Part shown: positions 1-64,000 of the stretch, one piece after another
Numbering within the stretch: the stretch's first letter is position 1
Layout of the letters: each line of letters begins with the position of its first letter
Source of the DNA: Acidobacteriota bacterium
GTDB taxonomy: Bacteria; Acidobacteriota; Terriglobia; Terriglobales; Acidobacteriaceae
Assembly: GCA_021818105.1 (NCBI GenBank)
Contig: JAKAFB010000004.1
Location: 53,731-117,730 of the forward strand
Direction: 5' to 3'
Length of the DNA: 64,000 bases
Translations under genes and position numbers: made by a program
Notes under the pieces: generated by a model
What the model was told of the DNA's origin: nothing
Database searches by the model: none
Seen by the model: only the letters and a program-made list of their open reading frames with translations

Positions 1-280
1 CCGTGCCCGCGGAATCCAGCAGGTCGCGCAGCGGATCCCCCTGGTAGCGCGCTCTCGCCTGGTGCTCGGCATCGCTGTCCGCCAGCAGGCGCATAGCCAC
101 TGCCGCCGTCAGCCCCATGGCCGTCATCAACAGCAGCCAGTCAAACCGCGGGCCCGCCTCCAGCCGCGCCGTAATCCCCCCCGCCGCCATCGCCAGCGCC
201 AGCACAGCCAGCGCCGACCACGTCGAGGGAGATGTGTTGCGCGCCGTTTCCTTTATTTGTCGGGCTCCGCGCGACTCCAT
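1..280 (-). CDS. Partial CDS, putative membrane protein (C-terminus beyond window start)
   Basis: Open minus-strand frame from ATG at 280 to window edge: MESRGARQIKETARNTSPSTWSALAVLALAMAAGGITARLEAGPRFDWLLLMTAMGLTAAVAMRLLADSDAEHQAR...; two hydrophobic segments; absent from ORF track because it has no stop in the window. Confidence 0.55.
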   Translation of the reverse strand, partial: MESRGARQIKETARNTSPSTWSALAVLALAMAAGGITARLEAGPRFDWLLLMTAMGLTAAVAMRLLADSDAEHQARARYQGDPLRDLLDSAGT

Positions 281-680
281 GCGTCTGCCGTTCTCCTACA
301 CTCGCGTGTACGCCTTCGCCTCCCATTTCCACGGAAGGAGAGGCTGCTCCCTGGTCGCTCCAGATTCTGCGCGCTAACGGCTGGGGGAGGAGTGCGCACT
401 GGAAAGTCGAGCAGCAAAAAACAATCCATCTGAATTGCCAGTTGTCCAACTTATGCCACCAACCGGCAAGGGCACAACGCCCCGGACACTTCTGGCCTCC
501 CACGCATCTTTTGCAGGCGCGGGACCGCAGAGTATTTGCTCTGCCTTGCCTATCGTGCCATACGCGGAAGAATTTTTCGCCTCTAAACTTCTGAGGAAAA
601 ATGGGATTGAACCCGAAAAGGTAATTCAAATATTGCCCCCTCGTAATCTCCTCCCGTCACACCCGCCGTATACTGGCCGC

Positions 681-1604
681 ATGTCTCACAATCTGCCGCC
701 ATTCCGCCTTCGCTGGCTGGCCACCTTCTCCCTCCTCTGCCTCGCCCTGCGGTCCCCGGCCGCCCTCGCCTGGGGAAACGAAGGCCATCGCATGATTAAC
801 CGCCTCGCCGTCAGTAATTTGCCCGCAGACGTCCCCGCCTTCCTGCGCTCCTCCGAGGCGCTCGATGAAGTCGAATATCTCGGCCCTGAGCCTGACCGCT
901 GGCGCTCCCCTGCCGAGCCCGAGCTAGTCGCCGCCCAGGCCCCCGAGCATTTCATTGACCTCGAACTTGCCGACGCCCTCGGTCCGCTCCCCCATCGCCG
1001 CCTCGACTTTGAAGCCAGGGTCTTCGCCGCCAGCGAACGCCCTGAGAAAATAGGCCTCCAGCCTTGGCAGACCACTGAAGTTTGGGAGCGTCTCAAGGCC
1101 GCCCTCCGCGAGTACCGCAACCTCTCCGACGCCCACCAGGACACCCGCCCCGTTGAGCAGGCCGTCATCTTCTACGCCGGCTGGCTCGGTCACTATGTCG
1201 GCGACGGTGCTCAGCCCCTCCACACCAGCATCCAGTACAACGGCTGGGTCGGCCCCAACCCCCACGGCTACACCACGGCCCACACCATTCACTGGCAGTT
1301 TGAGGGGCCCTTCGTCGGCGCCAATATCCACATTCCTGAGATTCAGGCACTGATGTCGCCCCTCCAGCCCGTGCAGGGAGACGTCTTCGATGCCTACATG
1401 CTTTACCTGCGTCACTCCGCCACCTTCGTCGAAGAGGTCTACCAGCTTGAAAAAGCCGGTGGGTTCGTCGGCGCGGGAACGCCCCGGTCCCGTGACTTCG
1501 CCACATCCCGCCTTGCTGCCGGCGCCAGCATGCTCCGCGACATGATCTACACCGCATGGCTAGCCAGCGCCCAGCCCGTCCCAGACCCCTACGCCGGCAA
1601 ATAG
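681..1604 (+). CDS. S1/P1 nuclease family protein (secreted)
   Basis: Signal peptide then WGNEGHRMINRLA, GHYVGDGAQPLHTS, typical zinc-dependent S1/P1 nuclease motifs; ORF track 435..1604, start moved to ATG 681. Confidence 0.85.
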   Translation: MSHNLPPFRLRWLATFSLLCLALRSPAALAWGNEGHRMINRLAVSNLPADVPAFLRSSEALDEVEYLGPEPDRWRSPAEPELVAAQAPEHFIDLELADALGPLPHRRLDFEARVFAASERPEKIGLQPWQTTEVWERLKAALREYRNLSDAHQDTRPVEQAVIFYAGWLGHYVGDGAQPLHTSIQYNGWVGPNPHGYTTAHTIHWQFEGPFVGANIHIPEIQALMSPLQPVQGDVFDAYMLYLRHSATFVEEVYQLEKAGGFVGAGTPRSRDFATSRLAAGASMLRDMIYTAWLASAQPVPDPYAGK

Positions 1605-1691
1605 TTCCCCGCCCCGCTGGTGGCCAGCCCGGCTGGCTCAGGGTGCATGGCCTCCCCATCGCCCCGCGAATGTTGTAGCTTCATAGTCAGC

Positions 1692-2075
1692 ATGATCCTC
1701 GGCAGCGGCATCGATCTCATTGAGATTCAGCGCATCCAGCAGTCCCTTGACCGCTACGGCCACCGCTTCCTCAACCGCGTCTACACCCCCGCCGAGCAGG
1801 ACTTCTGCCTACGCAAGCGCAACTCCGCTGAAAGCCTCGCCGCCCGCTTCGCCGCTAAGGAGGCCGCCGCCAAGGCCCTCGGTACCGGCATCAGCCGCGG
1901 TGTCAGTTGGCTTGAGATTGAGGTCCTCCGCGAGCGTGGCTACCGGCCCACCCTCCGCTTCCACGGCCGCGCCCTTCAGATTGCCACCCACATGGGCGTA
2001 GTCCACACCGCGCTTTCCCTCACCCACTCCCTACAGATCGCCATGGCCAGCGTCACCCTCGAAGACGACCGATAA
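1692..2075 (+). CDS. acpS: Holo-[acyl-carrier-protein] synthase
   Basis: MILGSGIDLIEIQRI...F..R.YTPAEQDFC...ESLAARFAAKEAAAKALGTG: AcpS signature. Confidence 0.93.
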   Translation: MILGSGIDLIEIQRIQQSLDRYGHRFLNRVYTPAEQDFCLRKRNSAESLAARFAAKEAAAKALGTGISRGVSWLEIEVLRERGYRPTLRFHGRALQIATHMGVVHTALSLTHSLQIAMASVTLEDDR

Positions 2076-2280
2076 CTCCATCCGAAACTCGTCTTCACCA
2101 CACGCAAGCCCTTCATTCCGCTGCATAGTTCCGCATCCGCTCTGCGCCCCGGGAATCCAATCTATATTCACTCACGCGCAATCAACGGCATCGGGTTGGA
2201 GGCCGATGGTCTTTGCGCTATCTGCTATCCTCAAGGCGACGAGGTAAAATCAGCCACTTCATCGCAGTAAGGGGAAGACC

Positions 2281-3357
2281 GTGCCAAGCCGCAAAGAGAT
2301 TCAGTGGTCACAGCTGAGAGTAGGTGCCTTGGTCTTGGCGGCGATGGCCGTGCTCATTCTCATCATCTTCCTCATGTCCGGTCGCTCAGGCGGCATGTTC
2401 TCCCGCAAGCTCATCCTCCGCACATACTTTGACAATGCTGCCAACCTCAAAAGCGGCGCTCCCGTTACTCTCGAGGGCGTCACCATCGGCAACGTCATCA
2501 GAATCCGCGTCGTCCCGGAGCGCAACCCCTACCCCGTTGAAGTCACGATGCGAGTCGGGACAAAGTACCTGAGCGATCTGCATACCGACTCCACCACCAC
2601 CATCACCCAGGCCGGCGTCCTCGGCGACAGTTTCGTCGATATCGACTCCAGCCAGGCCACCGGCCCGCACCCCACTGACGGCGCAGAACTCAAGTCAACC
2701 GGAACACCGAACATTCAAGACGTGGTGCAAGCCAGCCAGGGTGCCCTCAAGCAGATGGAGATCCTCGTCACTAAGCTCGGCGTCATGGTCGATACCCTTA
2801 ATTCAACGCGCGGCACACTTGGCGCCTTTATCAATGACCCGGCCTTCTACAAGAAGGTCTCGCGCATCGCCGACAACCTCGACACAATCACCGGCAACGT
2901 CAGCCATGGCAAGGGCACTCTCGGCAAACTCATCATGGACGACACCCTCTATAGCCACGCCAACGAAACTGCAGGTCGCCTCGACCACATCGCCACTTCC
3001 CTCGATCAGGGCAAAGGCACTGCCGGCAAACTTCTCCACGACGAAACCCTCTACAACAACCTCAAAGACGCCACCGCGAACGTCAATGAGCTCATGGCCG
3101 GCATCAATCAGGGCAAGGGCGCGATCGGAAAATTGAGCAAGGACCCCGCCTTCGCTCAGAAGCTCGACGATACTGTCACCCGCCTTGACAACATCCTCAG
3201 CACCATCGATCAGGGCCAGGGAACTCTCGGCCAGCTCGTGCGTAACCGGGCACTCTATGATCACACTGACCAGACCATGGATCAGGCCCAGCAACTGCTC
3301 AAGGCCATCCGCCAGGATCCCAAGAAGTACTTCGTCATCCGTCTCAAAATTTTCTAG
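2281..3357 (+). CDS. MlaD/MCE family protein with C-terminal internal repeats
   Basis: N-terminal TM, then LRTYFDNAANLKSGAPVTLEGVTIGNV (MCE domain); repeated G[KQ]G[TA]xGKL motifs in C-terminal half; GTG start. Confidence 0.88.
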   Translation: MPSRKEIQWSQLRVGALVLAAMAVLILIIFLMSGRSGGMFSRKLILRTYFDNAANLKSGAPVTLEGVTIGNVIRIRVVPERNPYPVEVTMRVGTKYLSDLHTDSTTTITQAGVLGDSFVDIDSSQATGPHPTDGAELKSTGTPNIQDVVQASQGALKQMEILVTKLGVMVDTLNSTRGTLGAFINDPAFYKKVSRIADNLDTITGNVSHGKGTLGKLIMDDTLYSHANETAGRLDHIATSLDQGKGTAGKLLHDETLYNNLKDATANVNELMAGINQGKGAIGKLSKDPAFAQKLDDTVTRLDNILSTIDQGQGTLGQLVRNRALYDHTDQTMDQAQQLLKAIRQDPKKYFVIRLKIF

Positions 3358-3659
3358 CCCGCCTTTTGCCGATAATTTCTCGCCTCTGTGCCATCATCAG
3401 AATCATGAGGCACAAGGTGAGCACGGAAACCGCGATCTGCGTTGGCACGGCTACCACGCGCATGCCGCTTTCAGGGTTACAGGCAGATGTCTTGTGTCAG
3501 GATGCCCCCACCCCCTACCCCCCCCCTTTTTTATTTGCACTTTTCCACAGATGGCTTGCCGAAAATTACGGGCGCGCGGCCGCGCAAATGCCGGGGGAAT
3601 ACAGAAAGAGCCCTCCGCGCACGGAGAGCCCTCTGTCAGGTTCTGTTCGTTAAGCCGCT

Positions 3660-3941
3660 CTACGCGCTGCCTCCTGCAATCGACGGGATTACCAGCACCT
3701 CATCGCCCTCCTGGAACGCGTACTTCTCGTTGCCGAGGAAGCGAATGTCTTCTTCGTTCACATAAAAGTTGATGAAGCGCCGGATCTGCCCGTCCTCGCC
3801 GCGCAGGTGCTGCTTCAGCGCCGGGAAACGCTCCTCAATATCCGCCACCAGTTCCGGCAGGTTCGCTGCCGCGCTGTCAATCTCGCGAATGTTGTTCGTA
3901 TGCTTCTGGAACGCATTGGGCAAAAGGACTCTAACGGACAT
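3660..3941 (-). CDS. MoaD/ThiS family sulfur-carrier-like protein (C-terminus GGSA)
   Basis: 93 aa beta-grasp-type sequence MSVRVLLPNAFQKHTN...INFYVNEEDIRFLGNEKYAFQEGDEVLVIPSIAGGSA; start overlaps end of upstream threonine-synthase-like gene by 11 bp. Confidence 0.85.
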   Translation of the reverse strand: MSVRVLLPNAFQKHTNNIREIDSAAANLPELVADIEERFPALKQHLRGEDGQIRRFINFYVNEEDIRFLGNEKYAFQEGDEVLVIPSIAGGSA

Positions 3942-5205
3942 TGCTTTCTCCTGCCAGGCTTAACTCCCGGCCTGCTGTATGTTCTTCCACAAAGTTCTCA
4001 AAATCAGTAAGCCGCGGTCGAATCGCCCGGTTCTGGTCGTACGCGCCGTGCAGCGCGTCGGTCGTCTTCAGTCCGTTGCCGGTAATGCACGCCACAGTTA
4101 GTTCATTCGCTCCGATGCGCCCATGCGCATACAACCGCGCCGTCACCGCCGTCGTCACGCCGCCCGCCGTTTCCGTAAAGATGCCTTCCGTCTCCGCCAG
4201 CTCCTGAATCGCAGACACAATCTCCACGTCCGACACATCCTCTGCCCAGCCGCCCGACGAGCGAATCGCCCGCGCCGCATACAATCCGTCCGCCGGATTC
4301 CCAATCGCCAGCGACCGCGCAATCGTATTCGGCCGCTGCGGCTCCACTGCGTCCGTGCCATTCTTCACCGCCTGCGCAATCGGCGAGCAGCCCGTAGCCT
4401 GCGCGCCAAAGAAGCGCACCGGCTTGTTTTCCACCAGACCCAGCGCAATCAGCTCATTGAACGCCTTGCGAATCTTCGTAATCAGCGATCCGCCCGCCAT
4501 CGGCACCACCACGTTGTCCGGCAGCCGCCAACCCAGTTGCTCCGCAATCTCAAAGCCCACCGTTTTCGATCCTTCGGCGTAGTAAGGCCGCAGGTTTACG
4601 TTCACAAAGCCCCAGTTGTAGCGGTCCGCAATTTGCGAGCACAGCCGGTTCACATGGTCATAGTTGCCGTCCACGCGCACCAGCGTGGCCCCGTACACCT
4701 GGGTGTTCAGAATCTTCGCGGGCTCCAGATCGGCGGGCACCAGGATGAACGTCTTCAGCCCCAGCCGCGCCGCCTGCGCCGCTACGGCGTTCGCCAGGTT
4801 GCCCGTCGACGAGCAACCCACCGTGTCAAACCCGAAGGCCTGCGCATTGGCCAGCGCCACCGCCACCACCCGGTCCTTGAAGCTGAGAGTCGGCATGCAA
4901 ACGGCGTCGTTCTTGATGTACAGATTGCCTGCCCCGATGCGCGCAGCCAGCCGTGGCGCCTTCACCAGCGGAGTCAGCCCCGCCGGAGTCTGCGGCTCGT
5001 AACTGTCGGCAACCGGCAGCAGCGCGCGATAGCGCCACATATTCAGCGGCCCCGCGCTGATGGCCTCGCGCGTAAAGCGCGTGCGGGCATGCTCAAGGTC
5101 ATAGGTCACCTCAAGCGGGGAAAAGCACTCATCACAAATGGAAAGCGGCTGAACACCGTAGGTTTTGCCGCACTCACGGCATCGCAACTCATAAGCAGTC
5201 GTCAC
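3931..5205 (-). CDS. thrC: Threonine synthase-like PLP-dependent enzyme
   Basis: N-terminal Zn-ribbon CRECGKTYG...CDECF, PLP lysine motif LSFKDRV, SSTGN loop, C-terminal TGNGLK; GTG start with upstream GAGGGA. Confidence 0.88.
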   Translation of the reverse strand: MTTAYELRCRECGKTYGVQPLSICDECFSPLEVTYDLEHARTRFTREAISAGPLNMWRYRALLPVADSYEPQTPAGLTPLVKAPRLAARIGAGNLYIKNDAVCMPTLSFKDRVVAVALANAQAFGFDTVGCSSTGNLANAVAAQAARLGLKTFILVPADLEPAKILNTQVYGATLVRVDGNYDHVNRLCSQIADRYNWGFVNVNLRPYYAEGSKTVGFEIAEQLGWRLPDNVVVPMAGGSLITKIRKAFNELIALGLVENKPVRFFGAQATGCSPIAQAVKNGTDAVEPQRPNTIARSLAIGNPADGLYAARAIRSSGGWAEDVSDVEIVSAIQELAETEGIFTETAGGVTTAVTARLYAHGRIGANELTVACITGNGLKTTDALHGAYDQNRAIRPRLTDFENFVEEHTAGRELSLAGESNVR

Positions 5206-5332
5206 AAGTCCCTCGCATCTGCGCAGATGGCTGCGACAATGCGGGCGTGTGACCGGCTCATCTAGAGCGAACGTGAAGTGACTCGAAAATTCTTATGAGA
5301 CGCCTCGGCGAAGAGTGCTGAAGCATCCCCCG

Positions 5333-5442
5333 AATCTCATGTTCCCCGTTTCCGGGCGAGAGTTGACACCATACTCCTGGATTGCCCAGGCAGGTTGTCG
5401 TGGCGTCACAGGGCCCGTCCCTCAGCCACTCTGCATGAAATT
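5333..5442 (-). promoter_or_regulatory. SAM-I (S-box) riboswitch candidate
   Basis: Minus-strand sequence AATTTCATGCAGAGTGGCTGAGGGACGGGCCCTGTGACGCCACGACAACC...GGTGTCAACTCTCGCCCGGAAACGGGGAACATGAGATT; P1 AATTTCATG/CATGAGATT (9 bp), AGAG-GG-(G)AGGGA-GGCCC-TGA..CC.CG.CAACC core, GGTG.CAA.TC, CCCGGAAACGGG hairpin. Confidence 0.9.
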
Positions 5443-5592
5443 CAGGCCTGCCCTTTGGGGACAAACTTGAATAATTTGGTTGTACCACAGCCCCAATCAC
5501 CGGGCAACAGCCATTGCAGCGAGCAGCACAAAGCTGCACGCGAACGGCGCACCAAGCCCGCTGAGCACATTCCTGCTCCGTGGGGCCTCCGC

Positions 5593-5910
5593 TCACCCGC
5601 CCGCAATCGCGCCTACCACCATCAGCGGCTCTTTGCCCTTGGCCACAGCATCCGGCAGCGGTGCATCGACTGGGTCGTGCGTCAAATCTTCGCCGCAGGC
5701 AAAGAAGCGCAGAAACGGCCGCCGCTTCTGCGTCCCATGCTCGCGGATGGTGCCCATCAGCATCGGGTAGCGTGCTTCCAGCGCGTCCAGCACGGAGCGC
5801 ACCGTCACCGCTCCGGCAACCTCAAGCGCGACGTCGCCCTCCACCCGCGCCAGGTTGCGCAGGTGGTACGGCAATGCGACTTGAACCGTATGGACTTCGC
5901 CAGCCTTCAT
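5593..5910 (-). CDS. MoaD/ThiS family protein ending in Gly-Gly
   Basis: 105 aa; ...[38 protein letters not shown]-terminal GG; start overlaps the stop of the upstream BNR-repeat gene. Confidence 0.85.
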
Positions 5911-7088
5911 GCCAGCGTCTGCACCTCAACGGAAAGTACCGCGGGCAGGTCATGCACAATCGCCTGCCACGAGTCGCCGCCGTTCGGCGAAACATACACC
6001 TGACCGCCGGTCGTCCCGAAATACACACCGCACTCATCCAGCCTGTCCACGGCCATCGCATCGCGGAGTACGTTTACATAGCAGTCCTTCTGCGGCAGGC
6101 CCTTCGTCAGCGGCTCCCACTCGTTGCCGCCGGTACGGCTGCGATAGACGGCCAGTTTGCCATCCAGCGGGAAATGCTCTCCGTCGCTCTTAATCGGAAC
6201 CACATAGATCGTCTCCGGCTCATGCGCGTGCACGTCAATCACAAAGCCGAAGTCGGTGGGCAGGTTGCCGCTGACCTCGCGCCAGTTGTCACCCGCGTCA
6301 TCGCTGCGCATCACGTCCCAGTGCTTCTGCATAAACAGCACATTCGGCCGCGATGGGTGCATGGCGATGTGATGCACGCAATGCCCGACATCGGCCGTCG
6401 GGTCGGGAATGTATTGCGAGTGGAGCCCTTTGTTGATCGGCTTCCACGTCTGTCCGCCATCGTCCGTGCGGAACGCGCCTGCCGCCGATATCGCGATATA
6501 CATCCGCTTCGGGTTCGTCGGATCCAAAATGATCGTGTGCAGGCACATGCCGCCCGCGCCCGGCTGCCACTTCGGCCCGGTGCCGTGGCCGCGCAACCCG
6601 GGCAGTTCGTGCCAGTTTTCTCCGCCATCCGTCGAGCAAAAGATGGCTGCATCTTCCACGCCGGCGTAGACCATATTTGCATCGGTCAGCGATGGCTCGA
6701 TATGCCACACACACTTGAATTCCCACGGATGCTGCGTGCCGTCATACCACTGATGCGTGGTCAGAGGCTTGCCCGTCTCGGCGGACGAGTCGTATACGAA
6801 CCTGCTGGGAAGGGCCTTGGGCGGGCCGGGAACGGGCAATTCCGCGGCACTAACGCCGGGCTGATGCCACGTCTTGCCGCCGTCAGTGGAACGCTGCACG
6901 AGCTGGCCAAACCAGCCGCTGGTCTGCGAGGCGTAGATCCTGTCCGGGTCCACGGGCGAGCCCTTCATGTGGTAAATCTCCCAGCCCGCAAAGAATGGGC
7001 CGCTGACCTCCCACTTTTCGCGCTTGCCGTCTGACGTCAGGATGAACGCACCTTTGCGCGTTCCGACCAAAACACGCACCTTGCTCAT
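5907..7088 (-). CDS. BNR/sialidase-like repeat (beta-propeller) protein, apparently cytoplasmic
   Basis: Repeated STDGGKTW / [11 protein letters not shown] / [10 protein letters not shown] / SPNGGDSW Asp-box-like motifs; no signal peptide ([21 protein letters not shown]). Confidence 0.87.
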
Positions 7089-7280
7089 GTGCTGTTGAGA
7101 CCTCCGATTGGAATCGTCCGCCAGGGGAATCTACGGAAACGACTTGAGAATTGTTTCCCGATTCGCGGCAGGACACAAGTGAATTCTTGGCCATATAACC
7201 TGATGGCGCGCTTTGCCCGCTGCCGCCCCCTGGGTTCGCTCCGACCGCCCTCTGCTTTAAACTCAAAGCTGGACCAGCTC

Positions 7281-8282
7281 ATGATCAAGCTCTTTGGCGG
7301 CAGAAAAGACCCTCAGGAAAACGGCGACCCTGCGCAGGATACCCCAGCGGCCGAGCTGCAAAGCCCCGCTCTCGGCATCTTTGGCCGCATGAAGCAGGCG
7401 GTCACACGCACCCGCGAGTCCTTATCATCCAGGATTGAAGGCATCGTCTCCCTCACCCGCACGGTGGACGAAGCGGCACTCGAGGATCTCGAATCCGCGC
7501 TGCTCGGCAGCGACCTGGGCGTACAAACCACCACGCAGGTTATTGATGCACTACGCGACCATGCCCGCCGCCAGGCCATTGAAGGCGGCGACGAGCTACG
7601 CAACCTGCTCAAATCCCAGTTACAGTCCATCCTTGAGGCCCCGCAGCGTCCCGTTCCCACGCCCGAGGCGCTCCCCAAGGTCACCTTCCTCGTAGGCGTC
7701 AACGGCGCCGGAAAAACCACCACCAGCGGCAAACTGGCCGCGTGGCTGCGCGCCCAGGGCCACTCCGTTCTCCTCTGCGCGGCAGATACCTTCCGCGCCG
7801 CCGCCATTGAGCAGCTTGAAGTGTGGGCCTCCCGCTCGGGCGTGGAGATGATCAAGACGCGCCAGGGCGGCGACCCCGCCGCCGTGCTCTATGACGCCGC
7901 CAGCGCCGCCAAAGCCCGACAGATCAACGATCTGATTGTGGACACTGCAGGCCGCCTGCACACCAAGACCGGCCTCATGGATGAGCTCGACAAGATGCGC
8001 CGCACCGCCGCCAGGCTCATTCCCGGTGCTCCCCACGAGGTGCTGCTTGTGCTGGATGCCACCACAGGCCAGAACGGCCTGCAGCAGGCGCGTCTCTTTA
8101 CGCAAGCCGCAGGCGTCACCGGCATTGTGCTCGCCAAGCTTGACGGCACCGCCAAGGGCGGCATCGCCGTGGCCATCGCCCGCGAGCTCAACCTGCCCGT
8201 CCGCTTTGTCGGCGTGGGCGAACAAATGGGCGACCTTCTCGAGTTTTCGCCCGCGGACTTTGTAGACGCGCTGTTGGGATAG
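7281..8282 (+). CDS. ftsY: Signal recognition particle receptor FtsY
   Basis: [60 protein letters not shown] GTPase motifs; ATG at 7281. Confidence 0.95.
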
Positions 8283-8284
8283 CA

Positions 8285-9424
8285 ATGCACGATTCAACGC
8301 AGGACCGATACTGGATGGAGCGGGCGCTCGAGCTGGCCCGCTTCGGCATCGGCATGTGCTCGCCCAATCCCGTGGTGGGTTGCATCATTCTGGATCGCTC
8401 CGGGCTAATGTTGGGCCAGGGCTGGCACGAGTACGATTTGCGGGACCACGCTGAGGTCATCGCGCTCAAGGAGGCTATGCAGTTCGGCAGTGAGCGGCTG
8501 CAGGGCGGCACCGCCTACGTCACCCTTGAGCCCTGCAACCACACCGGCCGCACCGGCCCCTGCACACAGGCCCTGATTGCCGCCGGCCTGCAGCGTGTGG
8601 TTGCTGCCACCATTGATCCCAACCCTTCCGTCGCGGGCCACGGCATGGAAACCCTTCATGCCGCCGGGCTGGAGACAACCATCGGTGTTTGCGAGGACGA
8701 GGCGCGCCGCCTGAACGAGGGCTTCGCCCGCTGGAGCCAGCACAAGCACCCCTTCGTACTGATGAAAGTCGCCATGACCCTCGATGGCCGCATCGCTCCA
8801 CCGCTCGGTCACCACACGCTCCGCGAGCCCTACTGGATAACCAACGAAGCCGCGCGCGCTGCCGTGCAGCCCCTGCGCTGGCAGGCCGATGCCGTTCTCA
8901 CCGGCATTGATACGGTGCTGGCAGACGACCCCATGCTCACCGACCGCAGTGGCCACCGCCGCCGTCGCCCCCTGTTGCGCGTGATCCTGGACTCGGCTCT
9001 CCGCATGCCGCTCGACGCAAAGATAGTGCGCAGCGCCCAACAGGATGTTGTGCTTTTCACGGTTTCAAGTGACGAGTCCCGTGCAGACGTACTGCGCAAA
9101 CACGGCATCCGCGTGGAGGTTCTGCCCGCCCTGGCCGGCCGCGTACCGCTGGACAAAGTGCTGGACAAGCTGGGCGAAGAAGGCATTCTGACGCTGCTCA
9201 CCGAAACCGGTACGCGCCTGAACACGGCGCTCCTCGCCAGCAACCATGTGGACCGCGTACATCTCTTTGTTTCGCCGCAAATTATGGGCTCCGACGCGGT
9301 TCCTGCCTTTCGCGGGATGAACCACGCCACCCACCTAGGCAACATGGAAGTCCAACGCTATGGCGACGACCTCGGCCTCTGCTCGCTGCTGCGCGACCCC
9401 TGGCCAGCCACACAAACTGCATGA
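8285..9424 (+). CDS. ribD: Bifunctional diaminohydroxyphosphoribosylaminopyrimidine deaminase/5-amino-6-(5-phosphoribosylamino)uracil reductase
   Basis: [35 protein letters not shown]-terminal reductase domain. Confidence 0.94.
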
Positions 9425-9530
9425 AACGGCGGGCGACTCTGCCGCATCTAAACAACCTGTGAGCCAGTCCCCAATCCGCACTCCCCTGGGGCGGCTCAGC
9501 CTGTCACAATAGAACCAGAGGTTTTTGAGA

Positions 9531-10037
9531 ATGGTTGCGTCCCCCCTGCTCACGGCAGCAGTTTCCATCGTCGGACTCTGCGGCGTGCTCGTCTGGCGCG
9601 TGCGCGAGGGCCGCACCGCGGTGACGGTGAAGAAGCTGGTGATGCCTCCGGTGGGCATGGCGACAGGGTTCTGCATGTTCCTGGTGCCGCTGTTTCGCGT
9701 GCCGTGGACCTGGGCCCTTGCAGCATTTCTCATTGGCGCCATTGTGCTCGCCTATCCTCTGCTGCTCACATCCAGCCTGCGCCGCGATGGCGATACCATC
9801 ATGATGAAGCGCTCCAGCGCGTTCTTCGCCGTGGTCATTGTGCTGGCTGCCGTGCGCTACTTCGCCCGCGACTACTTTGACAAATTCCTCACCCTCGAGC
9901 AGACCGGCGGCCTTTTCTTCATCCTCGCTTTCGGGATGATCCTCCGCTGGCGCTTACACCTGCTTTCCCTCTACGCAAAGCTGACCCGGGCAGACTTCGC
10001 TCTGGAAAGGGCGCCAGAAGAGGCAGCAGCCGAATAA
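9531..10037 (+). CDS. CcdC-like (DUF1453) membrane protein
   Basis: Hydrophobic, about 170 aa, several predicted TM segments; resembles CcdC-type proteins by eye. Confidence 0.6.
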   Translation: MVASPLLTAAVSIVGLCGVLVWRVREGRTAVTVKKLVMPPVGMATGFCMFLVPLFRVPWTWALAAFLIGAIVLAYPLLLTSSLRRDGDTIMMKRSSAFFAVVIVLAAVRYFARDYFDKFLTLEQTGGLFFILAFGMILRWRLHLLSLYAKLTRADFALERAPEEAAAE

Positions 10038-10170
10038 GCGCCGATAAGCAAAGCAACGCAGAAAGAAGAACTGCAAAGCCGGTCAGATCCCTTCCCCGCA
10101 AAGGCTTCGGACCGCGTGGCTTCTTGTGCCCGGTTTCACTCAGGGAATGAACACGTAGTAGAGTTACGGC

Positions 10171-10851
10171 ATGCGTAACCTTCTGGTGATTCTTGTAGTT
10201 GGCTTGCTGGCCGGCATGGCCGCGGCCCAGCAGACTGTCTCATTTCCAACCCGCGATGGCGGAGTCATCTTTGCAGATCAATACGGAACCGGCGACCGGG
10301 CGGTTGTACTTGCCCACGGAGCTATGTTCAACAAAGAGAGCTGGTCAGAGCAGGCAAAGCAGCTGCAGGCCGCTGGCTTCAGAGTGCTGGCAATCGACTT
10401 TCGCGGTTACGGCAAGTCGCACGGACCCGGCGACAAAAATCCCATGCAGGCGCCGCTCGACCTGGACGTGTTGGCAGCCGTGGACTACCTGCACAAGACC
10501 GGCTCAAAAGATGTATCGGTTGTAGGAGCCAGCATGGGCGCCATAGCCACCGGGGACGCCTCGATTGCATCAAAGCCGGGCGAGATTGATCGCATCGTGC
10601 TCTTAAGCCTGCATCCCAGCGGGCCAGCATCCAGGCTGAAATCGCCTGTTCTCTTCATCATCTCCCGCGACGACAAGGGTGCAAACGGGCCCCGACTGCC
10701 CGGGGTTCAGAAGGCTTATGACGAGGCCCCGCAACCCAAAAAACTGATCATTCTGGATGGGGCAGCGCACGCCCAGTTTCTGTTTAAGACAGACAAGGGA
10801 CCACAGGTGATGCGGGAGATTCTTGCGTGGCTCAACGGCGGCGGTAAATAG
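10171..10851 (+). CDS. Alpha/beta hydrolase (secreted)
   Basis: Signal peptide; VLAHGAMFNKESW, DFRGYGKS, VGASMGAIA nucleophile elbow, catalytic His near DGAAHAQFLF. Confidence 0.85.
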   Translation: MRNLLVILVVGLLAGMAAAQQTVSFPTRDGGVIFADQYGTGDRAVVLAHGAMFNKESWSEQAKQLQAAGFRVLAIDFRGYGKSHGPGDKNPMQAPLDLDVLAAVDYLHKTGSKDVSVVGASMGAIATGDASIASKPGEIDRIVLLSLHPSGPASRLKSPVLFIISRDDKGANGPRLPGVQKAYDEAPQPKKLIILDGAAHAQFLFKTDKGPQVMREILAWLNGGGK

Positions 10852-10880
10852 GCAACGTCGGCAGCGCATAGAATGAAGGC

Positions 10881-11555
10881 ATGTTTACGGGAATCATTGA
10901 GCAGACGGGCACGCTGGTCAGCCTGACCGATCGCGGTGGTGTCTGGCGCATTACCGTAGAGGCCCCGGGCATCGCCGGTCGTTTGCGCGAGGGTGACTCG
11001 CTGGCCGTCTCCGGTGTGTGTCTTACCGCTCTTGACGTCAATCCGACCTATTTCCACGCTGACCTTGCGCAGGAGACTCTGGACCGCACCTCTCTCGGCT
11101 CGCTGGCTCCCGGCTCCAAAGTCAATCTGGAACTGCCCACGGCAGCCGGAAGCCCACTCGGCGGGCACGTCGTGCAGGGCCACGTGGACGGTACCGGCAC
11201 CCTCGTAACACTGGACCCGGTCATTCCCGCAACCAGCCCTCAGTTCAACAAGGGAACCACCGACTGGACGCTGAAGATCCACGTGCCGGAAAACGTGCGC
11301 CCGTGGATGGTGCACAAGGGCTCGGTGGCCATCGAGGGCATCAGCCTCACCATCGCCGACTTCGATGGCGAGACCATTACCATCGCCATTCTGCCCCTCA
11401 CCTATTGGCGCACGAATCTGCACACGCTCGCGCTCGGCGCCCTGGTCAACGTGGAAGCGGATGTGCTGGTGAAGCTGGCCCACGCCCAGATGCAGGCCCA
11501 GAAAAAGCCCGAGTTACAGCTAACCGAGGCGTGGCTTGTGGCCAACGGATTTTGA
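10881..11555 (+). CDS. ribE: Riboflavin synthase (alpha chain)
   Basis: MFTGIIEQTGTL start; internal duplicated lumazine-binding domain; VSGVCLT, GGHVVQGHVD, SVAIEGISLT. Confidence 0.95.
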   Translation: MFTGIIEQTGTLVSLTDRGGVWRITVEAPGIAGRLREGDSLAVSGVCLTALDVNPTYFHADLAQETLDRTSLGSLAPGSKVNLELPTAAGSPLGGHVVQGHVDGTGTLVTLDPVIPATSPQFNKGTTDWTLKIHVPENVRPWMVHKGSVAIEGISLTIADFDGETITIAILPLTYWRTNLHTLALGALVNVEADVLVKLAHAQMQAQKKPELQLTEAWLVANGF

Positions 11556-11686
11556 CCCGCGGCAGTCTGGGCGAACGCTTTCAGCACCCGCTGCGTCTAT
11601 CGGGTCGTTGAGGCTGATACCCTTGAGCAGGAAGGCGTTGCAGCGAAGACGGCGGCGTGAAAGACGCCCCGTCAACACGTAAGTCT

Positions 11687-12889
11687 ATGGCAGAGTTTGT
11701 GATCAAGTTGGCCGATGAGCGCGGCCGCGTACAGGAGCAGGTTCAAACGGCGAGTTCCGCCGAGGAGCTGCGCGCGCGCTTTACGCATGCCGGCTATCAC
11801 GTCTTCTCCGTCAAGGCGCGCAGCGGTCGCTCCCTGCTTGGCAGGCGCAAGGTCAAGCTTGAGCAGTTTCTCATCTTCAACCAGCAGTTTCTCACGCTGG
11901 TTCGAGCAGGCCTGCCGATTCTGAGCTCTCTGAGCATGCTCGCCAAGAGCCAGAAGGATGCGCACTTTGCCGCACAGATTGAAGACGTTTCGAATCGCGT
12001 GAAGACCGGCGAGGCGCTATCCTCGGCATTCGAAGCGCAGTCAGGCATTACGCCCCTTTACACCACAACGCTTCTTGCCGGCGAGCGCTCCGGCAACCTG
12101 CAGGAGGTTCTGGAGCGCTTCGTCAGCTTCCAGCGCGTCTCACTCACGTTCCGTAAAAAGTTGACCGCCTCGCTCATCTACCCGTCTCTGCTGCTCACAC
12201 TCGTCACCGGCCTCATGATCTTCATGTTCACGGTGGTCATCCCGCAGTTTGCCGAACTCTATGACCAGATGGGCTCGCAACTGCCCGGCATGACCGTCTC
12301 GCTGCTTACCTTCGGTAAGTGGACGCAGCACAACTTTATTTGGATTGCCATCATTGCGGCCGGCATCGGCCTGGGCGGCTATCGCTTCTCCATCACCGAA
12401 CGCGGACGCGACTTCGTGGACAGCTTTCGTATTGGACTGCCTATCTTCGGCAAAATCTGGCTCAAGTATCAGGTAGCCTTGTTCTCCCGCACGCTCTCCA
12501 CGCTGCTCACCGGCGGTCTTCCGCTGGTTCCCTCGCTGGAGACTGCCGCTCACTCCATCTCTTCGCGCCGCGTGTCCAAGGCGGTCCTGTCGTCCATAGG
12601 CAGCGTCCGTGCGGGCAAGAGCCTGGCCGATTCGCTCACGCAGACCAAGGTGATTCCCGATCTTGCCACGGAGATGATCTCCGTGGGCGAGCAGACCGGC
12701 GCCCTGCCGCAGATGCTCAATTCCGTGGCCGAATTTTTTGAAGAGGACGTCGCCACCGCCCTCACCGCTGCGCTCTCGCTCATCGAACCCGCCATCCTCA
12801 TCGTGATGGGCGTAGTAGTGGTCTTCATTCTTATTTCGCTTTACCTGCCCATCTTCTCGCTGGGACAAGTTTCAGGAGCACAGGGGTGA
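11687..12889 (+). CDS. Type II secretion/type IV pilus inner membrane platform protein (GspF/PilC)
   Basis: Two T2SSF domains, QFLTLVRAGLPILSSL, AGERSGNLQEVL, VGEQTGALPQML. Confidence 0.92.
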   Translation: MAEFVIKLADERGRVQEQVQTASSAEELRARFTHAGYHVFSVKARSGRSLLGRRKVKLEQFLIFNQQFLTLVRAGLPILSSLSMLAKSQKDAHFAAQIEDVSNRVKTGEALSSAFEAQSGITPLYTTTLLAGERSGNLQEVLERFVSFQRVSLTFRKKLTASLIYPSLLLTLVTGLMIFMFTVVIPQFAELYDQMGSQLPGMTVSLLTFGKWTQHNFIWIAIIAAGIGLGGYRFSITERGRDFVDSFRIGLPIFGKIWLKYQVALFSRTLSTLLTGGLPLVPSLETAAHSISSRRVSKAVLSSIGSVRAGKSLADSLTQTKVIPDLATEMISVGEQTGALPQMLNSVAEFFEEDVATALTAALSLIEPAILIVMGVVVVFILISLYLPIFSLGQVSGAQG

Positions 12890-12895
12890 CACGCC

Positions 12896-14539
12896 ATGGC
12901 TGATCCAAACGTCATCATGCTTCCCGTGGGCCCGCAGCCCGGCAGCGCAGAAGAGCGCGCGCAGGCTGAGGCTCTGGCACATCGTTACCGGGCGGAGTTT
13001 GTTGATCTCAAGAACTTCAAAATCCAGCATGACCTGCTGCGCACGGTTCCCGTGGAACTGATGTTCCGCTACAACTTCGTACCCATTGAGCAGCGTGGCG
13101 ACGCGCTGGTGATCGCGGTAAGCGACCCCTCGCGCCTGATGGTGCTGGATGAGATTGCCGGGCTTCTGGGCAGCCGCATCCTCCCCTGCGTGGCCACGCT
13201 CTCGCAAATCACCGACCTGCTCAAGAAGACCGAGCAGTCACAGCGCGTGCTGGACGAGGCCAGCGAAGGCCTCACCTTCGACGTGCTCTCCGGTGAAGAG
13301 AATGTAGACGAAAACATCTCCATTGAAAAGCTCACCAGCGATGAGGACATCAGCCCCATCATTCGCCTGGTGGACACCACCATCTTCACTGCCCTTGAAC
13401 GCCGCGCCTCTGACATCCACATCGAAACCTATGACGACTCGCTCCATGTGAAGTACCGCATCGATGGCGTGCTGCAGGAAGCCATGGCGCCCATTGCTCG
13501 CGAGCATCACACCACCATCCTCAGCCGCATCAAAATCATGAGCGAGCTCGATATTGCGGAGCGCCGCGTACCGCAGGACGGCCGCTTTCGTGTGCGCTAC
13601 AAGGGCCGCCTCATCGACTTCCGCGTCTCCATCATGCCCACCGTGCATGGTGAAAACGCCGTGCTCCGCGTGCTGGACAAGGAGTCCATGAGCGAAAAGT
13701 TCCGCAACCTCACCCTGGATGTGGTGGGCTTTGCTGAAGAGGATCTGCGCAGGTTCCGCCGTTACATCCGCGAGCCCTACGGCATGGTGCTCGTCACCGG
13801 CCCCACCGGCTCCGGCAAAACCACGACCCTCTACGCCGCGCTCAACGAAATCAAGAGCGACGAGGACAAGATCATCACCATTGAGGATCCGGTCGAGTAC
13901 CAGATTCGCGGCATCACGCAGATTCCCGTCAACGAGAAGAAGGGTCTCACATTTGCCCGCGGCCTGCGCTCCATCCTCCGTCATGACCCTGATAAGATTC
14001 TCGTCGGCGAAATTCGCGACCAGGAGACGGCGCAGATCGCCATCAACTCCGCGCTCACCGGCCACTTGGTTTTCACCACCGTCCACGCCAACAACGTGGT
14101 GGACGTGCTGGGGCGCTTCCTGAACATGGGCGTCGAGGCCTACAACTTCGTCTCCGCGCTCAACTGCATCCTGGCACAGCGGCTTGTGCGCACCATCTGC
14201 GAGCACTGCGCCCGCACTGCGCATCACCCGGATGACATGCTGTTGGCCAGCGGACTTGATCCCGCCGAGTGGCGCGACTTTGACTTCAGGGAAGGTTCCG
14301 GCTGCATCGAGTGTGGCGGCACCGGCTATCGCGGCCGAACCGCCATTCACGAGCTATTGGACTTGACCGACCCCATCCGTGAGTTGATTCTGGAAAAGAA
14401 ACCTACCTCCGAAGTGCGTAAGCTGGCACAGAAAGAAGGCATGAGGTTCCTGCGCGAGTCCGCGCTGGACCGTGTGCGACGCGGCCTGACCACGCTCAAG
14501 GAGATTAACAAAGTCACGTTTATTGAGGCATCGCGCTAG
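12896..14539 (+). CDS. Type II secretion/type IV pilus assembly ATPase (GspE/PilB)
   Basis: GPTGSGKTTTLYAAL Walker A, VGEIRDQETAQIAINSALTGHLVFTTVHAN, C..C...C..C zinc motif. Confidence 0.95.
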   Translation: MADPNVIMLPVGPQPGSAEERAQAEALAHRYRAEFVDLKNFKIQHDLLRTVPVELMFRYNFVPIEQRGDALVIAVSDPSRLMVLDEIAGLLGSRILPCVATLSQITDLLKKTEQSQRVLDEASEGLTFDVLSGEENVDENISIEKLTSDEDISPIIRLVDTTIFTALERRASDIHIETYDDSLHVKYRIDGVLQEAMAPIAREHHTTILSRIKIMSELDIAERRVPQDGRFRVRYKGRLIDFRVSIMPTVHGENAVLRVLDKESMSEKFRNLTLDVVGFAEEDLRRFRRYIREPYGMVLVTGPTGSGKTTTLYAALNEIKSDEDKIITIEDPVEYQIRGITQIPVNEKKGLTFARGLRSILRHDPDKILVGEIRDQETAQIAINSALTGHLVFTTVHANNVVDVLGRFLNMGVEAYNFVSALNCILAQRLVRTICEHCARTAHHPDDMLLASGLDPAEWRDFDFREGSGCIECGGTGYRGRTAIHELLDLTDPIRELILEKKPTSEVRKLAQKEGMRFLRESALDRVRRGLTTLKEINKVTFIEASR

Positions 14540-15456
14540 TGCGTTGGATTCCGAGCAGCAAGCAATCCGGTCAGCAGCACGCCAACCGCCCCCCGGCCGC
14601 GGTGGACCTGTCGCCCCAGGGCGCTCTGGCTGCGGCGCTGCCCGGCAAGGGCGCACCGCCTGTGTATGCATTTGCGCCACTGCCGCCGGGTGCGCTCACG
14701 CCCTCCATAGTAGAAGTAAATCTGCATGCCGTGGACGCCGTCATTGCTGCCATTCGCAACACGCTCGGCAACGTGGAGCCTCGCACGCGGGCTGTCACGC
14801 TCATCGTGCCGGACGCAGTCGTTCGCGTCTTCGTGCTGGACTTCGATTCCTTGCCTGGTCATGCCAACGAGGTCATCCCTGTCCTACGCTTCCGCCTGCG
14901 AAAGATGGTCTCCTTTGATGTGGAGCAAGCGGGCGTCAGTTACCAGATTCTGTCGCAGGACGAGACAGAATGTCGTGTGCTGGTGGCCGTCATGCCCGGC
15001 CCCATTCTTGCGGAGTACGAAGCCGCCGTACGCGCAGCCGGCTATGAGCCCGGCGCTGTCCTTTCGTCGAGCCTGGCGGCGCTGAGTGCGGTGGACGCGC
15101 AGCAGCCCGTGCTGGCAGCCTGCCTGAGCGGTTCGTCACTCACCACCGCCATTGCCAACGGTCAGGATCTGCTCCTGTACCGTACGCTGGATTTGCCTGC
15201 CGATCCCGGGCTGCTGCTAAGCGAAGTGCAGCGCGACATCGCCGTTGCCGCCGCGTACTTCGAAGACAAGCTTGCCGCCCGTCCACACAGCTTGCATTTT
15301 GCGGGCGCCGGCACGGCAGCTGAATTCGCACGCTGGCTCAACGAGCCTGAGTTGACTGTGGTCGAGCTTGCGCCTCGCCCCACGGCGGGTGCAGCCACAT
15401 CGCTGGGCAATGTGAGCTTCGCAGGTATCACCGGCGCCTTGGCGGGGGTGGCATAA
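14539..15456 (+). CDS. PilM-like pilus assembly protein
   Basis: Position after PilB/PilC; actin-like PilM style (RTRAVTLIVPDAVVRVFVLDFDSLP..EVIPVLRFRLRKMVSFDVEQA); start overlaps upstream stop. Confidence 0.75.
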   Translation: MRWIPSSKQSGQQHANRPPAAVDLSPQGALAAALPGKGAPPVYAFAPLPPGALTPSIVEVNLHAVDAVIAAIRNTLGNVEPRTRAVTLIVPDAVVRVFVLDFDSLPGHANEVIPVLRFRLRKMVSFDVEQAGVSYQILSQDETECRVLVAVMPGPILAEYEAAVRAAGYEPGAVLSSSLAALSAVDAQQPVLAACLSGSSLTTAIANGQDLLLYRTLDLPADPGLLLSEVQRDIAVAAAYFEDKLAARPHSLHFAGAGTAAEFARWLNEPELTVVELAPRPTAGAATSLGNVSFAGITGALAGVA

Positions 15457-15459
15457 GCC

Positions 15460-16215
15460 ATGCGCATCTCCATCAATCTCGCCACACGGCCCTTCGCGGA
15501 TCTCGGCCCCATCCTCAAGCACCTACGTATCGCCATGGGGGTCCTCGTACTCGTAGCCGTAGCTCTCGCCTTTGGAATCCATGCCCTGCACGATCAAGCC
15601 GAAAAGGCACGCGCTCGTGAACACGCACTCGATGGGCAGATTGCGCAGATCACCCAGGAGCGGCAGACCTACCAGACCCTGATGCGCCAGCCGGACAATG
15701 CGCAGACGCTCGCACAGGTCGAGCGGCTGAACCAGCTCTTTGATGAAAAGGCATTCTCCTGGACGCTGGCCATGGAAGACCTGGAGACCGTCCTGCCCGG
15801 CGGCGTGCAGGTGACCACGATCGAGCCCTCGCGGGACAAGCAGGGGCACATCACCCTGCGTCTGCGCGTGCTCGGCCCACGTGACCGTGCCATCGAGCTG
15901 GTGCAGAATCTGGAGCACTCCCGCCGCTTCGTCGCGCCGCGCATCGTGGGCGAGAGTTCTGAAGCCAGTGGCGGCCCCGGCGAAAAGATGATGCCCGTAA
16001 GCGCCTCAAGCCCGGTGAACTTCGACGTGCTCGCGGAATACAACCCACCCGATGCGGCTGAGCGCAAGGCACAAAAGGCCGGAACCACCAAGACAAAGAC
16101 CGAAGTTGACCGCTCCGATGCCGGCACTGCGCCTGTCCAGTACCGACCGCCCTACACCGGCCCGATGCGCCCGAAGTCTCCCATGAAGCCACGCACAGGA
16201 GGGCCCACGCAGTGA
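15460..16215 (+). CDS. PilN-like assembly protein
   Basis: RISINLATRPFADL start, single N-terminal TM, position between PilM- and PilO-like genes. Confidence 0.7.
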   Translation: MRISINLATRPFADLGPILKHLRIAMGVLVLVAVALAFGIHALHDQAEKARAREHALDGQIAQITQERQTYQTLMRQPDNAQTLAQVERLNQLFDEKAFSWTLAMEDLETVLPGGVQVTTIEPSRDKQGHITLRLRVLGPRDRAIELVQNLEHSRRFVAPRIVGESSEASGGPGEKMMPVSASSPVNFDVLAEYNPPDAAERKAQKAGTTKTKTEVDRSDAGTAPVQYRPPYTGPMRPKSPMKPRTGGPTQ

Positions 16216-16850
16216 ATGACCGTCCTCGTATCGCTTGGCACGAACGCCTGCGCTCACCGCTGACCTGGCACTACGCCGGACTTGTGTTGCTCGTTATCCT
16301 GGTTTCGTTTCTTGCCGTCCGCTTCGCGCTTGACTGGTCCATCACAGACAGCAGCTCCGCTGGCGCGCTTGCCGGCAAGCAGTTTCAGCTCAAAGCTCTG
16401 CAAATTGAGACGGCGCCGCTCCGCGGCTTGGACAAGCAAGTGGCCGTTACGCGCGAAGAGGTCAAGGACTTCTACGCCAAGCGCGTCCCCGCCAATTACT
16501 CCTCCATCGCCTCGCGCATTGGGGATCTGGAAGTAAAGTCCGGCGTACGGCTGTCGCGGGTACAATATGCGCAAGGCCCTGCCGGCGCGGATTTAACCGA
16601 AATCACCATGGATGCGGGGATCACCGGCGCATATCCGCAAATCATGCACTTCGTGAATGATCTTGAGCGCGATCCAATGTTTTTTGTCATCCGCACCATG
16701 GCGCTCACAGGCCAGCAGGGCGGAATGGTGAATCTGCGGCTGCGCGTCTCCACGTGGCTCCGCCCGGCTGACGCGGCTGCCAGCGGCCTTCCACCGTCAA
16801 AGGATGAGTCGCCCGGTGCGCCATCCGCTCCGGGAAAGGAGGGCCAATAG
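16212..16850 (+). CDS. PilO-like assembly protein
   Basis: N-terminal TM, coiled region, ferredoxin-like C-term; 4 bp overlap with upstream gene. Confidence 0.65.
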
Positions 16851-16852
16851 CC

Positions 16853-17458
16853 GTGGCACTCCAGCTTGGCTTTGAAAACAAGCGCCAGTTCTACCTGCTC
16901 ATTGCTCTCGCTGCGACCATCGTGGTCATCGGCGCCTGGGAGATTTACGGCTCATTCTGGGGCACTCCATCCACCCAGCCTGGAGCGACCGCAACGCACC
17001 CAACCACAGGGCGCACCACGCCGCGGGAAACGGCAGCAACGGGCCCCGAGGCGCAGAAAATCTCGAACGCCGGGATTGATCCCACGCTCCATCTAGACAA
17101 GCTGGCCCAAAGCGAAAACGTGGTGTACCAGGGCACCGGCAGAAACATTTTTTCAGCTGACTCAGCACCTGTGGCTATTGAGGCCCCGGTTAAGAGCGCT
17201 CGCGAAGACAAGCCCGCGGTCATTACCGCTCCCGTTGCGCCGCGCCCGCCCGCGATTGACTTGAAGTATTTTGGCTACAGCCAGGCTCCAGACAAGTCCC
17301 TGAAGGCCTTTCTCGTCCACGGCGATGACATCTTCATTGCCCGGCCCGGCGACATTGTCGATCACCGCTATAAAGTTGAATTGGTCATGCCGGGCAGTGT
17401 CCGCATTACGGACTTGGGTTACAACAACACGCAGACATTGCCGCTCTCAGTCAACTAG
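16853..17458 (+). CDS. Hypothetical protein, possible PilP/GspC-like
   Basis: N-terminal TM, Pro-rich linker, small C-terminal domain [52 protein letters not shown]; position after PilO-like. Confidence 0.6.
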
Positions 17459-17489
17459 CACCCCCGGCAAGACTCCCAGCTGCTATCCG

Positions 17490-18428
17490 ATGATGAAGTG
17501 CCCTCCAACCCGCCGGCCAGCCAAGCCTTCTGAGGAAGGTTATCTGCTGGTTGCGGTGATCTTCATGCTGGCCATCCTCATCATTTCTTTATCCGTGGCC
17601 ATGCCCCGCATTCGCGACGATATCCAGCGCGACCGGGACATGGAAACCATGCGTCGCGGCAAGCAATACATGCGCGCCATCCAGCTTTACTACAGGAAGT
17701 TTGGCGCCTATCCCCCCAACCTGGATGCCCTTGTGAAGACGGGAGGCATTCGCTTTCTTCGCAAGAAGTACATCGACCCTTCAACCGGCAAGGACGACTG
17801 GAAGCCAATCCAGTTCGGACAAAATAAGACGCCGACCGTCATAGGCTTCTTCGGTCAGCCTATGGCTGGTTCCACACTGGCGGGAATTGGCCCCAGCGGC
17901 GGCGCTGGCATGGCAGGCGCTTCTCCCATGGGTGGCGCCTTTGGCTCCTCGCCGGGTGGCAGTTCCATCTTCGGCTCCTCGAGTTCATCGCCCACCACAA
18001 GCACAGGCCCGGCTGCGCCCTCCAGCCCTACAACGGCCACAAGCCCCACGGAATCTACGACATCTACCCCAGGGACGCCGGGCAGCAGCGACGCTGGCAG
18101 CAGTTCAAGTTCAGGAACAGGCTTGACCGGCCAGACGTTTGGCGGAGCGGGCATCATCGGTTTCTCACCCGCCAGCCCGAAAAAATCAATTCTTATCTTC
18201 AAGAAGAAAAACCACTACAACGAGTGGGAGTTCACCTATGACCCGGCAATGGAACAGATGTCCGGCGGCGCGGGCTCCGGTCCCGGCATTGGACAGCCCG
18301 CAAGCAACCTGCCCGGGGCGGCGGGCTCTATCGGCGGGTCCTCGTTTGGCTCCGGCACAACCTTCGGTCCCACGACAGGCACCGGCCCAACCACTCCGAC
18401 AAGCCCCGTGAGCCCGGCACCGCAATAA
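17490..18428 (+). CDS. Type II secretion-type pseudopilin with Ser/Gly/Pro-rich insertions
   Basis: GYLLVAVIFMLAILIISLSVAMPRIRDDIQRDRDMETMRRGKQYMRAIQLYYRKFGAYPPNLDAL pseudopilin N-term; long low-complexity stretches. Confidence 0.75.
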   Translation: MMKCPPTRRPAKPSEEGYLLVAVIFMLAILIISLSVAMPRIRDDIQRDRDMETMRRGKQYMRAIQLYYRKFGAYPPNLDALVKTGGIRFLRKKYIDPSTGKDDWKPIQFGQNKTPTVIGFFGQPMAGSTLAGIGPSGGAGMAGASPMGGAFGSSPGGSSIFGSSSSSPTTSTGPAAPSSPTTATSPTESTTSTPGTPGSSDAGSSSSSGTGLTGQTFGGAGIIGFSPASPKKSILIFKKKNHYNEWEFTYDPAMEQMSGGAGSGPGIGQPASNLPGAAGSIGGSSFGSGTTFGPTTGTGPTTPTSPVSPAPQ

Positions 18429-18463
18429 TCGGTCGCATCGCGGCGGCGGCTGTGCTCAAGCAA

Positions 18464-18495
18464 AAGGCCTGTCTCCTCGCTGGGAGACAGGCCTT
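18464..18495. terminator. Hairpin between convergent genes (bidirectional terminator candidate)
   Basis: Perfect 13 bp inverted repeat AAGGCCTGTCTCC-tcgctg-GGAGACAGGCCTT. Confidence 0.7.
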
Positions 18496-18540
18496 AGCAC
18501 GAGTGAACCGGGCAGAATATGCGTTGCCGCGGATGCGCTC

Positions 18541-18909
18541 TTACACGCTGAACGAAGAGCCACAGCCGCAGGTCGACTTCACCTGCGGGTTATCAAACTT
18601 GAAGCCTGCTGCTTCCAGCGTCTCAACGTAGTCCACGGTGCATCCGTTCAAATACATCAAGGACGTAGCGTCCACAAATACCTTAAGGTCATCGAAGCTA
18701 AAGACCTTGTCCATCATGCCGCTTTGGTTCTCAAAGGACATGGAGTACTGGAAACCTGAGCAGCCTCCGCCAACTACGCCTATGCGCAGTCCAGCGGGAA
18801 GCGGATCCTGGGTAGCCATGATTTCGCGCACCTTGGCGATGGCCTGCGGGGTGAGTGTGAGAGGCGCCTTCTTGGCTTCCTGAGTGGGCGTAACGGTTGC
18901 AGTGGACAT
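18541..18909 (-). CDS. Iron-sulfur cluster assembly/insertion protein (IscA/ErpA family)
   Basis: LTLTPQAIAKV...GLRIGVVGGGCSGFQYSMSF...NPQVKSTCGCGSSFSV: conserved C..CGCG. Confidence 0.93.
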   Translation of the reverse strand: MSTATVTPTQEAKKAPLTLTPQAIAKVREIMATQDPLPAGLRIGVVGGGCSGFQYSMSFENQSGMMDKVFSFDDLKVFVDATSLMYLNGCTVDYVETLEAAGFKFDNPQVKSTCGCGSSFSV

Positions 18910-19254
18910 GGTTTCTCCCGTTTCTTGAAATCCTTGCGCTACTGTTCACTCTAGCGCTCGGCGCCGGGCGATTCAAGAGGTACCAGCGCTTACATTTCTT
19001 TGGATGCCACCAAAGACGAAAGGTCGCACAGCCTGTTTCCCGGCGCGTAACACCTGTGGATTGCGCAAACTCATCCGATTGTAAGCGGATAACAAACGCC
19101 AATCCCCCGGCAAAAAATAACTGTGATTTTTGTCACCACAAGAGTAGCTTCTGCGGTCTATCATGTTCAGCCAAACGGCCCCTCTACCCACGAGACCGCG
19201 GCATTTCAAAACGGCCCGCAGGTATCTGGGACCCGGAAGCTTAGGAGGTGGAGT

Positions 19255-19527
19255 ATGACGATGGTTCCTGTCATGTGGGCAGTTTGGGGAGTCCTGGCTG
19301 TAATCACCGCTGCCCTGTTTGTGTACCGTTCAAGCCTCACCAAGGATGAAGAAGACCAGATCTTCCTTGACGATTCCTTTGACCACGAGAGAAGCACGCA
19401 GGCCGCAATCGTAACCAAGGTCAACAAGGTACAGCCTTATGTGCGGATTGCCCTCTGGCTGCTGATTCTGGCAACCATCTTTGTCATCGGCTATTACATT
19501 CTGGACTTCATGAACCAGTTCAAATAG
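19255..19527 (+). CDS. Small membrane protein, unknown function
   Basis: Two TM helices (MWAVWGVLAVITAALFVY; IALWLLILATIFVIGYYIL); ATG preceded by GGAGGTGGAG. Confidence 0.7.
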   Translation: MTMVPVMWAVWGVLAVITAALFVYRSSLTKDEEDQIFLDDSFDHERSTQAAIVTKVNKVQPYVRIALWLLILATIFVIGYYILDFMNQFK

Positions 19528-19609
19528 CCCCTGAACGAAGCACCGTAGCCTCAATGGCCGCGCGGCAACCGCTTGGTTGCCGCCGCTCTTCCATTGCTTC
19601 CGCCGCCCG

Positions 19610-20833
19610 CTACTCCACTTCCTGGCGGGCGCGGTAGCCATCACGCGCAATGATTTCATACTTCAACGGCTTATGCTTCTCATCCTGCATGCGCAGGGGG
19701 TGCCCCTCGTCGTCCACAAGTTCCACGCGCAACTTGCGATATGTGCCATCCTGCTTGGTGTCAGTCGGCCGGTACACCAGCTGATACTTGGACCGGATCG
19801 CCTGGTTGATAGCCGAGAAAATATCCGGCATCTCGCCCACGAAGCGCGGCTCAAACCACATACCTCCGGTCAGCTTCGCAAAGGTCTTCATCTGGTTGTC
19901 GGCCTGCAAGTAATCCAGATCCCGCAGCTGCTGGTTGAAACCCGGGCCGCCCTCGGTCATCGCGCGCAGAGCGCCCCCGGTGGAAACGGCGTAGATCGTG
20001 ATATCGGGCGTGTTCTTGACCTTTTGCAGAATCTTGTCGAGCGTAATCCGCGAAAAGGTATCGCGGCCCGACGCAATCAGAATGATGTATTTGCGACCGG
20101 GAATACGGCTTAGCCGATCTTCGGACTCATTCAGCGCGTCAAAAAGATTGCGTTCGCTGAAGCCCGGAATCATGAGCGAGTTAAGCGCGTTGTAAAGCTG
20201 GCTCTTATCCTGCGTAAAATCAGTCACGATGCGCGTCCGCATGTCAAACGTCATCAGCGCTACATAATCCTGCGGCCGCAGTTGCTGGGCAAAGGCCCAG
20301 GCGGCATTCTGCATGTCATAGATGAAGTAGTAGCTGGTTGAGGCAAACTCGCACAGCAGCAACGCCGTAATCGGAGCCTCCACGCGCTTGAAGCCGATAA
20401 CCTTCTGCTCCGTGCCATTCTCATACACACGAAAATTCGAGGGCTTCAGATTCGGCACAAACTGTCCTGTCTTCTCCAGAAGCACGCCTACGTCCAGCGT
20501 CACTTCCGGCACATCCACGCGTAGCGAATAGTTGCTCAGCTCCGGGGGATTCTTGACCACAGGGGCGGCAGGCGCCGGCGGCGGGGCCTCCTCTGACTTG
20601 TCCTTCTTCTTCGGTAACGCAATGGCTCCTGTGTCACCTGAAGGCCCGCCGGCGGCCGGTGCCGTCTGGTCTGGGGTCTGCTGGTCCGGCTGCTGCGATG
20701 GCTGCGGGGAGGGCTGCTGCGGCTGGGTCTGTGCCTGGCTTAGCGGCGCACCCACCAACACCGCAAGGATAACCAATGCCAGTGAAAACGTTCTGCGGCA
20801 ATGGTAGAGATGGAGCAAGCGCATCGTGGACAT
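19610..20833 (-). CDS. VWA-domain protein (VWFA-related Acidobacteriota-type)
   Basis: Signal peptide, Gln/Pro-rich linker, VDVPEVTLDVGVLLEKTGQFVPNLKPSNFRVYENGTEQKV, YIILIASGRDTFSRITLD; RKLRVEL C-term. Confidence 0.85.
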   Translation of the reverse strand: MSTMRLLHLYHCRRTFSLALVILAVLVGAPLSQAQTQPQQPSPQPSQQPDQQTPDQTAPAAGGPSGDTGAIALPKKKDKSEEAPPPAPAAPVVKNPPELSNYSLRVDVPEVTLDVGVLLEKTGQFVPNLKPSNFRVYENGTEQKVIGFKRVEAPITALLLCEFASTSYYFIYDMQNAAWAFAQQLRPQDYVALMTFDMRTRIVTDFTQDKSQLYNALNSLMIPGFSERNLFDALNESEDRLSRIPGRKYIILIASGRDTFSRITLDKILQKVKNTPDITIYAVSTGGALRAMTEGGPGFNQQLRDLDYLQADNQMKTFAKLTGGMWFEPRFVGEMPDIFSAINQAIRSKYQLVYRPTDTKQDGTYRKLRVELVDDEGHPLRMQDEKHKPLKYEIIARDGYRARQEVE

Positions 20834-21001
20834 GACAACCTCTTTGCTCAAACCAGCATACGGGATAACCCTGCGCGAACGGCAACCGGCGGGGCACAGC
20901 CGTCGCGGCCAGCCTCTGACAATCGGAGGCGGCCAGGCAAGCGCGACAGCCGGGCGGCATGCTCTCGGAGCGGGCATGCCGCCGGTTGTACTCTTATAGA
21001 C

Positions 21002-22831
21002 GTGAGTGTGCCCTCAAAGGAATCCTTGCTCCGCAAAACCGTATCGGCATTGGCGCTGACCTTTTTCGCAATGGCAAAACTTTCGGCCCAGACGGCCCCG
21101 GCGCCTGCCGTGCCACCGCCATCCAATGGCGGATTCTTTCCTCTCAGCCAGGTGCACGCGGGCCTTACCGGCACGGCGTGGACTGTGTTTCGCGGCACAA
21201 AGCCCGAACCGATGCAGGTGGAAATCCTAGGAGTATTGCGCGGTGCGCGCGGTCCAGGCCATGACATGATTCTTGCCCAGTTGCATGGCGCCAAACCGGA
21301 ATATACGGGTGTGGTGGCGGGCATGAGCGGCAGCCCCGTTTACATTGGCAACCAGCTTCTCGGATCGCTCTCTTACCGCATCGGCCAATTCAGCAAGGAT
21401 CCGATCGCCGGCATTACGCCCATAGGGCAGATGCTGGAGGTGCGTGACATGCCGGTCGAAGCACAGCACGGCCCTGACAAGGCCGCTTTGGTGCATGAGG
21501 GCACTCCGGACGGCGGCATGACCTTTCAGGCCATGGAGACGCCACTCGTGATGAGCGGTTTTCGTCCGGAGGCAATTCAGCTGTGGCAAAAGGAAGTGGC
21601 CGGCACCGGCCTGGAAATGATCGCAGCCGGCGGAAGCGGTACGTCTTTGCCGCAACCAGACGCAATGCCGAAGGCTATTGCCAGCGTGGAGCCCGGATCG
21701 GCCGTAAGCGCCCAACTGGTCCGCGGCGATGTGGAGATTGCCGCCACATGCACCGTCACGTATGTCGACCCCAAACAACTGCTGGCGTGCGGACATCCGA
21801 TTTTGCAGGCAGGCCCGGTCTCGCTGCCCATGACCACGACAGACGTGGTGGCAACACTGGCCTCGCCGTTGAATGCCTTCAAGATTGTCAACACCGGTCA
21901 GGTTATCGGCGCATTCACGCAGGACCGCGATGCAGCCATCCGCGGCGTACTGGGAGCGAAGGCGCACATGATTCCCGTGCACATTGAGGTGCGAGGCGCG
22001 GGCCCGGAGCGTAAGTTGAACATCGAAATGTTAGACCTGCCCTCGCTCACACCGCAGGCGCTGATGGTGATTGTCTATAATTCTCTGCTGCAAACCAACG
22101 AGAGCACGGCAAAGAACAGCTATCACGTCACCGGGAACATCGAGATTGCGGGCTACCCGCCTGCCCCGCTCAACCTGTGGGCCCCCAGCGGAGACAATGT
22201 TCCTGCACCGCTGACAGCGGCGATGCTCACCGGCCAGCAGTTCCTGAAGCTCTACGCAAACGGAACCCGACAGGGCGAGGTGCGCTCCATTGACCTGCAG
22301 ATTGAAACCGTGCCGCGCAATGTGCAAGTGGATCTTGATACGGCACGCATTGTCTCCGGCAACCTTGTGCATGCCGGGGACACGGTTATCGTGGAGGCGA
22401 CGCTGCATCCCTGGCAACAGCCAGCCCACAATGTCCGTATCCCAGTCACGCTGCCGGCGAACTCGGGAGAAGGCAATCTGCGACTGCTGGTTTCAGATGC
22501 GGCAACGCTGGACCGCACATTGAATCAGCCCCGCTTCACCAGCCATGACGACGACATGGATTCCGAACTGGCGCAGGCACGTCGCGCGCACGCCGCAGAC
22601 CGCGTCTATGTAAGCCTGCTGGAACCCAACGCCCAGGTGCAGATGGAGGGACAGACACTCTCGAACCTTCCTCTCTCCATGGCCAATGCCGTGGAACCAC
22701 TGCGCCGGGCACAGGATGTGATGCTGAATGGCGAATCGGCTGTTTTGGCCGCTGACGTCCCCGCAGGCGGAGTCCTGTCCGGCTTCCAGATCCTCACGTT
22801 ACACATCGAAGGAGGGGGCGGTTTACACTGA
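21002..22831 (+). CDS. SpoIVB peptidase S55 domain-containing secreted protein
   Basis: HDMILAQLHGAKPEYTGVVAGMSGSPVYIGNQLLGSLSYRIGQFSKDPIAGITPI: S55-like GMSGSP motif; probable GTG start at 21002. Confidence 0.82.
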   Translation: MSVPSKESLLRKTVSALALTFFAMAKLSAQTAPAPAVPPPSNGGFFPLSQVHAGLTGTAWTVFRGTKPEPMQVEILGVLRGARGPGHDMILAQLHGAKPEYTGVVAGMSGSPVYIGNQLLGSLSYRIGQFSKDPIAGITPIGQMLEVRDMPVEAQHGPDKAALVHEGTPDGGMTFQAMETPLVMSGFRPEAIQLWQKEVAGTGLEMIAAGGSGTSLPQPDAMPKAIASVEPGSAVSAQLVRGDVEIAATCTVTYVDPKQLLACGHPILQAGPVSLPMTTTDVVATLASPLNAFKIVNTGQVIGAFTQDRDAAIRGVLGAKAHMIPVHIEVRGAGPERKLNIEMLDLPSLTPQALMVIVYNSLLQTNESTAKNSYHVTGNIEIAGYPPAPLNLWAPSGDNVPAPLTAAMLTGQQFLKLYANGTRQGEVRSIDLQIETVPRNVQVDLDTARIVSGNLVHAGDTVIVEATLHPWQQPAHNVRIPVTLPANSGEGNLRLLVSDAATLDRTLNQPRFTSHDDDMDSELAQARRAHAADRVYVSLLEPNAQVQMEGQTLSNLPLSMANAVEPLRRAQDVMLNGESAVLAADVPAGGVLSGFQILTLHIEGGGGLH

Positions 22832-22838
22832 TTCATGC

Positions 22839-22862
22839 GGTGGGTAACCTCCACCATTTTTT
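22839..22862 (+). terminator. Candidate Rho-independent terminator after S55-domain gene
   Basis: GGTGG-gtaacct-CCACC followed by ATTTTTT. Confidence 0.55.
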
Positions 22863-22925
22863 GGGCTGACTGCATCGCATTCATGCAGCCCGTTTTTAGC
22901 CCCCAGCGAGGACTGCGGAACGACC

Positions 22926-23933
22926 ATGAGTCTTATTCAAGGACTTGCAGCTCACGCAGCGGGAGCCGAACTTTTGCCTTTTCGCTACGACCCCGGAACC
23001 CTGGGTCTGCACGAAGTCGAAATCGGTATTTCTCACTGCGGCATCTGCCATAGCGACATTCATCTGATCTCCAATGATTGGGGCATCAGCCAATATCCCT
23101 TCATTCCCGGACACGAAATCATCGGCACAGTAACGGCGACGGGGTCAGAGGTGACCTCGCTCAAGGTGGGCCAGCGTGTTGGCCTCGGCTGGCAGTCAAA
23201 TTCCTGCGGGCAGTGCGATTGGTGCACCCAGGGCAAGGAGAATCTCTGCCCTGCGTCCGAGGCGACCTGCGTACATCGCCACGGTGGATACGCAGACCGC
23301 GTCCGCGCCAATGCGCGCTTCGTGATTCCCATTCCCAATGCGCTGCCCAGCGAACAAGCCGCTCCCCTGCTCTGCGGTGGCATCACGGTCTATAACCCCT
23401 TGCGCACGCATGGCATCAACCCCTCGTCTCGTGTGGGTGTGGTGGGCATCGGCGGACTGGGTCACATCGCCATCCAGTTTGCCCGCATCTTCGGTGCGGA
23501 AGTGACCGCGTTTTCCACCTCGGCCGCCAAGGAAGAGGAGGCGCGGAAACTTGGCGCGCATCACTTTGTGAACACCCGCGAGACCAAGGCCATGCGCGAA
23601 ACGGCCGGCACGCTGGACTTCATCTTGTCCACAATCAACGCTGACCAGGAATGGGGCAGCTACATCCAGGCTTTGCGGCCTACCGGCACGCTTTGCTTTG
23701 TGGGAGTGCCGCCCTCACCCGTTGCCATTCACGCCTTTCCGCTCATCTCTGGCCTGCGGTCCGTGACCGGCAACCCTACGGGCAGCCCACACCGTCTACG
23801 CGAGATGCTCGATGTGGCGGCACGGCACGGCGTCAAGGCGTGGACCGAGGCCTTCCCGATGGCTCAGGCCAATGAGGCCATCGATAAGGTGAAGAAGAAC
23901 AAAGTGCATTATCGGGCTGTGCTGGTCCGCTAG
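22926..23933 (+). CDS. Zinc-dependent alcohol dehydrogenase, NAD(P)-dependent (YahK/Ahr-like MDR)
   Basis: CGICHSDIHLI, GHEIIGTV, four-Cys structural Zn site, GIGGLGHIAIQFA. Confidence 0.93.
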   Translation: MSLIQGLAAHAAGAELLPFRYDPGTLGLHEVEIGISHCGICHSDIHLISNDWGISQYPFIPGHEIIGTVTATGSEVTSLKVGQRVGLGWQSNSCGQCDWCTQGKENLCPASEATCVHRHGGYADRVRANARFVIPIPNALPSEQAAPLLCGGITVYNPLRTHGINPSSRVGVVGIGGLGHIAIQFARIFGAEVTAFSTSAAKEEEARKLGAHHFVNTRETKAMRETAGTLDFILSTINADQEWGSYIQALRPTGTLCFVGVPPSPVAIHAFPLISGLRSVTGNPTGSPHRLREMLDVAARHGVKAWTEAFPMAQANEAIDKVKKNKVHYRAVLVR

Positions 23934-23983
23934 CGTACCCAGGCGCGCCGCCGGGTGCGCCTGCACTTCCGCAGGACGTCGCG

Positions 23984-24364
23984 ATGACAGGCGTGCGTAT
24001 CGACAAATGGCTGTGGGCGGCCCGCTTCTTCAAGACGCGGGCACTCGCGTCCAAAGCCTGCGATCTGGGCCGTATTCTTTCCAACGGCACTGAAGCCAAG
24101 CCTGCGCGCGAAGTGCGCGTAGGTGACATGCTGCGCGTCCGCAACGAAGGCGGCGAATTTGACATCGAAGTCCTGCAATTGAGCGATATGCGCGGCCCTG
24201 CGGCGGTGGCGCAGGCACTCTACCGCGAAACCGACGCCAGCAAGGAGGCACGCCTGCGGCTGGCCGAGGAGCGCAAGGCCATGCAGCAGTACGTTCCCCT
24301 GCCCGCGCGTCGCCCCTCCAAGCGCGACCGTCGCCGCATCATCCGGTTCCGTGGCGATGCCTGA
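23984..24364 (+). CDS. S4-domain RNA-binding protein (HslR-like)
   Basis: VRIDKWLWAARFFKTRALASKACDLGRILSNGTEAKPAREVRVGDML: S4 domain. Confidence 0.9.
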   Translation: MTGVRIDKWLWAARFFKTRALASKACDLGRILSNGTEAKPAREVRVGDMLRVRNEGGEFDIEVLQLSDMRGPAAVAQALYRETDASKEARLRLAEERKAMQQYVPLPARRPSKRDRRRIIRFRGDA

Positions 24365-24421
24365 AGCCTTCCAGAACGCATCGCGCCCTGTAGCCGACTC
24401 TAGTAGACTCAACGGCAGCAT

Positions 24422-26713
24422 ATGTTTTTCTCATCTTGCACGCATTGCCGGTTCTCCTTCGCCTTCGCAACTGCCACGATTGCAGCAGCGCTCTTGGCTG
24501 GCGCCGTTCAGCCGCTAGCGGCCCAGAATACACACCTGTGGACCCAGTCACGCTTTGAGGAGTTCGAAAAGGGCACACCCGACGGCGTGGCAATCGGCAA
24601 CGACGGCCATCTGCGCCAAGGGCCCGCCCTGCGCGAGGTGCTCACCACACCCTCGACCTTTGTGTGGTCTGTGGCCGTGGACAAAAGCGGTACAGCCTAC
24701 CTCGGCACCGGGTCGCCCGCAACCATCCTGCGCGTGGACAAGAGCGGCAAATCCTTCACGCTCTTTGATACCCACAATCTGAGCGTGCAGGTTGTACGCC
24801 TGGGCCCGGACGGCGCGCTTTATGCCGCCACCATGCCCGACGGCAAAGTGTACAAACTCAATCCAGCCTCGACCACAAAGCAAGAAGAAGCCAACGCAAC
24901 GGTTGTCTTTGACGCTTCCAAACTCAAAGAGCAGGACACGAAACCCGGAGAGGCCAAGCCCCCTGCTGGAAAAAGTGATTCCAAGACGCACTACATCTGG
25001 GACATGACCTTTGACACGCAGGGCCGGCTCTACATCGCCACCGGCGGGCCAGGTGCAGTCTTTCGGGTGGATGTCACCCAACCCGGCGCCGAACCGGAGC
25101 AGTTCTTCAAGAGCGATGAGTCACATCTCCGCTCGCTGGCATGGGATGGCAGTGGCAACCTGATTGCCGGATCGGATGGCAGTGGGCTCGTATACCGCAT
25201 CAGCCCGCAGAGAAAAGGCTACGTGCTCTTTGATGCTCCGCGGCGCGAAATAACTTCCATCGCTGTTGCGCCGGACGGAACCATCTACGCCGCGAGCGTG
25301 GGCGACAAGAGCCGTAATCCGCTGCCGCCGCTGCCCGTTCAGGGCGTGGGGACGGTGACATTCACCGTGGTGCAGCCGGGCTCATTGCAGGCCGCGAATG
25401 CGAGCGCTTCTGTGCCTGAGGGATCAGAAATCTACGCCTTAAAGGAAGGTCAGGCGCCGCGCAAACTCTGGTCTGGCAAGGAAGAAATTGTCTACGCGCT
25501 GGCGGCACGGCCCGACGGGCTGCTGGCCATCAGCGGCAATCAAGGGCGCATCTTCAACATCCAGCCTGACGGCAGCTACTCTGACGTGGCGCATTTGAAC
25601 GCACAGCAGGGGCTCGCCATGACCGCCGGCGAAGGCGGCGTCCTCATCGGTACAGGCAACACCGGCAAGCTTGTTCTGCTGGGCGCGGCAGAGAAGCATG
25701 AATTTGCCAGCGACGTGCTGGATGCCGGCGCGCTGGCGCGCTTCGGTCGAGTAGAGATACAACCCGGCTCAACCGGCTATTCGTTATGGACGCGCACCGG
25801 CAACGTGGAGCAGCCCGTACGCGGCTGGAGCGACTGGGCTCCATTGAAAGACGGATCTGTTGCGTCACCCTCCGGGCGGTTCTTGCAGTGGAAGGCCGTG
25901 CTGCAGAATGGCGCCGACATGGGCAGCGTGGGAGTGAACTATCTTCCTGTGAATGCTGCTCCCGTGCTGGATGATCTTGTGGTCGTAACCGGAGCTCGCT
26001 TGAATCCGCAGGCACAGGTGGGTCAACAGCAAATCGTCAATATCACCTTCCCTTCTGCCAGCCAGGGGCAATCCGTCTCCTTTGACGGCGCCTCCACCGC
26101 GCCCCTGGCAGCATTGAAAGACCGCGCGAGCGTGGCCGTGCGATGGGCGGCCCATGACGACAACGATGACGACCTGAACTATTCGGTGTATCTGCGCGGC
26201 GATGGCGAGCACGTATGGAGACTGCTGAAGCGCAACATCACAGACAAGGCTTATAGTTTTGACGCTACGCTGGTTCCAGACGGGGGCTACCAGGTCAAAG
26301 TGGTCGCCTCTGATGCGCCTTCCAACTCGCCCGGAACTGCGCTCACTGCGGAAAAAATCAGTGACCGATTCGTGGTGGACACCACATCGCCGGTCGTGTC
26401 CGCGCTGAAGGCCGAGGAAGCAGCTGCTGCCTGCAAACAGGCAAACTGCCCCAAGACTGTGCACGTAACCTTTGACGCCGAAGATGCCACCTCACCAATC
26501 GCCCACGCGGAGTACTCGCTGGACGCTGACAAGTGGCAATTTGTAGCACCCGTGGGCGAAATCTCAGACTCCCAGCACGAGCACTATGACTTCGCGCTTC
26601 CGGCTTCTGCCCTTGAAGGCAATGCCGGCGAGCATTTGTTGACGGTGCGTGTCTACGACCGTTATGACAACGTGGGCATCGCCAAGACTGTCTTCGTGCA
26701 GGCGGCAAAGTAG
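24422..26713 (+). CDS. Large secreted beta-propeller (NHL/WD40-like) protein, unknown function
   Basis: Signal peptide, repeated VAVDKSGTAYLGTGSPATILRV / VAPDGTIYAAS / ARPDGLLAISGNQGRIFNI propeller blades, Ig-like C-term. Confidence 0.75.
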   Translation: MFFSSCTHCRFSFAFATATIAAALLAGAVQPLAAQNTHLWTQSRFEEFEKGTPDGVAIGNDGHLRQGPALREVLTTPSTFVWSVAVDKSGTAYLGTGSPATILRVDKSGKSFTLFDTHNLSVQVVRLGPDGALYAATMPDGKVYKLNPASTTKQEEANATVVFDASKLKEQDTKPGEAKPPAGKSDSKTHYIWDMTFDTQGRLYIATGGPGAVFRVDVTQPGAEPEQFFKSDESHLRSLAWDGSGNLIAGSDGSGLVYRISPQRKGYVLFDAPRREITSIAVAPDGTIYAASVGDKSRNPLPPLPVQGVGTVTFTVVQPGSLQAANASASVPEGSEIYALKEGQAPRKLWSGKEEIVYALAARPDGLLAISGNQGRIFNIQPDGSYSDVAHLNAQQGLAMTAGEGGVLIGTGNTGKLVLLGAAEKHEFASDVLDAGALARFGRVEIQPGSTGYSLWTRTGNVEQPVRGWSDWAPLKDGSVASPSGRFLQWKAVLQNGADMGSVGVNYLPVNAAPVLDDLVVVTGARLNPQAQVGQQQIVNITFPSASQGQSVSFDGASTAPLAALKDRASVAVRWAAHDDNDDDLNYSVYLRGDGEHVWRLLKRNITDKAYSFDATLVPDGGYQVKVVASDAPSNSPGTALTAEKISDRFVVDTTSPVVSALKAEEAAAACKQANCPKTVHVTFDAEDATSPIAHAEYSLDADKWQFVAPVGEISDSQHEHYDFALPASALEGNAGEHLLTVRVYDRYDNVGIAKTVFVQAAK

Positions 26714-26717
26714 GACC

Positions 26718-28010
26718 ATGCGCTTTGAGTTCTTCGTAGCCGCGCGTTACCTGAGAGCCAAAAGGCGGCAGGCTGTGGTGGGCGTGGTGACCGCCATTTC
26801 CATCGCCGGCGTGGCTGCGGGCGTTGCCGCGCTCATCATCGCACTGGCCATTACCAACGGTATGCGCCGCGATCTTCAGGATCGGCTGCTGGGCGCCTCG
26901 GCACACATTGACCTGATGCGTGTAGCCGCCGACGGCATCCGCGACTGGAGGCCGCTGCTGGAACGACTGCGGCATGTGCCTCATGTGGTTGCTGCCTCCC
27001 CGGGCTTGTATGGCCAGGTGCTGGTGTCGCGCGGGCCGCGCGCCGGTTTCGCACTCATCAAGGGCATCATTCCCGCGGACGAGCGCACGGTGAGCAATCT
27101 ACTGGACTCTGTTACGAGCGGCTCAGTCCGGGCGCTCAATCCAGTCCCGGCGCAGGCGCATGGCGCTGTCGGCACTCGCGCAGGATCGGATGCGCAGCAA
27201 GCCCCCGAAGACGCTGCTTATCCCCCTCTGGTCCTGGGCAAGGATCTCGCCGACCAGATTGGCGCGCAGGTGGGCGATACAGTATTAGTAACCAGCCCGC
27301 AGGGCGAGTTGACACCCCTCGGCCTTGCGCCCAAGTATCAGCGCTTCCGCCTGGCCGGCATCTTCCACTCCGGCTTCTACCAGTACGACACCGCCATGGC
27401 CTTCATGCGCCTTGCTGACGCGCAGCGTCTCTTCAGCGAGCCCGACCTGCTCTCCGTCATCAGCTTCAAGGTGGATGATCTTTATCGCGTACCCGAGATT
27501 GGCCGCGCCATTGAGCAGGCCACCGGCAAGGGCTTCATGACCACCAACTGGATGGAACAGAATCGCGAGCTCTTTCGCGCGCTGCGATTGGAACAGGTTG
27601 TCACCTTCATCGTCATCGCCCTCATCGTCATTGTGGCAGCGCTGAACATCCTGATTGCTCTCACCATGATGGTGATGGAGAAGACGCGCGACATTGCCGT
27701 ACTGATGAGCTTTGGCGTCGATCCAGGCCAAGTGCGCCGCATCTTCCTCATGCAAGGGTTTCTCATTAGCATCGTCGGCACTGCCTTGGGCCTTATGCTA
27801 GGCTACCTGGCGTCATGGGCCGGAGGGCATTATCACTTCATTCACCTCTCAGCCGAGGTCTACTCGATTGACACGCTTCCTTTTGCACCGCGCATCCTCG
27901 ACGGCGTGATTGTTGCCGCAGTCTCGCTCGGCATTTCGCTGCTGGCCACGCTCTATCCCTCTTCCGCCGCCGCGCGCATCCTGCCCGCCGAGGCACTTCG
28001 CTACGAGTGA
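26718..28010 (+). CDS. ABC transporter permease, LolC/LolE family
   Basis: FFVAARYLRAKRRQAVVGVVTAISIAGVAAGVAALIIALAITNGMRRDLQDRLLGASAHI; four TM architecture, MacB-like core. Confidence 0.9.
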   Translation: MRFEFFVAARYLRAKRRQAVVGVVTAISIAGVAAGVAALIIALAITNGMRRDLQDRLLGASAHIDLMRVAADGIRDWRPLLERLRHVPHVVAASPGLYGQVLVSRGPRAGFALIKGIIPADERTVSNLLDSVTSGSVRALNPVPAQAHGAVGTRAGSDAQQAPEDAAYPPLVLGKDLADQIGAQVGDTVLVTSPQGELTPLGLAPKYQRFRLAGIFHSGFYQYDTAMAFMRLADAQRLFSEPDLLSVISFKVDDLYRVPEIGRAIEQATGKGFMTTNWMEQNRELFRALRLEQVVTFIVIALIVIVAALNILIALTMMVMEKTRDIAVLMSFGVDPGQVRRIFLMQGFLISIVGTALGLMLGYLASWAGGHYHFIHLSAEVYSIDTLPFAPRILDGVIVAAVSLGISLLATLYPSSAAARILPAEALRYE

Positions 28011-28182
28011 TGTGCCTGCACCGCAGGTTTCACTTCAAAACGCATTTCACACTCAGGCGCGCATGGTGCGCGTCATCGGTTACAATTTGCCCGCAATTGG
28101 AGTTCGCTTACGGCAGTGCGGCTGCGCTTCGCCCCTCAATGAGTTGGCAAAACGATTTCTGCAAAACGGAGAGCACGGGAGC

Positions 28183-29712
28183 ATGAACAAGATGAATCCA
28201 GATGGGCGCAGGTATTTAAAAAATGCAGCAATCACTGTTGTCAGTTTGGCCCTGTGCTGCATGCTCGCGGCAGCGCCTGCTCATGCGCAAAGCCTGGCGG
28301 GTCGCTGGGTCGCAACCGGCAGAACTCTCGACAACGGCGAACAGGAGAAGTCCATCCTTGAATTGAGCCAGATCGGCAACCAGCTCACCGGCGCGCTGAA
28401 GTCAGAGAGCTTTTCCTTCAGCGTGAAAGGAACGGCAACAGGCAATCACTTCGTGCTCTTCGGGCCGCGCAGTGATACCCGGCCATTCGTCACAGGAGAG
28501 CTGGTAAACGGACAGTTGCATGGCACGGTCTTCGGGAGGCGGGAATGGACCGCCCGGCCTGCCACAGCCGCAGACCAGTTGCCTGTCATTCCCTACATCG
28601 AGCCTCCGGCATTGCACAAGGTTCCATCCAACGGGCTGGCCAGGACGCCGCCCATGGGCTGGAACAGCTGGAATCTCTTTCAGGGCAGAATCGACGACCA
28701 AACGGTGCGGAGCATCGCCGACGCCATGGTATCGAGCGGCATGCGCGATGCCGGTTACATCTATGTGAACATCGACGACACATGGGAAGGCGTGCGCGAC
28801 GCGCAGGGAAACATCCAGTCCAACCACAAGTTCCCCGACATGAAGGCCCTTGCCGATTACGTGCATTCAAAGGGGCTGAAGCTCGGGATTTATTCAGGCC
28901 CCGGTCCGAGAACTTGCGCGGGATACCCAGGCAGCTATGGCCATGAAGCGCAGGATGCAAAAACCTTTGCGGCTTGGGGCATCGACTACCTGAAATACGA
29001 CTGGTGCAGCGCAGCAACCATTTACAAGGATGCGCAGTTACAGCCCGTCTACCAGAAGATGGGCGACGCTCTTCAGTCCACCGGCCGGCCCATCGTGTAC
29101 AGCTTGTGCGAGTACGGCCGCGGCCACGTGGAAAAGTGGGGGCCGGAGGTCGGCGGGAACCTGTGGCGAACTACGGACGACATCCGCGATGAGTGGACGA
29201 GCATGATCGGGAACGTGGAAGAGCAAGTGCCGACGGCTCCCTACGCCGGGCCGGGGCATTGGAACGATCCTGACATGCTGGAAATTGGCAACGGGCACAT
29301 GACTGATGAGGAGTACCGAACGCACATGAGCCTATGGGCACTGGTGGCTGCGCCCCTGCTGGCCGGTAACGACATCCGCACCATGTCTGCTGCGACGCGC
29401 GAAATCCTGCTCAACAAGGAAGTCATCGCCATTGATCAGGATTCGCTGGGCAAGCAAGCATCGCCGATCAAGAGCGGCGATCTGGAAACCTGGATCAAGC
29501 CCCTGTCCGATGGCAGCGTTGCCGTCGGTGTAGTCAATCTGGGCCCCAGCGCCGCACAGGCATCGATCAATGCACGCGACCTGCAACTGGGAGGCCCTGT
29601 GACGCATGCCCGCGATCTGTGGAAGCATGAGGATGTGAAGTTCACCGGCGGCGAATACTCCGCGGCTGTGCCTTCACACGGCGTGCTGCTGCTGCGCGTA
29701 AGCGCAAAGTAA
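28183..29712 (+). CDS. Alpha-galactosidase (GH27) with N-terminal accessory domain
   Basis: LARTPPMGWNSWNLFQ, YIYVNIDDTWEG, KGLKLGIYSGPGPRTCAGYPGSYGHEAQDAKTFAAWGIDYLKYDWC. Confidence 0.92.
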   Translation: MNKMNPDGRRYLKNAAITVVSLALCCMLAAAPAHAQSLAGRWVATGRTLDNGEQEKSILELSQIGNQLTGALKSESFSFSVKGTATGNHFVLFGPRSDTRPFVTGELVNGQLHGTVFGRREWTARPATAADQLPVIPYIEPPALHKVPSNGLARTPPMGWNSWNLFQGRIDDQTVRSIADAMVSSGMRDAGYIYVNIDDTWEGVRDAQGNIQSNHKFPDMKALADYVHSKGLKLGIYSGPGPRTCAGYPGSYGHEAQDAKTFAAWGIDYLKYDWCSAATIYKDAQLQPVYQKMGDALQSTGRPIVYSLCEYGRGHVEKWGPEVGGNLWRTTDDIRDEWTSMIGNVEEQVPTAPYAGPGHWNDPDMLEIGNGHMTDEEYRTHMSLWALVAAPLLAGNDIRTMSAATREILLNKEVIAIDQDSLGKQASPIKSGDLETWIKPLSDGSVAVGVVNLGPSAAQASINARDLQLGGPVTHARDLWKHEDVKFTGGEYSAAVPSHGVLLLRVSAK

Positions 29713-29724
29713 GAAGAAGCGAAA

Positions 29725-29919
29725 TTACTGCGGAGTGATGATGCCGCCCACAGCGTGGCGTCGCGGAAGAACGATGCCGCGATGATCTACCTCAGGTGCG
29801 GGTTGGGCTTGCGAGGGCAAGTCTTCTCGCTCCACGAGCGCGCCGCCGCATGCAGGACACCAGTCGGCGTTCGTCTCCGCCGCAAGCACGGCACGGCACT
29901 GGCTGCAAATACGTTCCAT
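29725..29919 (-). CDS. Small zinc-ribbon protein
   Basis: MERICSQCRAVLAAETNADWCPACGGALVERED: two CxxC motifs. Confidence 0.65.
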   Translation of the reverse strand: MERICSQCRAVLAAETNADWCPACGGALVEREDLPSQAQPAPEVDHRGIVLPRRHAVGGIITPQ

Positions 29920-29942
29920 AGATTTAGTGTAGCGGAGCAACC

Positions 29943-30470
29943 TTACGCGGCGGTCTTTACTTGGCGTGCAATTTGCTGCGCCCACTCACGAATCGCATTC
30001 CAGTCGCGGATATCCCCGGTTGGAATCCTCCTGAGCAGGCTAGCTGGCAGGTACCTCACAAGACGAAAGGGAAACGCTAGGTGATCCATATCAAATCGGC
30101 CCCCGAAGATATGGAGTTCCGCCACCCTGAGCCATGGATAGCGGTTCAGTTCTGCCTCAGCCTGCTTGTGCGCGCCCTCAAAATCCGCGGCTTCATTGCG
30201 CGTCGGTCCAAGCACAAACAGCCAGGGACGCATGCCAGCCAGCGCGGCTCGGTGAGCTGCAATGAACTGATGGCACTCGCGCGGAAATCGGCCAGCGTCG
30301 AGCGGAGCACCCACAATCAAGCCCTGATAGCCATCCAGCGATTTCACCGCAGACATCCGCAAGACGTTGACTGCCAGACCAAGCTCATGGATCGCGGAGC
30401 CGACGGCTTGAGCGACCTCTGCCGTTGAACCGCTTTGCGTTGTGTATGCAACCAACAGGGGGCTGGCCAT
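29943..30470 (-). CDS. Flavodoxin-like protein (HemG-type protoporphyrinogen oxidase-like)
   Basis: LLVAYTTQSGSTAEVAQAVGSAI FMN-binding loop; GLIVGAPLDAGRFPRE. Confidence 0.8.
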   Translation of the reverse strand: MASPLLVAYTTQSGSTAEVAQAVGSAIHELGLAVNVLRMSAVKSLDGYQGLIVGAPLDAGRFPRECHQFIAAHRAALAGMRPWLFVLGPTRNEAADFEGAHKQAEAELNRYPWLRVAELHIFGGRFDMDHLAFPFRLVRYLPASLLRRIPTGDIRDWNAIREWAQQIARQVKTAA

Positions 30471-30580
30471 CGTTCCATCCTCCTTTCCTGTGCCGCAATT
30501 GTCCGCCGGATCATCCGGTAAGCATGTGCCGGCCATCACAACCAGAGCGTGCGTCGAGGCAGAGCAGCTACACTGGGGAT

Positions 30581-31459
30581 ATGCATCCTCCAGTCCGCAT
30601 GGTGGCAATTGACATGGACGGCACACTGTTGCCTACATTTACCCAGGCCATCAGTAGCCGCAATGCGCTGGCCCTTAAGGCCGCAGAGGAAGCAGGCATC
30701 ACGGTGGTGATTGCAACTGGCCGACGCCAGGCCTACACCGTGCCTTTGCTTAAAGATGTTGGGCTGCGAGCGGATACGCCCCTCATCACGTCCAATGGAG
30801 CAGTGACACGCACACTGGGTGGGGAGCCCATTGACCGCGTCCACATGGAGGCACGCGTCGCGCGTGGCCTCTGTGGCCTGCTGCGCGGCTTTGGAGCTGT
30901 TGTGTTCACCTTCGACCGTGCAGGGCGCGGAGAACTGGTGCTGGAGGATATGGAGCAGGCGCACGGCCGCATCGCTTTGTGGGTGGAGGCCAACCGAAAC
31001 GCAATCGAGGTCGTAAAACCACTCGAGAATGCTTTTGTTGATGGCGAAGATCCCATCCAGGGCATGGTGGCAGGCGGCATGAGCAGAATGCGACAGGCGG
31101 AGAAGGAGCTTAGAACAAGCGAGTGGAGCAAGAGTTGCGAATGTGTGCGCACGGAATACCCCGGCCGTGATCTCTCGATCCTGGACTTGCTGCCGCCGAA
31201 TGTATCGAAGGGCTGGGCCCTGCAGCGGATTGCGAATAGGCTCGGTATTGATCGTAAGGAGATCATGGCCATAGGCGACAACTGGAATGACGTGGAGATG
31301 CTGGAGTGGGCAGGGCAGAGTGTCCTGATGGGCAATGCCGCACTCGACCTGCGTGCGATGGCCAAAACGCGAGGATGGAAGCAAGCACCGCCCAATGACG
31401 AAGATGGCGTGGCCGCCGTTCTGGAAAAAGCGGTGGCACACCGCACCACGTCACGGTAA
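30581..31459 (+). CDS. HAD-superfamily hydrolase, Cof type
   Basis: MVAIDMDGTLLP, VVIATGRR, SILDLLPPNVSKGWALQRIA, MAIGDNWNDVEML. Confidence 0.92.
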   Translation: MHPPVRMVAIDMDGTLLPTFTQAISSRNALALKAAEEAGITVVIATGRRQAYTVPLLKDVGLRADTPLITSNGAVTRTLGGEPIDRVHMEARVARGLCGLLRGFGAVVFTFDRAGRGELVLEDMEQAHGRIALWVEANRNAIEVVKPLENAFVDGEDPIQGMVAGGMSRMRQAEKELRTSEWSKSCECVRTEYPGRDLSILDLLPPNVSKGWALQRIANRLGIDRKEIMAIGDNWNDVEMLEWAGQSVLMGNAALDLRAMAKTRGWKQAPPNDEDGVAAVLEKAVAHRTTSR

Positions 31460-31476
31460 GACTAGACCCAAAGACC

Positions 31477-32205
31477 ATGTGGCGCCGATTCCATTACGCT
31501 CTCGCGGCATGCGCTCTGCTGGCGCTGCCGGCACACGCAACCGAGCGTGCCATGCTGGCCAACGGATTCGAGATGCTGTGCGACCATCATGCGCAGGTGA
31601 ACAATCACGTGCGTTTGTATTTGAGTGCCGGCGGAGACAACTACATCGATCTGCAGCCAAGTGAGATTGCAGGCTTTGAGACCGCGCCCGACCCTCCTCT
31701 ACACCATCCCCAATCCAACGCGCATTCGGGGAATGCGGATGCTCCCTTGAGCCCGACGGACCTGCGTGAAATGCTGGCTCTTGCCGGCCACCAGCACAAC
31801 CTCGACGTGGACCTGCTGGCCAGCATCGTCAAAGCCGAGAGCGGTGGCGACGCCCGCGCCGTGAGCCGCGCCGGTGCGCGTGGACTTATGCAGCTGATGC
31901 CCTCGACTGCCACTGATTTGGGAGTGAGGAACAGCTTTCGGCCCAATGAGAATGTTCAGGGGGGCTCCACATATCTGGACGCGCTGCTCACCCGCTACCA
32001 TGAGAATCTGGCTCTGGCGCTCGCTGCATACAACGCAGGCCCTGCCGCCGTGGATCGCTATCATGGCATGCCGCCCTATCACGAAACCCAGGTCTACGTG
32101 GCGCGTGTGATTCACGAATTCAACCGGCGAGTTCTGGCGCGCGAGGCACAGGAACACCATAGCGGCGCTTCAAAAGCTTCCCTTCACGCCGCTCCGGGCA
32201 GATAA
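31477..32205 (+). CDS. Lytic transglycosylase (SLT domain)
   Basis: LLASIVKAESGGDARAVSRAGARGLMQLMPSTATDLGV...ALAAYNAGPAAVDRY. Confidence 0.92.
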   Translation: MWRRFHYALAACALLALPAHATERAMLANGFEMLCDHHAQVNNHVRLYLSAGGDNYIDLQPSEIAGFETAPDPPLHHPQSNAHSGNADAPLSPTDLREMLALAGHQHNLDVDLLASIVKAESGGDARAVSRAGARGLMQLMPSTATDLGVRNSFRPNENVQGGSTYLDALLTRYHENLALALAAYNAGPAAVDRYHGMPPYHETQVYVARVIHEFNRRVLAREAQEHHSGASKASLHAAPGR

Positions 32206-32267
32206 ACCTTCGTTCACGCTCGAGCCTTTAACTTAGAATGAACTCGTAACTTGAAGGCGGAGATTTC

Positions 32268-33425
32268 TTGAAAAAGAATCACTTGATTCTGAGTTTGGTG
32301 GTGCTGGCAGCGCTCGTAGTGCTGGGCATCTATGCGCATCAGCGCTATCCATTTGACTGGCATGAATTCCTCTCACAATTCAGGCTGGCTCAATGGCGCA
32401 GGATCGGCATTGCGACAGGGTCGATTTACCTTGCGTACGTGTTTAGATCGGTGCGCTGGGCTTTTCTCTTGCGGAATAACAAGAGGGTGCCCTTGCTGTC
32501 GCTGCTTGGGACACAGGTAATGGGCTTTACGGCAGTCGCGTTAATTGGACGAGTAGCAGACCCGGTGCGCCCCTACCTGGTTTCAAAGAAGACCGCTCTG
32601 CCACTCAGCAACCAAATTGCCGTTTACGTGGTCGAACGTTTGCTCGATTTTGGAACGATGGCCTTAATTTTTTCTCTCGCGCTCTTCGTGCTTTCTTCTG
32701 GCGCGATGCCACACGCTGAGGCAGCCAAACAATCTGGCCATTGGGGGCCTCTGGCGGCCTTGGTGCATCGATTCCCTGCTATATCCGAAATTGTGACACG
32801 TTTTGGGGGGTTGATTCTAACTCTGTTAGGCGCACTCTTTCTGGTTGCCGTGCGCATGGCCGGTGAGGCAGTGGCAACATTCTTTGAAGGTGCTTTAGGA
32901 CTCGTTTCAAAAAGGCTCGGTCAGGCCTCCGGACACAAGATTAGGGCATTCCGAGCGGGTCTTGATGCCGTGCGCTCCTTCTCTGACTTCAGCAAGGTCG
33001 CTGGTCTATCCCTGGGGATGTGGGGCCTGATCGCATTCGCGTATCTTGAAACTTGTCTTGCATTCAGTACCAGCGATCAGTTGGCTTCCATGAACCTGCC
33101 AAAATCCATCGTTTTGATGATGATCAGCGGAGGAGCCAGCATATTTCAACTCCCCGTGATTGGCTGGTTCACCCAGATAGGCGTAGTAGCCGCAGTATTG
33201 TCAACTGGATTCAATGTAGGAAAAGAGGCTGCAACCGCCTGCGCAGCCACTATCCTGCTGGTCACGTTTCTCAGCATCATCCCCGTTGGTCTTGTATGGG
33301 CCCAGTTTGAGCAGGTAAGTCTGCGCAAGATCGCACACGAAAGTGAAGAAGCCAGTGAAGAGGCTGAGGAGCAGTTGGAGGCCGAGCCCGCGCAGGCCGC
33401 AGAAACGCCTGACTGGGGTGGCTGA
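32268..33425 (+). CDS. Lysylphosphatidylglycerol synthase TM region/flippase-like (UPF0104) membrane protein
   Basis: Multi-TM; AQWRRIGIATGSIYLAYVFRSVRWAFLL, ALIGRVADPVRPYLVSKKTALPLSNQIAVYVVERLLD; TTG start. Confidence 0.82.
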   Translation: MKKNHLILSLVVLAALVVLGIYAHQRYPFDWHEFLSQFRLAQWRRIGIATGSIYLAYVFRSVRWAFLLRNNKRVPLLSLLGTQVMGFTAVALIGRVADPVRPYLVSKKTALPLSNQIAVYVVERLLDFGTMALIFSLALFVLSSGAMPHAEAAKQSGHWGPLAALVHRFPAISEIVTRFGGLILTLLGALFLVAVRMAGEAVATFFEGALGLVSKRLGQASGHKIRAFRAGLDAVRSFSDFSKVAGLSLGMWGLIAFAYLETCLAFSTSDQLASMNLPKSIVLMMISGGASIFQLPVIGWFTQIGVVAAVLSTGFNVGKEAATACAATILLVTFLSIIPVGLVWAQFEQVSLRKIAHESEEASEEAEEQLEAEPAQAAETPDWGG

Positions 33426-33446
33426 AAGTTACTCTCTGTTTGCGCA

Positions 33447-34088
33447 CTACTGTGAGAATCGGATGGTCTCAGGTGCGACAGCGCCGCCCGTGAGCAGCAT
33501 GCTCATGGCCTGCTCCATCGTCAGGTCGGTCTCAGTCACGCGATCCAGCGGCAGCACCTGCAAAATCGCTGAAGTTGGGTTGATGGCGTTTGGCAACAGT
33601 ACTGCGGCTAGTTCCTGCCCTGTGGTTACATCTGTGAGCGTGCGCGTAAGGAAGCCCACACTTTTCTGCCCAACAATTGGGAAATCAACCAACACCACTC
33701 GCTGGCTCGTCTCTTTCTTTGCCATCATGGTGTCGAGAAGCTGCCGCACCGATGTGTAGATCTTTGCCACAAACGGCAGCCTCTCCAGCAACGCCTCAAA
33801 CAGATTGAAGACCTGCCGGCCCAGCACCTGCGAGGTGATGCGTCCGACCGCGTACAGAACAGCAAGCGTCAGCACAATCGCCAATGCGGACTGCATCCAG
33901 GATTGTGTCACCCATTCGGCAGGGAAAACCGTCTCAAGAAACTGCAACAGCGGCATGCCGGCTTTGGCCAAATTGCTCAGCACAAAGCTAAACACCAGCC
34001 ATGTCACAAATAGCGGACCAATCGTGATAATGCCGGCCAGAATATTGCGTTGAAGATCACGCATGGGATGAGCAAGAAATCTTTTCAC
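33447..34088 (-). CDS. DUF502 family membrane protein
   Basis: NILAGIITIGPLFVTWLVFSFV...LLERLPFVAKIYTSVRQLLDTM...VGFLTRTL. Confidence 0.88.
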   Translation of the reverse strand: MKRFLAHPMRDLQRNILAGIITIGPLFVTWLVFSFVLSNLAKAGMPLLQFLETVFPAEWVTQSWMQSALAIVLTLAVLYAVGRITSQVLGRQVFNLFEALLERLPFVAKIYTSVRQLLDTMMAKKETSQRVVLVDFPIVGQKSVGFLTRTLTDVTTGQELAAVLLPNAINPTSAILQVLPLDRVTETDLTMEQAMSMLLTGGAVAPETIRFSQ

Positions 34089-34267
34089 GCGGCGCTCCTT
34101 GGAACGAACATACAAATCCACCCTCGCATAGCGCAGCGCCAGCCGTCGAGCCAAACGAGTTCGCCAGCCGACTGCTTGAGCATGCGCTGTAGATCTGCCC
34201 CCTTCCCAACGCCACCAGCTACAGTGGAAAGATTTCGCTTTATATTGAGAGATGAAGGTGAATTCCT

Positions 34268-34906
34268 ATGAGTGACCCTGCCCGCCCTGTCCCGGCAGAA
34301 CCAATCCAACGCATGCCCGACCCCGCCGAACTGCATCCGCGTGGGGCTGCGCCCCCCCAGGCAGGCTCTCGGGAGGCGCTTCCCACGCAGGGCGCGGAAC
34401 GCAACCCGCGCCCCGTGCCCACGGCGCCCTTGCGCCTCCCACAGCGGCCATCGGCACCGCTATCCCGGCCTTCGCAGCCATCCGGCTTTCAGCGTGCCGT
34501 GGATCTCTTTCGCGGCGTTCTGCCTGTGGTGCAGAAGGTTCTTCCCTTGCTCGATGGCAATGTAGCCTCTGTCGTCTCCAATGTGCTGGCTCCGCGGCCA
34601 CAGACTCCGCGACCGGTGAATCTGGCTCCCATCGAAGATGCGCTCGACAAGCTCCACACAGGGCAACGCGAGATGCGCATCCAAATGGCCGAACAGAGCT
34701 CCTCGCTGCTTCGTGTAGCCGATCAGTTAGAGAAGGTGAAGGAAGCCACCGACCGCAACACACTCGAGCAGCAGGAACTGATGGACGACCTGCAACGCAT
34801 GCGGAAGAAGTTCATAATCTACGCATGGGCGGGACTTGGTTTGCTGGCTGCCGCCATCGCCGCCAACGTCATTCTTTTCATGCGTATCCAGCATGTTCTA
34901 CCCTAG
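34268..34906 (+). CDS. Hypothetical protein, Pro-rich N-term, coiled coil and C-terminal TM
   Basis: Intact ORF; KFIIYAWAGLGLLAAAIAANVILFM C-terminal TM. Confidence 0.65.
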   Translation: MSDPARPVPAEPIQRMPDPAELHPRGAAPPQAGSREALPTQGAERNPRPVPTAPLRLPQRPSAPLSRPSQPSGFQRAVDLFRGVLPVVQKVLPLLDGNVASVVSNVLAPRPQTPRPVNLAPIEDALDKLHTGQREMRIQMAEQSSSLLRVADQLEKVKEATDRNTLEQQELMDDLQRMRKKFIIYAWAGLGLLAAAIAANVILFMRIQHVLP

Positions 34907-35242
34907 AACAACAAGCGCGGAATGCCTTCCAGGCGCTAGCCAGCAGATGACCAATACAGCAAACCTGTGCGCCTGCACCACAACGTCATCCGTGCATTTT
35001 CGGACATCTATTTTATTTAGCAGGAATATATATTGATTATATAAAAACGATTTGCATAATTTCTGCTTCCTTCTATGAACTTCGTGATGTGAGACATTGC
35101 CAGTCGTATTTTCGGCGGGCTAGTATTCCGCGTAGTTGAATTGGGGGTAGTTGACCCCGCGCCATTTTGTAGTTGTTCTACAGTTCACAGCGGTCAACTA
35201 ACGAGCGGCGCTTACCGGCAGCCGCGCACGGAGTTTCTGGTC

Positions 35243-36055
35243 ATGGCATGGTATGCCTACTGCATTGGTGAGAAGCAAGCCTTTCCTGAATTAGCCCGTC
35301 ATCGCAAACCAGTTCCAATGGAATCCGTTCACGGAGTGAGCGGAAATCAGGTTTTTCTCTACCCGGCCAGCGATCTGGCAATCGTGGTCAGCGAACACAA
35401 CCCCGCAGAGGCGCTCAGTCAGAAGTCAGGCGTGGACCACGCCCGCGTGATTGCAGACTGCTTCCAGCACTCCACCGTACTTCCCTTCCGCTTCGGCACC
35501 ATCTTTAACGACGACGAAAGCCTCCGCAAGTCTGTGCGATCTAACCAGCGCCAGTTCCTCACCAACATTGAGAAGCTGCGGGGTAAGACGGAGATGCACC
35601 TGAAGATTTTTGTGGATGACTGCTGCACCAAGGAAATCTCTCGTGGAGCATCGTCAGAGACCGTGGGCCGTGAGTATCTGAGCAATCTGCGGGAGACAGC
35701 CTCCCGCCAGCGTGAGCGACAAACCCGCGCCCGTGCGGTCAGCTTCCAAATGCACCGGCTCTTTATGCCGCTGGATGAAGAAGTCAGTTGTCGACTGACC
35801 GAAAGCGGCAAGATGGTTTTGGACATTGCGCACCTGATTGAACGCAAGCATGTGGAGCGCTACCAGAACAAGTTTGCCTCCACCATCGCCATGATGCGCG
35901 ACTGCCACATGCAGCTCTCAGGACCATGGCCGCCTTACCATTTCGTCCATCGGCTTACCCGCCTCAACAACACACATGCCGCTGCGCCTGCCAATGCAGC
36001 GCCCGTGGTCGGCACACCAGCGGCCCTGCAGAGCGTGGTCCCTGCGATAGCCTAG
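35243..36055 (+). CDS. GvpL/GvpF family gas vesicle-like protein (orphan)
   Basis: YAYCIGEKQ, VLPFRFGTIF, C-terminal LSGPWPPYHFV signature typical of GvpF/L. Confidence 0.85.
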   Translation: MAWYAYCIGEKQAFPELARHRKPVPMESVHGVSGNQVFLYPASDLAIVVSEHNPAEALSQKSGVDHARVIADCFQHSTVLPFRFGTIFNDDESLRKSVRSNQRQFLTNIEKLRGKTEMHLKIFVDDCCTKEISRGASSETVGREYLSNLRETASRQRERQTRARAVSFQMHRLFMPLDEEVSCRLTESGKMVLDIAHLIERKHVERYQNKFASTIAMMRDCHMQLSGPWPPYHFVHRLTRLNNTHAAAPANAAPVVGTPAALQSVVPAIA

Positions 36056-36066
36056 CGGTTATCCAA

Positions 36067-36100
36067 GCAAAAGCCCCAGCCGTGGCTGGGGCTTTTTGCT
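36067..36100 (+). terminator. Rho-independent terminator
   Basis: AGCCCCAGCC-gt-GGCTGGGGCT followed by TTTTT; upstream A-run could serve the opposite strand. Confidence 0.85.
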
Positions 36101-36123
36101 TGCACTCATGCACCACGCGCAAT

Positions 36124-36774
36124 TCAATGCGCGCTCGGCGTACCCGCACTCTTGCGCCTCGTCAGCACAAATGCCTCGCGCCGATCCTTGGAAGCGCGAT
36201 CAATCTGCTTCCAGAATCCAACAAAATAATCGACTGCGGAAATGATGGAAACAAGCACAGTGAAGTAGATGGCCGTAATGGCAATCCACTTGACCGGTAT
36301 GACCAGCACACTTAACTCCCATGCATCCCACCGGTGCGCGAGAATCGCGGAAACTACGCAGACAATCTGAAGCACAGTCTTCAGCTTGCCCAGATCGCTG
36401 GCCTGAATGGTGAACCCCTCGGACGAGGCAATAGAGCGGAGCCCAGACACCAGAAACTCGCGGGCAATGATCACCACCGCGATCCACACTTTGACCACTT
36501 CTGGATTGAAGGAGACCAGCGCCACCAGCGCCGCCGTCACCATGATCTTGTCGGCAATGGGATCCAGCAGCATGCCCATGGTGGTAATCTGCTTCCGCCT
36601 GCGCGCCAGATAGCCATCCAAACCATCAGTAATGGATGCCAGAATAAACAGGATTGATGCGGCAATCTCCTGCACGCCGAGCGGCCCCTGCCACGGAAAA
36701 TGTGGCGAGAGAATCCACAGCAGCAGTGGAATTGTTACCATGCGGCTCAGCGTAATGGAGTTCGGCAGATTCAT
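36124..36774 (-). CDS. pgsA: CDP-diacylglycerol--glycerol-3-phosphate 3-phosphatidyltransferase
   Basis: MNLPNSITLSRM, SITDGLDGYLARRRKQITTMGMLLDPIADKIM: CDP-alcohol phosphatidyltransferase motif. Confidence 0.93.
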   Translation of the reverse strand: MNLPNSITLSRMVTIPLLLWILSPHFPWQGPLGVQEIAASILFILASITDGLDGYLARRRKQITTMGMLLDPIADKIMVTAALVALVSFNPEVVKVWIAVVIIAREFLVSGLRSIASSEGFTIQASDLGKLKTVLQIVCVVSAILAHRWDAWELSVLVIPVKWIAITAIYFTVLVSIISAVDYFVGFWKQIDRASKDRREAFVLTRRKSAGTPSAH

Positions 36775-36875
36775 GAGTCACACGTCGGGCTGCGGGCCAG
36801 TGCCTCCTGTCAGGGACCATTATTGCACTGGTAAGCCGGGATGTGCGTTCCTCTCGCGCGAACGCCGCCACGCAA

Positions 36876-36912
36876 AAACAAAAACGGGATGAGCGCAAGC
36901 CCATCCCGTTCT
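36876..36912 (-). terminator. Rho-independent terminator downstream of gdhA
   Basis: Minus strand AACGGGATG-ggcttgcgct-CATCCCGTT followed by TTTGTTTTTG. Confidence 0.8.
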
Positions 36913-36934
36913 TTTGCTACTTGTACATTGCGCT

Positions 36935-38212
36935 TCAGGCATAGATGCCGCGTTGCCGGATGGTGAAGGCAACGCGATCGATGGCCAGCATGTAAGCTGC
37001 AATGCGGTTGTTCACATTGTGCGCCTCGGCGTAGCGCACCACGTCCTCAAAGCTGTCACGCAGGATGCTCTCCAGCTGCTCGTTCACAATGGCTTCCTTC
37101 CAGAAGTAGCCCTGGCGGTCCTGCACCCATTCAAAGTAGCTGGCCGTTACGCCGCCGGCATTGGCCAGGATATCCGGCACCACGAAGATGCGCTTGTCAG
37201 CCAGGATCTCATCGGCCACAGCTGTGGTTGGGCCATTAGCGCCCTCCACCACGATGCGCGCCTTGATCTTGTCCGCATTGCGGCTGGTAATCACGTTCTC
37301 CATTGCGGCAGGAATCAGGATGTCGCAGTCTGAAACGAACAGGTCCTCGCTGGGAACCTGCTCAGCTCCGCGGAATCCAACCAGCGTGCCATTGCGATAC
37401 TTGTACTCAAGCAACTGGTGGATGTCGATGCCGTTCGCATTCTGCAGGCCGCCATCCTTCTCTGCAATGCCGATAATCTTATAGCCGTGCTCCATCATCA
37501 GGCGCGCGGTATTCGAGCCCACATTTCCAAAGCCCTGAATAATCACCCGGCAACCCTCGACGGGGATGTTCAGGTAGCGCAGACTCTCGTTGCAAACCAC
37601 CATCACGCCGCGGCCAGTGGCTTCCAGCCTTCCCCGGGAGCCACCGATGTTTAGCGGCTTGCCGGTCACCACGCTTGTTACCGTGTGGCGCGCATGCATG
37701 GAATAGGTGTCCATGATCCACGCCATCGTCTGCTCATTGGTGTTCATGTCCGGCGCGGGAACATCCTTTTCCGGCCCGATAAAGTCGCTAATCTCCGAGG
37801 TGTAGCGGCGTGTCATGCGCTCCAACTCGCCCTGACTCATCGACTTGGGGTCGCAAATCACGCCCCCCTTGGCGCCGCCAAATGGAATGTTCACAACTGC
37901 GCATTTCCACGTCATCCAGCTGGCCAGTGCGCGTACCTCGTCCAGCGTGACTTCAAGCGAGTAGCGGATGCCGCCCTTGGCGGGTCCGCGAGCAATGTTG
38001 TGCTGAACCCGGAATCCGGTGAAGATCTCAATCCTACCGTCATCCATCGTTACAGGAAAATGGACAATGAGTTCGCGAGCCGGGGTCCTGAGAAGCTTCC
38101 ACAGGCCCTCGTCAAGATTTAACTTACGTGCTGCAAAATCGAATCGTGCACTCTGCGCTTCCCAGGGATTAATCTCCTGGTCCAGAGTCACGTTCGGGGT
38201 TGCTGTCGGCAT
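36935..38212 (-). CDS. gdhA: Glu/Leu/Phe/Val dehydrogenase (glutamate dehydrogenase)
   Basis: [56 protein letters not shown]. Confidence 0.93.
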
Positions 38213-38379
38213 AGAATTTCTCCAATCCTCTGCAACTGCCGCCGAGTGATGGATGCGGCTCACCGCTCCATCCAGATGTCTTAGACGCGGCAGCCTTTCT
38301 CCCGTTTTTCGGGCATACTTCGCGTGCACTCAGCGCCAAACGCGCACTGATTGCCTCGTTTTGGGCGGGCCTGAAGCCC

Positions 38380-38545
38380 TATAATTGCCCAAACCCTGTG
38401 AGTCTAGGCCTGCCGATTGGCGTCGTCAAGCAGTGCTGGGACTGTCGGCGTAACCTACGGAACCTGAATGGGAACCCCTGCCAGACCGAAATCGGGCAAG
38501 TCCGTACGCGCCAGACGCTAGGCAAGCTCCACCCCTCCCCCTCAG
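38380..38545 (+). ncRNA. Possible structured RNA (6S-like or leader) upstream of trpE
   Basis: TATAAT at 38380-38385; imperfect long-range helix 38408-38422 (GCCTGCCGATTGGCG) with 38509-38523 (CGCCAGACGCTAGGC) enclosing 86 nt; no plausible ORF. Confidence 0.35.
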
Positions 38546-38584
38546 GCCGGTACCTGGTATATCGGAGAAGGTACACTGGACCCT

Positions 38585-40129
38585 GTGAAGGCCTCGACCG
38601 ATCTCATCCAGCCCAGCCGCAAGGATTTCCTGGCGCTCGCCCGGGAGCACACCCTCGTCCCCGTCTACCGTACGCTTACTGCCGACCTGGAAACCCCCGT
38701 CTCGGCCTTTTTGCGCGCAGCATGGCCGGAGCAGGAATGTTTTTTGCTTGAATCCGTGGAGGGAGGCGAGCAGGTGGGCCGCTACACCTTCATTGGCGTG
38801 GAGCCCTACAAGCGCATCGTCGCGCGGGGCCGCCAGATTGCCATCACTGAGGGGAAGAGGATAACCCGCTTTGAGGACGACATCTTTAAGGTGCTCCATC
38901 AGGCTCTTGATGGCCACAGGCCGGCCCGGCTTCCAGGCCTGCCGCCCTTCACCGCTGGCGCCGTCGGATTCCTCGCCTACGACGCTGTCCGCCAGATCGA
39001 GAGGCTGCCCGAACTAGCCAAGGACGAACTAGGCATCCCCGACGCCTGCCTGCTCTTCTTTGACGAGGTGCTCGCCTTTGACCACGTTCGCAAGCAAATC
39101 TGGTTGGTCGTGACAGCCGACGTAACGCTGACCTCGCCGGATCAGGCTTACGCCAACGCGATTAAGCGGTTGGCTCGCCTGGAAAAGCGCCTCTCTCGGC
39201 CCTTGCCGAAGCTGCCTGCCGTCAGAAACAAGGGCAAGTTGAAAGTCTCACACCGCACTCGCAAGCAAAGCTTTCTCGCTGCCGTTGAAAAGACCCGCGA
39301 ATACATTGCCGCGGGTGACATATTCCAGGCCGTGCTCTCGCAGCGCTTTGATATGGAACCAGGCACAGACAGTTTCCAGGTGTACCGCGCCCTGCGAACC
39401 GTCAACCCCAGCCCCTACATGTACTTCCTGCGCTTTACGCCCGATGCGCCCCTGGGCGGCGCGGCTCGAAAGCCCTCCCGGGCAACGAAGCAGCCCACAG
39501 CGCTGGAACTAGCCGGATCTTCTCCTGAGCTTCTGGTCCGCGTGCACGACCGCAAGGTCGAATACCGTCCGATTGCCGGAACCCGCCCTCGCGGTACCAC
39601 CGAGCAGGAGGATATAGCACTTGAAAACGAGATGATGCACGACGACAAGGAGCGTGCCGAGCACGTGATGCTGGTCGACCTGGGCCGGAACGACGTTGGC
39701 CGGGTCAGCGAGTTTGGCAGCGTCAAGGTGGACCGCCTGATGTTCGTGGAGCGCTACAGCCATGTCATGCACATTGTGAGCGCCATTGAGGGGCGTCTGC
39801 GTTCCGGCCTTACCGCCGTCGACGCGCTGCGAGCCTGTTTCCCCGCCGGAACATTAAGCGGAGCACCTAAGGTGCGCGCCATGGAAATCATTGAGGAGTT
39901 GGAACCTGCGCGCCGCGGCACCTACGGCGGCGCTGTTCTCTACGCCGACTTCTCCGGCAACCTGGACTCCTGCATCGCGATTCGCTCACTGCTCACCAAG
40001 GATGGCAAGGGCTATGTGCAGGCTGGCGCAGGCATCGTGGCCGACTCCGTGCCGGAAAAGGAACATCAGGAAGCCATCAACAAGGCGCAGGCTGTCATCC
40101 GCGCCATCGAGCGCGCGCGGGAGATGTAG
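38585..40129 (+). CDS. trpE: Anthranilate synthase component I
   Basis: GDIFQAVLSQRF, NPSPYMYFL, GSSPELLVRV, IAGTRPRG, AGTLSGAPKVRAMEIIEELEP; GTG start. Confidence 0.95.
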   Translation: MKASTDLIQPSRKDFLALAREHTLVPVYRTLTADLETPVSAFLRAAWPEQECFLLESVEGGEQVGRYTFIGVEPYKRIVARGRQIAITEGKRITRFEDDIFKVLHQALDGHRPARLPGLPPFTAGAVGFLAYDAVRQIERLPELAKDELGIPDACLLFFDEVLAFDHVRKQIWLVVTADVTLTSPDQAYANAIKRLARLEKRLSRPLPKLPAVRNKGKLKVSHRTRKQSFLAAVEKTREYIAAGDIFQAVLSQRFDMEPGTDSFQVYRALRTVNPSPYMYFLRFTPDAPLGGAARKPSRATKQPTALELAGSSPELLVRVHDRKVEYRPIAGTRPRGTTEQEDIALENEMMHDDKERAEHVMLVDLGRNDVGRVSEFGSVKVDRLMFVERYSHVMHIVSAIEGRLRSGLTAVDALRACFPAGTLSGAPKVRAMEIIEELEPARRGTYGGAVLYADFSGNLDSCIAIRSLLTKDGKGYVQAGAGIVADSVPEKEHQEAINKAQAVIRAIERAREM

Positions 40130-40131
40130 GT

Positions 40132-41124
40132 TTACTCCCCTCCAAACATACGCTTGAAAAGATGTCCAATGCGGCCAAAGAAACTGCGCTTCTTCTGTGG
40201 CGGCTCGGCCTTGGTTTTCTGCGGCGTTGCGGGAGCCGCGCTCGCAGCATCTTCCGCTGGCACAGTTCCAGTTGCCTCTGGCGCTTGTGCGGGGCTCTTG
40301 TACACCAGCGGTTCCGTCACGGCAGCCTTTTCACCGGCTGGACGCGCGGGGCTTGGCTTGGCTGCGGGCAGAGGCGCCAGTCCTGCACTCTGCGCCATGG
40401 GGAACTCATTACTGCCTGGCTTTGCTGGCGTCGGACAGCCGCAAGGCTCCTTCTCCTGATCCACCACCTCGTGCACGCTCCCATGCTGGAACATCACGCG
40501 CTGACCAGGCTGCACGCGATACACTCCCCCATCGAAGACACTCATCACCAGCACATACGGCGCATGCTCGCCGGGGTTGTCCACGCACGTATCTCCGTGC
40601 TGGCCCAGCCGGACCTTAACCTCCACCTCGCCCGGCCCGCCGATAAGAATGCGAAAGTCCGGCGTCAGCACAAAATCTGCATTGCGACCGGCTGCAAAGC
40701 TGACCTCCATCGCCCCCTGGTCCAGCGCCATCATCAGCCCCGGAGTGTCGCTGGCCGGTATGCTTGCGTCCGCCGCCAGCTTCACTGTGGTGGAAGCACA
40801 CACGCGCAGTGTTCCCCGTCGCAGCAGCAGCACTTCTGTTGTCTCGGCTCCGGACGTGATCGCTCCGCTTGCTGCAATGATCGCCTTGCCGTTTGCAACT
40901 TCCAGCGCACCTGTCACCGTCGCGCCGCCCGTCTTGCCATTTTCCAGAGGGACGATGGCAATCGGGCCGGACGAGATGTTCCCAGTCGCATGCCCTGCGA
41001 CCGTTGCCGCGGGCGGACTTTGCGCGGCTGCGCCTATCACGGCCCAGACCACGAATGCCGTCAAACCCGGCACACTCCAAGCAACGATGGGACCCTTTCG
41101 GTTTGCGCGTCGCTTGGAGTGCAT
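40132..41124 (-). CDS. Hypothetical secreted/membrane-anchored protein, FecR-like domain
   Basis: N-terminal hydrophobic segment; MEVSFAAGRNADFVLTPDFRILIGGPGEVEVKVRL...GVYRVQPGQRVMFQ. Confidence 0.65.
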   Translation of the reverse strand: MHSKRRANRKGPIVAWSVPGLTAFVVWAVIGAAAQSPPAATVAGHATGNISSGPIAIVPLENGKTGGATVTGALEVANGKAIIAASGAITSGAETTEVLLLRRGTLRVCASTTVKLAADASIPASDTPGLMMALDQGAMEVSFAAGRNADFVLTPDFRILIGGPGEVEVKVRLGQHGDTCVDNPGEHAPYVLVMSVFDGGVYRVQPGQRVMFQHGSVHEVVDQEKEPCGCPTPAKPGSNEFPMAQSAGLAPLPAAKPSPARPAGEKAAVTEPLVYKSPAQAPEATGTVPAEDAASAAPATPQKTKAEPPQKKRSFFGRIGHLFKRMFGGE

Positions 41125-41129
41125 GGCAG

Positions 41130-41702
41130 CTACATATCCAGGAAGTTGCGAATCATCTGGTGGCCGCCCTCCGTGAGGACGCTCTCGGGATGGAACTGTA
41201 CGCCCTCAATCGGCAGCTTGCGGTGGCGCAGACCCATGATGACCGTGCCGTCCTCCTCCTGAGTGCGCGCCGTAACAAGCAGGTCCTTGGGCAGCGTCTT
41301 TTCATCCACTATCAGCGAGTGGTAGCGCGTACACGTCAAGGGACTAGTAAGCCCCTTGAACACACCCTTGCCGTCATGCTCCACCAGGCTGGTCTTTCCA
41401 TGCATCAGGTGGTGCGCTCTGACAACGTCGCCGCCAAAGGCCTCTCCAATCGCCTGGTGTCCCAGGCACACTCCAAAAATCGGCGTCTTGCCTGCCATGT
41501 GCCGAATCAGGGGAATCAGGACACCTGCCTCCCGCGGAGTGCAAGGCCCCGGCGACAACAGAATACGCTCCGGCTTCAGTGCCTCAATCTCCTCCACCGT
41601 CAGTTCATCATTGCGGCGCACCATCACCTCGGCACCCAGCTCCCCCAGGTACTGCACAAGGTTGTAGGTAAACGAATCGTAGTTGTCGAGGACAAAGACC
41701 AT
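41130..41702 (-). CDS. trpG: Anthranilate/aminodeoxychorismate synthase glutamine amidotransferase
   Basis: [66 protein letters not shown]. Confidence 0.95.
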
Positions 41703-41769
41703 GTGTATGTTCAGTGTAGCGTAGCGCTTGCCGCCCGGCGCGTCTTCCCGCACGCTCCAGCCGTGCAAC

Positions 41770-42864
41770 CTAACGGCAGTCGAGCCCTTTCAGCAGGTCC
41801 CGCGGATGGGTTGGCTCCGAAAAATACGCCGCCGGGAAAGGGCTCTCTTCCGGTGTATCAAATGTTCCGCTGAGCATCTGGCGGCCAAAGTGCCCAATCA
41901 AGTCCACGGCTATCTCATTGCTAATCCGCTGCGCAAGATAGCCTGTGGGTTTCCGGCCTGCCGGCGGCGTCGGCAGGCCGCGCTCTGTCTCAGGAAATTC
42001 GAGGATGCTGTCAGAAATGACGCTCACTTCAACAAAGGGCACGTGATACAGCGTTGCCGCTAGGTTCGAATACCAGTCGCCATCCTCGTCGATTTCCTGA
42101 AAGGCGCGACGCGTCTTCGCAATGAACTCAGGATTTGCCAGCCACATGGTGCTCGTACCCTGCACCCCGAAGTAAAAGATCCGTGGGGTTTCCTTCGGAT
42201 AAGCCGGATTGGCCCAAGGCTCCACTTTGGTATGTGCGGCCACCCTCGTTGCCGAACAAGCCAGATATCCCAGCAATCGCGGATCAAGATAAAACTCACG
42301 AAAGCGCCGATGCTGGCCCGGCACGTCAAACTCCCCGCCTACGACCTCGCCCGCCTTCGACATAAAGAAGTTGCCGAAGTCCACATTTTTGGCGCCCAGC
42401 ACAATGTCACCGATGCGCATCTGGTCCGGCCCAAGATGCGCACCTGACGTGCCGGCGTATACAGCAGCCTTCACGTTGTAATGCTCGAACATGGACTGAG
42501 CCGCCAGGCTGCGCAGCAATGGTCCATCCGCCGGCGGCAGTACCAGAACCACTGGCACACCAGCCTCCGTGCCCAACCGGAACTCAAATGGCCCGAAATG
42601 CTCGTCGGCCTCCTGATGAAATGCGTTCAGCAGAACGCTGTAATCCGGCGGATGATTGGGGATGAGGATGCCAATCCGCGGCTCCATGGCATTCGCCGGG
42701 CGCGCAGGCGCATTGGCTGCTCCTTGCGCAAAGGCTGCGACGACCAGGCAAAGTAAGACACACGCTACTTGCAAAATCCGAAGAATGTTCGAATCAGCCA
42801 GCGCAATTCTTGTTTTCCTTGCGCTCCCTGTCGACAAGGATAGCTGCTGCATGGTTGGCTCCAT
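41770..42864 (-). CDS. Secreted phosphorylase-superfamily (nucleosidase/PNP-like) protein
   Basis: Signal-anchor; [32 protein letters not shown] resembles the PNP_UDP-type fold; [13 protein letters not shown]. Confidence 0.65.
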
Positions 42865-42995
42865 GGTGCGGGCCCTTTCAGGCGCCCGGCAATATTTGCA
42901 GAAGGTACTGCGTATGTTACCAGACCCCTATGCGCATCCAACGTCGCTGTTGCGCCTGCGAGGCTCATCTGCAAAACTGACCATGGTACGCAGCC

Positions 42996-43277
42996 ATGGT
43001 GCTTCATTTTCTGGTTAAGGGACGAGTGCAGGGCGTAGGCTTCCGCTGGTTTGTACAGCGCGAAGCCAGTGAGCTGGATCTGCGCGGCTGGGTGCGCAAC
43101 ACCGAGGATGGCGACGTGGAAGTCGTAGCCGCCGGCGACGTGGACGACCTGGCCGAGTTGCGGGCGAGTCTGCGACGTGGCCCGCGCGGCAGCCGCGTCG
43201 ATCACGTCATCGAGCATTATCTGGACGAAAGCGAAGCAGCTGACCTCAAGTCATTCCGCATAGAAGGCGCCTGGTAG
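42996..43277 (+). CDS. acyP: Acylphosphatase
   Basis: FLVKGRVQGVGFRWFVQREASELDLRGWVRNTEDGDVEV. Confidence 0.95.
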   Translation: MVLHFLVKGRVQGVGFRWFVQREASELDLRGWVRNTEDGDVEVVAAGDVDDLAELRASLRRGPRGSRVDHVIEHYLDESEAADLKSFRIEGAW

Positions 43278-43397
43278 CGCCTGGATATTCAAATGCTTTC
43301 CGTCGCCTATAATCTTCAAGGAAGCAACCTGCCGGTTCCCTTCCCATACATTTATTCAAGCCGAAGCTTGAATCCCAGTTCAGGAGCGAGTGAACGC

Positions 43398-43946
43398 ATG
43401 CCCGAAACGCACAAGCAGATTAACGTGGAGGAACTGAAGGCGCTTGTACGCACAGTGCCCGACTTTCCCAAGCCGGGAATTCTCTTTTACGACATCACGA
43501 CGCTACTGCGCGATAAAGCGGGCTTTGCAAAACTCATAGACGCACTCGCGGCGCACTATATCGAACGCAAAATTGATCTAGTGCTAGGCATTGAGGCGCG
43601 TGGATTCATCTTCGGCCCCGCTCTTGCTTATCGGCTCAATGCGGGGTTTGTGCCCGTGCGCAAGCCGCGTAAGCTGCCTGCCCAGGTGGCGCGCGTCACC
43701 TACGACCTTGAGTATGGCACCGACACGCTGGAGATTCACGTCGATGCGATCCAACCCGGCCAGCGCGTCGTCCTGGTGGATGACCTGCTTGCCACCGGCG
43801 GCACCATGGAAGCCACCGTCAAGCTCGTCAATCAGCTCGGCGGGGAGATTGCGGGCCTCGGCTTCGCCGTTGAACTCGATTTCCTGAAGGGTCGCGACCG
43901 CTTTGCCGACTACGACGTCTTCAGCCTGCTGCACTACAACGAATAG
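43398..43946 (+). CDS. apt: Adenine phosphoribosyltransferase
   Basis: [45 protein letters not shown]. Confidence 0.95.
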
Positions 43947-43988
43947 CCACGCGCTCCACAGCACACATCAACTTCTTAAAAGTGACGC

Positions 43989-44750
43989 TCAGGATGGTTC
44001 TCCCTGGGTGCTTGCACTTGCTGCCTCCTCGTCTGCCTTGTCCTGCAGCATCTGCGCATCCGCAAAACGATAGCCCACATACACATCCGTCAGCAGATAG
44101 ACAGGATTAGAGGGGTTATCCTCGATTTTCTTGCGTAACTGCCGAACAAACGTCCGCAAGTACTCAACCTCCTCGCGGCAGTTTGGGCCCCACACTGCAG
44201 TGAGCAGGCGCGCGTAAGTCACCACTCTTCCTGCACGGCTCATCAGGCAATACAGAATCTCGTACTCCTTGCGCGTAAGGTGCGCGGCCTGACCACGCTT
44301 TGTCACCGTGCGCCGTACCGGGTTCAGGCAGATTTCGCCAATCTCAATCGGCGCGTCTTCCGCGCGCACTGGTGCGTGTACACGACGGTGCGCTGTGCGG
44401 ATACGCGCTATCAGTTCGCGAATGCTGAAGGGCTTGGTGATGTAGTCATCCGCGCCCAGTTCAAGCGCCTCTACTTTCTCTTCCTCACCCTCGCGCACCG
44501 TCACCATCAGGACCGGCAGGCGCGGCGCAAAGGCACGTATGCGGCGCAACGTCTCAATGCCGCCGATACCCGGCATGTTGATGTCCAGCAGAACCACGTC
44601 ATAGGCCCCTGCATGGAGCAGTTGCAAAGCCTCTTCGCCACGCGAGGCCTCTGTCACCTGAAAGCCAAGCTCTGCCAGCGGTGGCCGCAACGCTCGGCGA
44701 ATGGCGGCTTCGTCGTCAACCACAAGAACTCGAATGGCGTGCTGATTCAT
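43989..44750 (-). CDS. OmpR/KdpE-family response regulator
   Basis: Receiver DDEAAIRRALRPPLAELGF...VVLLDINMPG; winged helix with LTRKEYEILYCLMSRAGRVVTYARLLTAVWG. Confidence 0.92.
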   Translation of the reverse strand: MNQHAIRVLVVDDEAAIRRALRPPLAELGFQVTEASRGEEALQLLHAGAYDVVLLDINMPGIGGIETLRRIRAFAPRLPVLMVTVREGEEEKVEALELGADDYITKPFSIRELIARIRTAHRRVHAPVRAEDAPIEIGEICLNPVRRTVTKRGQAAHLTRKEYEILYCLMSRAGRVVTYARLLTAVWGPNCREEVEYLRTFVRQLRKKIEDNPSNPVYLLTDVYVGYRFADAQMLQDKADEEAASASTQGEPS

Positions 44751-46291
44751 CGCAATTTCCTCTCTTGCTCTGGCGCAGGAATAGCAGCAAAGAACGTTGT
44801 GCCTTCGTGCTCATCGCTCGTCACCCACACATAGCCTTCGTGTATCAGGGCGGCACGCTTGGCCACGGAGAGGCCAATCCCCGTACCCGCAGCGCGATTC
44901 GATGAGATTGAAGATCGATAGTAACGATCAAAGATCCGCTCGCGGTCAGCCATCGGAATCACTGGCCCGAAACTGTGCACGGAAAAAATCACCTCACCCT
45001 TTGCCTGTTCCGCACGAATGGTAATCGTGGTGCCGTAAAGCGAGTACTTGCATGCATTATCAATGTACTGCGTAAGGAGCATGCTCATCAGTTGCCGGTC
45101 GCAATGCAGGGTGAGGTTCTCATCCGGCAGGTCAATGGCAACCTTCATGCTCGCCAGCCGGTCTCCCATTCCCGCAACTACCTCATCAATCAGTGCTCCC
45201 ACGTCTACTGGCACTGCGTGAATGCTCACCTCGCCGGCATCTAACCGTGCCGTGGTCAACAAACGCGTTGTCAGGTCACTCAGCAATGTAGTCTGCTCGT
45301 CAATCAGTGAAACCAGTTCAGCCTGTGCCGGGGAAAGATGTCCCATCTCGCTGAGTCCCGTGCTCGCAGCGCGAATCGCCGTTAGGGGCGTCTTGTACTC
45401 ATGCGCAAGGCTGTCCAGCACAGTCGCGCGCAACTGCTCCGTCAGCCGCTCTGTTTCAATCCGGCTTTCATTCGCAAACGCACGATAGCGATCAAACGTA
45501 ATCGCTATCAGCGAAGCGATTGCATTGTTGGTGAGCGGGCTTGTGTCGCCTCGCATCACGATACTCCCTATGGGCACAGTGCCAAGTCTCACAACGCGGC
45601 GTGAAATCCCCGTCTCAGGCTCGTCATCCGAGGTTTCAAAGTAATAGACATTCTGGGCCAGTTCTCTTGGATCCTCACTCCAATATCCTGCCTGGTAGGT
45701 CTCATGCAAATCGGCATCGAATACAACCACTGCTTCCAGTGCAAAGATCTCATGCACTAGCTCGGCGAGTTGCGCACCAGGCTCAACATGGATGTTCATC
45801 TGCAGGGTGCGGCGAGTGAACTCATACAGATCATGCATCTGTCCGCCCCAAGATTCTGACTCCTTTGCGTGCTCTGTCACCCGCGCTGAAAGCCGGCTCA
45901 CAATCAGCGCCGTCACCACAAAGGCCAGCAGTATGACTGAATTGGCAGGATCTGTGGCTGCATTGAATGCGGCTTGCCGCGAGGTGATATAACTCCGCAC
46001 CAGCACTGCTACGAGAGAAACAATGACCGCCTGCCAGAAACCACAGAGCAGTGCTGTAAGAACAACAACCAGGAAGTACAGCAACGCTGTCACGGGCGCC
46101 AGCCACTGGAGCCAGTGCGCCAGCATGCCCAGCAGCAATATAGCCGCCACGCCAGCCGCACACTCCAGAAAACGCAAAAGAGCCCGCAAGCCCGAACTGC
46201 GCGCTCGTCGCGCACCAAACAAGCTGCGTGCGGGGATGTAGGCTTCCAACAACCTCTTCTCCTTTTCGAGTCTCCTCAGCACATCGGGCAC
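44747..46291 (-). CDS. KdpD-like sensor histidine kinase (DUF4118 TM region, no Usp/KdpD N-term)
   Basis: HEYKTPLTAIRAASTGL H-box, GTGIGLSVAKRAALIHEGYVW; TM block typical of DUF4118; overlaps RR gene by 4 bp. Confidence 0.9.
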   Translation of the reverse strand: MPDVLRRLEKEKRLLEAYIPARSLFGARRARSSGLRALLRFLECAAGVAAILLLGMLAHWLQWLAPVTALLYFLVVVLTALLCGFWQAVIVSLVAVLVRSYITSRQAAFNAATDPANSVILLAFVVTALIVSRLSARVTEHAKESESWGGQMHDLYEFTRRTLQMNIHVEPGAQLAELVHEIFALEAVVVFDADLHETYQAGYWSEDPRELAQNVYYFETSDDEPETGISRRVVRLGTVPIGSIVMRGDTSPLTNNAIASLIAITFDRYRAFANESRIETERLTEQLRATVLDSLAHEYKTPLTAIRAASTGLSEMGHLSPAQAELVSLIDEQTTLLSDLTTRLLTTARLDAGEVSIHAVPVDVGALIDEVVAGMGDRLASMKVAIDLPDENLTLHCDRQLMSMLLTQYIDNACKYSLYGTTITIRAEQAKGEVIFSVHSFGPVIPMADRERIFDRYYRSSISSNRAAGTGIGLSVAKRAALIHEGYVWVTSDEHEGTTFFAAIPAPEQERKLR

Positions 46292-46754
46292 TTCACACCC
46301 AGCACTCGTTCGTTATATGCCGGTCATCCCACCCGCTTCGCTCGCGAAGCAGTCCCAGATCCAATGCCTTCACTTGAATGCAGGAGTTCGTGAATGAATT
46401 TTAGCAGCATCATGAAATGCTTCTGTTTGCTAAACCATCCTACCCTTGCAAGGCATTCGCAGCGCAGCCAGCAATGAGTAGAAAAGATTGCCATAGAAAT
46501 CTTTTTCGCAATCCTCATTTCTTCTTTATGTTTTGTTTGCGTTACTAGACTCAACCAACAAGAACCGGGCCGTTCAGGTCGTCGCGTAAACCCGGCGCGC
46601 TGCCTGAAGTAACACTCGCATGGCAATGCTGCTCAAGCATCATTGAGCGCATGCTACGGCTGTGTCCGCGAGTCCCATCGCGCTGACTTTCACTTTCTAA
46701 CTGAATTCTTCCCTAGTAACTCTACGAACCATTCATTTCATTCTGGGAGGCATA

Positions 46755-47921
46755 GTGCAGATCTATCTGAACCGTAACCGCATCCTGCAGACCGTCACCG
46801 GCACCGCCTTGGCGATTGCTACAGCGGCGGCCGCACAGGCGCCCACCACACCCGCGCCCGATCAAGCTCCGGCTCCGGCTGCAGCTCCGGCAGCGCCAAC
46901 CTGGAGCGTAGGGCCAATGGATTTGAGTGGCCTAATCGATGGCTACTACAGCTACAACGCGAACCGGCCAAGCGATACAGCAAATGGTCAGATCAATGAC
47001 CTCTACAACTTCAATGACAAGACTGATCAGTTCAGCCTGAGCGAAGCACGTCTCACATTGAATCATGATCCTGATCCCGTAGGCGCACACATCGATCTCT
47101 TCTACGGGCGCACCAATACGCTCGTGAATGCAGGCGGCGAGGGCAACTACATTGAGCAGGCCTTCCTCAGCCTCAAGCCACCAAAGGCTAAGGGCCTTGA
47201 GCTGGACTTCGGCAAATTTGTTACCTCTGCCGGCGCCGAGGTCATCGAGTCGAAGGACAACTGGAACTACTCGCGTTCACTCTTGTTCGCATGGGCCATC
47301 CCCTACTTCCACTTCGGCCTGCGATCTTCCATGCCGGTGTCCAAGAGCGAGACCATCGGCGTACAAGTTGTGAACGGCTGGAACAGCGTGACCAAGGCAA
47401 ACGGCGGCGTCACCGTTGGTCTTACCAGTGCCTACGTCAAACCCAAGTACACCTGGAACCTGAACTACTACACGGGGCCGGAGAATCCAAATACACAGAA
47501 CGGCTACCGCAACCTTATCGACACCACGCTGTTGTTGACGCCTACGGCAAACTTCAACGCCTACATCAACTACGATTACGGCCAGAACCGCGATGCGATG
47601 GCGGCCCAGGGCGATACAGCGCTGAACCACTGGCAGGGCGTGGCGTTTGCTGTGCGCCAGCAGTTGAAGGGGGGATCCGCACTCGCAGCTCGCGGTGAAT
47701 TCTTCCACGATATGAACGGTTTCTCCACCGGCACAGCGCAGGAGTTGAAAGAGGTAACAGCGACCTACGAGTACAAGTGGGCCGAGGGCATGTTCACCCG
47801 CCTTGAATATCGCCGTGACTGGTCGGATGTTCCCTTCTTTCACAAGGGCGACACCGCCATGGTGGACGCACAGTCCACTGTGACTGCTGGCTTTGTGGCC
47901 TTCTTCGGGCCCAAACGCTAG
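46755..47921 (+). CDS. Outer-membrane beta-barrel porin-like protein
   Basis: Signal peptide, Ala/Pro linker, WSVGPMDLSGLIDGYYSYNANRPSD, alternating amphipathic beta strands. Confidence 0.8.
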   Translation: MQIYLNRNRILQTVTGTALAIATAAAAQAPTTPAPDQAPAPAAAPAAPTWSVGPMDLSGLIDGYYSYNANRPSDTANGQINDLYNFNDKTDQFSLSEARLTLNHDPDPVGAHIDLFYGRTNTLVNAGGEGNYIEQAFLSLKPPKAKGLELDFGKFVTSAGAEVIESKDNWNYSRSLLFAWAIPYFHFGLRSSMPVSKSETIGVQVVNGWNSVTKANGGVTVGLTSAYVKPKYTWNLNYYTGPENPNTQNGYRNLIDTTLLLTPTANFNAYINYDYGQNRDAMAAQGDTALNHWQGVAFAVRQQLKGGSALAARGEFFHDMNGFSTGTAQELKEVTATYEYKWAEGMFTRLEYRRDWSDVPFFHKGDTAMVDAQSTVTAGFVAFFGPKR

Positions 47922-48064
47922 GACTTTCGAACGCCCCGGTCAGCCAATGCTGCTGGCAGAGTATGGCTGACCGGGATCTTTTTAACCAGCCAAGAGATCC
48001 CGGAGGACGCGAACGGGCAAAGGCAATAAGCCAGACGATACTCACATTTTTCAGGAGAACGTAC

Positions 48065-49840
48065 ATGGCGGAAAACTATGCACCTCAGGTGCAAGCCACC
48101 TTGGGCCTTACCGGGTTGACCAGCAACGCGATGGCTCTCATCTCGCCCGGTGCCTTCCTGTGGCTCGCCTTCTTCATTCAGGCAACCATGGGCAGGCCGA
48201 CCTCCGCACCTGACATGTGGTTCGGCATTCTCTTCGCACTACTGCTCTGTCTGGCTACCGCGGTCTCCTATGCCGAGATTTCGAGGCTCTACCCCGGCAC
48301 CGGATCCAGTTACTACTCTGCCGAGCAGGCTCTCCTCGCCAAGGACAAAGCCTTCAAGTATGTGCGCGTTGCCAAGTTCATCGTGGGCTGGGGGTCTCAT
48401 CTTTACTACTGGGTGTATCCCGGCGTAATCGTGGCAACGGCCGGCATCTTCGTAGGCTATGTGGTCGGCTTTCTCTATCCCAATTTCATGAGTGGGTCCA
48501 ATCCCGGGCCGGTGTTCATGGCACTCGTTGCGGTCGCCTTCTCCTTTTTTGTCGCGTGGATCGCGCAGAAGGGTGCAGGCGCTTCGACTGCCGTAAATCT
48601 CGCTATCAACGTCGTGCAGATCTCTGCGCTGCTTGTCTTCAGCGTGCTCGCGCTGGGCTATCGCATCAATCATCCGGCCGGGTCCGCAGGTTTCCAGTAC
48701 GATGCACAAACGCTTTCAACCTATACCTACCAATTCGCCACCAAACCTGATGGCACCATCATTCGCGACGCAGCAGGGATACCTCAGCCATTGTTGAACT
48801 CGGTCGGCGAGCCAACACCCTACGTCATCACCTATCCAGAAAAGAATGCCAGCGGCAATTTTCTTACGCACCCCAAGGCTTCCTCTGTTGTAACTCCGCA
48901 CAAGCTTGGCTGGGTTTTTATTCAGGCCACAGTTGCCATCCTCATCCTCGTTGGCTTTGAGTCCGCCACCTCAATGGGTAGTCAGGCGAAAAACCCAACC
49001 AAAAACATCCCCATCGCTGTGATTGTCTCGCTGCTCATTCAGGGCCTCATCTGCTACCTGATTGAGTACTTCGCAGCGAACTACTTCCTGAACTCCGGCT
49101 ATACCATGCAGAGTGCAGCCGTGTCAGCCGCACCCATCGGCGACATGATGATCATCGTCGGCGATGCTCTGCTCGGCCAGGGGCACGGAAAATATTTCAT
49201 GCTGGCCGAAGCGATCACTGTGTTCTTCGCACTCATCGGCACCACGCTCAGTTGCATGAGCACCAGCGCTCGAGTCACCTACGCCATGGGGAAGGACAAT
49301 GATGCGCATGATCACTTTGGCATCCTACACGCACGGTCGCTCACACCCCGTCGTGCCATCTGGACCTTGGCCGCCATCTCCGCTTTGCTCGGTACTTTGG
49401 CGGTCTCGCTCGTTTTTGCCGACGGCAGCGCGCCCAGTGACAGCACTATTGCAGCTCTACCCCACGGCATCTTCTCCAGCTTCGGATACACCACACACGA
49501 CAAGCTTGCGGCCATGCCCAACTCCCTGTTGACAATCACCCTCACATCGAACTTCGGCACATTCATCCTCTATGCCTTTAGCTGCTTGCTGTGTATTGTG
49601 GCCTTCCACAAGCGCGCGGACTTCAGCTTCTTCCGGCACATGCTCATTCCAGTCCTTGGTCTGGTGGCCAACCTGGTGTGCATGGCTTTCTATCTCATCG
49701 GCCCCTTCATGGGCTACGGCCCTTCAAAGGAACCACTGCTGGCCCTGGCAGTTGCCGGCATTTGGGGCCTTTATGGTGCCTACTATTTCCTGCGCACATC
49801 CAAGGCAAAAGGCAAAGCTGTCTTGCTGGAAGCTAATTAG
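48065..49840 (+). CDS. APC-superfamily amino acid permease
   Basis: LTGLTSNAMALISPGAFLWLAFFIQ, SYAEISRLYPGTGSSYYSAEQAL, about 12 TM segments, GFESATSMGSQAKNPTKNIPIAV. Confidence 0.9.
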   Translation: MAENYAPQVQATLGLTGLTSNAMALISPGAFLWLAFFIQATMGRPTSAPDMWFGILFALLLCLATAVSYAEISRLYPGTGSSYYSAEQALLAKDKAFKYVRVAKFIVGWGSHLYYWVYPGVIVATAGIFVGYVVGFLYPNFMSGSNPGPVFMALVAVAFSFFVAWIAQKGAGASTAVNLAINVVQISALLVFSVLALGYRINHPAGSAGFQYDAQTLSTYTYQFATKPDGTIIRDAAGIPQPLLNSVGEPTPYVITYPEKNASGNFLTHPKASSVVTPHKLGWVFIQATVAILILVGFESATSMGSQAKNPTKNIPIAVIVSLLIQGLICYLIEYFAANYFLNSGYTMQSAAVSAAPIGDMMIIVGDALLGQGHGKYFMLAEAITVFFALIGTTLSCMSTSARVTYAMGKDNDAHDHFGILHARSLTPRRAIWTLAAISALLGTLAVSLVFADGSAPSDSTIAALPHGIFSSFGYTTHDKLAAMPNSLLTITLTSNFGTFILYAFSCLLCIVAFHKRADFSFFRHMLIPVLGLVANLVCMAFYLIGPFMGYGPSKEPLLALAVAGIWGLYGAYYFLRTSKAKGKAVLLEAN

Positions 49841-49994
49841 GTGCACCAGTCTGCATCAACTCGACCACAGCACTGGGGTTGCCTAGCACGATTCCCCCGT
49901 AGCGGAAGGAATAAGCGATATCACCCACCGCCCTATATCAAACGACATTACAGAATCAACCAGGCATTGCGCAGCAGCGTGAGATTCCCCACAG

Positions 49995-50807
49995 GTGGCG
50001 ACTATGTTGGATGTAGTCTTCGGTCAGGCCAGTGACCCCGGGAAGGTAAGAATCAACAATGAGGACGCAATGGGAAGTTTCATCCCCAACTCGCGTCATC
50101 AGGCACGTTCCCATGGCTATCTGTTCGCAGTAGCTGATGGCGTAGGCGGCATGGATCTGGGCGAGGTCGCCTCTTCAACAGCCGTTTCCGCGCTTGTGGA
50201 TGAGTTCGCGAAAGCGCAACCCGATGCCATGCTCATAAGCCTTCTGCCGCGCCTGCTTCAACACGCCAATGCCGCCGTTCACGACCGCACACTCGCACCG
50301 GAGTATCGTGGCAAGAAAATGGCGACAACCCTCGTGGCCTCTGCTCTGCGCCACGATCAGGCAATCATCTCCCACGTCGGCGACTCGCGTTGTTATCTCG
50401 TGCGCAGCGGCCGTGCCAAGCAGATAACGCAGGATCATACCTGGGTAAACGAGCAGCGAAAACTTGGCCTGATCTCTGCCGATGAAATTTTGTCCTCAGA
50501 GGCACGCCACGTGCTTATACGTTCGTTAGGACCGGAATTGTTCGTCTCGCCTGATACCACCGCTCTCACGCTGCAATCCGGTGACGTGCTCGTCCTCTGC
50601 TCTGATGGCGTGCATGACGAAATGAACCTTGAGGAAATGACGTCCATTGTCTCGCAACATAAAGGAATTGAGGAAATCGCCCATGAACTGGTTGCCCGCG
50701 CGGTGGAGATTGACGGCAGTGATAATACAACAGCGCAAGTCATTCGCGTGCGATCGGTGGAACAGGTAGGCATGTACCGGGGTCGCCCCTACCGGACGTC
50801 TCTCTGA
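49995..50807 (+). CDS. PP2C-family protein serine/threonine phosphatase
   Basis: FAVADGVGGMDLGEVAS, SHVGDSRCYLVRSG, VLVLCSDGVHDEM, DGSDNTTAQVIRV. Confidence 0.94.
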   Translation: MATMLDVVFGQASDPGKVRINNEDAMGSFIPNSRHQARSHGYLFAVADGVGGMDLGEVASSTAVSALVDEFAKAQPDAMLISLLPRLLQHANAAVHDRTLAPEYRGKKMATTLVASALRHDQAIISHVGDSRCYLVRSGRAKQITQDHTWVNEQRKLGLISADEILSSEARHVLIRSLGPELFVSPDTTALTLQSGDVLVLCSDGVHDEMNLEEMTSIVSQHKGIEEIAHELVARAVEIDGSDNTTAQVIRVRSVEQVGMYRGRPYRTSL

Positions 50808-50906
50808 TCCGCTAAACAGCTTCAAAAAAGACTGACGAAGCCCTTGCAATTCTTCAAATCTTTCCCGGAAAGTAAGAACAGCCTGCCTAACGGAGCATGA
50901 AACCCT

Positions 50907-51881
50907 ATGGGTTTTCTTGACAGCATCGAAGCTGGATCGCAAATTGACTCCTATCGCATCGAAGAGGCCATCGCACACAGTGGCATGGCATCCATCTTTC
51001 GTGCCGTTGACCTGCGCGACAACCGCGTAGTGGCATTGAAAATTCCCCATCCCGATATGGAAGCCGACCCCATCCTCTTCGACCGTTTTCAACGAGAGGC
51101 CGGCATCGGTGAACGCCTCAACAATCCCGGCGTTATGCGCGTGTACAGCGGGGAAAAGCGCTCGCGCGTCTACATGGTCATGGAGTGGTGCGAAGGCCGC
51201 CTCCTCCGCCAGATTCTGCAGGAAGGCCCGCTCTCGCAGGCAAGATCCATCCGCATCGCCATCTCCGTGCTCAACGCACTCGAGTACATTCACAACAACG
51301 GCGTGGTTCATCGCGACCTGAAACCCGAAAACATCATGGTTGACGCAAACGACAACATCAAGCTCATGGACTTCGGCATTGCCGGAGACTCTTCCGCCCG
51401 TCGGCTCACCTACGCCAACTTCACCGCAACCATGGGAACCGCAGACTACATTTCTCCCGAGCAGATTAAGGGCAAACGTGGCGACGGCCGCTCAGACATT
51501 TACTCCCTCGGCGTCATCCTCTACGAGATGCTCACCGGCAAGCTTCCCTTCTCCGGTTCTTCGCCCCTGGAGGTAATGAACGATCGCCTCCTGAACCATC
51601 CCACACCACCCACTGTGGCCAACCCCGCCCTTTCTCCTCAATTGCAGGAGGTCCTGTATCGCGCTCTGGAGCGAGACCCCAAGAACAGGTATGCCCGCGC
51701 CCGCGATTTTGCATGGGATTTGCAGCATTTAGAAGAGATCGGCGTCGCGGATCGCCCTGAACTGCGAAACTGGCAGAGGCGTAAAGCTCATCTGCCCCGC
51801 ACTATTCTCTATTATTTCGCTCTTGCACTCATTCCTGTTGTTATCCTGTTGTTGATGGTGCTGGTTGCCCATCGCCGCTAG
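50907..51881 (+). CDS. Serine/threonine protein kinase (Hanks type) with C-terminal TM
   Basis: VALKIPH, VVHRDLKPENIMVDANDNIKLMDFGIA, GTADYISPEQIKGKRGDGRSDIYSLGVILYEMLTG. Confidence 0.95.
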   Translation: MGFLDSIEAGSQIDSYRIEEAIAHSGMASIFRAVDLRDNRVVALKIPHPDMEADPILFDRFQREAGIGERLNNPGVMRVYSGEKRSRVYMVMEWCEGRLLRQILQEGPLSQARSIRIAISVLNALEYIHNNGVVHRDLKPENIMVDANDNIKLMDFGIAGDSSARRLTYANFTATMGTADYISPEQIKGKRGDGRSDIYSLGVILYEMLTGKLPFSGSSPLEVMNDRLLNHPTPPTVANPALSPQLQEVLYRALERDPKNRYARARDFAWDLQHLEEIGVADRPELRNWQRRKAHLPRTILYYFALALIPVVILLLMVLVAHRR

Positions 51882-51976
51882 ACTGGCTCCCACAGCAAAT
51901 CTTCATGGGTTCTTTATGCCTGGAACCCTACAATGCACTTGAATCCTCATTCCCTTTTTCGTCCAGAAGGAGATAC

Positions 51977-53407
51977 ATGTCGACTGAGTACCGGAACTTT
52001 CTTGCTCTCTCTTATGACGAGCTTGAAGAACTGAACCTGCAAGCAAAGGCAGATCGCGCTGCGCGCCTCTCGCCAGACGAAATCCGCGAAAAGCGGCTCA
52101 AATACCTGACCGACGAGAAGCGGATTAAAGCCGTAACCGTGCTGTTCAGCGACTTGGAAGGCCGCCTGCACCTGCTCGATTACGATAAGAAGTTCCTGAT
52201 CAACTCCTACGAGAACCTTACCTTTGACGGCTCATCCATCCGCGGCTTCACGGCCCAGAAGGAGAGCGACCTCCGCCTCGGCATCGACTGGAGCGCTTTT
52301 TACTGGGTACCGGCGGATGTCTTCGGCACCGGCAAGGTGGTCGTCTTCGGCACCGTCATCGACAAAGACGGCTCTCTCTACTCCGGCGACCTGCGCGGCG
52401 TGCTCAAGAACTATGCTGACACGCTTTTCAAGGAGAAGGGGTTCACCCTCAACGCTGCCAATGAGATAGAGGGCTTCCTCTTCGCGGGTTGCGATGCGGA
52501 GCGCAAGTTCCACGAGACCGGCAAGTTTGAATTCATCAATACGGGTGGTTACTACCACGTCCTTCCGCTGGACCCGCTCCGCAAGTTCATTGACACGGCG
52601 GCGGAAGTGCAGCGCGCCATGGGCTTCCAAAATGAAAAGGATCACCCCGAGGTCGCGCCCAGCCAGTTTGAAATTAATTACGGCTACGGCGAAGTGGTGG
52701 CTGCCGCCGACCAGATCCAGCTTTACAAGCTCCTCACCCGCCAGATTGCAAACAATTTGGGCTACACGGCAAGCTTCCTGCCCAAGCCCGTTGTAGGCGT
52801 CAACGGCAACGGCATGCACACCAATGTTTCCATCTCCAAGGACAAGACCAATCTCTTCTGGGACGACAAAGGTCAGGAGAAGCTCTCGTCTTTTGGATGG
52901 GACTTCGTTGATCGCATCCTCAGCCATGCACTCGACATCTGCCTCATCATGAACTCGAGCGTCAATGCATATCGCCGGCTCGATCCGCACTTTGAAGCCC
53001 CAAACCAGATCAAAGCCTCGGCCACGGATCGCGGCTCCATGGTGCGCATCCCTATCGGCAACTCCAAGTCCATGCGCATTGAGGTCCGCTCGGTGGCGCC
53101 GGACGCCAACCCCTACCTTGCCCTCTACTCCATCTTCAAGACCGGAATTGAAGGCAAGAAGGCTGCGATTGACAACCTGCGCCAGGCACAGCGCTATCTG
53201 CCGGACCACATCCAGCAAGCCATCGATGATTTCAAGGCATCGAAGTGGATTGCCGAGATGCTGGGTTCGGATGTTCAGGGTCGCTACGCTGATCTCAAGC
53301 AGGCTTCGGCAGACCGCTGCCCACGCGCGCTGGGCACCTTCGTCAAGGGTGCTGAGGTGCAGTACCACCACGAGGTCTACAACCAGTCGCTTTGGAATCT
53401 CTTCTAA
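51977..53407 (+). CDS. glnA: Glutamine synthetase
   Basis: LTFDGSSIRGF, E-I-EGFLF, PSQFEINYGYGEVVAAADQIQLYKLLTRQIA, VNGNGMHTNVSI. Confidence 0.9.
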   Translation: MSTEYRNFLALSYDELEELNLQAKADRAARLSPDEIREKRLKYLTDEKRIKAVTVLFSDLEGRLHLLDYDKKFLINSYENLTFDGSSIRGFTAQKESDLRLGIDWSAFYWVPADVFGTGKVVVFGTVIDKDGSLYSGDLRGVLKNYADTLFKEKGFTLNAANEIEGFLFAGCDAERKFHETGKFEFINTGGYYHVLPLDPLRKFIDTAAEVQRAMGFQNEKDHPEVAPSQFEINYGYGEVVAAADQIQLYKLLTRQIANNLGYTASFLPKPVVGVNGNGMHTNVSISKDKTNLFWDDKGQEKLSSFGWDFVDRILSHALDICLIMNSSVNAYRRLDPHFEAPNQIKASATDRGSMVRIPIGNSKSMRIEVRSVAPDANPYLALYSIFKTGIEGKKAAIDNLRQAQRYLPDHIQQAIDDFKASKWIAEMLGSDVQGRYADLKQASADRCPRALGTFVKGAEVQYHHEVYNQSLWNLF

Positions 53408-53450
53408 ACAGCGGCTTCCCCCGGGGTTCAACCTCCGGACTGGCGCAACT

Positions 53451-53486
53451 GCGGCGTAGCCAACGGTGGCTGCGCCGCTTGCTTTT
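53451..53486 (+). terminator. Rho-independent terminator after glutamine synthetase
   Basis: GCGGCGTAGCC-aacggt-GGCTGCGCCGC followed by TTGCTTTT. Confidence 0.75.
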
Positions 53487-53553
53487 GTGCACTAATTAGC
53501 TTTACGCCGCTCGAGCCTGCAGAGCACAAACCCGCAACCTTGACCCATAGTTT

Positions 53554-53778
53554 TCACCGGTGAAAACGGGAAATAAGGTAGAAGATCACAGACAGCACAA
53601 TGCTGATAAGAATTGAGGTCCCAAGCGGGAAGAATACGGACACATGCTTGCCTCGATAGACAAAGTCTCCAGGCAACCGCCCCAGTGGCAACCCTGTGCG
53701 TCCGGCAAAAACCAGCAAGCCTCCAACGAAGACCAGCAGAAGCCCAAGCCCCAGCAGTACCTTCCCCAACTCCGCCAT
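53554..53778 (-). CDS. DUF2905 small membrane protein
   Basis: MAELGKVLLGLGLLLVFVGGLLVFAGRTGLPLGRLPGDFVYRGKHVSVFFPLGTSILISIVLSVI. Confidence 0.88.
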   Translation of the reverse strand: MAELGKVLLGLGLLLVFVGGLLVFAGRTGLPLGRLPGDFVYRGKHVSVFFPLGTSILISIVLSVIFYLISRFHR

Positions 53779-53993
53779 ACATACCCCGCGTGCTCCAAGC
53801 TTAGAATACAGCCGCGTAGATATGGGACCGCATAGCATGAGCGCCTTCACCTTCCACCGAGCCGCGGCGCAATTTCTTCCCTGGGTGCTCTCCCCGCAAG
53901 CCGGATTCGGTCTATTATGGACAGGACTTGGAACCTCCGAGCCCCGGAGCGCGTGCGGTGGCCAGCGAACGATCACTTCTGCAGGCTGAATCA

Positions 53994-56120
53994 ATGGCCG
54001 ACCTTGATCGGCTGCTCGCCCTTTGCGAAGTGCAGTCTGCCCGCTCCGGCGTTCCCCTGCCGCTTGGAGCGCATGTCCGCGGCAATGGCGTCAACTTCGC
54101 AATCTTCAGCCGCCACGCCACCGGCGTCCGCCTTGACCTGTTTGACCAGCCCGGTCAGATCGAGCCGGTGCGTACTTATATCCTCAACCCGGCGCGCAAC
54201 AAGACCGGCGATATCTGGCATATCTGGCTGGAGGGCATCCGCCCCGGTCAGCTTTACGGTTTCCGCATCGCAGGCCCCTACAACCCTGGTGAGGGCCATC
54301 GCTTCAACACCGACAAGCTGCTGCTGGACCCCTACGCCGTGGCTATCTGCATGGCCTCGGGACAGGACTTTTCCTCCGCCGTAGGTTACGACCCAGCCTC
54401 GCCGCAGCTGGACCTCTCCATGTCCCAGGTAGATGATGCAGGCTCAGCCCCGAAATCCATCATCCCCTACACAGACTTCGACTGGCGTGGTGACCAGCCT
54501 TTGTGTCACCCATGGGAATCCACCGTCATCTATGAGCTGCACGTTCGTGGCTTCACCATTGATCCTGGATCCAACGTCTCGGCACCCGGGACCTATCAGG
54601 GACTCATTGAAAAGATCCCCTATCTCAAGGATCTCGGCATCACCGCCGTTGAGCTCATGCCCGTTCAGGAGTTCAACGAACACGAACTGGATCACTTCAA
54701 CCCACAAACCGGCAAGAGGCTAACCAACTACTGGGGCTATGACCCTGTGGGCTTCTTTGCGCCCAAGGGATCCTACGCCAGCGTCTGCCGCGATGGCGCG
54801 CAGGTGCTTGAGTTCCGCCAGATGGTCCGCGCCTTCCACGAAGCGGATATTGAAGTCATCCTCGACGTCGTTTTCAACCACACCGCCGAAGGCAACGAGC
54901 TAGGCCCGACCCTCAGTTTCCGCGGCATTGATAACGCCATCTATTACTGGCTTGACGAGGATCGCCGCTACTATCGCGACTTCACCGGAACCGGACAGAC
55001 CATCAATGCCGCACATCCCGTCGTCCGCGATCTCATCCTCGATGCCTTGCGTTATTGGGTCATGGAAATGCACGTTGACGGATTCCGATTCGATCTCGCC
55101 TCCGTGCTCGGCCGCGATCGCAACGGCCACATCCTTGCCGATGCCCCTCTACTCGAACGCATCGCCGAAGACCCCATCCTGCGCGATACCAAGCTCATCG
55201 CGGAAGCGTGGGACGCGAGCGGCGCCTACCAGGTGGGCAGCTTTGCGGATCGCCGCTGGGCCGAGTGGAACGGTCGTTTTCGCGATGATGTGCGCCATTT
55301 CTGGCGCGGCGACGATGGCTCCATGGGACGTTTCGCCAGCCGCATCGCAGGCAGTTCTGACATCTATCGCGGATCCGGCAAAGGCCCGGAATGCAGTGTG
55401 AATTTCGTTACCTGCCACGACGGGTTTACGCTCAACGATCTGGTCAGCTACGCGCGCAAGCACAATGAAGCAAACGGCGAAAACAACCGCGACGGCGTGA
55501 CCGAGAATCTTAGCTGCAACTACGGACAAGAAGGTGAGACGGATAACCCAGCCATCGACGATGTACGCAGCCGGCAGATTCGCAACTTCCTGCTCACGCT
55601 CGCCATCTCGCGCGGTGTACCCATGTTGCTCGCCGGCGATGAGTTCCGCCGCACACAGCGTGGCAACAACAACGCCTATTGCCAGGACAACGCCATCAGT
55701 TGGATCGACTGGTCCCTTATGCACCGCAACGCAGACATCTTTCGCTTCGCACGCGGCGTCCTGGCTCTCCGACGCGCGTTTCCTGTGCTGCGCAAGGAAT
55801 CGTTTTACTCCCCTGAAGACCTGCAGTGGTTTGCACCAGATGGGCGCGCGCCCGACTGGTTAGATCCCACACAAAAAAGCCTCGCCTTCCTCGTGCGCTG
55901 CGACGGCAATCCCTGCCTCTTCCTCATGTTCAACGCGTCCACAGAGGCGGTTTCCTTTCTCTTGCCTCCTGCGCAGGACTCCACCACTTGGTACCTCGCC
56001 GTGGACACCGGCAGAAGATCGCCGGATGACATTCATCCTCCCGGTGAAGAACAGACGTTGGGCCATGCAGCACAGTTCGATTTGCGCCCGCGCGCCAGCG
56101 CCGTCCTCGTTGCTCGTTAA
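53994..56120 (+). CDS. glgX: Glycogen debranching enzyme
   Basis: PLGAHVRGNGVNFAIFSRHATGVRLDLFD, VIYELHVRGFT, ILDVVFNHTAEGNELGPTLSFRGIDNAIYYW, VDGFRFDLASVLGRDRNG. Confidence 0.94.
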   Translation: MADLDRLLALCEVQSARSGVPLPLGAHVRGNGVNFAIFSRHATGVRLDLFDQPGQIEPVRTYILNPARNKTGDIWHIWLEGIRPGQLYGFRIAGPYNPGEGHRFNTDKLLLDPYAVAICMASGQDFSSAVGYDPASPQLDLSMSQVDDAGSAPKSIIPYTDFDWRGDQPLCHPWESTVIYELHVRGFTIDPGSNVSAPGTYQGLIEKIPYLKDLGITAVELMPVQEFNEHELDHFNPQTGKRLTNYWGYDPVGFFAPKGSYASVCRDGAQVLEFRQMVRAFHEADIEVILDVVFNHTAEGNELGPTLSFRGIDNAIYYWLDEDRRYYRDFTGTGQTINAAHPVVRDLILDALRYWVMEMHVDGFRFDLASVLGRDRNGHILADAPLLERIAEDPILRDTKLIAEAWDASGAYQVGSFADRRWAEWNGRFRDDVRHFWRGDDGSMGRFASRIAGSSDIYRGSGKGPECSVNFVTCHDGFTLNDLVSYARKHNEANGENNRDGVTENLSCNYGQEGETDNPAIDDVRSRQIRNFLLTLAISRGVPMLLAGDEFRRTQRGNNNAYCQDNAISWIDWSLMHRNADIFRFARGVLALRRAFPVLRKESFYSPEDLQWFAPDGRAPDWLDPTQKSLAFLVRCDGNPCLFLMFNASTEAVSFLLPPAQDSTTWYLAVDTGRRSPDDIHPPGEEQTLGHAAQFDLRPRASAVLVAR

Positions 56121-56155
56121 CCCTACGCCAATCACAAATCCATGAGGCTTCGCTC

Positions 56156-56494
56156 TCACGCCTTGAAGGCTGCAACCGCCGTATCGCTGTTTTCGAGAAT
56201 GTCAAAGATGCGATGCATGCGCACCAGTTCGAAGGTTGCACGCACTTGTTTTGACATGCCGCTCAGCTTCAGGTCGCCTCCCTTTGCCGTCATTTGGCGA
56301 AGGCATGAGAGCATTGCGCCCAGCCCGGAGCTGTCAACGAAGCGCACCTCGCTCAAGTCAATCACAACCTTGTCAGCCGACTCGAGAACCGGCGCAATAT
56401 CGTGCTTGAATTCACCACTATTTGCCGCATCCAGCTCTGCAACTGGAATCCTTGCCACGGCCACGTCATCCTTTCGTTCAACGGCAATCTGCAT
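56156..56494 (-). CDS. STAS-domain anti-sigma factor antagonist
   Basis: ADKVVIDLSEVRFVDSSGLGAMLSCLRQ: conserved phospho-Ser motif DSSGLG. Confidence 0.92.
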   Translation of the reverse strand: MQIAVERKDDVAVARIPVAELDAANSGEFKHDIAPVLESADKVVIDLSEVRFVDSSGLGAMLSCLRQMTAKGGDLKLSGMSKQVRATFELVRMHRIFDILENSDTAVAAFKA

Positions 56495-59159
56495 GTTTCC
56501 CCGCTTTCCCGGCCGCATGCCTGCGCGAATACTTTGTCAGAGCCACGGAGTTCCTGCCGCGGTCATCGCGATAATAGCGCACGTCATCGACGCACCGGTG
56601 CAACATCGGCAATCCGAGTCCCGATTCGCGTGAACCATTCAGTTCCAGCAAGGGGACACTGCCTGGTTCAAACGGATCTCCATAATGATGAAGCAACATA
56701 ACCACGCGGCTTTCAAACGCCCTTGCCTCCAGACCAATGCGCTGTCCCTTTCGACCATGGTACGCATGCTTCATGATATTGCTGGCTGCCTCATTCACCG
56801 CAAGTTCCAGTGCATCCGTATCCGCATTCATCAGCATGCCCGCCGGTAATCTCGCGCAGAACGCACGCACGAACTCGCGCACCGTGCATAGCTGATGAAG
56901 GTCGCTATGAATCTCCATCTCTTCGTGGCGGAATGACTGCTCCACCGCCTCCATGCGCACTGCCACGCTCGTCATATCGTCACGCAGCCGTTCCGTTCCC
57001 GTAAAATCTCTAATGGCCTGACGTACCGCCGTAACCATCGCTTCCGGTTCCAAATGGCTGTTCTTCCGCACAAGCTCTTCCAGCCGGTCTGAGCCAAAGG
57101 GCTCTCCCTTCGTATTGCGCGCCTCTGTCACGCCATCGGAAAACAGCAGCAGCACATCGCCGGGATCGCACTGCACCGTTGTTTGCTCATAGATCTCATC
57201 CGCCCTTACACCAAGCGGAAGATTATCCCCGTGCAGAATCTCAGTCCGTCCCGTTGCGACATGCCAGTGCACGATGCCCGTATGTCCGCAATCCACAAGC
57301 TCAATGCGATGCTGTTTTGCGTTCAGCCGCGCATAGCACAACGTAACAAAACTCTCCAGATCAATCAGCTTGTGTACAAGCTGCACATGTGCCAGCGTAA
57401 CTATCTCATGCGGTTCCGGCAGCTTGCCTCCCGTTGACATCGACATGAGATGGCTCAGCGACTTCAGAAAATATGCCTTAGTTGCCGCGCCCAGCAAGGC
57501 TGCCGGTGCGCCCTTGCCCATCACGTCGCCAACAATTACATCTAAGTCACCTTCACGGTGTTTGATGAAGATGTAGAAGTCTCCATCGATACGCTCGGTC
57601 GGCACAGAAAGCGCAGCCACTCGCAGTCCTGGAATGTCGCCCGGCGGTGGATCGAGCAGCAGGGTCTGCTGAATCCGATAGCCAATATCAAGTTCCCGCT
57701 CGCGCGCTCGTGCCAGTTCCGCAGTTGCCGCCTGCTCACGCCGGATAAACTCGTCCTTGACTCGATTCGCCGTCACCAGCTCCGCGGTGCGCGCCAGCAC
57801 CCGCTGCTCCAGTTCAGCATTGAGCTTACGTATCTCCTCCTCTGCCTTCGCTCGCTCGGCGCGCGTGCGCAACGTCGCTATTCCAAAGGAGAGGTCGTCC
57901 GCAAGCTCTGATAGCAAAGCGACCTCGCCTGCATCAAAGGAATCAGGCTCCGCCGAATAGATTGCCAACGCGCCAAACATCTCGCTATTGATATGTAGAG
58001 GCATCCCTATGCACGAGGCATATCCTTGCTTCAGCGCCTGTTCACGCCACGGCACCATACGCGGGTCTGTGGCCAGATATCGAATTGTCGTCGGGCGCTG
58101 TGTCCGGATGCATGTGCCCACAGGTCCACGACCACGTTCCGTTTCGGACCATGTCACCTTAACCGTATCTAGATAGCCCACTTCAAAACCTGCATGTGCC
58201 AGCACGGTCACTGACTTTTCCTCATCCTGCTCCGCCTTGCCCACCCAGCACATGCGATAACCGGCCTCTTGCACAATCAAATCGCAAATCTGCTGCAAGA
58301 GCAGATGCTCCTCGGTCGCGCGAATCAGTGCCTGGTTGCAGCGGCTCAATGCCCTATTCGCGCGGTAGCTGCGCAGCAGTGCCTGCTGGTCGCGCTTGCG
58401 CTCAGTCATATCCCGTACAATGCTCTGCCGGCGGCCATCCGCGAGAATCTTCGCGCTCACCTCCACCGGCACTTCAGTTCCGTCTCTTCGCCGGAACGTC
58501 CACTCTGCAATCTGCGTCTCGCCTCGCATCAGCGATTCACGCACTTGTTGCAGTCGTGGAAGATTCTCGGGCACAATCAAATCCTCCATCGATCGCCCCA
58601 GGATCTGATCGCGCTCGCAACCTAGCATCTGGCACCCGGCGCTGTTTACTTCAGTAAATCGCCCATCCGCGTCCGCAATGAAGATGCCATCCGACGCCTG
58701 CTCAAACAACTGCGCCATGTGATCGTGCGCAGCCTTGACCTCTTCGCTCGCCAGTTGCGCCTCTCTCAGCGCGTTCGCGGTCTCCCGGTTCGCGCGCCTC
58801 AGTCGGCACTGCAGAACATTCACCAGAATTCCTGTGCTCAGGTACACCGATGCAGAAATGTAGTATCGAAGTTCTTCTTTCACGAACTCGTGCCGAGGCG
58901 GCACAAAGCCCCACCACGCGAGCACGCCTGCAATGAAGGTAGCCGCTATACTTGCCCACAAGCCACCTAACCAGCCACTGAGAAAAACCACGGGATAAAA
59001 CAGAAACCAGGAGAAGGGCCGGACAAATTCCCATAGAAAATGCTGGAGGGCCGCAAACAGGAACGGCATCAGGAGCGCAAGCACAACCCGCACCCCGCGC
59101 TTGCGAAGAAAGCAAAGGGAAGCCGACGATTCAGACGGAGCATGGACGTCGTTCGCCAT
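56478..59159 (-). CDS. Multidomain sensor: DUF4118-like TM, PAS, GAF, SpoIIE PP2C phosphatase and C-terminal RsbW-type ATPase domain
   Basis: PAS (DGIFIADADGRFTEVNSAGCQMLG), GAF, SpoIIE (GDVMGKGAPAALLGAATKA; LLLFSDGVTEARN), HATPase (LELAVNEAASNIMKHAYHGRKGQRI; GLGLPMLHRCVDDV). Confidence 0.9.
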   Translation of the reverse strand: MANDVHAPSESSASLCFLRKRGVRVVLALLMPFLFAALQHFLWEFVRPFSWFLFYPVVFLSGWLGGLWASIAATFIAGVLAWWGFVPPRHEFVKEELRYYISASVYLSTGILVNVLQCRLRRANRETANALREAQLASEEVKAAHDHMAQLFEQASDGIFIADADGRFTEVNSAGCQMLGCERDQILGRSMEDLIVPENLPRLQQVRESLMRGETQIAEWTFRRRDGTEVPVEVSAKILADGRRQSIVRDMTERKRDQQALLRSYRANRALSRCNQALIRATEEHLLLQQICDLIVQEAGYRMCWVGKAEQDEEKSVTVLAHAGFEVGYLDTVKVTWSETERGRGPVGTCIRTQRPTTIRYLATDPRMVPWREQALKQGYASCIGMPLHINSEMFGALAIYSAEPDSFDAGEVALLSELADDLSFGIATLRTRAERAKAEEEIRKLNAELEQRVLARTAELVTANRVKDEFIRREQAATAELARARERELDIGYRIQQTLLLDPPPGDIPGLRVAALSVPTERIDGDFYIFIKHREGDLDVIVGDVMGKGAPAALLGAATKAYFLKSLSHLMSMSTGGKLPEPHEIVTLAHVQLVHKLIDLESFVTLCYARLNAKQHRIELVDCGHTGIVHWHVATGRTEILHGDNLPLGVRADEIYEQTTVQCDPGDVLLLFSDGVTEARNTKGEPFGSDRLEELVRKNSHLEPEAMVTAVRQAIRDFTGTERLRDDMTSVAVRMEAVEQSFRHEEMEIHSDLHQLCTVREFVRAFCARLPAGMLMNADTDALELAVNEAASNIMKHAYHGRKGQRIGLEARAFESRVVMLLHHYGDPFEPGSVPLLELNGSRESGLGLPMLHRCVDDVRYYRDDRGRNSVALTKYSRRHAAGKAGKHADCR

Positions 59160-59315
59160 ACACTCCTCCGCCACGCCGCGCCCGGCGCGTTGACCAATCA
59201 ACTCAAGTTTACCGCTGATTGCAATCAGCCGCCGGGCTCTTCTTATTCCCTGCTTTAGTTGCTGTGAATAAACTTGCGGCCATACTAAAGCGCACCGCGA
59301 AGCCTTCGTTGTGCC

Positions 59316-60587
59316 TTAGGCAAACTGTTCCATGCTGAAGCCCAACTCATAGGTCTCGCCGTGCGCCAACAGTTCCTCCCACGTCACCTCGCGCTGTGTG
59401 TATCCGGCCATGCGGCCCAGCATGCAGCTCAACGCGGTTTCCACGCCCTCGGCAATCTGGTTGTGCACCCGCCCGGTCGTGATGCTCTCGATGAATGTAC
59501 GCTCTTTTTCCCGGTCGGCCAGAGCAAGATTGTCAGAGAATGCTCCATTCGCCGCAAACCTGCCCGTTCCCGCCTGTTGACCCGTGGAGTCCTGCCACGC
59601 CCAGGCCTGCGCGCCCTTGATCTGCACTGGCCCGGAGTACGGCACACTTGCCGATCCCTCCGCCCCGTACAGTCGCAACCCGGCATCAAAGTCTCCATAA
59701 TCGCCAAACTGTGTCGAAGAAAACGAAAGCCGTACATCACCGGGATATGTGAACTGAACCTCGTAGTTATCCCAGCAATCTCCATAGTGCGTCAGAACAT
59801 TGCGTCCGCCCGTCGCGTGTGCCTTCTCAGGGCGCGCCCCCAACATCCAGTTACATAGATCGATGATGTGAATATTCTGCTCCACAAGAATGTCACCGGA
59901 AAGAGCACGATCCCACAGCCAGTTGCGTAGTCTGTACTCATCTGCTGATACGCCAGGATGTTTCTTTTCCTCCGACGCCGGCGCGTAGTAGTACCCGGCC
60001 ACCACCGCAATCTTTCCCAGCGCGCCGCCCTTGATCCTCTCTGCCGCCGCTGTAATCGGTGGCGCATTGCGGCATTGAAAACCAACATCCACGCTCTGCG
60101 TCGGTTGCACGCGCTTGGCAATCTCCAGCGCCTGCCGAGCCTGCCGCACGTCAATGCCTACCGGCTTCTCACAATACACATGCTTGCCGGCATCCACCGC
60201 GGCTTCAAGATGCTGCACATGGAAAAATGGCGGCGTTGAAATCTGGATCAAGTCCACGTCTTTTGAAGCCGCCATTTGCTCAAACGCATGCGGACCTTGA
60301 AACAGCAGCTTACCGTCGATGGGTGCGTGACCTAGACCCGCATTCAACCTGTCGAAATGATCGCGTCCGGCAGCCAGATTGTCCGAAAACAGATCGCCCA
60401 GAGCCACCACGCGCGCCGTCGTATTCTTCGCAAACGATTCTGCCACTGAAGTGCCTCGATTGCCGCACCCCAGCAAACCATGGCGCACCGCAGAGTTCGC
60501 CTCATAGCCGAAGGCCGTGCTCGTCTTGAGCAGCAGCATGCCGGACACCACCCCTGTTCCTGCCTGAACAAATTCCCGACGATTCAT
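59316..60587 (-). CDS. Gfo/Idh/MocA family oxidoreductase with Tat-like signal
   Basis: MNRREFVQAGTGVVSGMLLL; GLLGCGNRGTSVAE; GKHVYCEKPVGIDVRQARQALEIAK. Confidence 0.9.
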   Translation of the reverse strand: MNRREFVQAGTGVVSGMLLLKTSTAFGYEANSAVRHGLLGCGNRGTSVAESFAKNTTARVVALGDLFSDNLAAGRDHFDRLNAGLGHAPIDGKLLFQGPHAFEQMAASKDVDLIQISTPPFFHVQHLEAAVDAGKHVYCEKPVGIDVRQARQALEIAKRVQPTQSVDVGFQCRNAPPITAAAERIKGGALGKIAVVAGYYYAPASEEKKHPGVSADEYRLRNWLWDRALSGDILVEQNIHIIDLCNWMLGARPEKAHATGGRNVLTHYGDCWDNYEVQFTYPGDVRLSFSSTQFGDYGDFDAGLRLYGAEGSASVPYSGPVQIKGAQAWAWQDSTGQQAGTGRFAANGAFSDNLALADREKERTFIESITTGRVHNQIAEGVETALSCMLGRMAGYTQREVTWEELLAHGETYELGFSMEQFA

Positions 60588-60646
60588 CAAGTCCTGCTTT
60601 CTTTGCTTTGAGAATGCCTTGCACCTGGCCATTTCATGTCGTCTAC

Positions 60647-61579
60647 TCAGGCCAGAATTTCGTGCAGAATGCCTTCCAGGTAAACCTTCTCCTCGCGCAC
60701 GTCCGCTATCTGCTGGGGCCCTGAAGTTTCTCGCTCAATCGTGATCGCTCCCGTATAGCCAATACGATGCAACTTGGTAAATACACCGCGGAAGTCCACC
60801 AGCCCCTTGCCAATCAATACTTCCTCACCTAGTTCACTTGGATTGGTGGGCCAGCGACCATCCTTCGCATGCACGCTCCGAATATGCGGACCGAGAATGT
60901 CAACCGCATCCACCGGATTCGCCTTGCCATACAAAATCAGGTTGGCCGTATCGAGTCCCACCCCCAGGTTGGGCATGTTCACGTCGCGAATCATGCGCGA
61001 CATCGTCGTCGGCGTCTCCTGCCCGGTTTCCATCAGAAAGTGCTGCCCATTGCCCTGACAGTGCTGCGCCACGGTACGGATGGCCTCCACAGTGCCGGGG
61101 TACTGTGGGTCTGCCGGGTCTTCGGGAATGAACCCACAGTGCGTCTGCACCTGTCCGATCCCCACCATCTTCGCGAAATCTGAGACCTGTCGGAGAGCAT
61201 CTATTCGAGCTGCGCGCATCTTCTGAGGCACTAGTCCGATCGTGGACGGCCCTTGCATGAAGTTCCATTCCAGAGGACCGGGCCCTACAACTTCAACCGT
61301 GGTGGCAACCACGTCATACTTGGCCAGCAGGTCCTGAAACTGCTTTGCCAGATCCGACGAGAACCCATTGATGTATCCATCGAGAGAAAGAAAGCAATTC
61401 GAGAAGCCCAGGTCGTGCACGCGCCGAATCGCTTCCTCAGGGGCACCAAACGGCGTAATCAACAAGCCCAGAGCCATCGGCTTTAATCCATCCGCGTTGG
61501 TCATCGCCAAGGCGGCAGTGCCCAGTGCTTCCACAAATAGTGCCGCAGAAGTCATACCCAGAAACATCCTTCGATCCAT
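60647..61579 (-). CDS. Sugar phosphate isomerase/epimerase (xylose isomerase-like TIM barrel) with Tat-like signal
   Basis: MDRRMFLGMTSAALF; VGLDTANLILYGKANPVDAVDILGPHIRSVHAKDG. Confidence 0.88.
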   Translation of the reverse strand: MDRRMFLGMTSAALFVEALGTAALAMTNADGLKPMALGLLITPFGAPEEAIRRVHDLGFSNCFLSLDGYINGFSSDLAKQFQDLLAKYDVVATTVEVVGPGPLEWNFMQGPSTIGLVPQKMRAARIDALRQVSDFAKMVGIGQVQTHCGFIPEDPADPQYPGTVEAIRTVAQHCQGNGQHFLMETGQETPTTMSRMIRDVNMPNLGVGLDTANLILYGKANPVDAVDILGPHIRSVHAKDGRWPTNPSELGEEVLIGKGLVDFRGVFTKLHRIGYTGAITIERETSGPQQIADVREEKVYLEGILHEILA

Positions 61580-62012
61580 CCCGAATCCTTTCTGCTTATC
61601 GAATGCGTACGCCCACGTACTTTGTCATTACGCGCCAATCTACGCCATACGCGCTTGCTTGTGCAATCTGCTCGTCAGTTGCGCACGGAGAACAACTGTC
61701 GCGCAAAAAAGCATGCATCAACCCTTGATGAATGCTCATGGATATCATGCTGTGGCTATCTATCTACCGTTGCTGCGGTAAGGATCGAACAACAACCTAT
61801 CCTTACATACACCTCATAGCTACTACCCAGTTCTGCACGCCACGCGATTTTCACTGGTGTTGTAAGCGACATGAGGGCCAACGAATTGATGAACCGCACT
61901 GCCTTTCGTCGTTCGCATCTGTCATTTTTGCTAGTTTTGTTCTTTCTATGCAGCTCTTATCATGCCTCAGAGCGCTGTATTTAGGGAATCTTTGGGGATA
62001 TCTGGGGGCAGA

Positions 62013-62405
62013 ATGAATCGCCAGGGCCAATGGAAAGCCTCTCTTCTCACCATGTGTGTTCTTGCCCTCTCCGGCTGCGAAGACCTCATTCCCCACGACA
62101 CCAAGAGCCTGCTCATCCCAGCTTTTCATCGCTCCGAAATCATTGGCATGGTGGCGGGCTTTGGAACCACCTTTGCTGCCTTGCCAGATCTCATCGCCAT
62201 GTTGCGACGCAGATCAAGTAAGGGCATGAATCCGAGGATGTGTTCCATCATGGGCGCTTTTCAGATCTTGTGGGTTTACTACGGTTTATTGATTGTTTCA
62301 CGTCCGGTCATTGTATGGAACGTGATCGCAGTTGTGACCAATTCCCTCAGTGTCGGCGCATACTTTTATTTCGCTCGTAAGGAAAAGACACAGCCACTTC
62401 GTTGA
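62013..62405 (+). CDS. SemiSWEET/PQ-loop-like sugar transporter with N-terminal lipobox-like segment
   Basis: IIGMVAGFGTTFAALPDLIAMLRRRSSKGMNPRMCSIMGAFQILWVYYGLLIVSRPVIVWNVIAVVTNSLSVGAYFYFARK; N-term LALSGCED. Confidence 0.7.
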   Translation: MNRQGQWKASLLTMCVLALSGCEDLIPHDTKSLLIPAFHRSEIIGMVAGFGTTFAALPDLIAMLRRRSSKGMNPRMCSIMGAFQILWVYYGLLIVSRPVIVWNVIAVVTNSLSVGAYFYFARKEKTQPLR

Positions 62406-62504
62406 GTCTGGCGCTACACGGAAGGTAGTGCTGATCCGCTTCTCCATTAGCTTCTCCAGGGAAACCTCCTCGAGACTGTTGCAAAGCCAATCCTGAGTAA
62501 CCAA

Positions 62505-63575
62505 TTATTTCCAGATGCCGTTGTAATTCCCGAACGTCCAACCTAACCCAAAGCTTGCCCCATAGTCGCTTCCAGAGAAGTGCGCGGGCGGCTGATTATC
62601 CCAGCTTCCGTAGAAGGAGATATTCCAGGTAAAGTCTCCAAAAATCTTGATGTAATACGTCGTATTCAAGTTGTTGTAAACCCGCCCAGGTTGGTTAAGC
62701 GCCGGAAATGTTATTGCTTCAAGAGTCAATTTCGTCTTGTCAAACTTGAAGAGCGATGCATCCACTCCCACCATGGCGGCAGCCGTATTCTGGCTGGGCA
62801 GTCCAAATTCATTTTCGCTGTATCTTGTGTTCTGGTAAGCCATGCCGCTGAAAATATTAATCGTTGAACGATTCGTGTTCTTCACATAGCGGCCAATTCC
62901 AGCTCCTAGATTGCTCTGCAATTGAATATTCTGCTCGGTGCTTTGCAGCAGACTTCCAATTCCCGTATAAAACCAGTTATCCCAGCGCATCAAATGGCGA
63001 AAGTATGCATTCAGATTATTTCGCGTGGAAGTTGCAACCCCGGCACTGCTCGTCAGTGTGGAATTGAAGATTGCGCCAGATGACCATCGTTCACGCAGAT
63101 AATCCGCGTCAGCACCCAACGAGAATTGCGTCGTTTCGTTAGCCTTCGAAAAAGTAAATCCTGAATTAATAGCCCCATTGAATCGGCGCCAGAAGCTTTC
63201 AGAAGTTTGATTGATTCCAGCAACCTCTCGATGTCCCACCTCTACTGTTTCGCCGGCATCCTCCATGGTCTCAATACGCAATATTTGGGCCATCTCGGTC
63301 TCTGCCATGGAGAGCGTCCCTGTATAGATTCGGCCGTCCTGCATTCTGACGAGAAACAGCTGTTTGCTCTCGACACGCTTCACCTTTGACCAATCCACCT
63401 GTACTGTACCTTGAACGTAATCCAAGCCGATATATAACACGCCGCTGTCGAGCCCTTTGATCTCGCATGTGAAGCGGTCTCCGTTATTCATGACCAGCAC
63501 ATCTGACTTGTCTCTCGCAAGAAGAGGCGAAGCAATGAGAAACATAGCGAAGGCAATCAGGGATGAAACCCTCAT
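62505..63575 (-). CDS. DUF481 family outer-membrane protein
   Basis: Signal peptide; VLVMNNGDRFTCEIKGLDSGVLYIGLDYVQGTVQVDWSKVKRVES; amphipathic beta-strand C-term ending SFGLGWTFGNYNGIWK. Confidence 0.85.
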   Translation of the reverse strand: MRVSSLIAFAMFLIASPLLARDKSDVLVMNNGDRFTCEIKGLDSGVLYIGLDYVQGTVQVDWSKVKRVESKQLFLVRMQDGRIYTGTLSMAETEMAQILRIETMEDAGETVEVGHREVAGINQTSESFWRRFNGAINSGFTFSKANETTQFSLGADADYLRERWSSGAIFNSTLTSSAGVATSTRNNLNAYFRHLMRWDNWFYTGIGSLLQSTEQNIQLQSNLGAGIGRYVKNTNRSTINIFSGMAYQNTRYSENEFGLPSQNTAAAMVGVDASLFKFDKTKLTLEAITFPALNQPGRVYNNLNTTYYIKIFGDFTWNISFYGSWDNQPPAHFSGSDYGASFGLGWTFGNYNGIWK

Positions 63576-63769
63576 ATTCGTTTCCAGATCTAAGGCGGAG
63601 AAAATCCTCAACGCTTTCCAGCTGGCTGCTTCCCTCAAGTAACATCCACAATGCAATCTGACGCTAACCAATGGACAGGCAGCACAACTTTCCGCTCACA
63701 GTCGCTGCCTTTCAGGAGAGGATAAAGCGCCAAGCCTGCGCTTAGAACTAGGAAGAGTTCTAGAGCATC

Positions 63770-64000
63770 TCAGAACAACAACGAGTGGTAGACACCTGTA
63801 ACCGGGATTTCAAGGCATCGGTCCAGAGCCTGCATTTTGAAGAGGGCGTGTGCGCCATGCGGACTGAGCCCAACGATGGCATACGATACCGCGTTCACGC
63901 CGCACATCGCGGATGACACAACAATGTTGTGGAGCTTGTGCTCAACGGCACGAAATGCAGTCTGATTGGTGGATGAATGGTGGACGCGGTAGGAATCGAA
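63770..64000 (-). CDS. Partial unidentified ORF at window edge
   Basis: Open minus-strand frame to window edge ending ...SYRVHHSSTNQTAFRAVEHKLHNIVVSSAMCGVNAVSYAIVGLSPHGAHALFKMQALDRCLEIPVTGVYHSLLF; no family recognised. Confidence 0.35.
   Translation of the reverse strand, partial: FDSYRVHHSSTNQTAFRAVEHKLHNIVVSSAMCGVNAVSYAIVGLSPHGAHALFKMQALDRCLEIPVTGVYHSLLF

Follow-up and report, generated by a model that had tools for sequence, protein, structure and literature searches.

The window, that is, the whole 64,000-nucleotide stretch of DNA analysed here, carries on its minus strand a metM-metO operon headed by a SAM riboswitch, the MetO-type sulfur carrier of which appears to be made with a short C-terminal propeptide. 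We put the probability of the following reading at about 75%: the JAMM protease of the genome would trim the carrier, a MoeZ-type enzyme would thiocarboxylate it and the MetM-like enzyme would use it to make homocysteine. In this Acidobacteriaceae soil bacterium, trimming by the genome's metal-dependent protease is thus probably required before the carrier can carry sulfur. Gene content, operon, riboswitch, conservation pattern and MetX exclusion were established directly. The features of the locus are the following.

3660..3941, minus strand: MetO-type sulfur carrier of the ThiS/MoaD/CysO fold, 93 aa (matches to Pfam ThiS and to PDB CysO chains)
3669..3674, minus strand: Gly90-Gly91 di-glycine (Gly90, 3674-3672; Gly91, 3671-3669), whose C-terminal position is required for activation
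3663..3668, minus strand: Ser-Ala tail (propeptide) after the di-glycine, encoded in the sequence (Ser, 3668-3666; Ala, 3665-3663)
3662-3660, minus strand: carrier stop codon, TAG
3931..5205, minus strand: MetM-like PLP enzyme, a threonine synthase homologue of 424 aa (Pfam PALP, 3.5e-67; TIGR00260, 5.4e-84)
5334..5441, minus strand: SAM riboswitch aptamer RF00162 in the operon leader (Rfam, 74.5 bits against a gathering score of 44.4; E 1.3e-15; full-length model match)
3607..3632, minus strand: possible intrinsic terminator 3' of the carrier gene, found by eye (stem of 11 pairs, two of them G-U, with a 4-nt loop, followed by TTTCTGT)

Judged from its sequence, the carrier plainly has a fold of the ThiS/MoaD type. 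Profile searches returned Pfam ThiS (1.1e-10) and also Urm1, and the PDB search returned two chains of CysO type, one at 1.1e-15 and one at 5e-15; the latter corresponds to entries 3dwg/3dwm, the M. tuberculosis CysO. The translation of positions 3660-3941 on the minus strand ends in ...VLVIPSIAGGSA and, read up to the stop, in ...EGDEVLVIPSIAGGSA (PSIAGG-Ser-Ala-stop). The open reading frame, the Pfam ThiS match and the CysO matches therefore confirm the original prediction of a ThiS/MoaD-like carrier in which the di-glycine is not terminal and is followed by Ser-Ala. That prediction had named a frameshift or sequence error as a possible source of the extension, and this is ruled out by the locus of a sister species (L139), the carrier and upstream enzyme of which are 89% and 96% identical to those in the window. 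Following the di-glycine codons, the sister locus reads TGC GAC TAA (Cys-Asp-stop) and the window AGC GCG TAG (Ser-Ala-stop). Since L139 also stops two codons past the di-glycine, with other residues, an error in the sequence does not account for the tail. Inspection by eye of the window and L139 DNA past the carrier stop revealed no remnant of a longer Cys tail, and in a 13-sequence alignment spanning both the metM-linked and the CysO-type carriers P-S-I-A-G-G is invariant.

The end of the enzyme gene and the start of the carrier gene overlap by 11 bases, the carrier gene being the second of the operon, and the putative terminator behind it was not called by a consensus scan that demands a stronger T run. 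A SAM riboswitch lies directly 5' of the orthologous enzyme gene in 10 of the 16 other loci tested (eight of these ten belong to the family, and the remaining two are verrucomicrobial, L172, and deltaproteobacterial, L204). Given its position 5' of the enzyme gene, the gene pair is placed under methionine (SAM) control. The window also encodes a second small carrier-like protein (5593-5910, minus strand; 105 aa), which ends exactly in ...VVGAIAGG and shows no Pfam match and weak SAMP1 similarity (8e-4); its gene begins within the last bases of one for a BNR/Asp-box protein (5907-7088, minus strand).

The homocysteine synthase MetM of Streptomyces albulus converts O-phosphohomoserine (Hasebe et al. 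2024, AEM 90:e01247-24), as related in PMC12172450, and the part of that account concerned with Streptomyces describes metM as preceded by a SAM riboswitch and accompanied by a carrier gene, metO, with homologues in cyanobacteria. By analogy, the MetM-like enzyme of the window is likely a homocysteine synthase using O-phosphohomoserine. It is 56% identical to homologues from Nostoc, Nonomuraea and a deltaproteobacterium, and 35% identical to the canonical ThrC of its own genome, which is encoded separately on contig C15. Among 60 genomes of the family Acidobacteriaceae, orthologues of the enzyme occur in 31, our own included (one is a contig-end fragment); the other orthologues are 67-85% identical to the window's enzyme, whereas every other ThrC-like gene in the 60 genomes reaches 40% or less. 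The carrier gene follows the enzyme gene in all family loci examined except those of G023 and G304. In the former (L119), no carrier was found behind the MetM-like gene, with about 1 kb of contig remaining past it; in the latter (L120), none was found within 3 kb.

The enzyme-carrier pair recurs in Verrucomicrobia, Nitrospirae, Omnitrophota, cyanobacteria (Nostoc), a deltaproteobacterium, Rokubacteria and others. In the Nitrospirae locus L178, the gene run comprises a TusA-like gene, MoeB, JAMM, the ThrC-like enzyme and the carrier, followed by a NIL-domain gene, canonical ThrC, a phosphoglycerate-mutase-family gene and aspartokinase (assignments by eye for TusA, NIL, mutase and aspartokinase; the NIL domain match was tested on the L184 copy). 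The association of carrier, NIL-domain, threonine synthase, mutase and aspartokinase genes in the Nitrospirae loci L178 and L184 fits a cluster at the methionine/threonine branch point. Two Omnitrophota loci (L167 and L177) encode the carrier fused to a NIL-like stretch, and in a third (L180), from a small genome bin with no JAMM match, the end motif recurs within the tail of the carrier (PAIAGG-SDARRFCA-PAIAGG-KD).

That the enzyme might simply be a second threonine synthase, adjoining an unrelated carrier, is in keeping with its score against the thrC model TIGR00260, which exceeds the cut-off. The canonical thrC elsewhere in the genome and the SAM riboswitch as control element nevertheless render a plain second threonine synthase extremely unlikely, and the carrier association across phyla and the near-exclusion of MetX described below argue against it as well. 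A further consideration is that the Microcystis aeruginosa ThrC, 51.6% identical to MetM, has been reported to act both as a threonine synthase and as a threonine deaminase (PMC12172450), which leaves some doubt about the substrate that the window's enzyme prefers. We regard this Microcystis ThrC, presented as a moonlighting threonine synthase in PMC12172450, as a MetM-type enzyme on account of its carrier neighbour and its sequence identity, and its in vitro activities may need re-testing with thiocarboxylated carrier.

Independent support for a role in homocysteine synthesis comes from the distribution of MetX. Strong MetX matches (E below 1e-90) were found in 2 of the 31 family genomes with a MetM-like gene versus 16 of the 29 without (Fisher P = 4e-5, a value that ignores relatedness). 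MetX and the MetM-like gene thus largely exclude each other. One of the two genomes with both genes is our own, in which MetX and a MetY-sized enzyme are encoded side by side on contig C105. This rules out the operon as its only homocysteine route, and the MetM-MetO route may therefore be an additional, and possibly redundant, one. The same arrangement, together with the rarity of genomes holding both routes, could be taken to mean that the operon is decaying, and that Ser-Ala is a harmless leftover on a disused carrier. We deem this very unlikely: riboswitch, gene overlap and reading frames are intact, the sister species retains the nearly identical enzyme and carrier with its di-glycine, and tails across the group are short and Cys-rich, contrary to what would be expected without selection.

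The original prediction held that the window encodes neither a JAMM protease nor a ThiF/MoeB-type activating enzyme and proposed searching for them in the rest of the genome. The window indeed lacks both genes, and the only good matches in the genome lie on contig C17, which encodes one JAMM and one E1-rhodanese, each the sole copy in the genome and about 10 kb apart. The genes outside the window that bear on carrier activation are listed below.

Contig C17, locus L006, 1447-1953: Prok-JAB (JAMM) protein (PF14464, 1.1e-23) with intact metal-binding motif HxHP...SxxD (HSHP...SxxD), HSHPDQPAHWSRTD
Contig C17, locus L006, 11552-12790: MoeZ-type ThiF-rhodanese E1 (PF00899, 1.1e-82, and PF00581, 1.5e-16, in one protein)
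Contig C16, locus L001, 1021-1791: MoaD-MoaE fusion with an internal di-glycine (VSGGAPE)

The nearest solved relative of the JAMM protein is 2kcq. In a genome of the same genus (G171) and in most of the family, JAMM, CysO and E1-rhodanese form a run, often behind a cysteine-synthase-like gene. A CysO gene hidden between the JAMM and E1 genes of our own genome was considered and rejected, as none was found in the C17 gap (L006 1447-12790). The genes present there encode TusA, FlpD, HdrA-like, iron-sulfur and DsrE-like proteins, and the group looks like one of the sulfur-oxidation type. With no CysO between JAMM and E1, the carrier of the window and the MoaD-MoaE fusion become the likely substrates of the JAMM protease. 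MoaD-MoaE fusions are established JAMM substrates in Deinococcus (PMC8832034), and the MoeZ of Mycobacterium acts on MoaD as well as on CysO (PMC3227635).

The same gene inventory could point to a carrier whose chief function is that of a CysO in cysteine synthesis, supplying cysteine synthases alongside or instead of the MetM-like enzyme. Its best solved relatives are CysO proteins, two cysteine-synthase-like genes are present (on C80 and C79), and JAMM and E1 have been kept even though no CysO stands between them. Their retention, however, does not call for such a carrier: a second genome of the genus (G007, locus L138) keeps JAMM and E1-rhodanese, and no CysO- or MetO-type carrier was found in it. 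Since the carrier is, in addition, encoded behind the MetM-like gene across the whole orthologue group and under a SAM riboswitch, we judge a principal role in cysteine synthesis to be distinctly unlikely.

JAMM and E1, being unlinked to the operon here, could also serve the MoaD-MoaE fusion alone, with Ser-Ala removed by another protease (a carboxypeptidase, for example) or never. The fusion is a known kind of JAMM substrate, G007 retains both enzymes without either carrier, and M. tuberculosis MoaX is cut after Gly-Gly, between Gly82 and Ser83, by a protease that is not identified in PMC4326299. Against this, JAMM proteins of the same type adjoin CysO-type carriers bearing like tails throughout the family, and a tail left untrimmed would leave no free Gly carboxylate for adenylation. 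JAMM, carrier and E1 even share a single open frame in loci L125 and L126 (619 and 655 codons between stops). A restriction of JAMM and E1 to the fusion hence seems unlikely, and trimming of the MetO-type carrier by JAMM remains the reading that we favor.

Across 50 named genomes, a strong JAMM match (E 1e-12 or better) was detected in 21 of the 23 whose carrier is tailed or fused versus 11 of the 27 whose carrier ends exactly at GG (Fisher P = 2.8e-4), a contrast that is phylogenetically clustered, stems largely from the tail-free, mostly JAMM-less Verrucomicrobia and was addressed by a tree-aware test of low power. This clustering weakens the co-occurrence of tail and JAMM as independent proof. 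Because many genomes with exact-GG carriers lack JAMM, the protease appears to be dispensable for the homocysteine step as such; its necessary task in tailed genomes would be the removal of the tail.

Examination of the carriers of Acidobacteriaceae and near relatives revealed that 66 of 70 different metM-linked carriers are tailed after an invariant GG. The original prediction had proposed that the two-residue tail be checked for conservation in orthologues, and had taken variable tails without GG conservation as grounds for abandoning the idea. The di-glycine is conserved, as anticipated, and the tails vary in length and sequence, so that a two-residue tail as a fixed signal did not hold up. 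Tail length is 1-3 residues in 50 of the 66 tailed carriers, whereas a null obtained by reading on into the downstream DNA gives 1-3 residues in 10% of cases (median 23), indicating that tails are kept short. They are also rich in cysteine, which makes up 80 of 346 tail residues (23%) versus 42 of 6127 (0.7%) in the carrier cores and 3.5% in the downstream null. Cys directly follows GG in 27 of the 66 tails and requires at least 20 changes on a carrier tree that is rough, being built on short sequences. The paralogous CysO-type carriers present a similar picture, with 16 of 16 tailed and Cys at 20 of 93 tail residues versus 1 of 1407 core residues. The two groups include a few class-level relatives from outside the family, and a metM-linked carrier lying at the edge of its contig (L156) was placed among the CysO-type ones, neither of which changes the picture. 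Outside the Acidobacteriaceae group, 24 of 39 metM-linked carriers end exactly at GG, and so does that of Nonomuraea.

The longer tails (17-33 residues) of six close relatives (L039, L099, L100, L101, L102 and L144) share the motif CCSYCGxExCxC. We propose, tentatively and with more doubt than conviction, that the tail is a selected maturation element rather than a neutral cap, in which case CCSYCGxExCxC might bind metal or sense thiols, tying maturation to sulfur, redox or zinc state. As the Ser-Ala tail of the window lacks Cys, this idea concerns the group rather than the window's protein. Some carriers in the group end in GG-Cys-stop; such a product should equal the carrier-cysteine adduct hydrolysed by the JAMM of the CysO pathway and would constitute a ready-made JAMM substrate. 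The Cys-rich tails thereby raise a concrete and testable question on the control of carrier maturation.

For the operon of the window, we infer the cleavage, activation and catalysis as follows. Low S-adenosylmethionine would permit expression of the operon, as expected from how riboswitches of this class are known to act. The carrier would be made as ...GG-Ser-Ala, a form that, from E1 chemistry, should not be adenylatable. The single JAMM protease of the genome would then cut after GG, and the MoeZ-like E1, if it behaves as its homologues do, would adenylate the freed Gly, its rhodanese domain supplying the sulfur for the thiocarboxylate. Finally, the MetM-like enzyme would pass this sulfur to an O-phosphohomoserine intermediate to yield homocysteine, as reported for S. 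albulus. The same JAMM and E1 probably serve the MoaD-MoaE fusion too. This scheme connects the MetM-MetO methionine route to JAMM-dependent unmasking, so that the synthesis of methionine and that of the molybdenum cofactor could both be gated by a single protease. The pair is usually annotated as a threonine synthase and a MoaD/ThiS protein, in several phyla, and its recognition may fill what look like gaps in methionine synthesis.

The pair shares individual traits with several known systems. In work on Wolinella succinogenes dating from 2011, Krishnamoorthy and Begley are said to have described a carrier, HcyS, from which the metalloprotease HcyD removes the residue after GG, the product being homocysteine; the partner is reportedly a MetY-type enzyme acting on O-acetylhomoserine, all within one gene cluster. 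The carrier tail after GG is alike, but the enzyme here is ThrC-like, the MetY-sized enzyme lies on C105 and JAMM on C17. The HcyS-type system suggested by the original prediction was hence not borne out, and a strict one is ruled out by the lack of a linked MetY or JAMM, the operon being metM-metO under a SAM riboswitch. HcyS remains a good analogy in that the product is very probably homocysteine. In thioquinolobactin synthesis, the JAMM protease QbsD removes Cys-Phe after the GG of QbsE, which, like the carrier of the window, ends in GG and two residues; that system belongs to Pseudomonas secondary metabolism and differs in partner enzymes and gene cluster. For trimming of the HcyS-HcyD or QbsE-QbsD kind, tail and JAMM protease are both present in our genome, and the cleavage is predicted.

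The MoaD-MoaE fusions (Deinococcus DR2607, Mycobacterium MoaX) are likewise activated by a cut after an internal GG, but there a working MoaE subunit lies past the GG, and here a short tail. The CysO-CysM-Mec+ system of M. tuberculosis, in which JAMM hydrolyses carrier-cysteine (PMC3227635), resembles the present one in carrier sequence and fold and in the possession of a MoeZ-type E1-rhodanese and a JAMM. It differs in that the gene next to the carrier here is ThrC-like rather than CysM-type, JAMM (on C17) and E1 are unlinked to the locus, a SAM riboswitch is present and the carrier end is masked.

The closest match is MetM-MetO of S. albulus, where the MetO thiocarboxylate, according to Hasebe and colleagues in 2024, is reportedly the sulfur donor. 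Both have a ThrC-like PLP enzyme, an associated carrier gene, a SAM riboswitch upstream and a separate canonical threonine synthase. The carrier of the window, in contrast, has residues after GG, so that it would present a C-terminal di-glycine only after trimming, whereas the actinobacterial homologue from Nonomuraea (L219) ends exactly at GG. With the relation to S. albulus drawn through the Nonomuraea and Nostoc homologues, the predicted MetM-MetO pair of the window matches this system in every feature compared except the non-terminal GG. The homocysteine route itself was already known, and what is new is the encoded propeptide.
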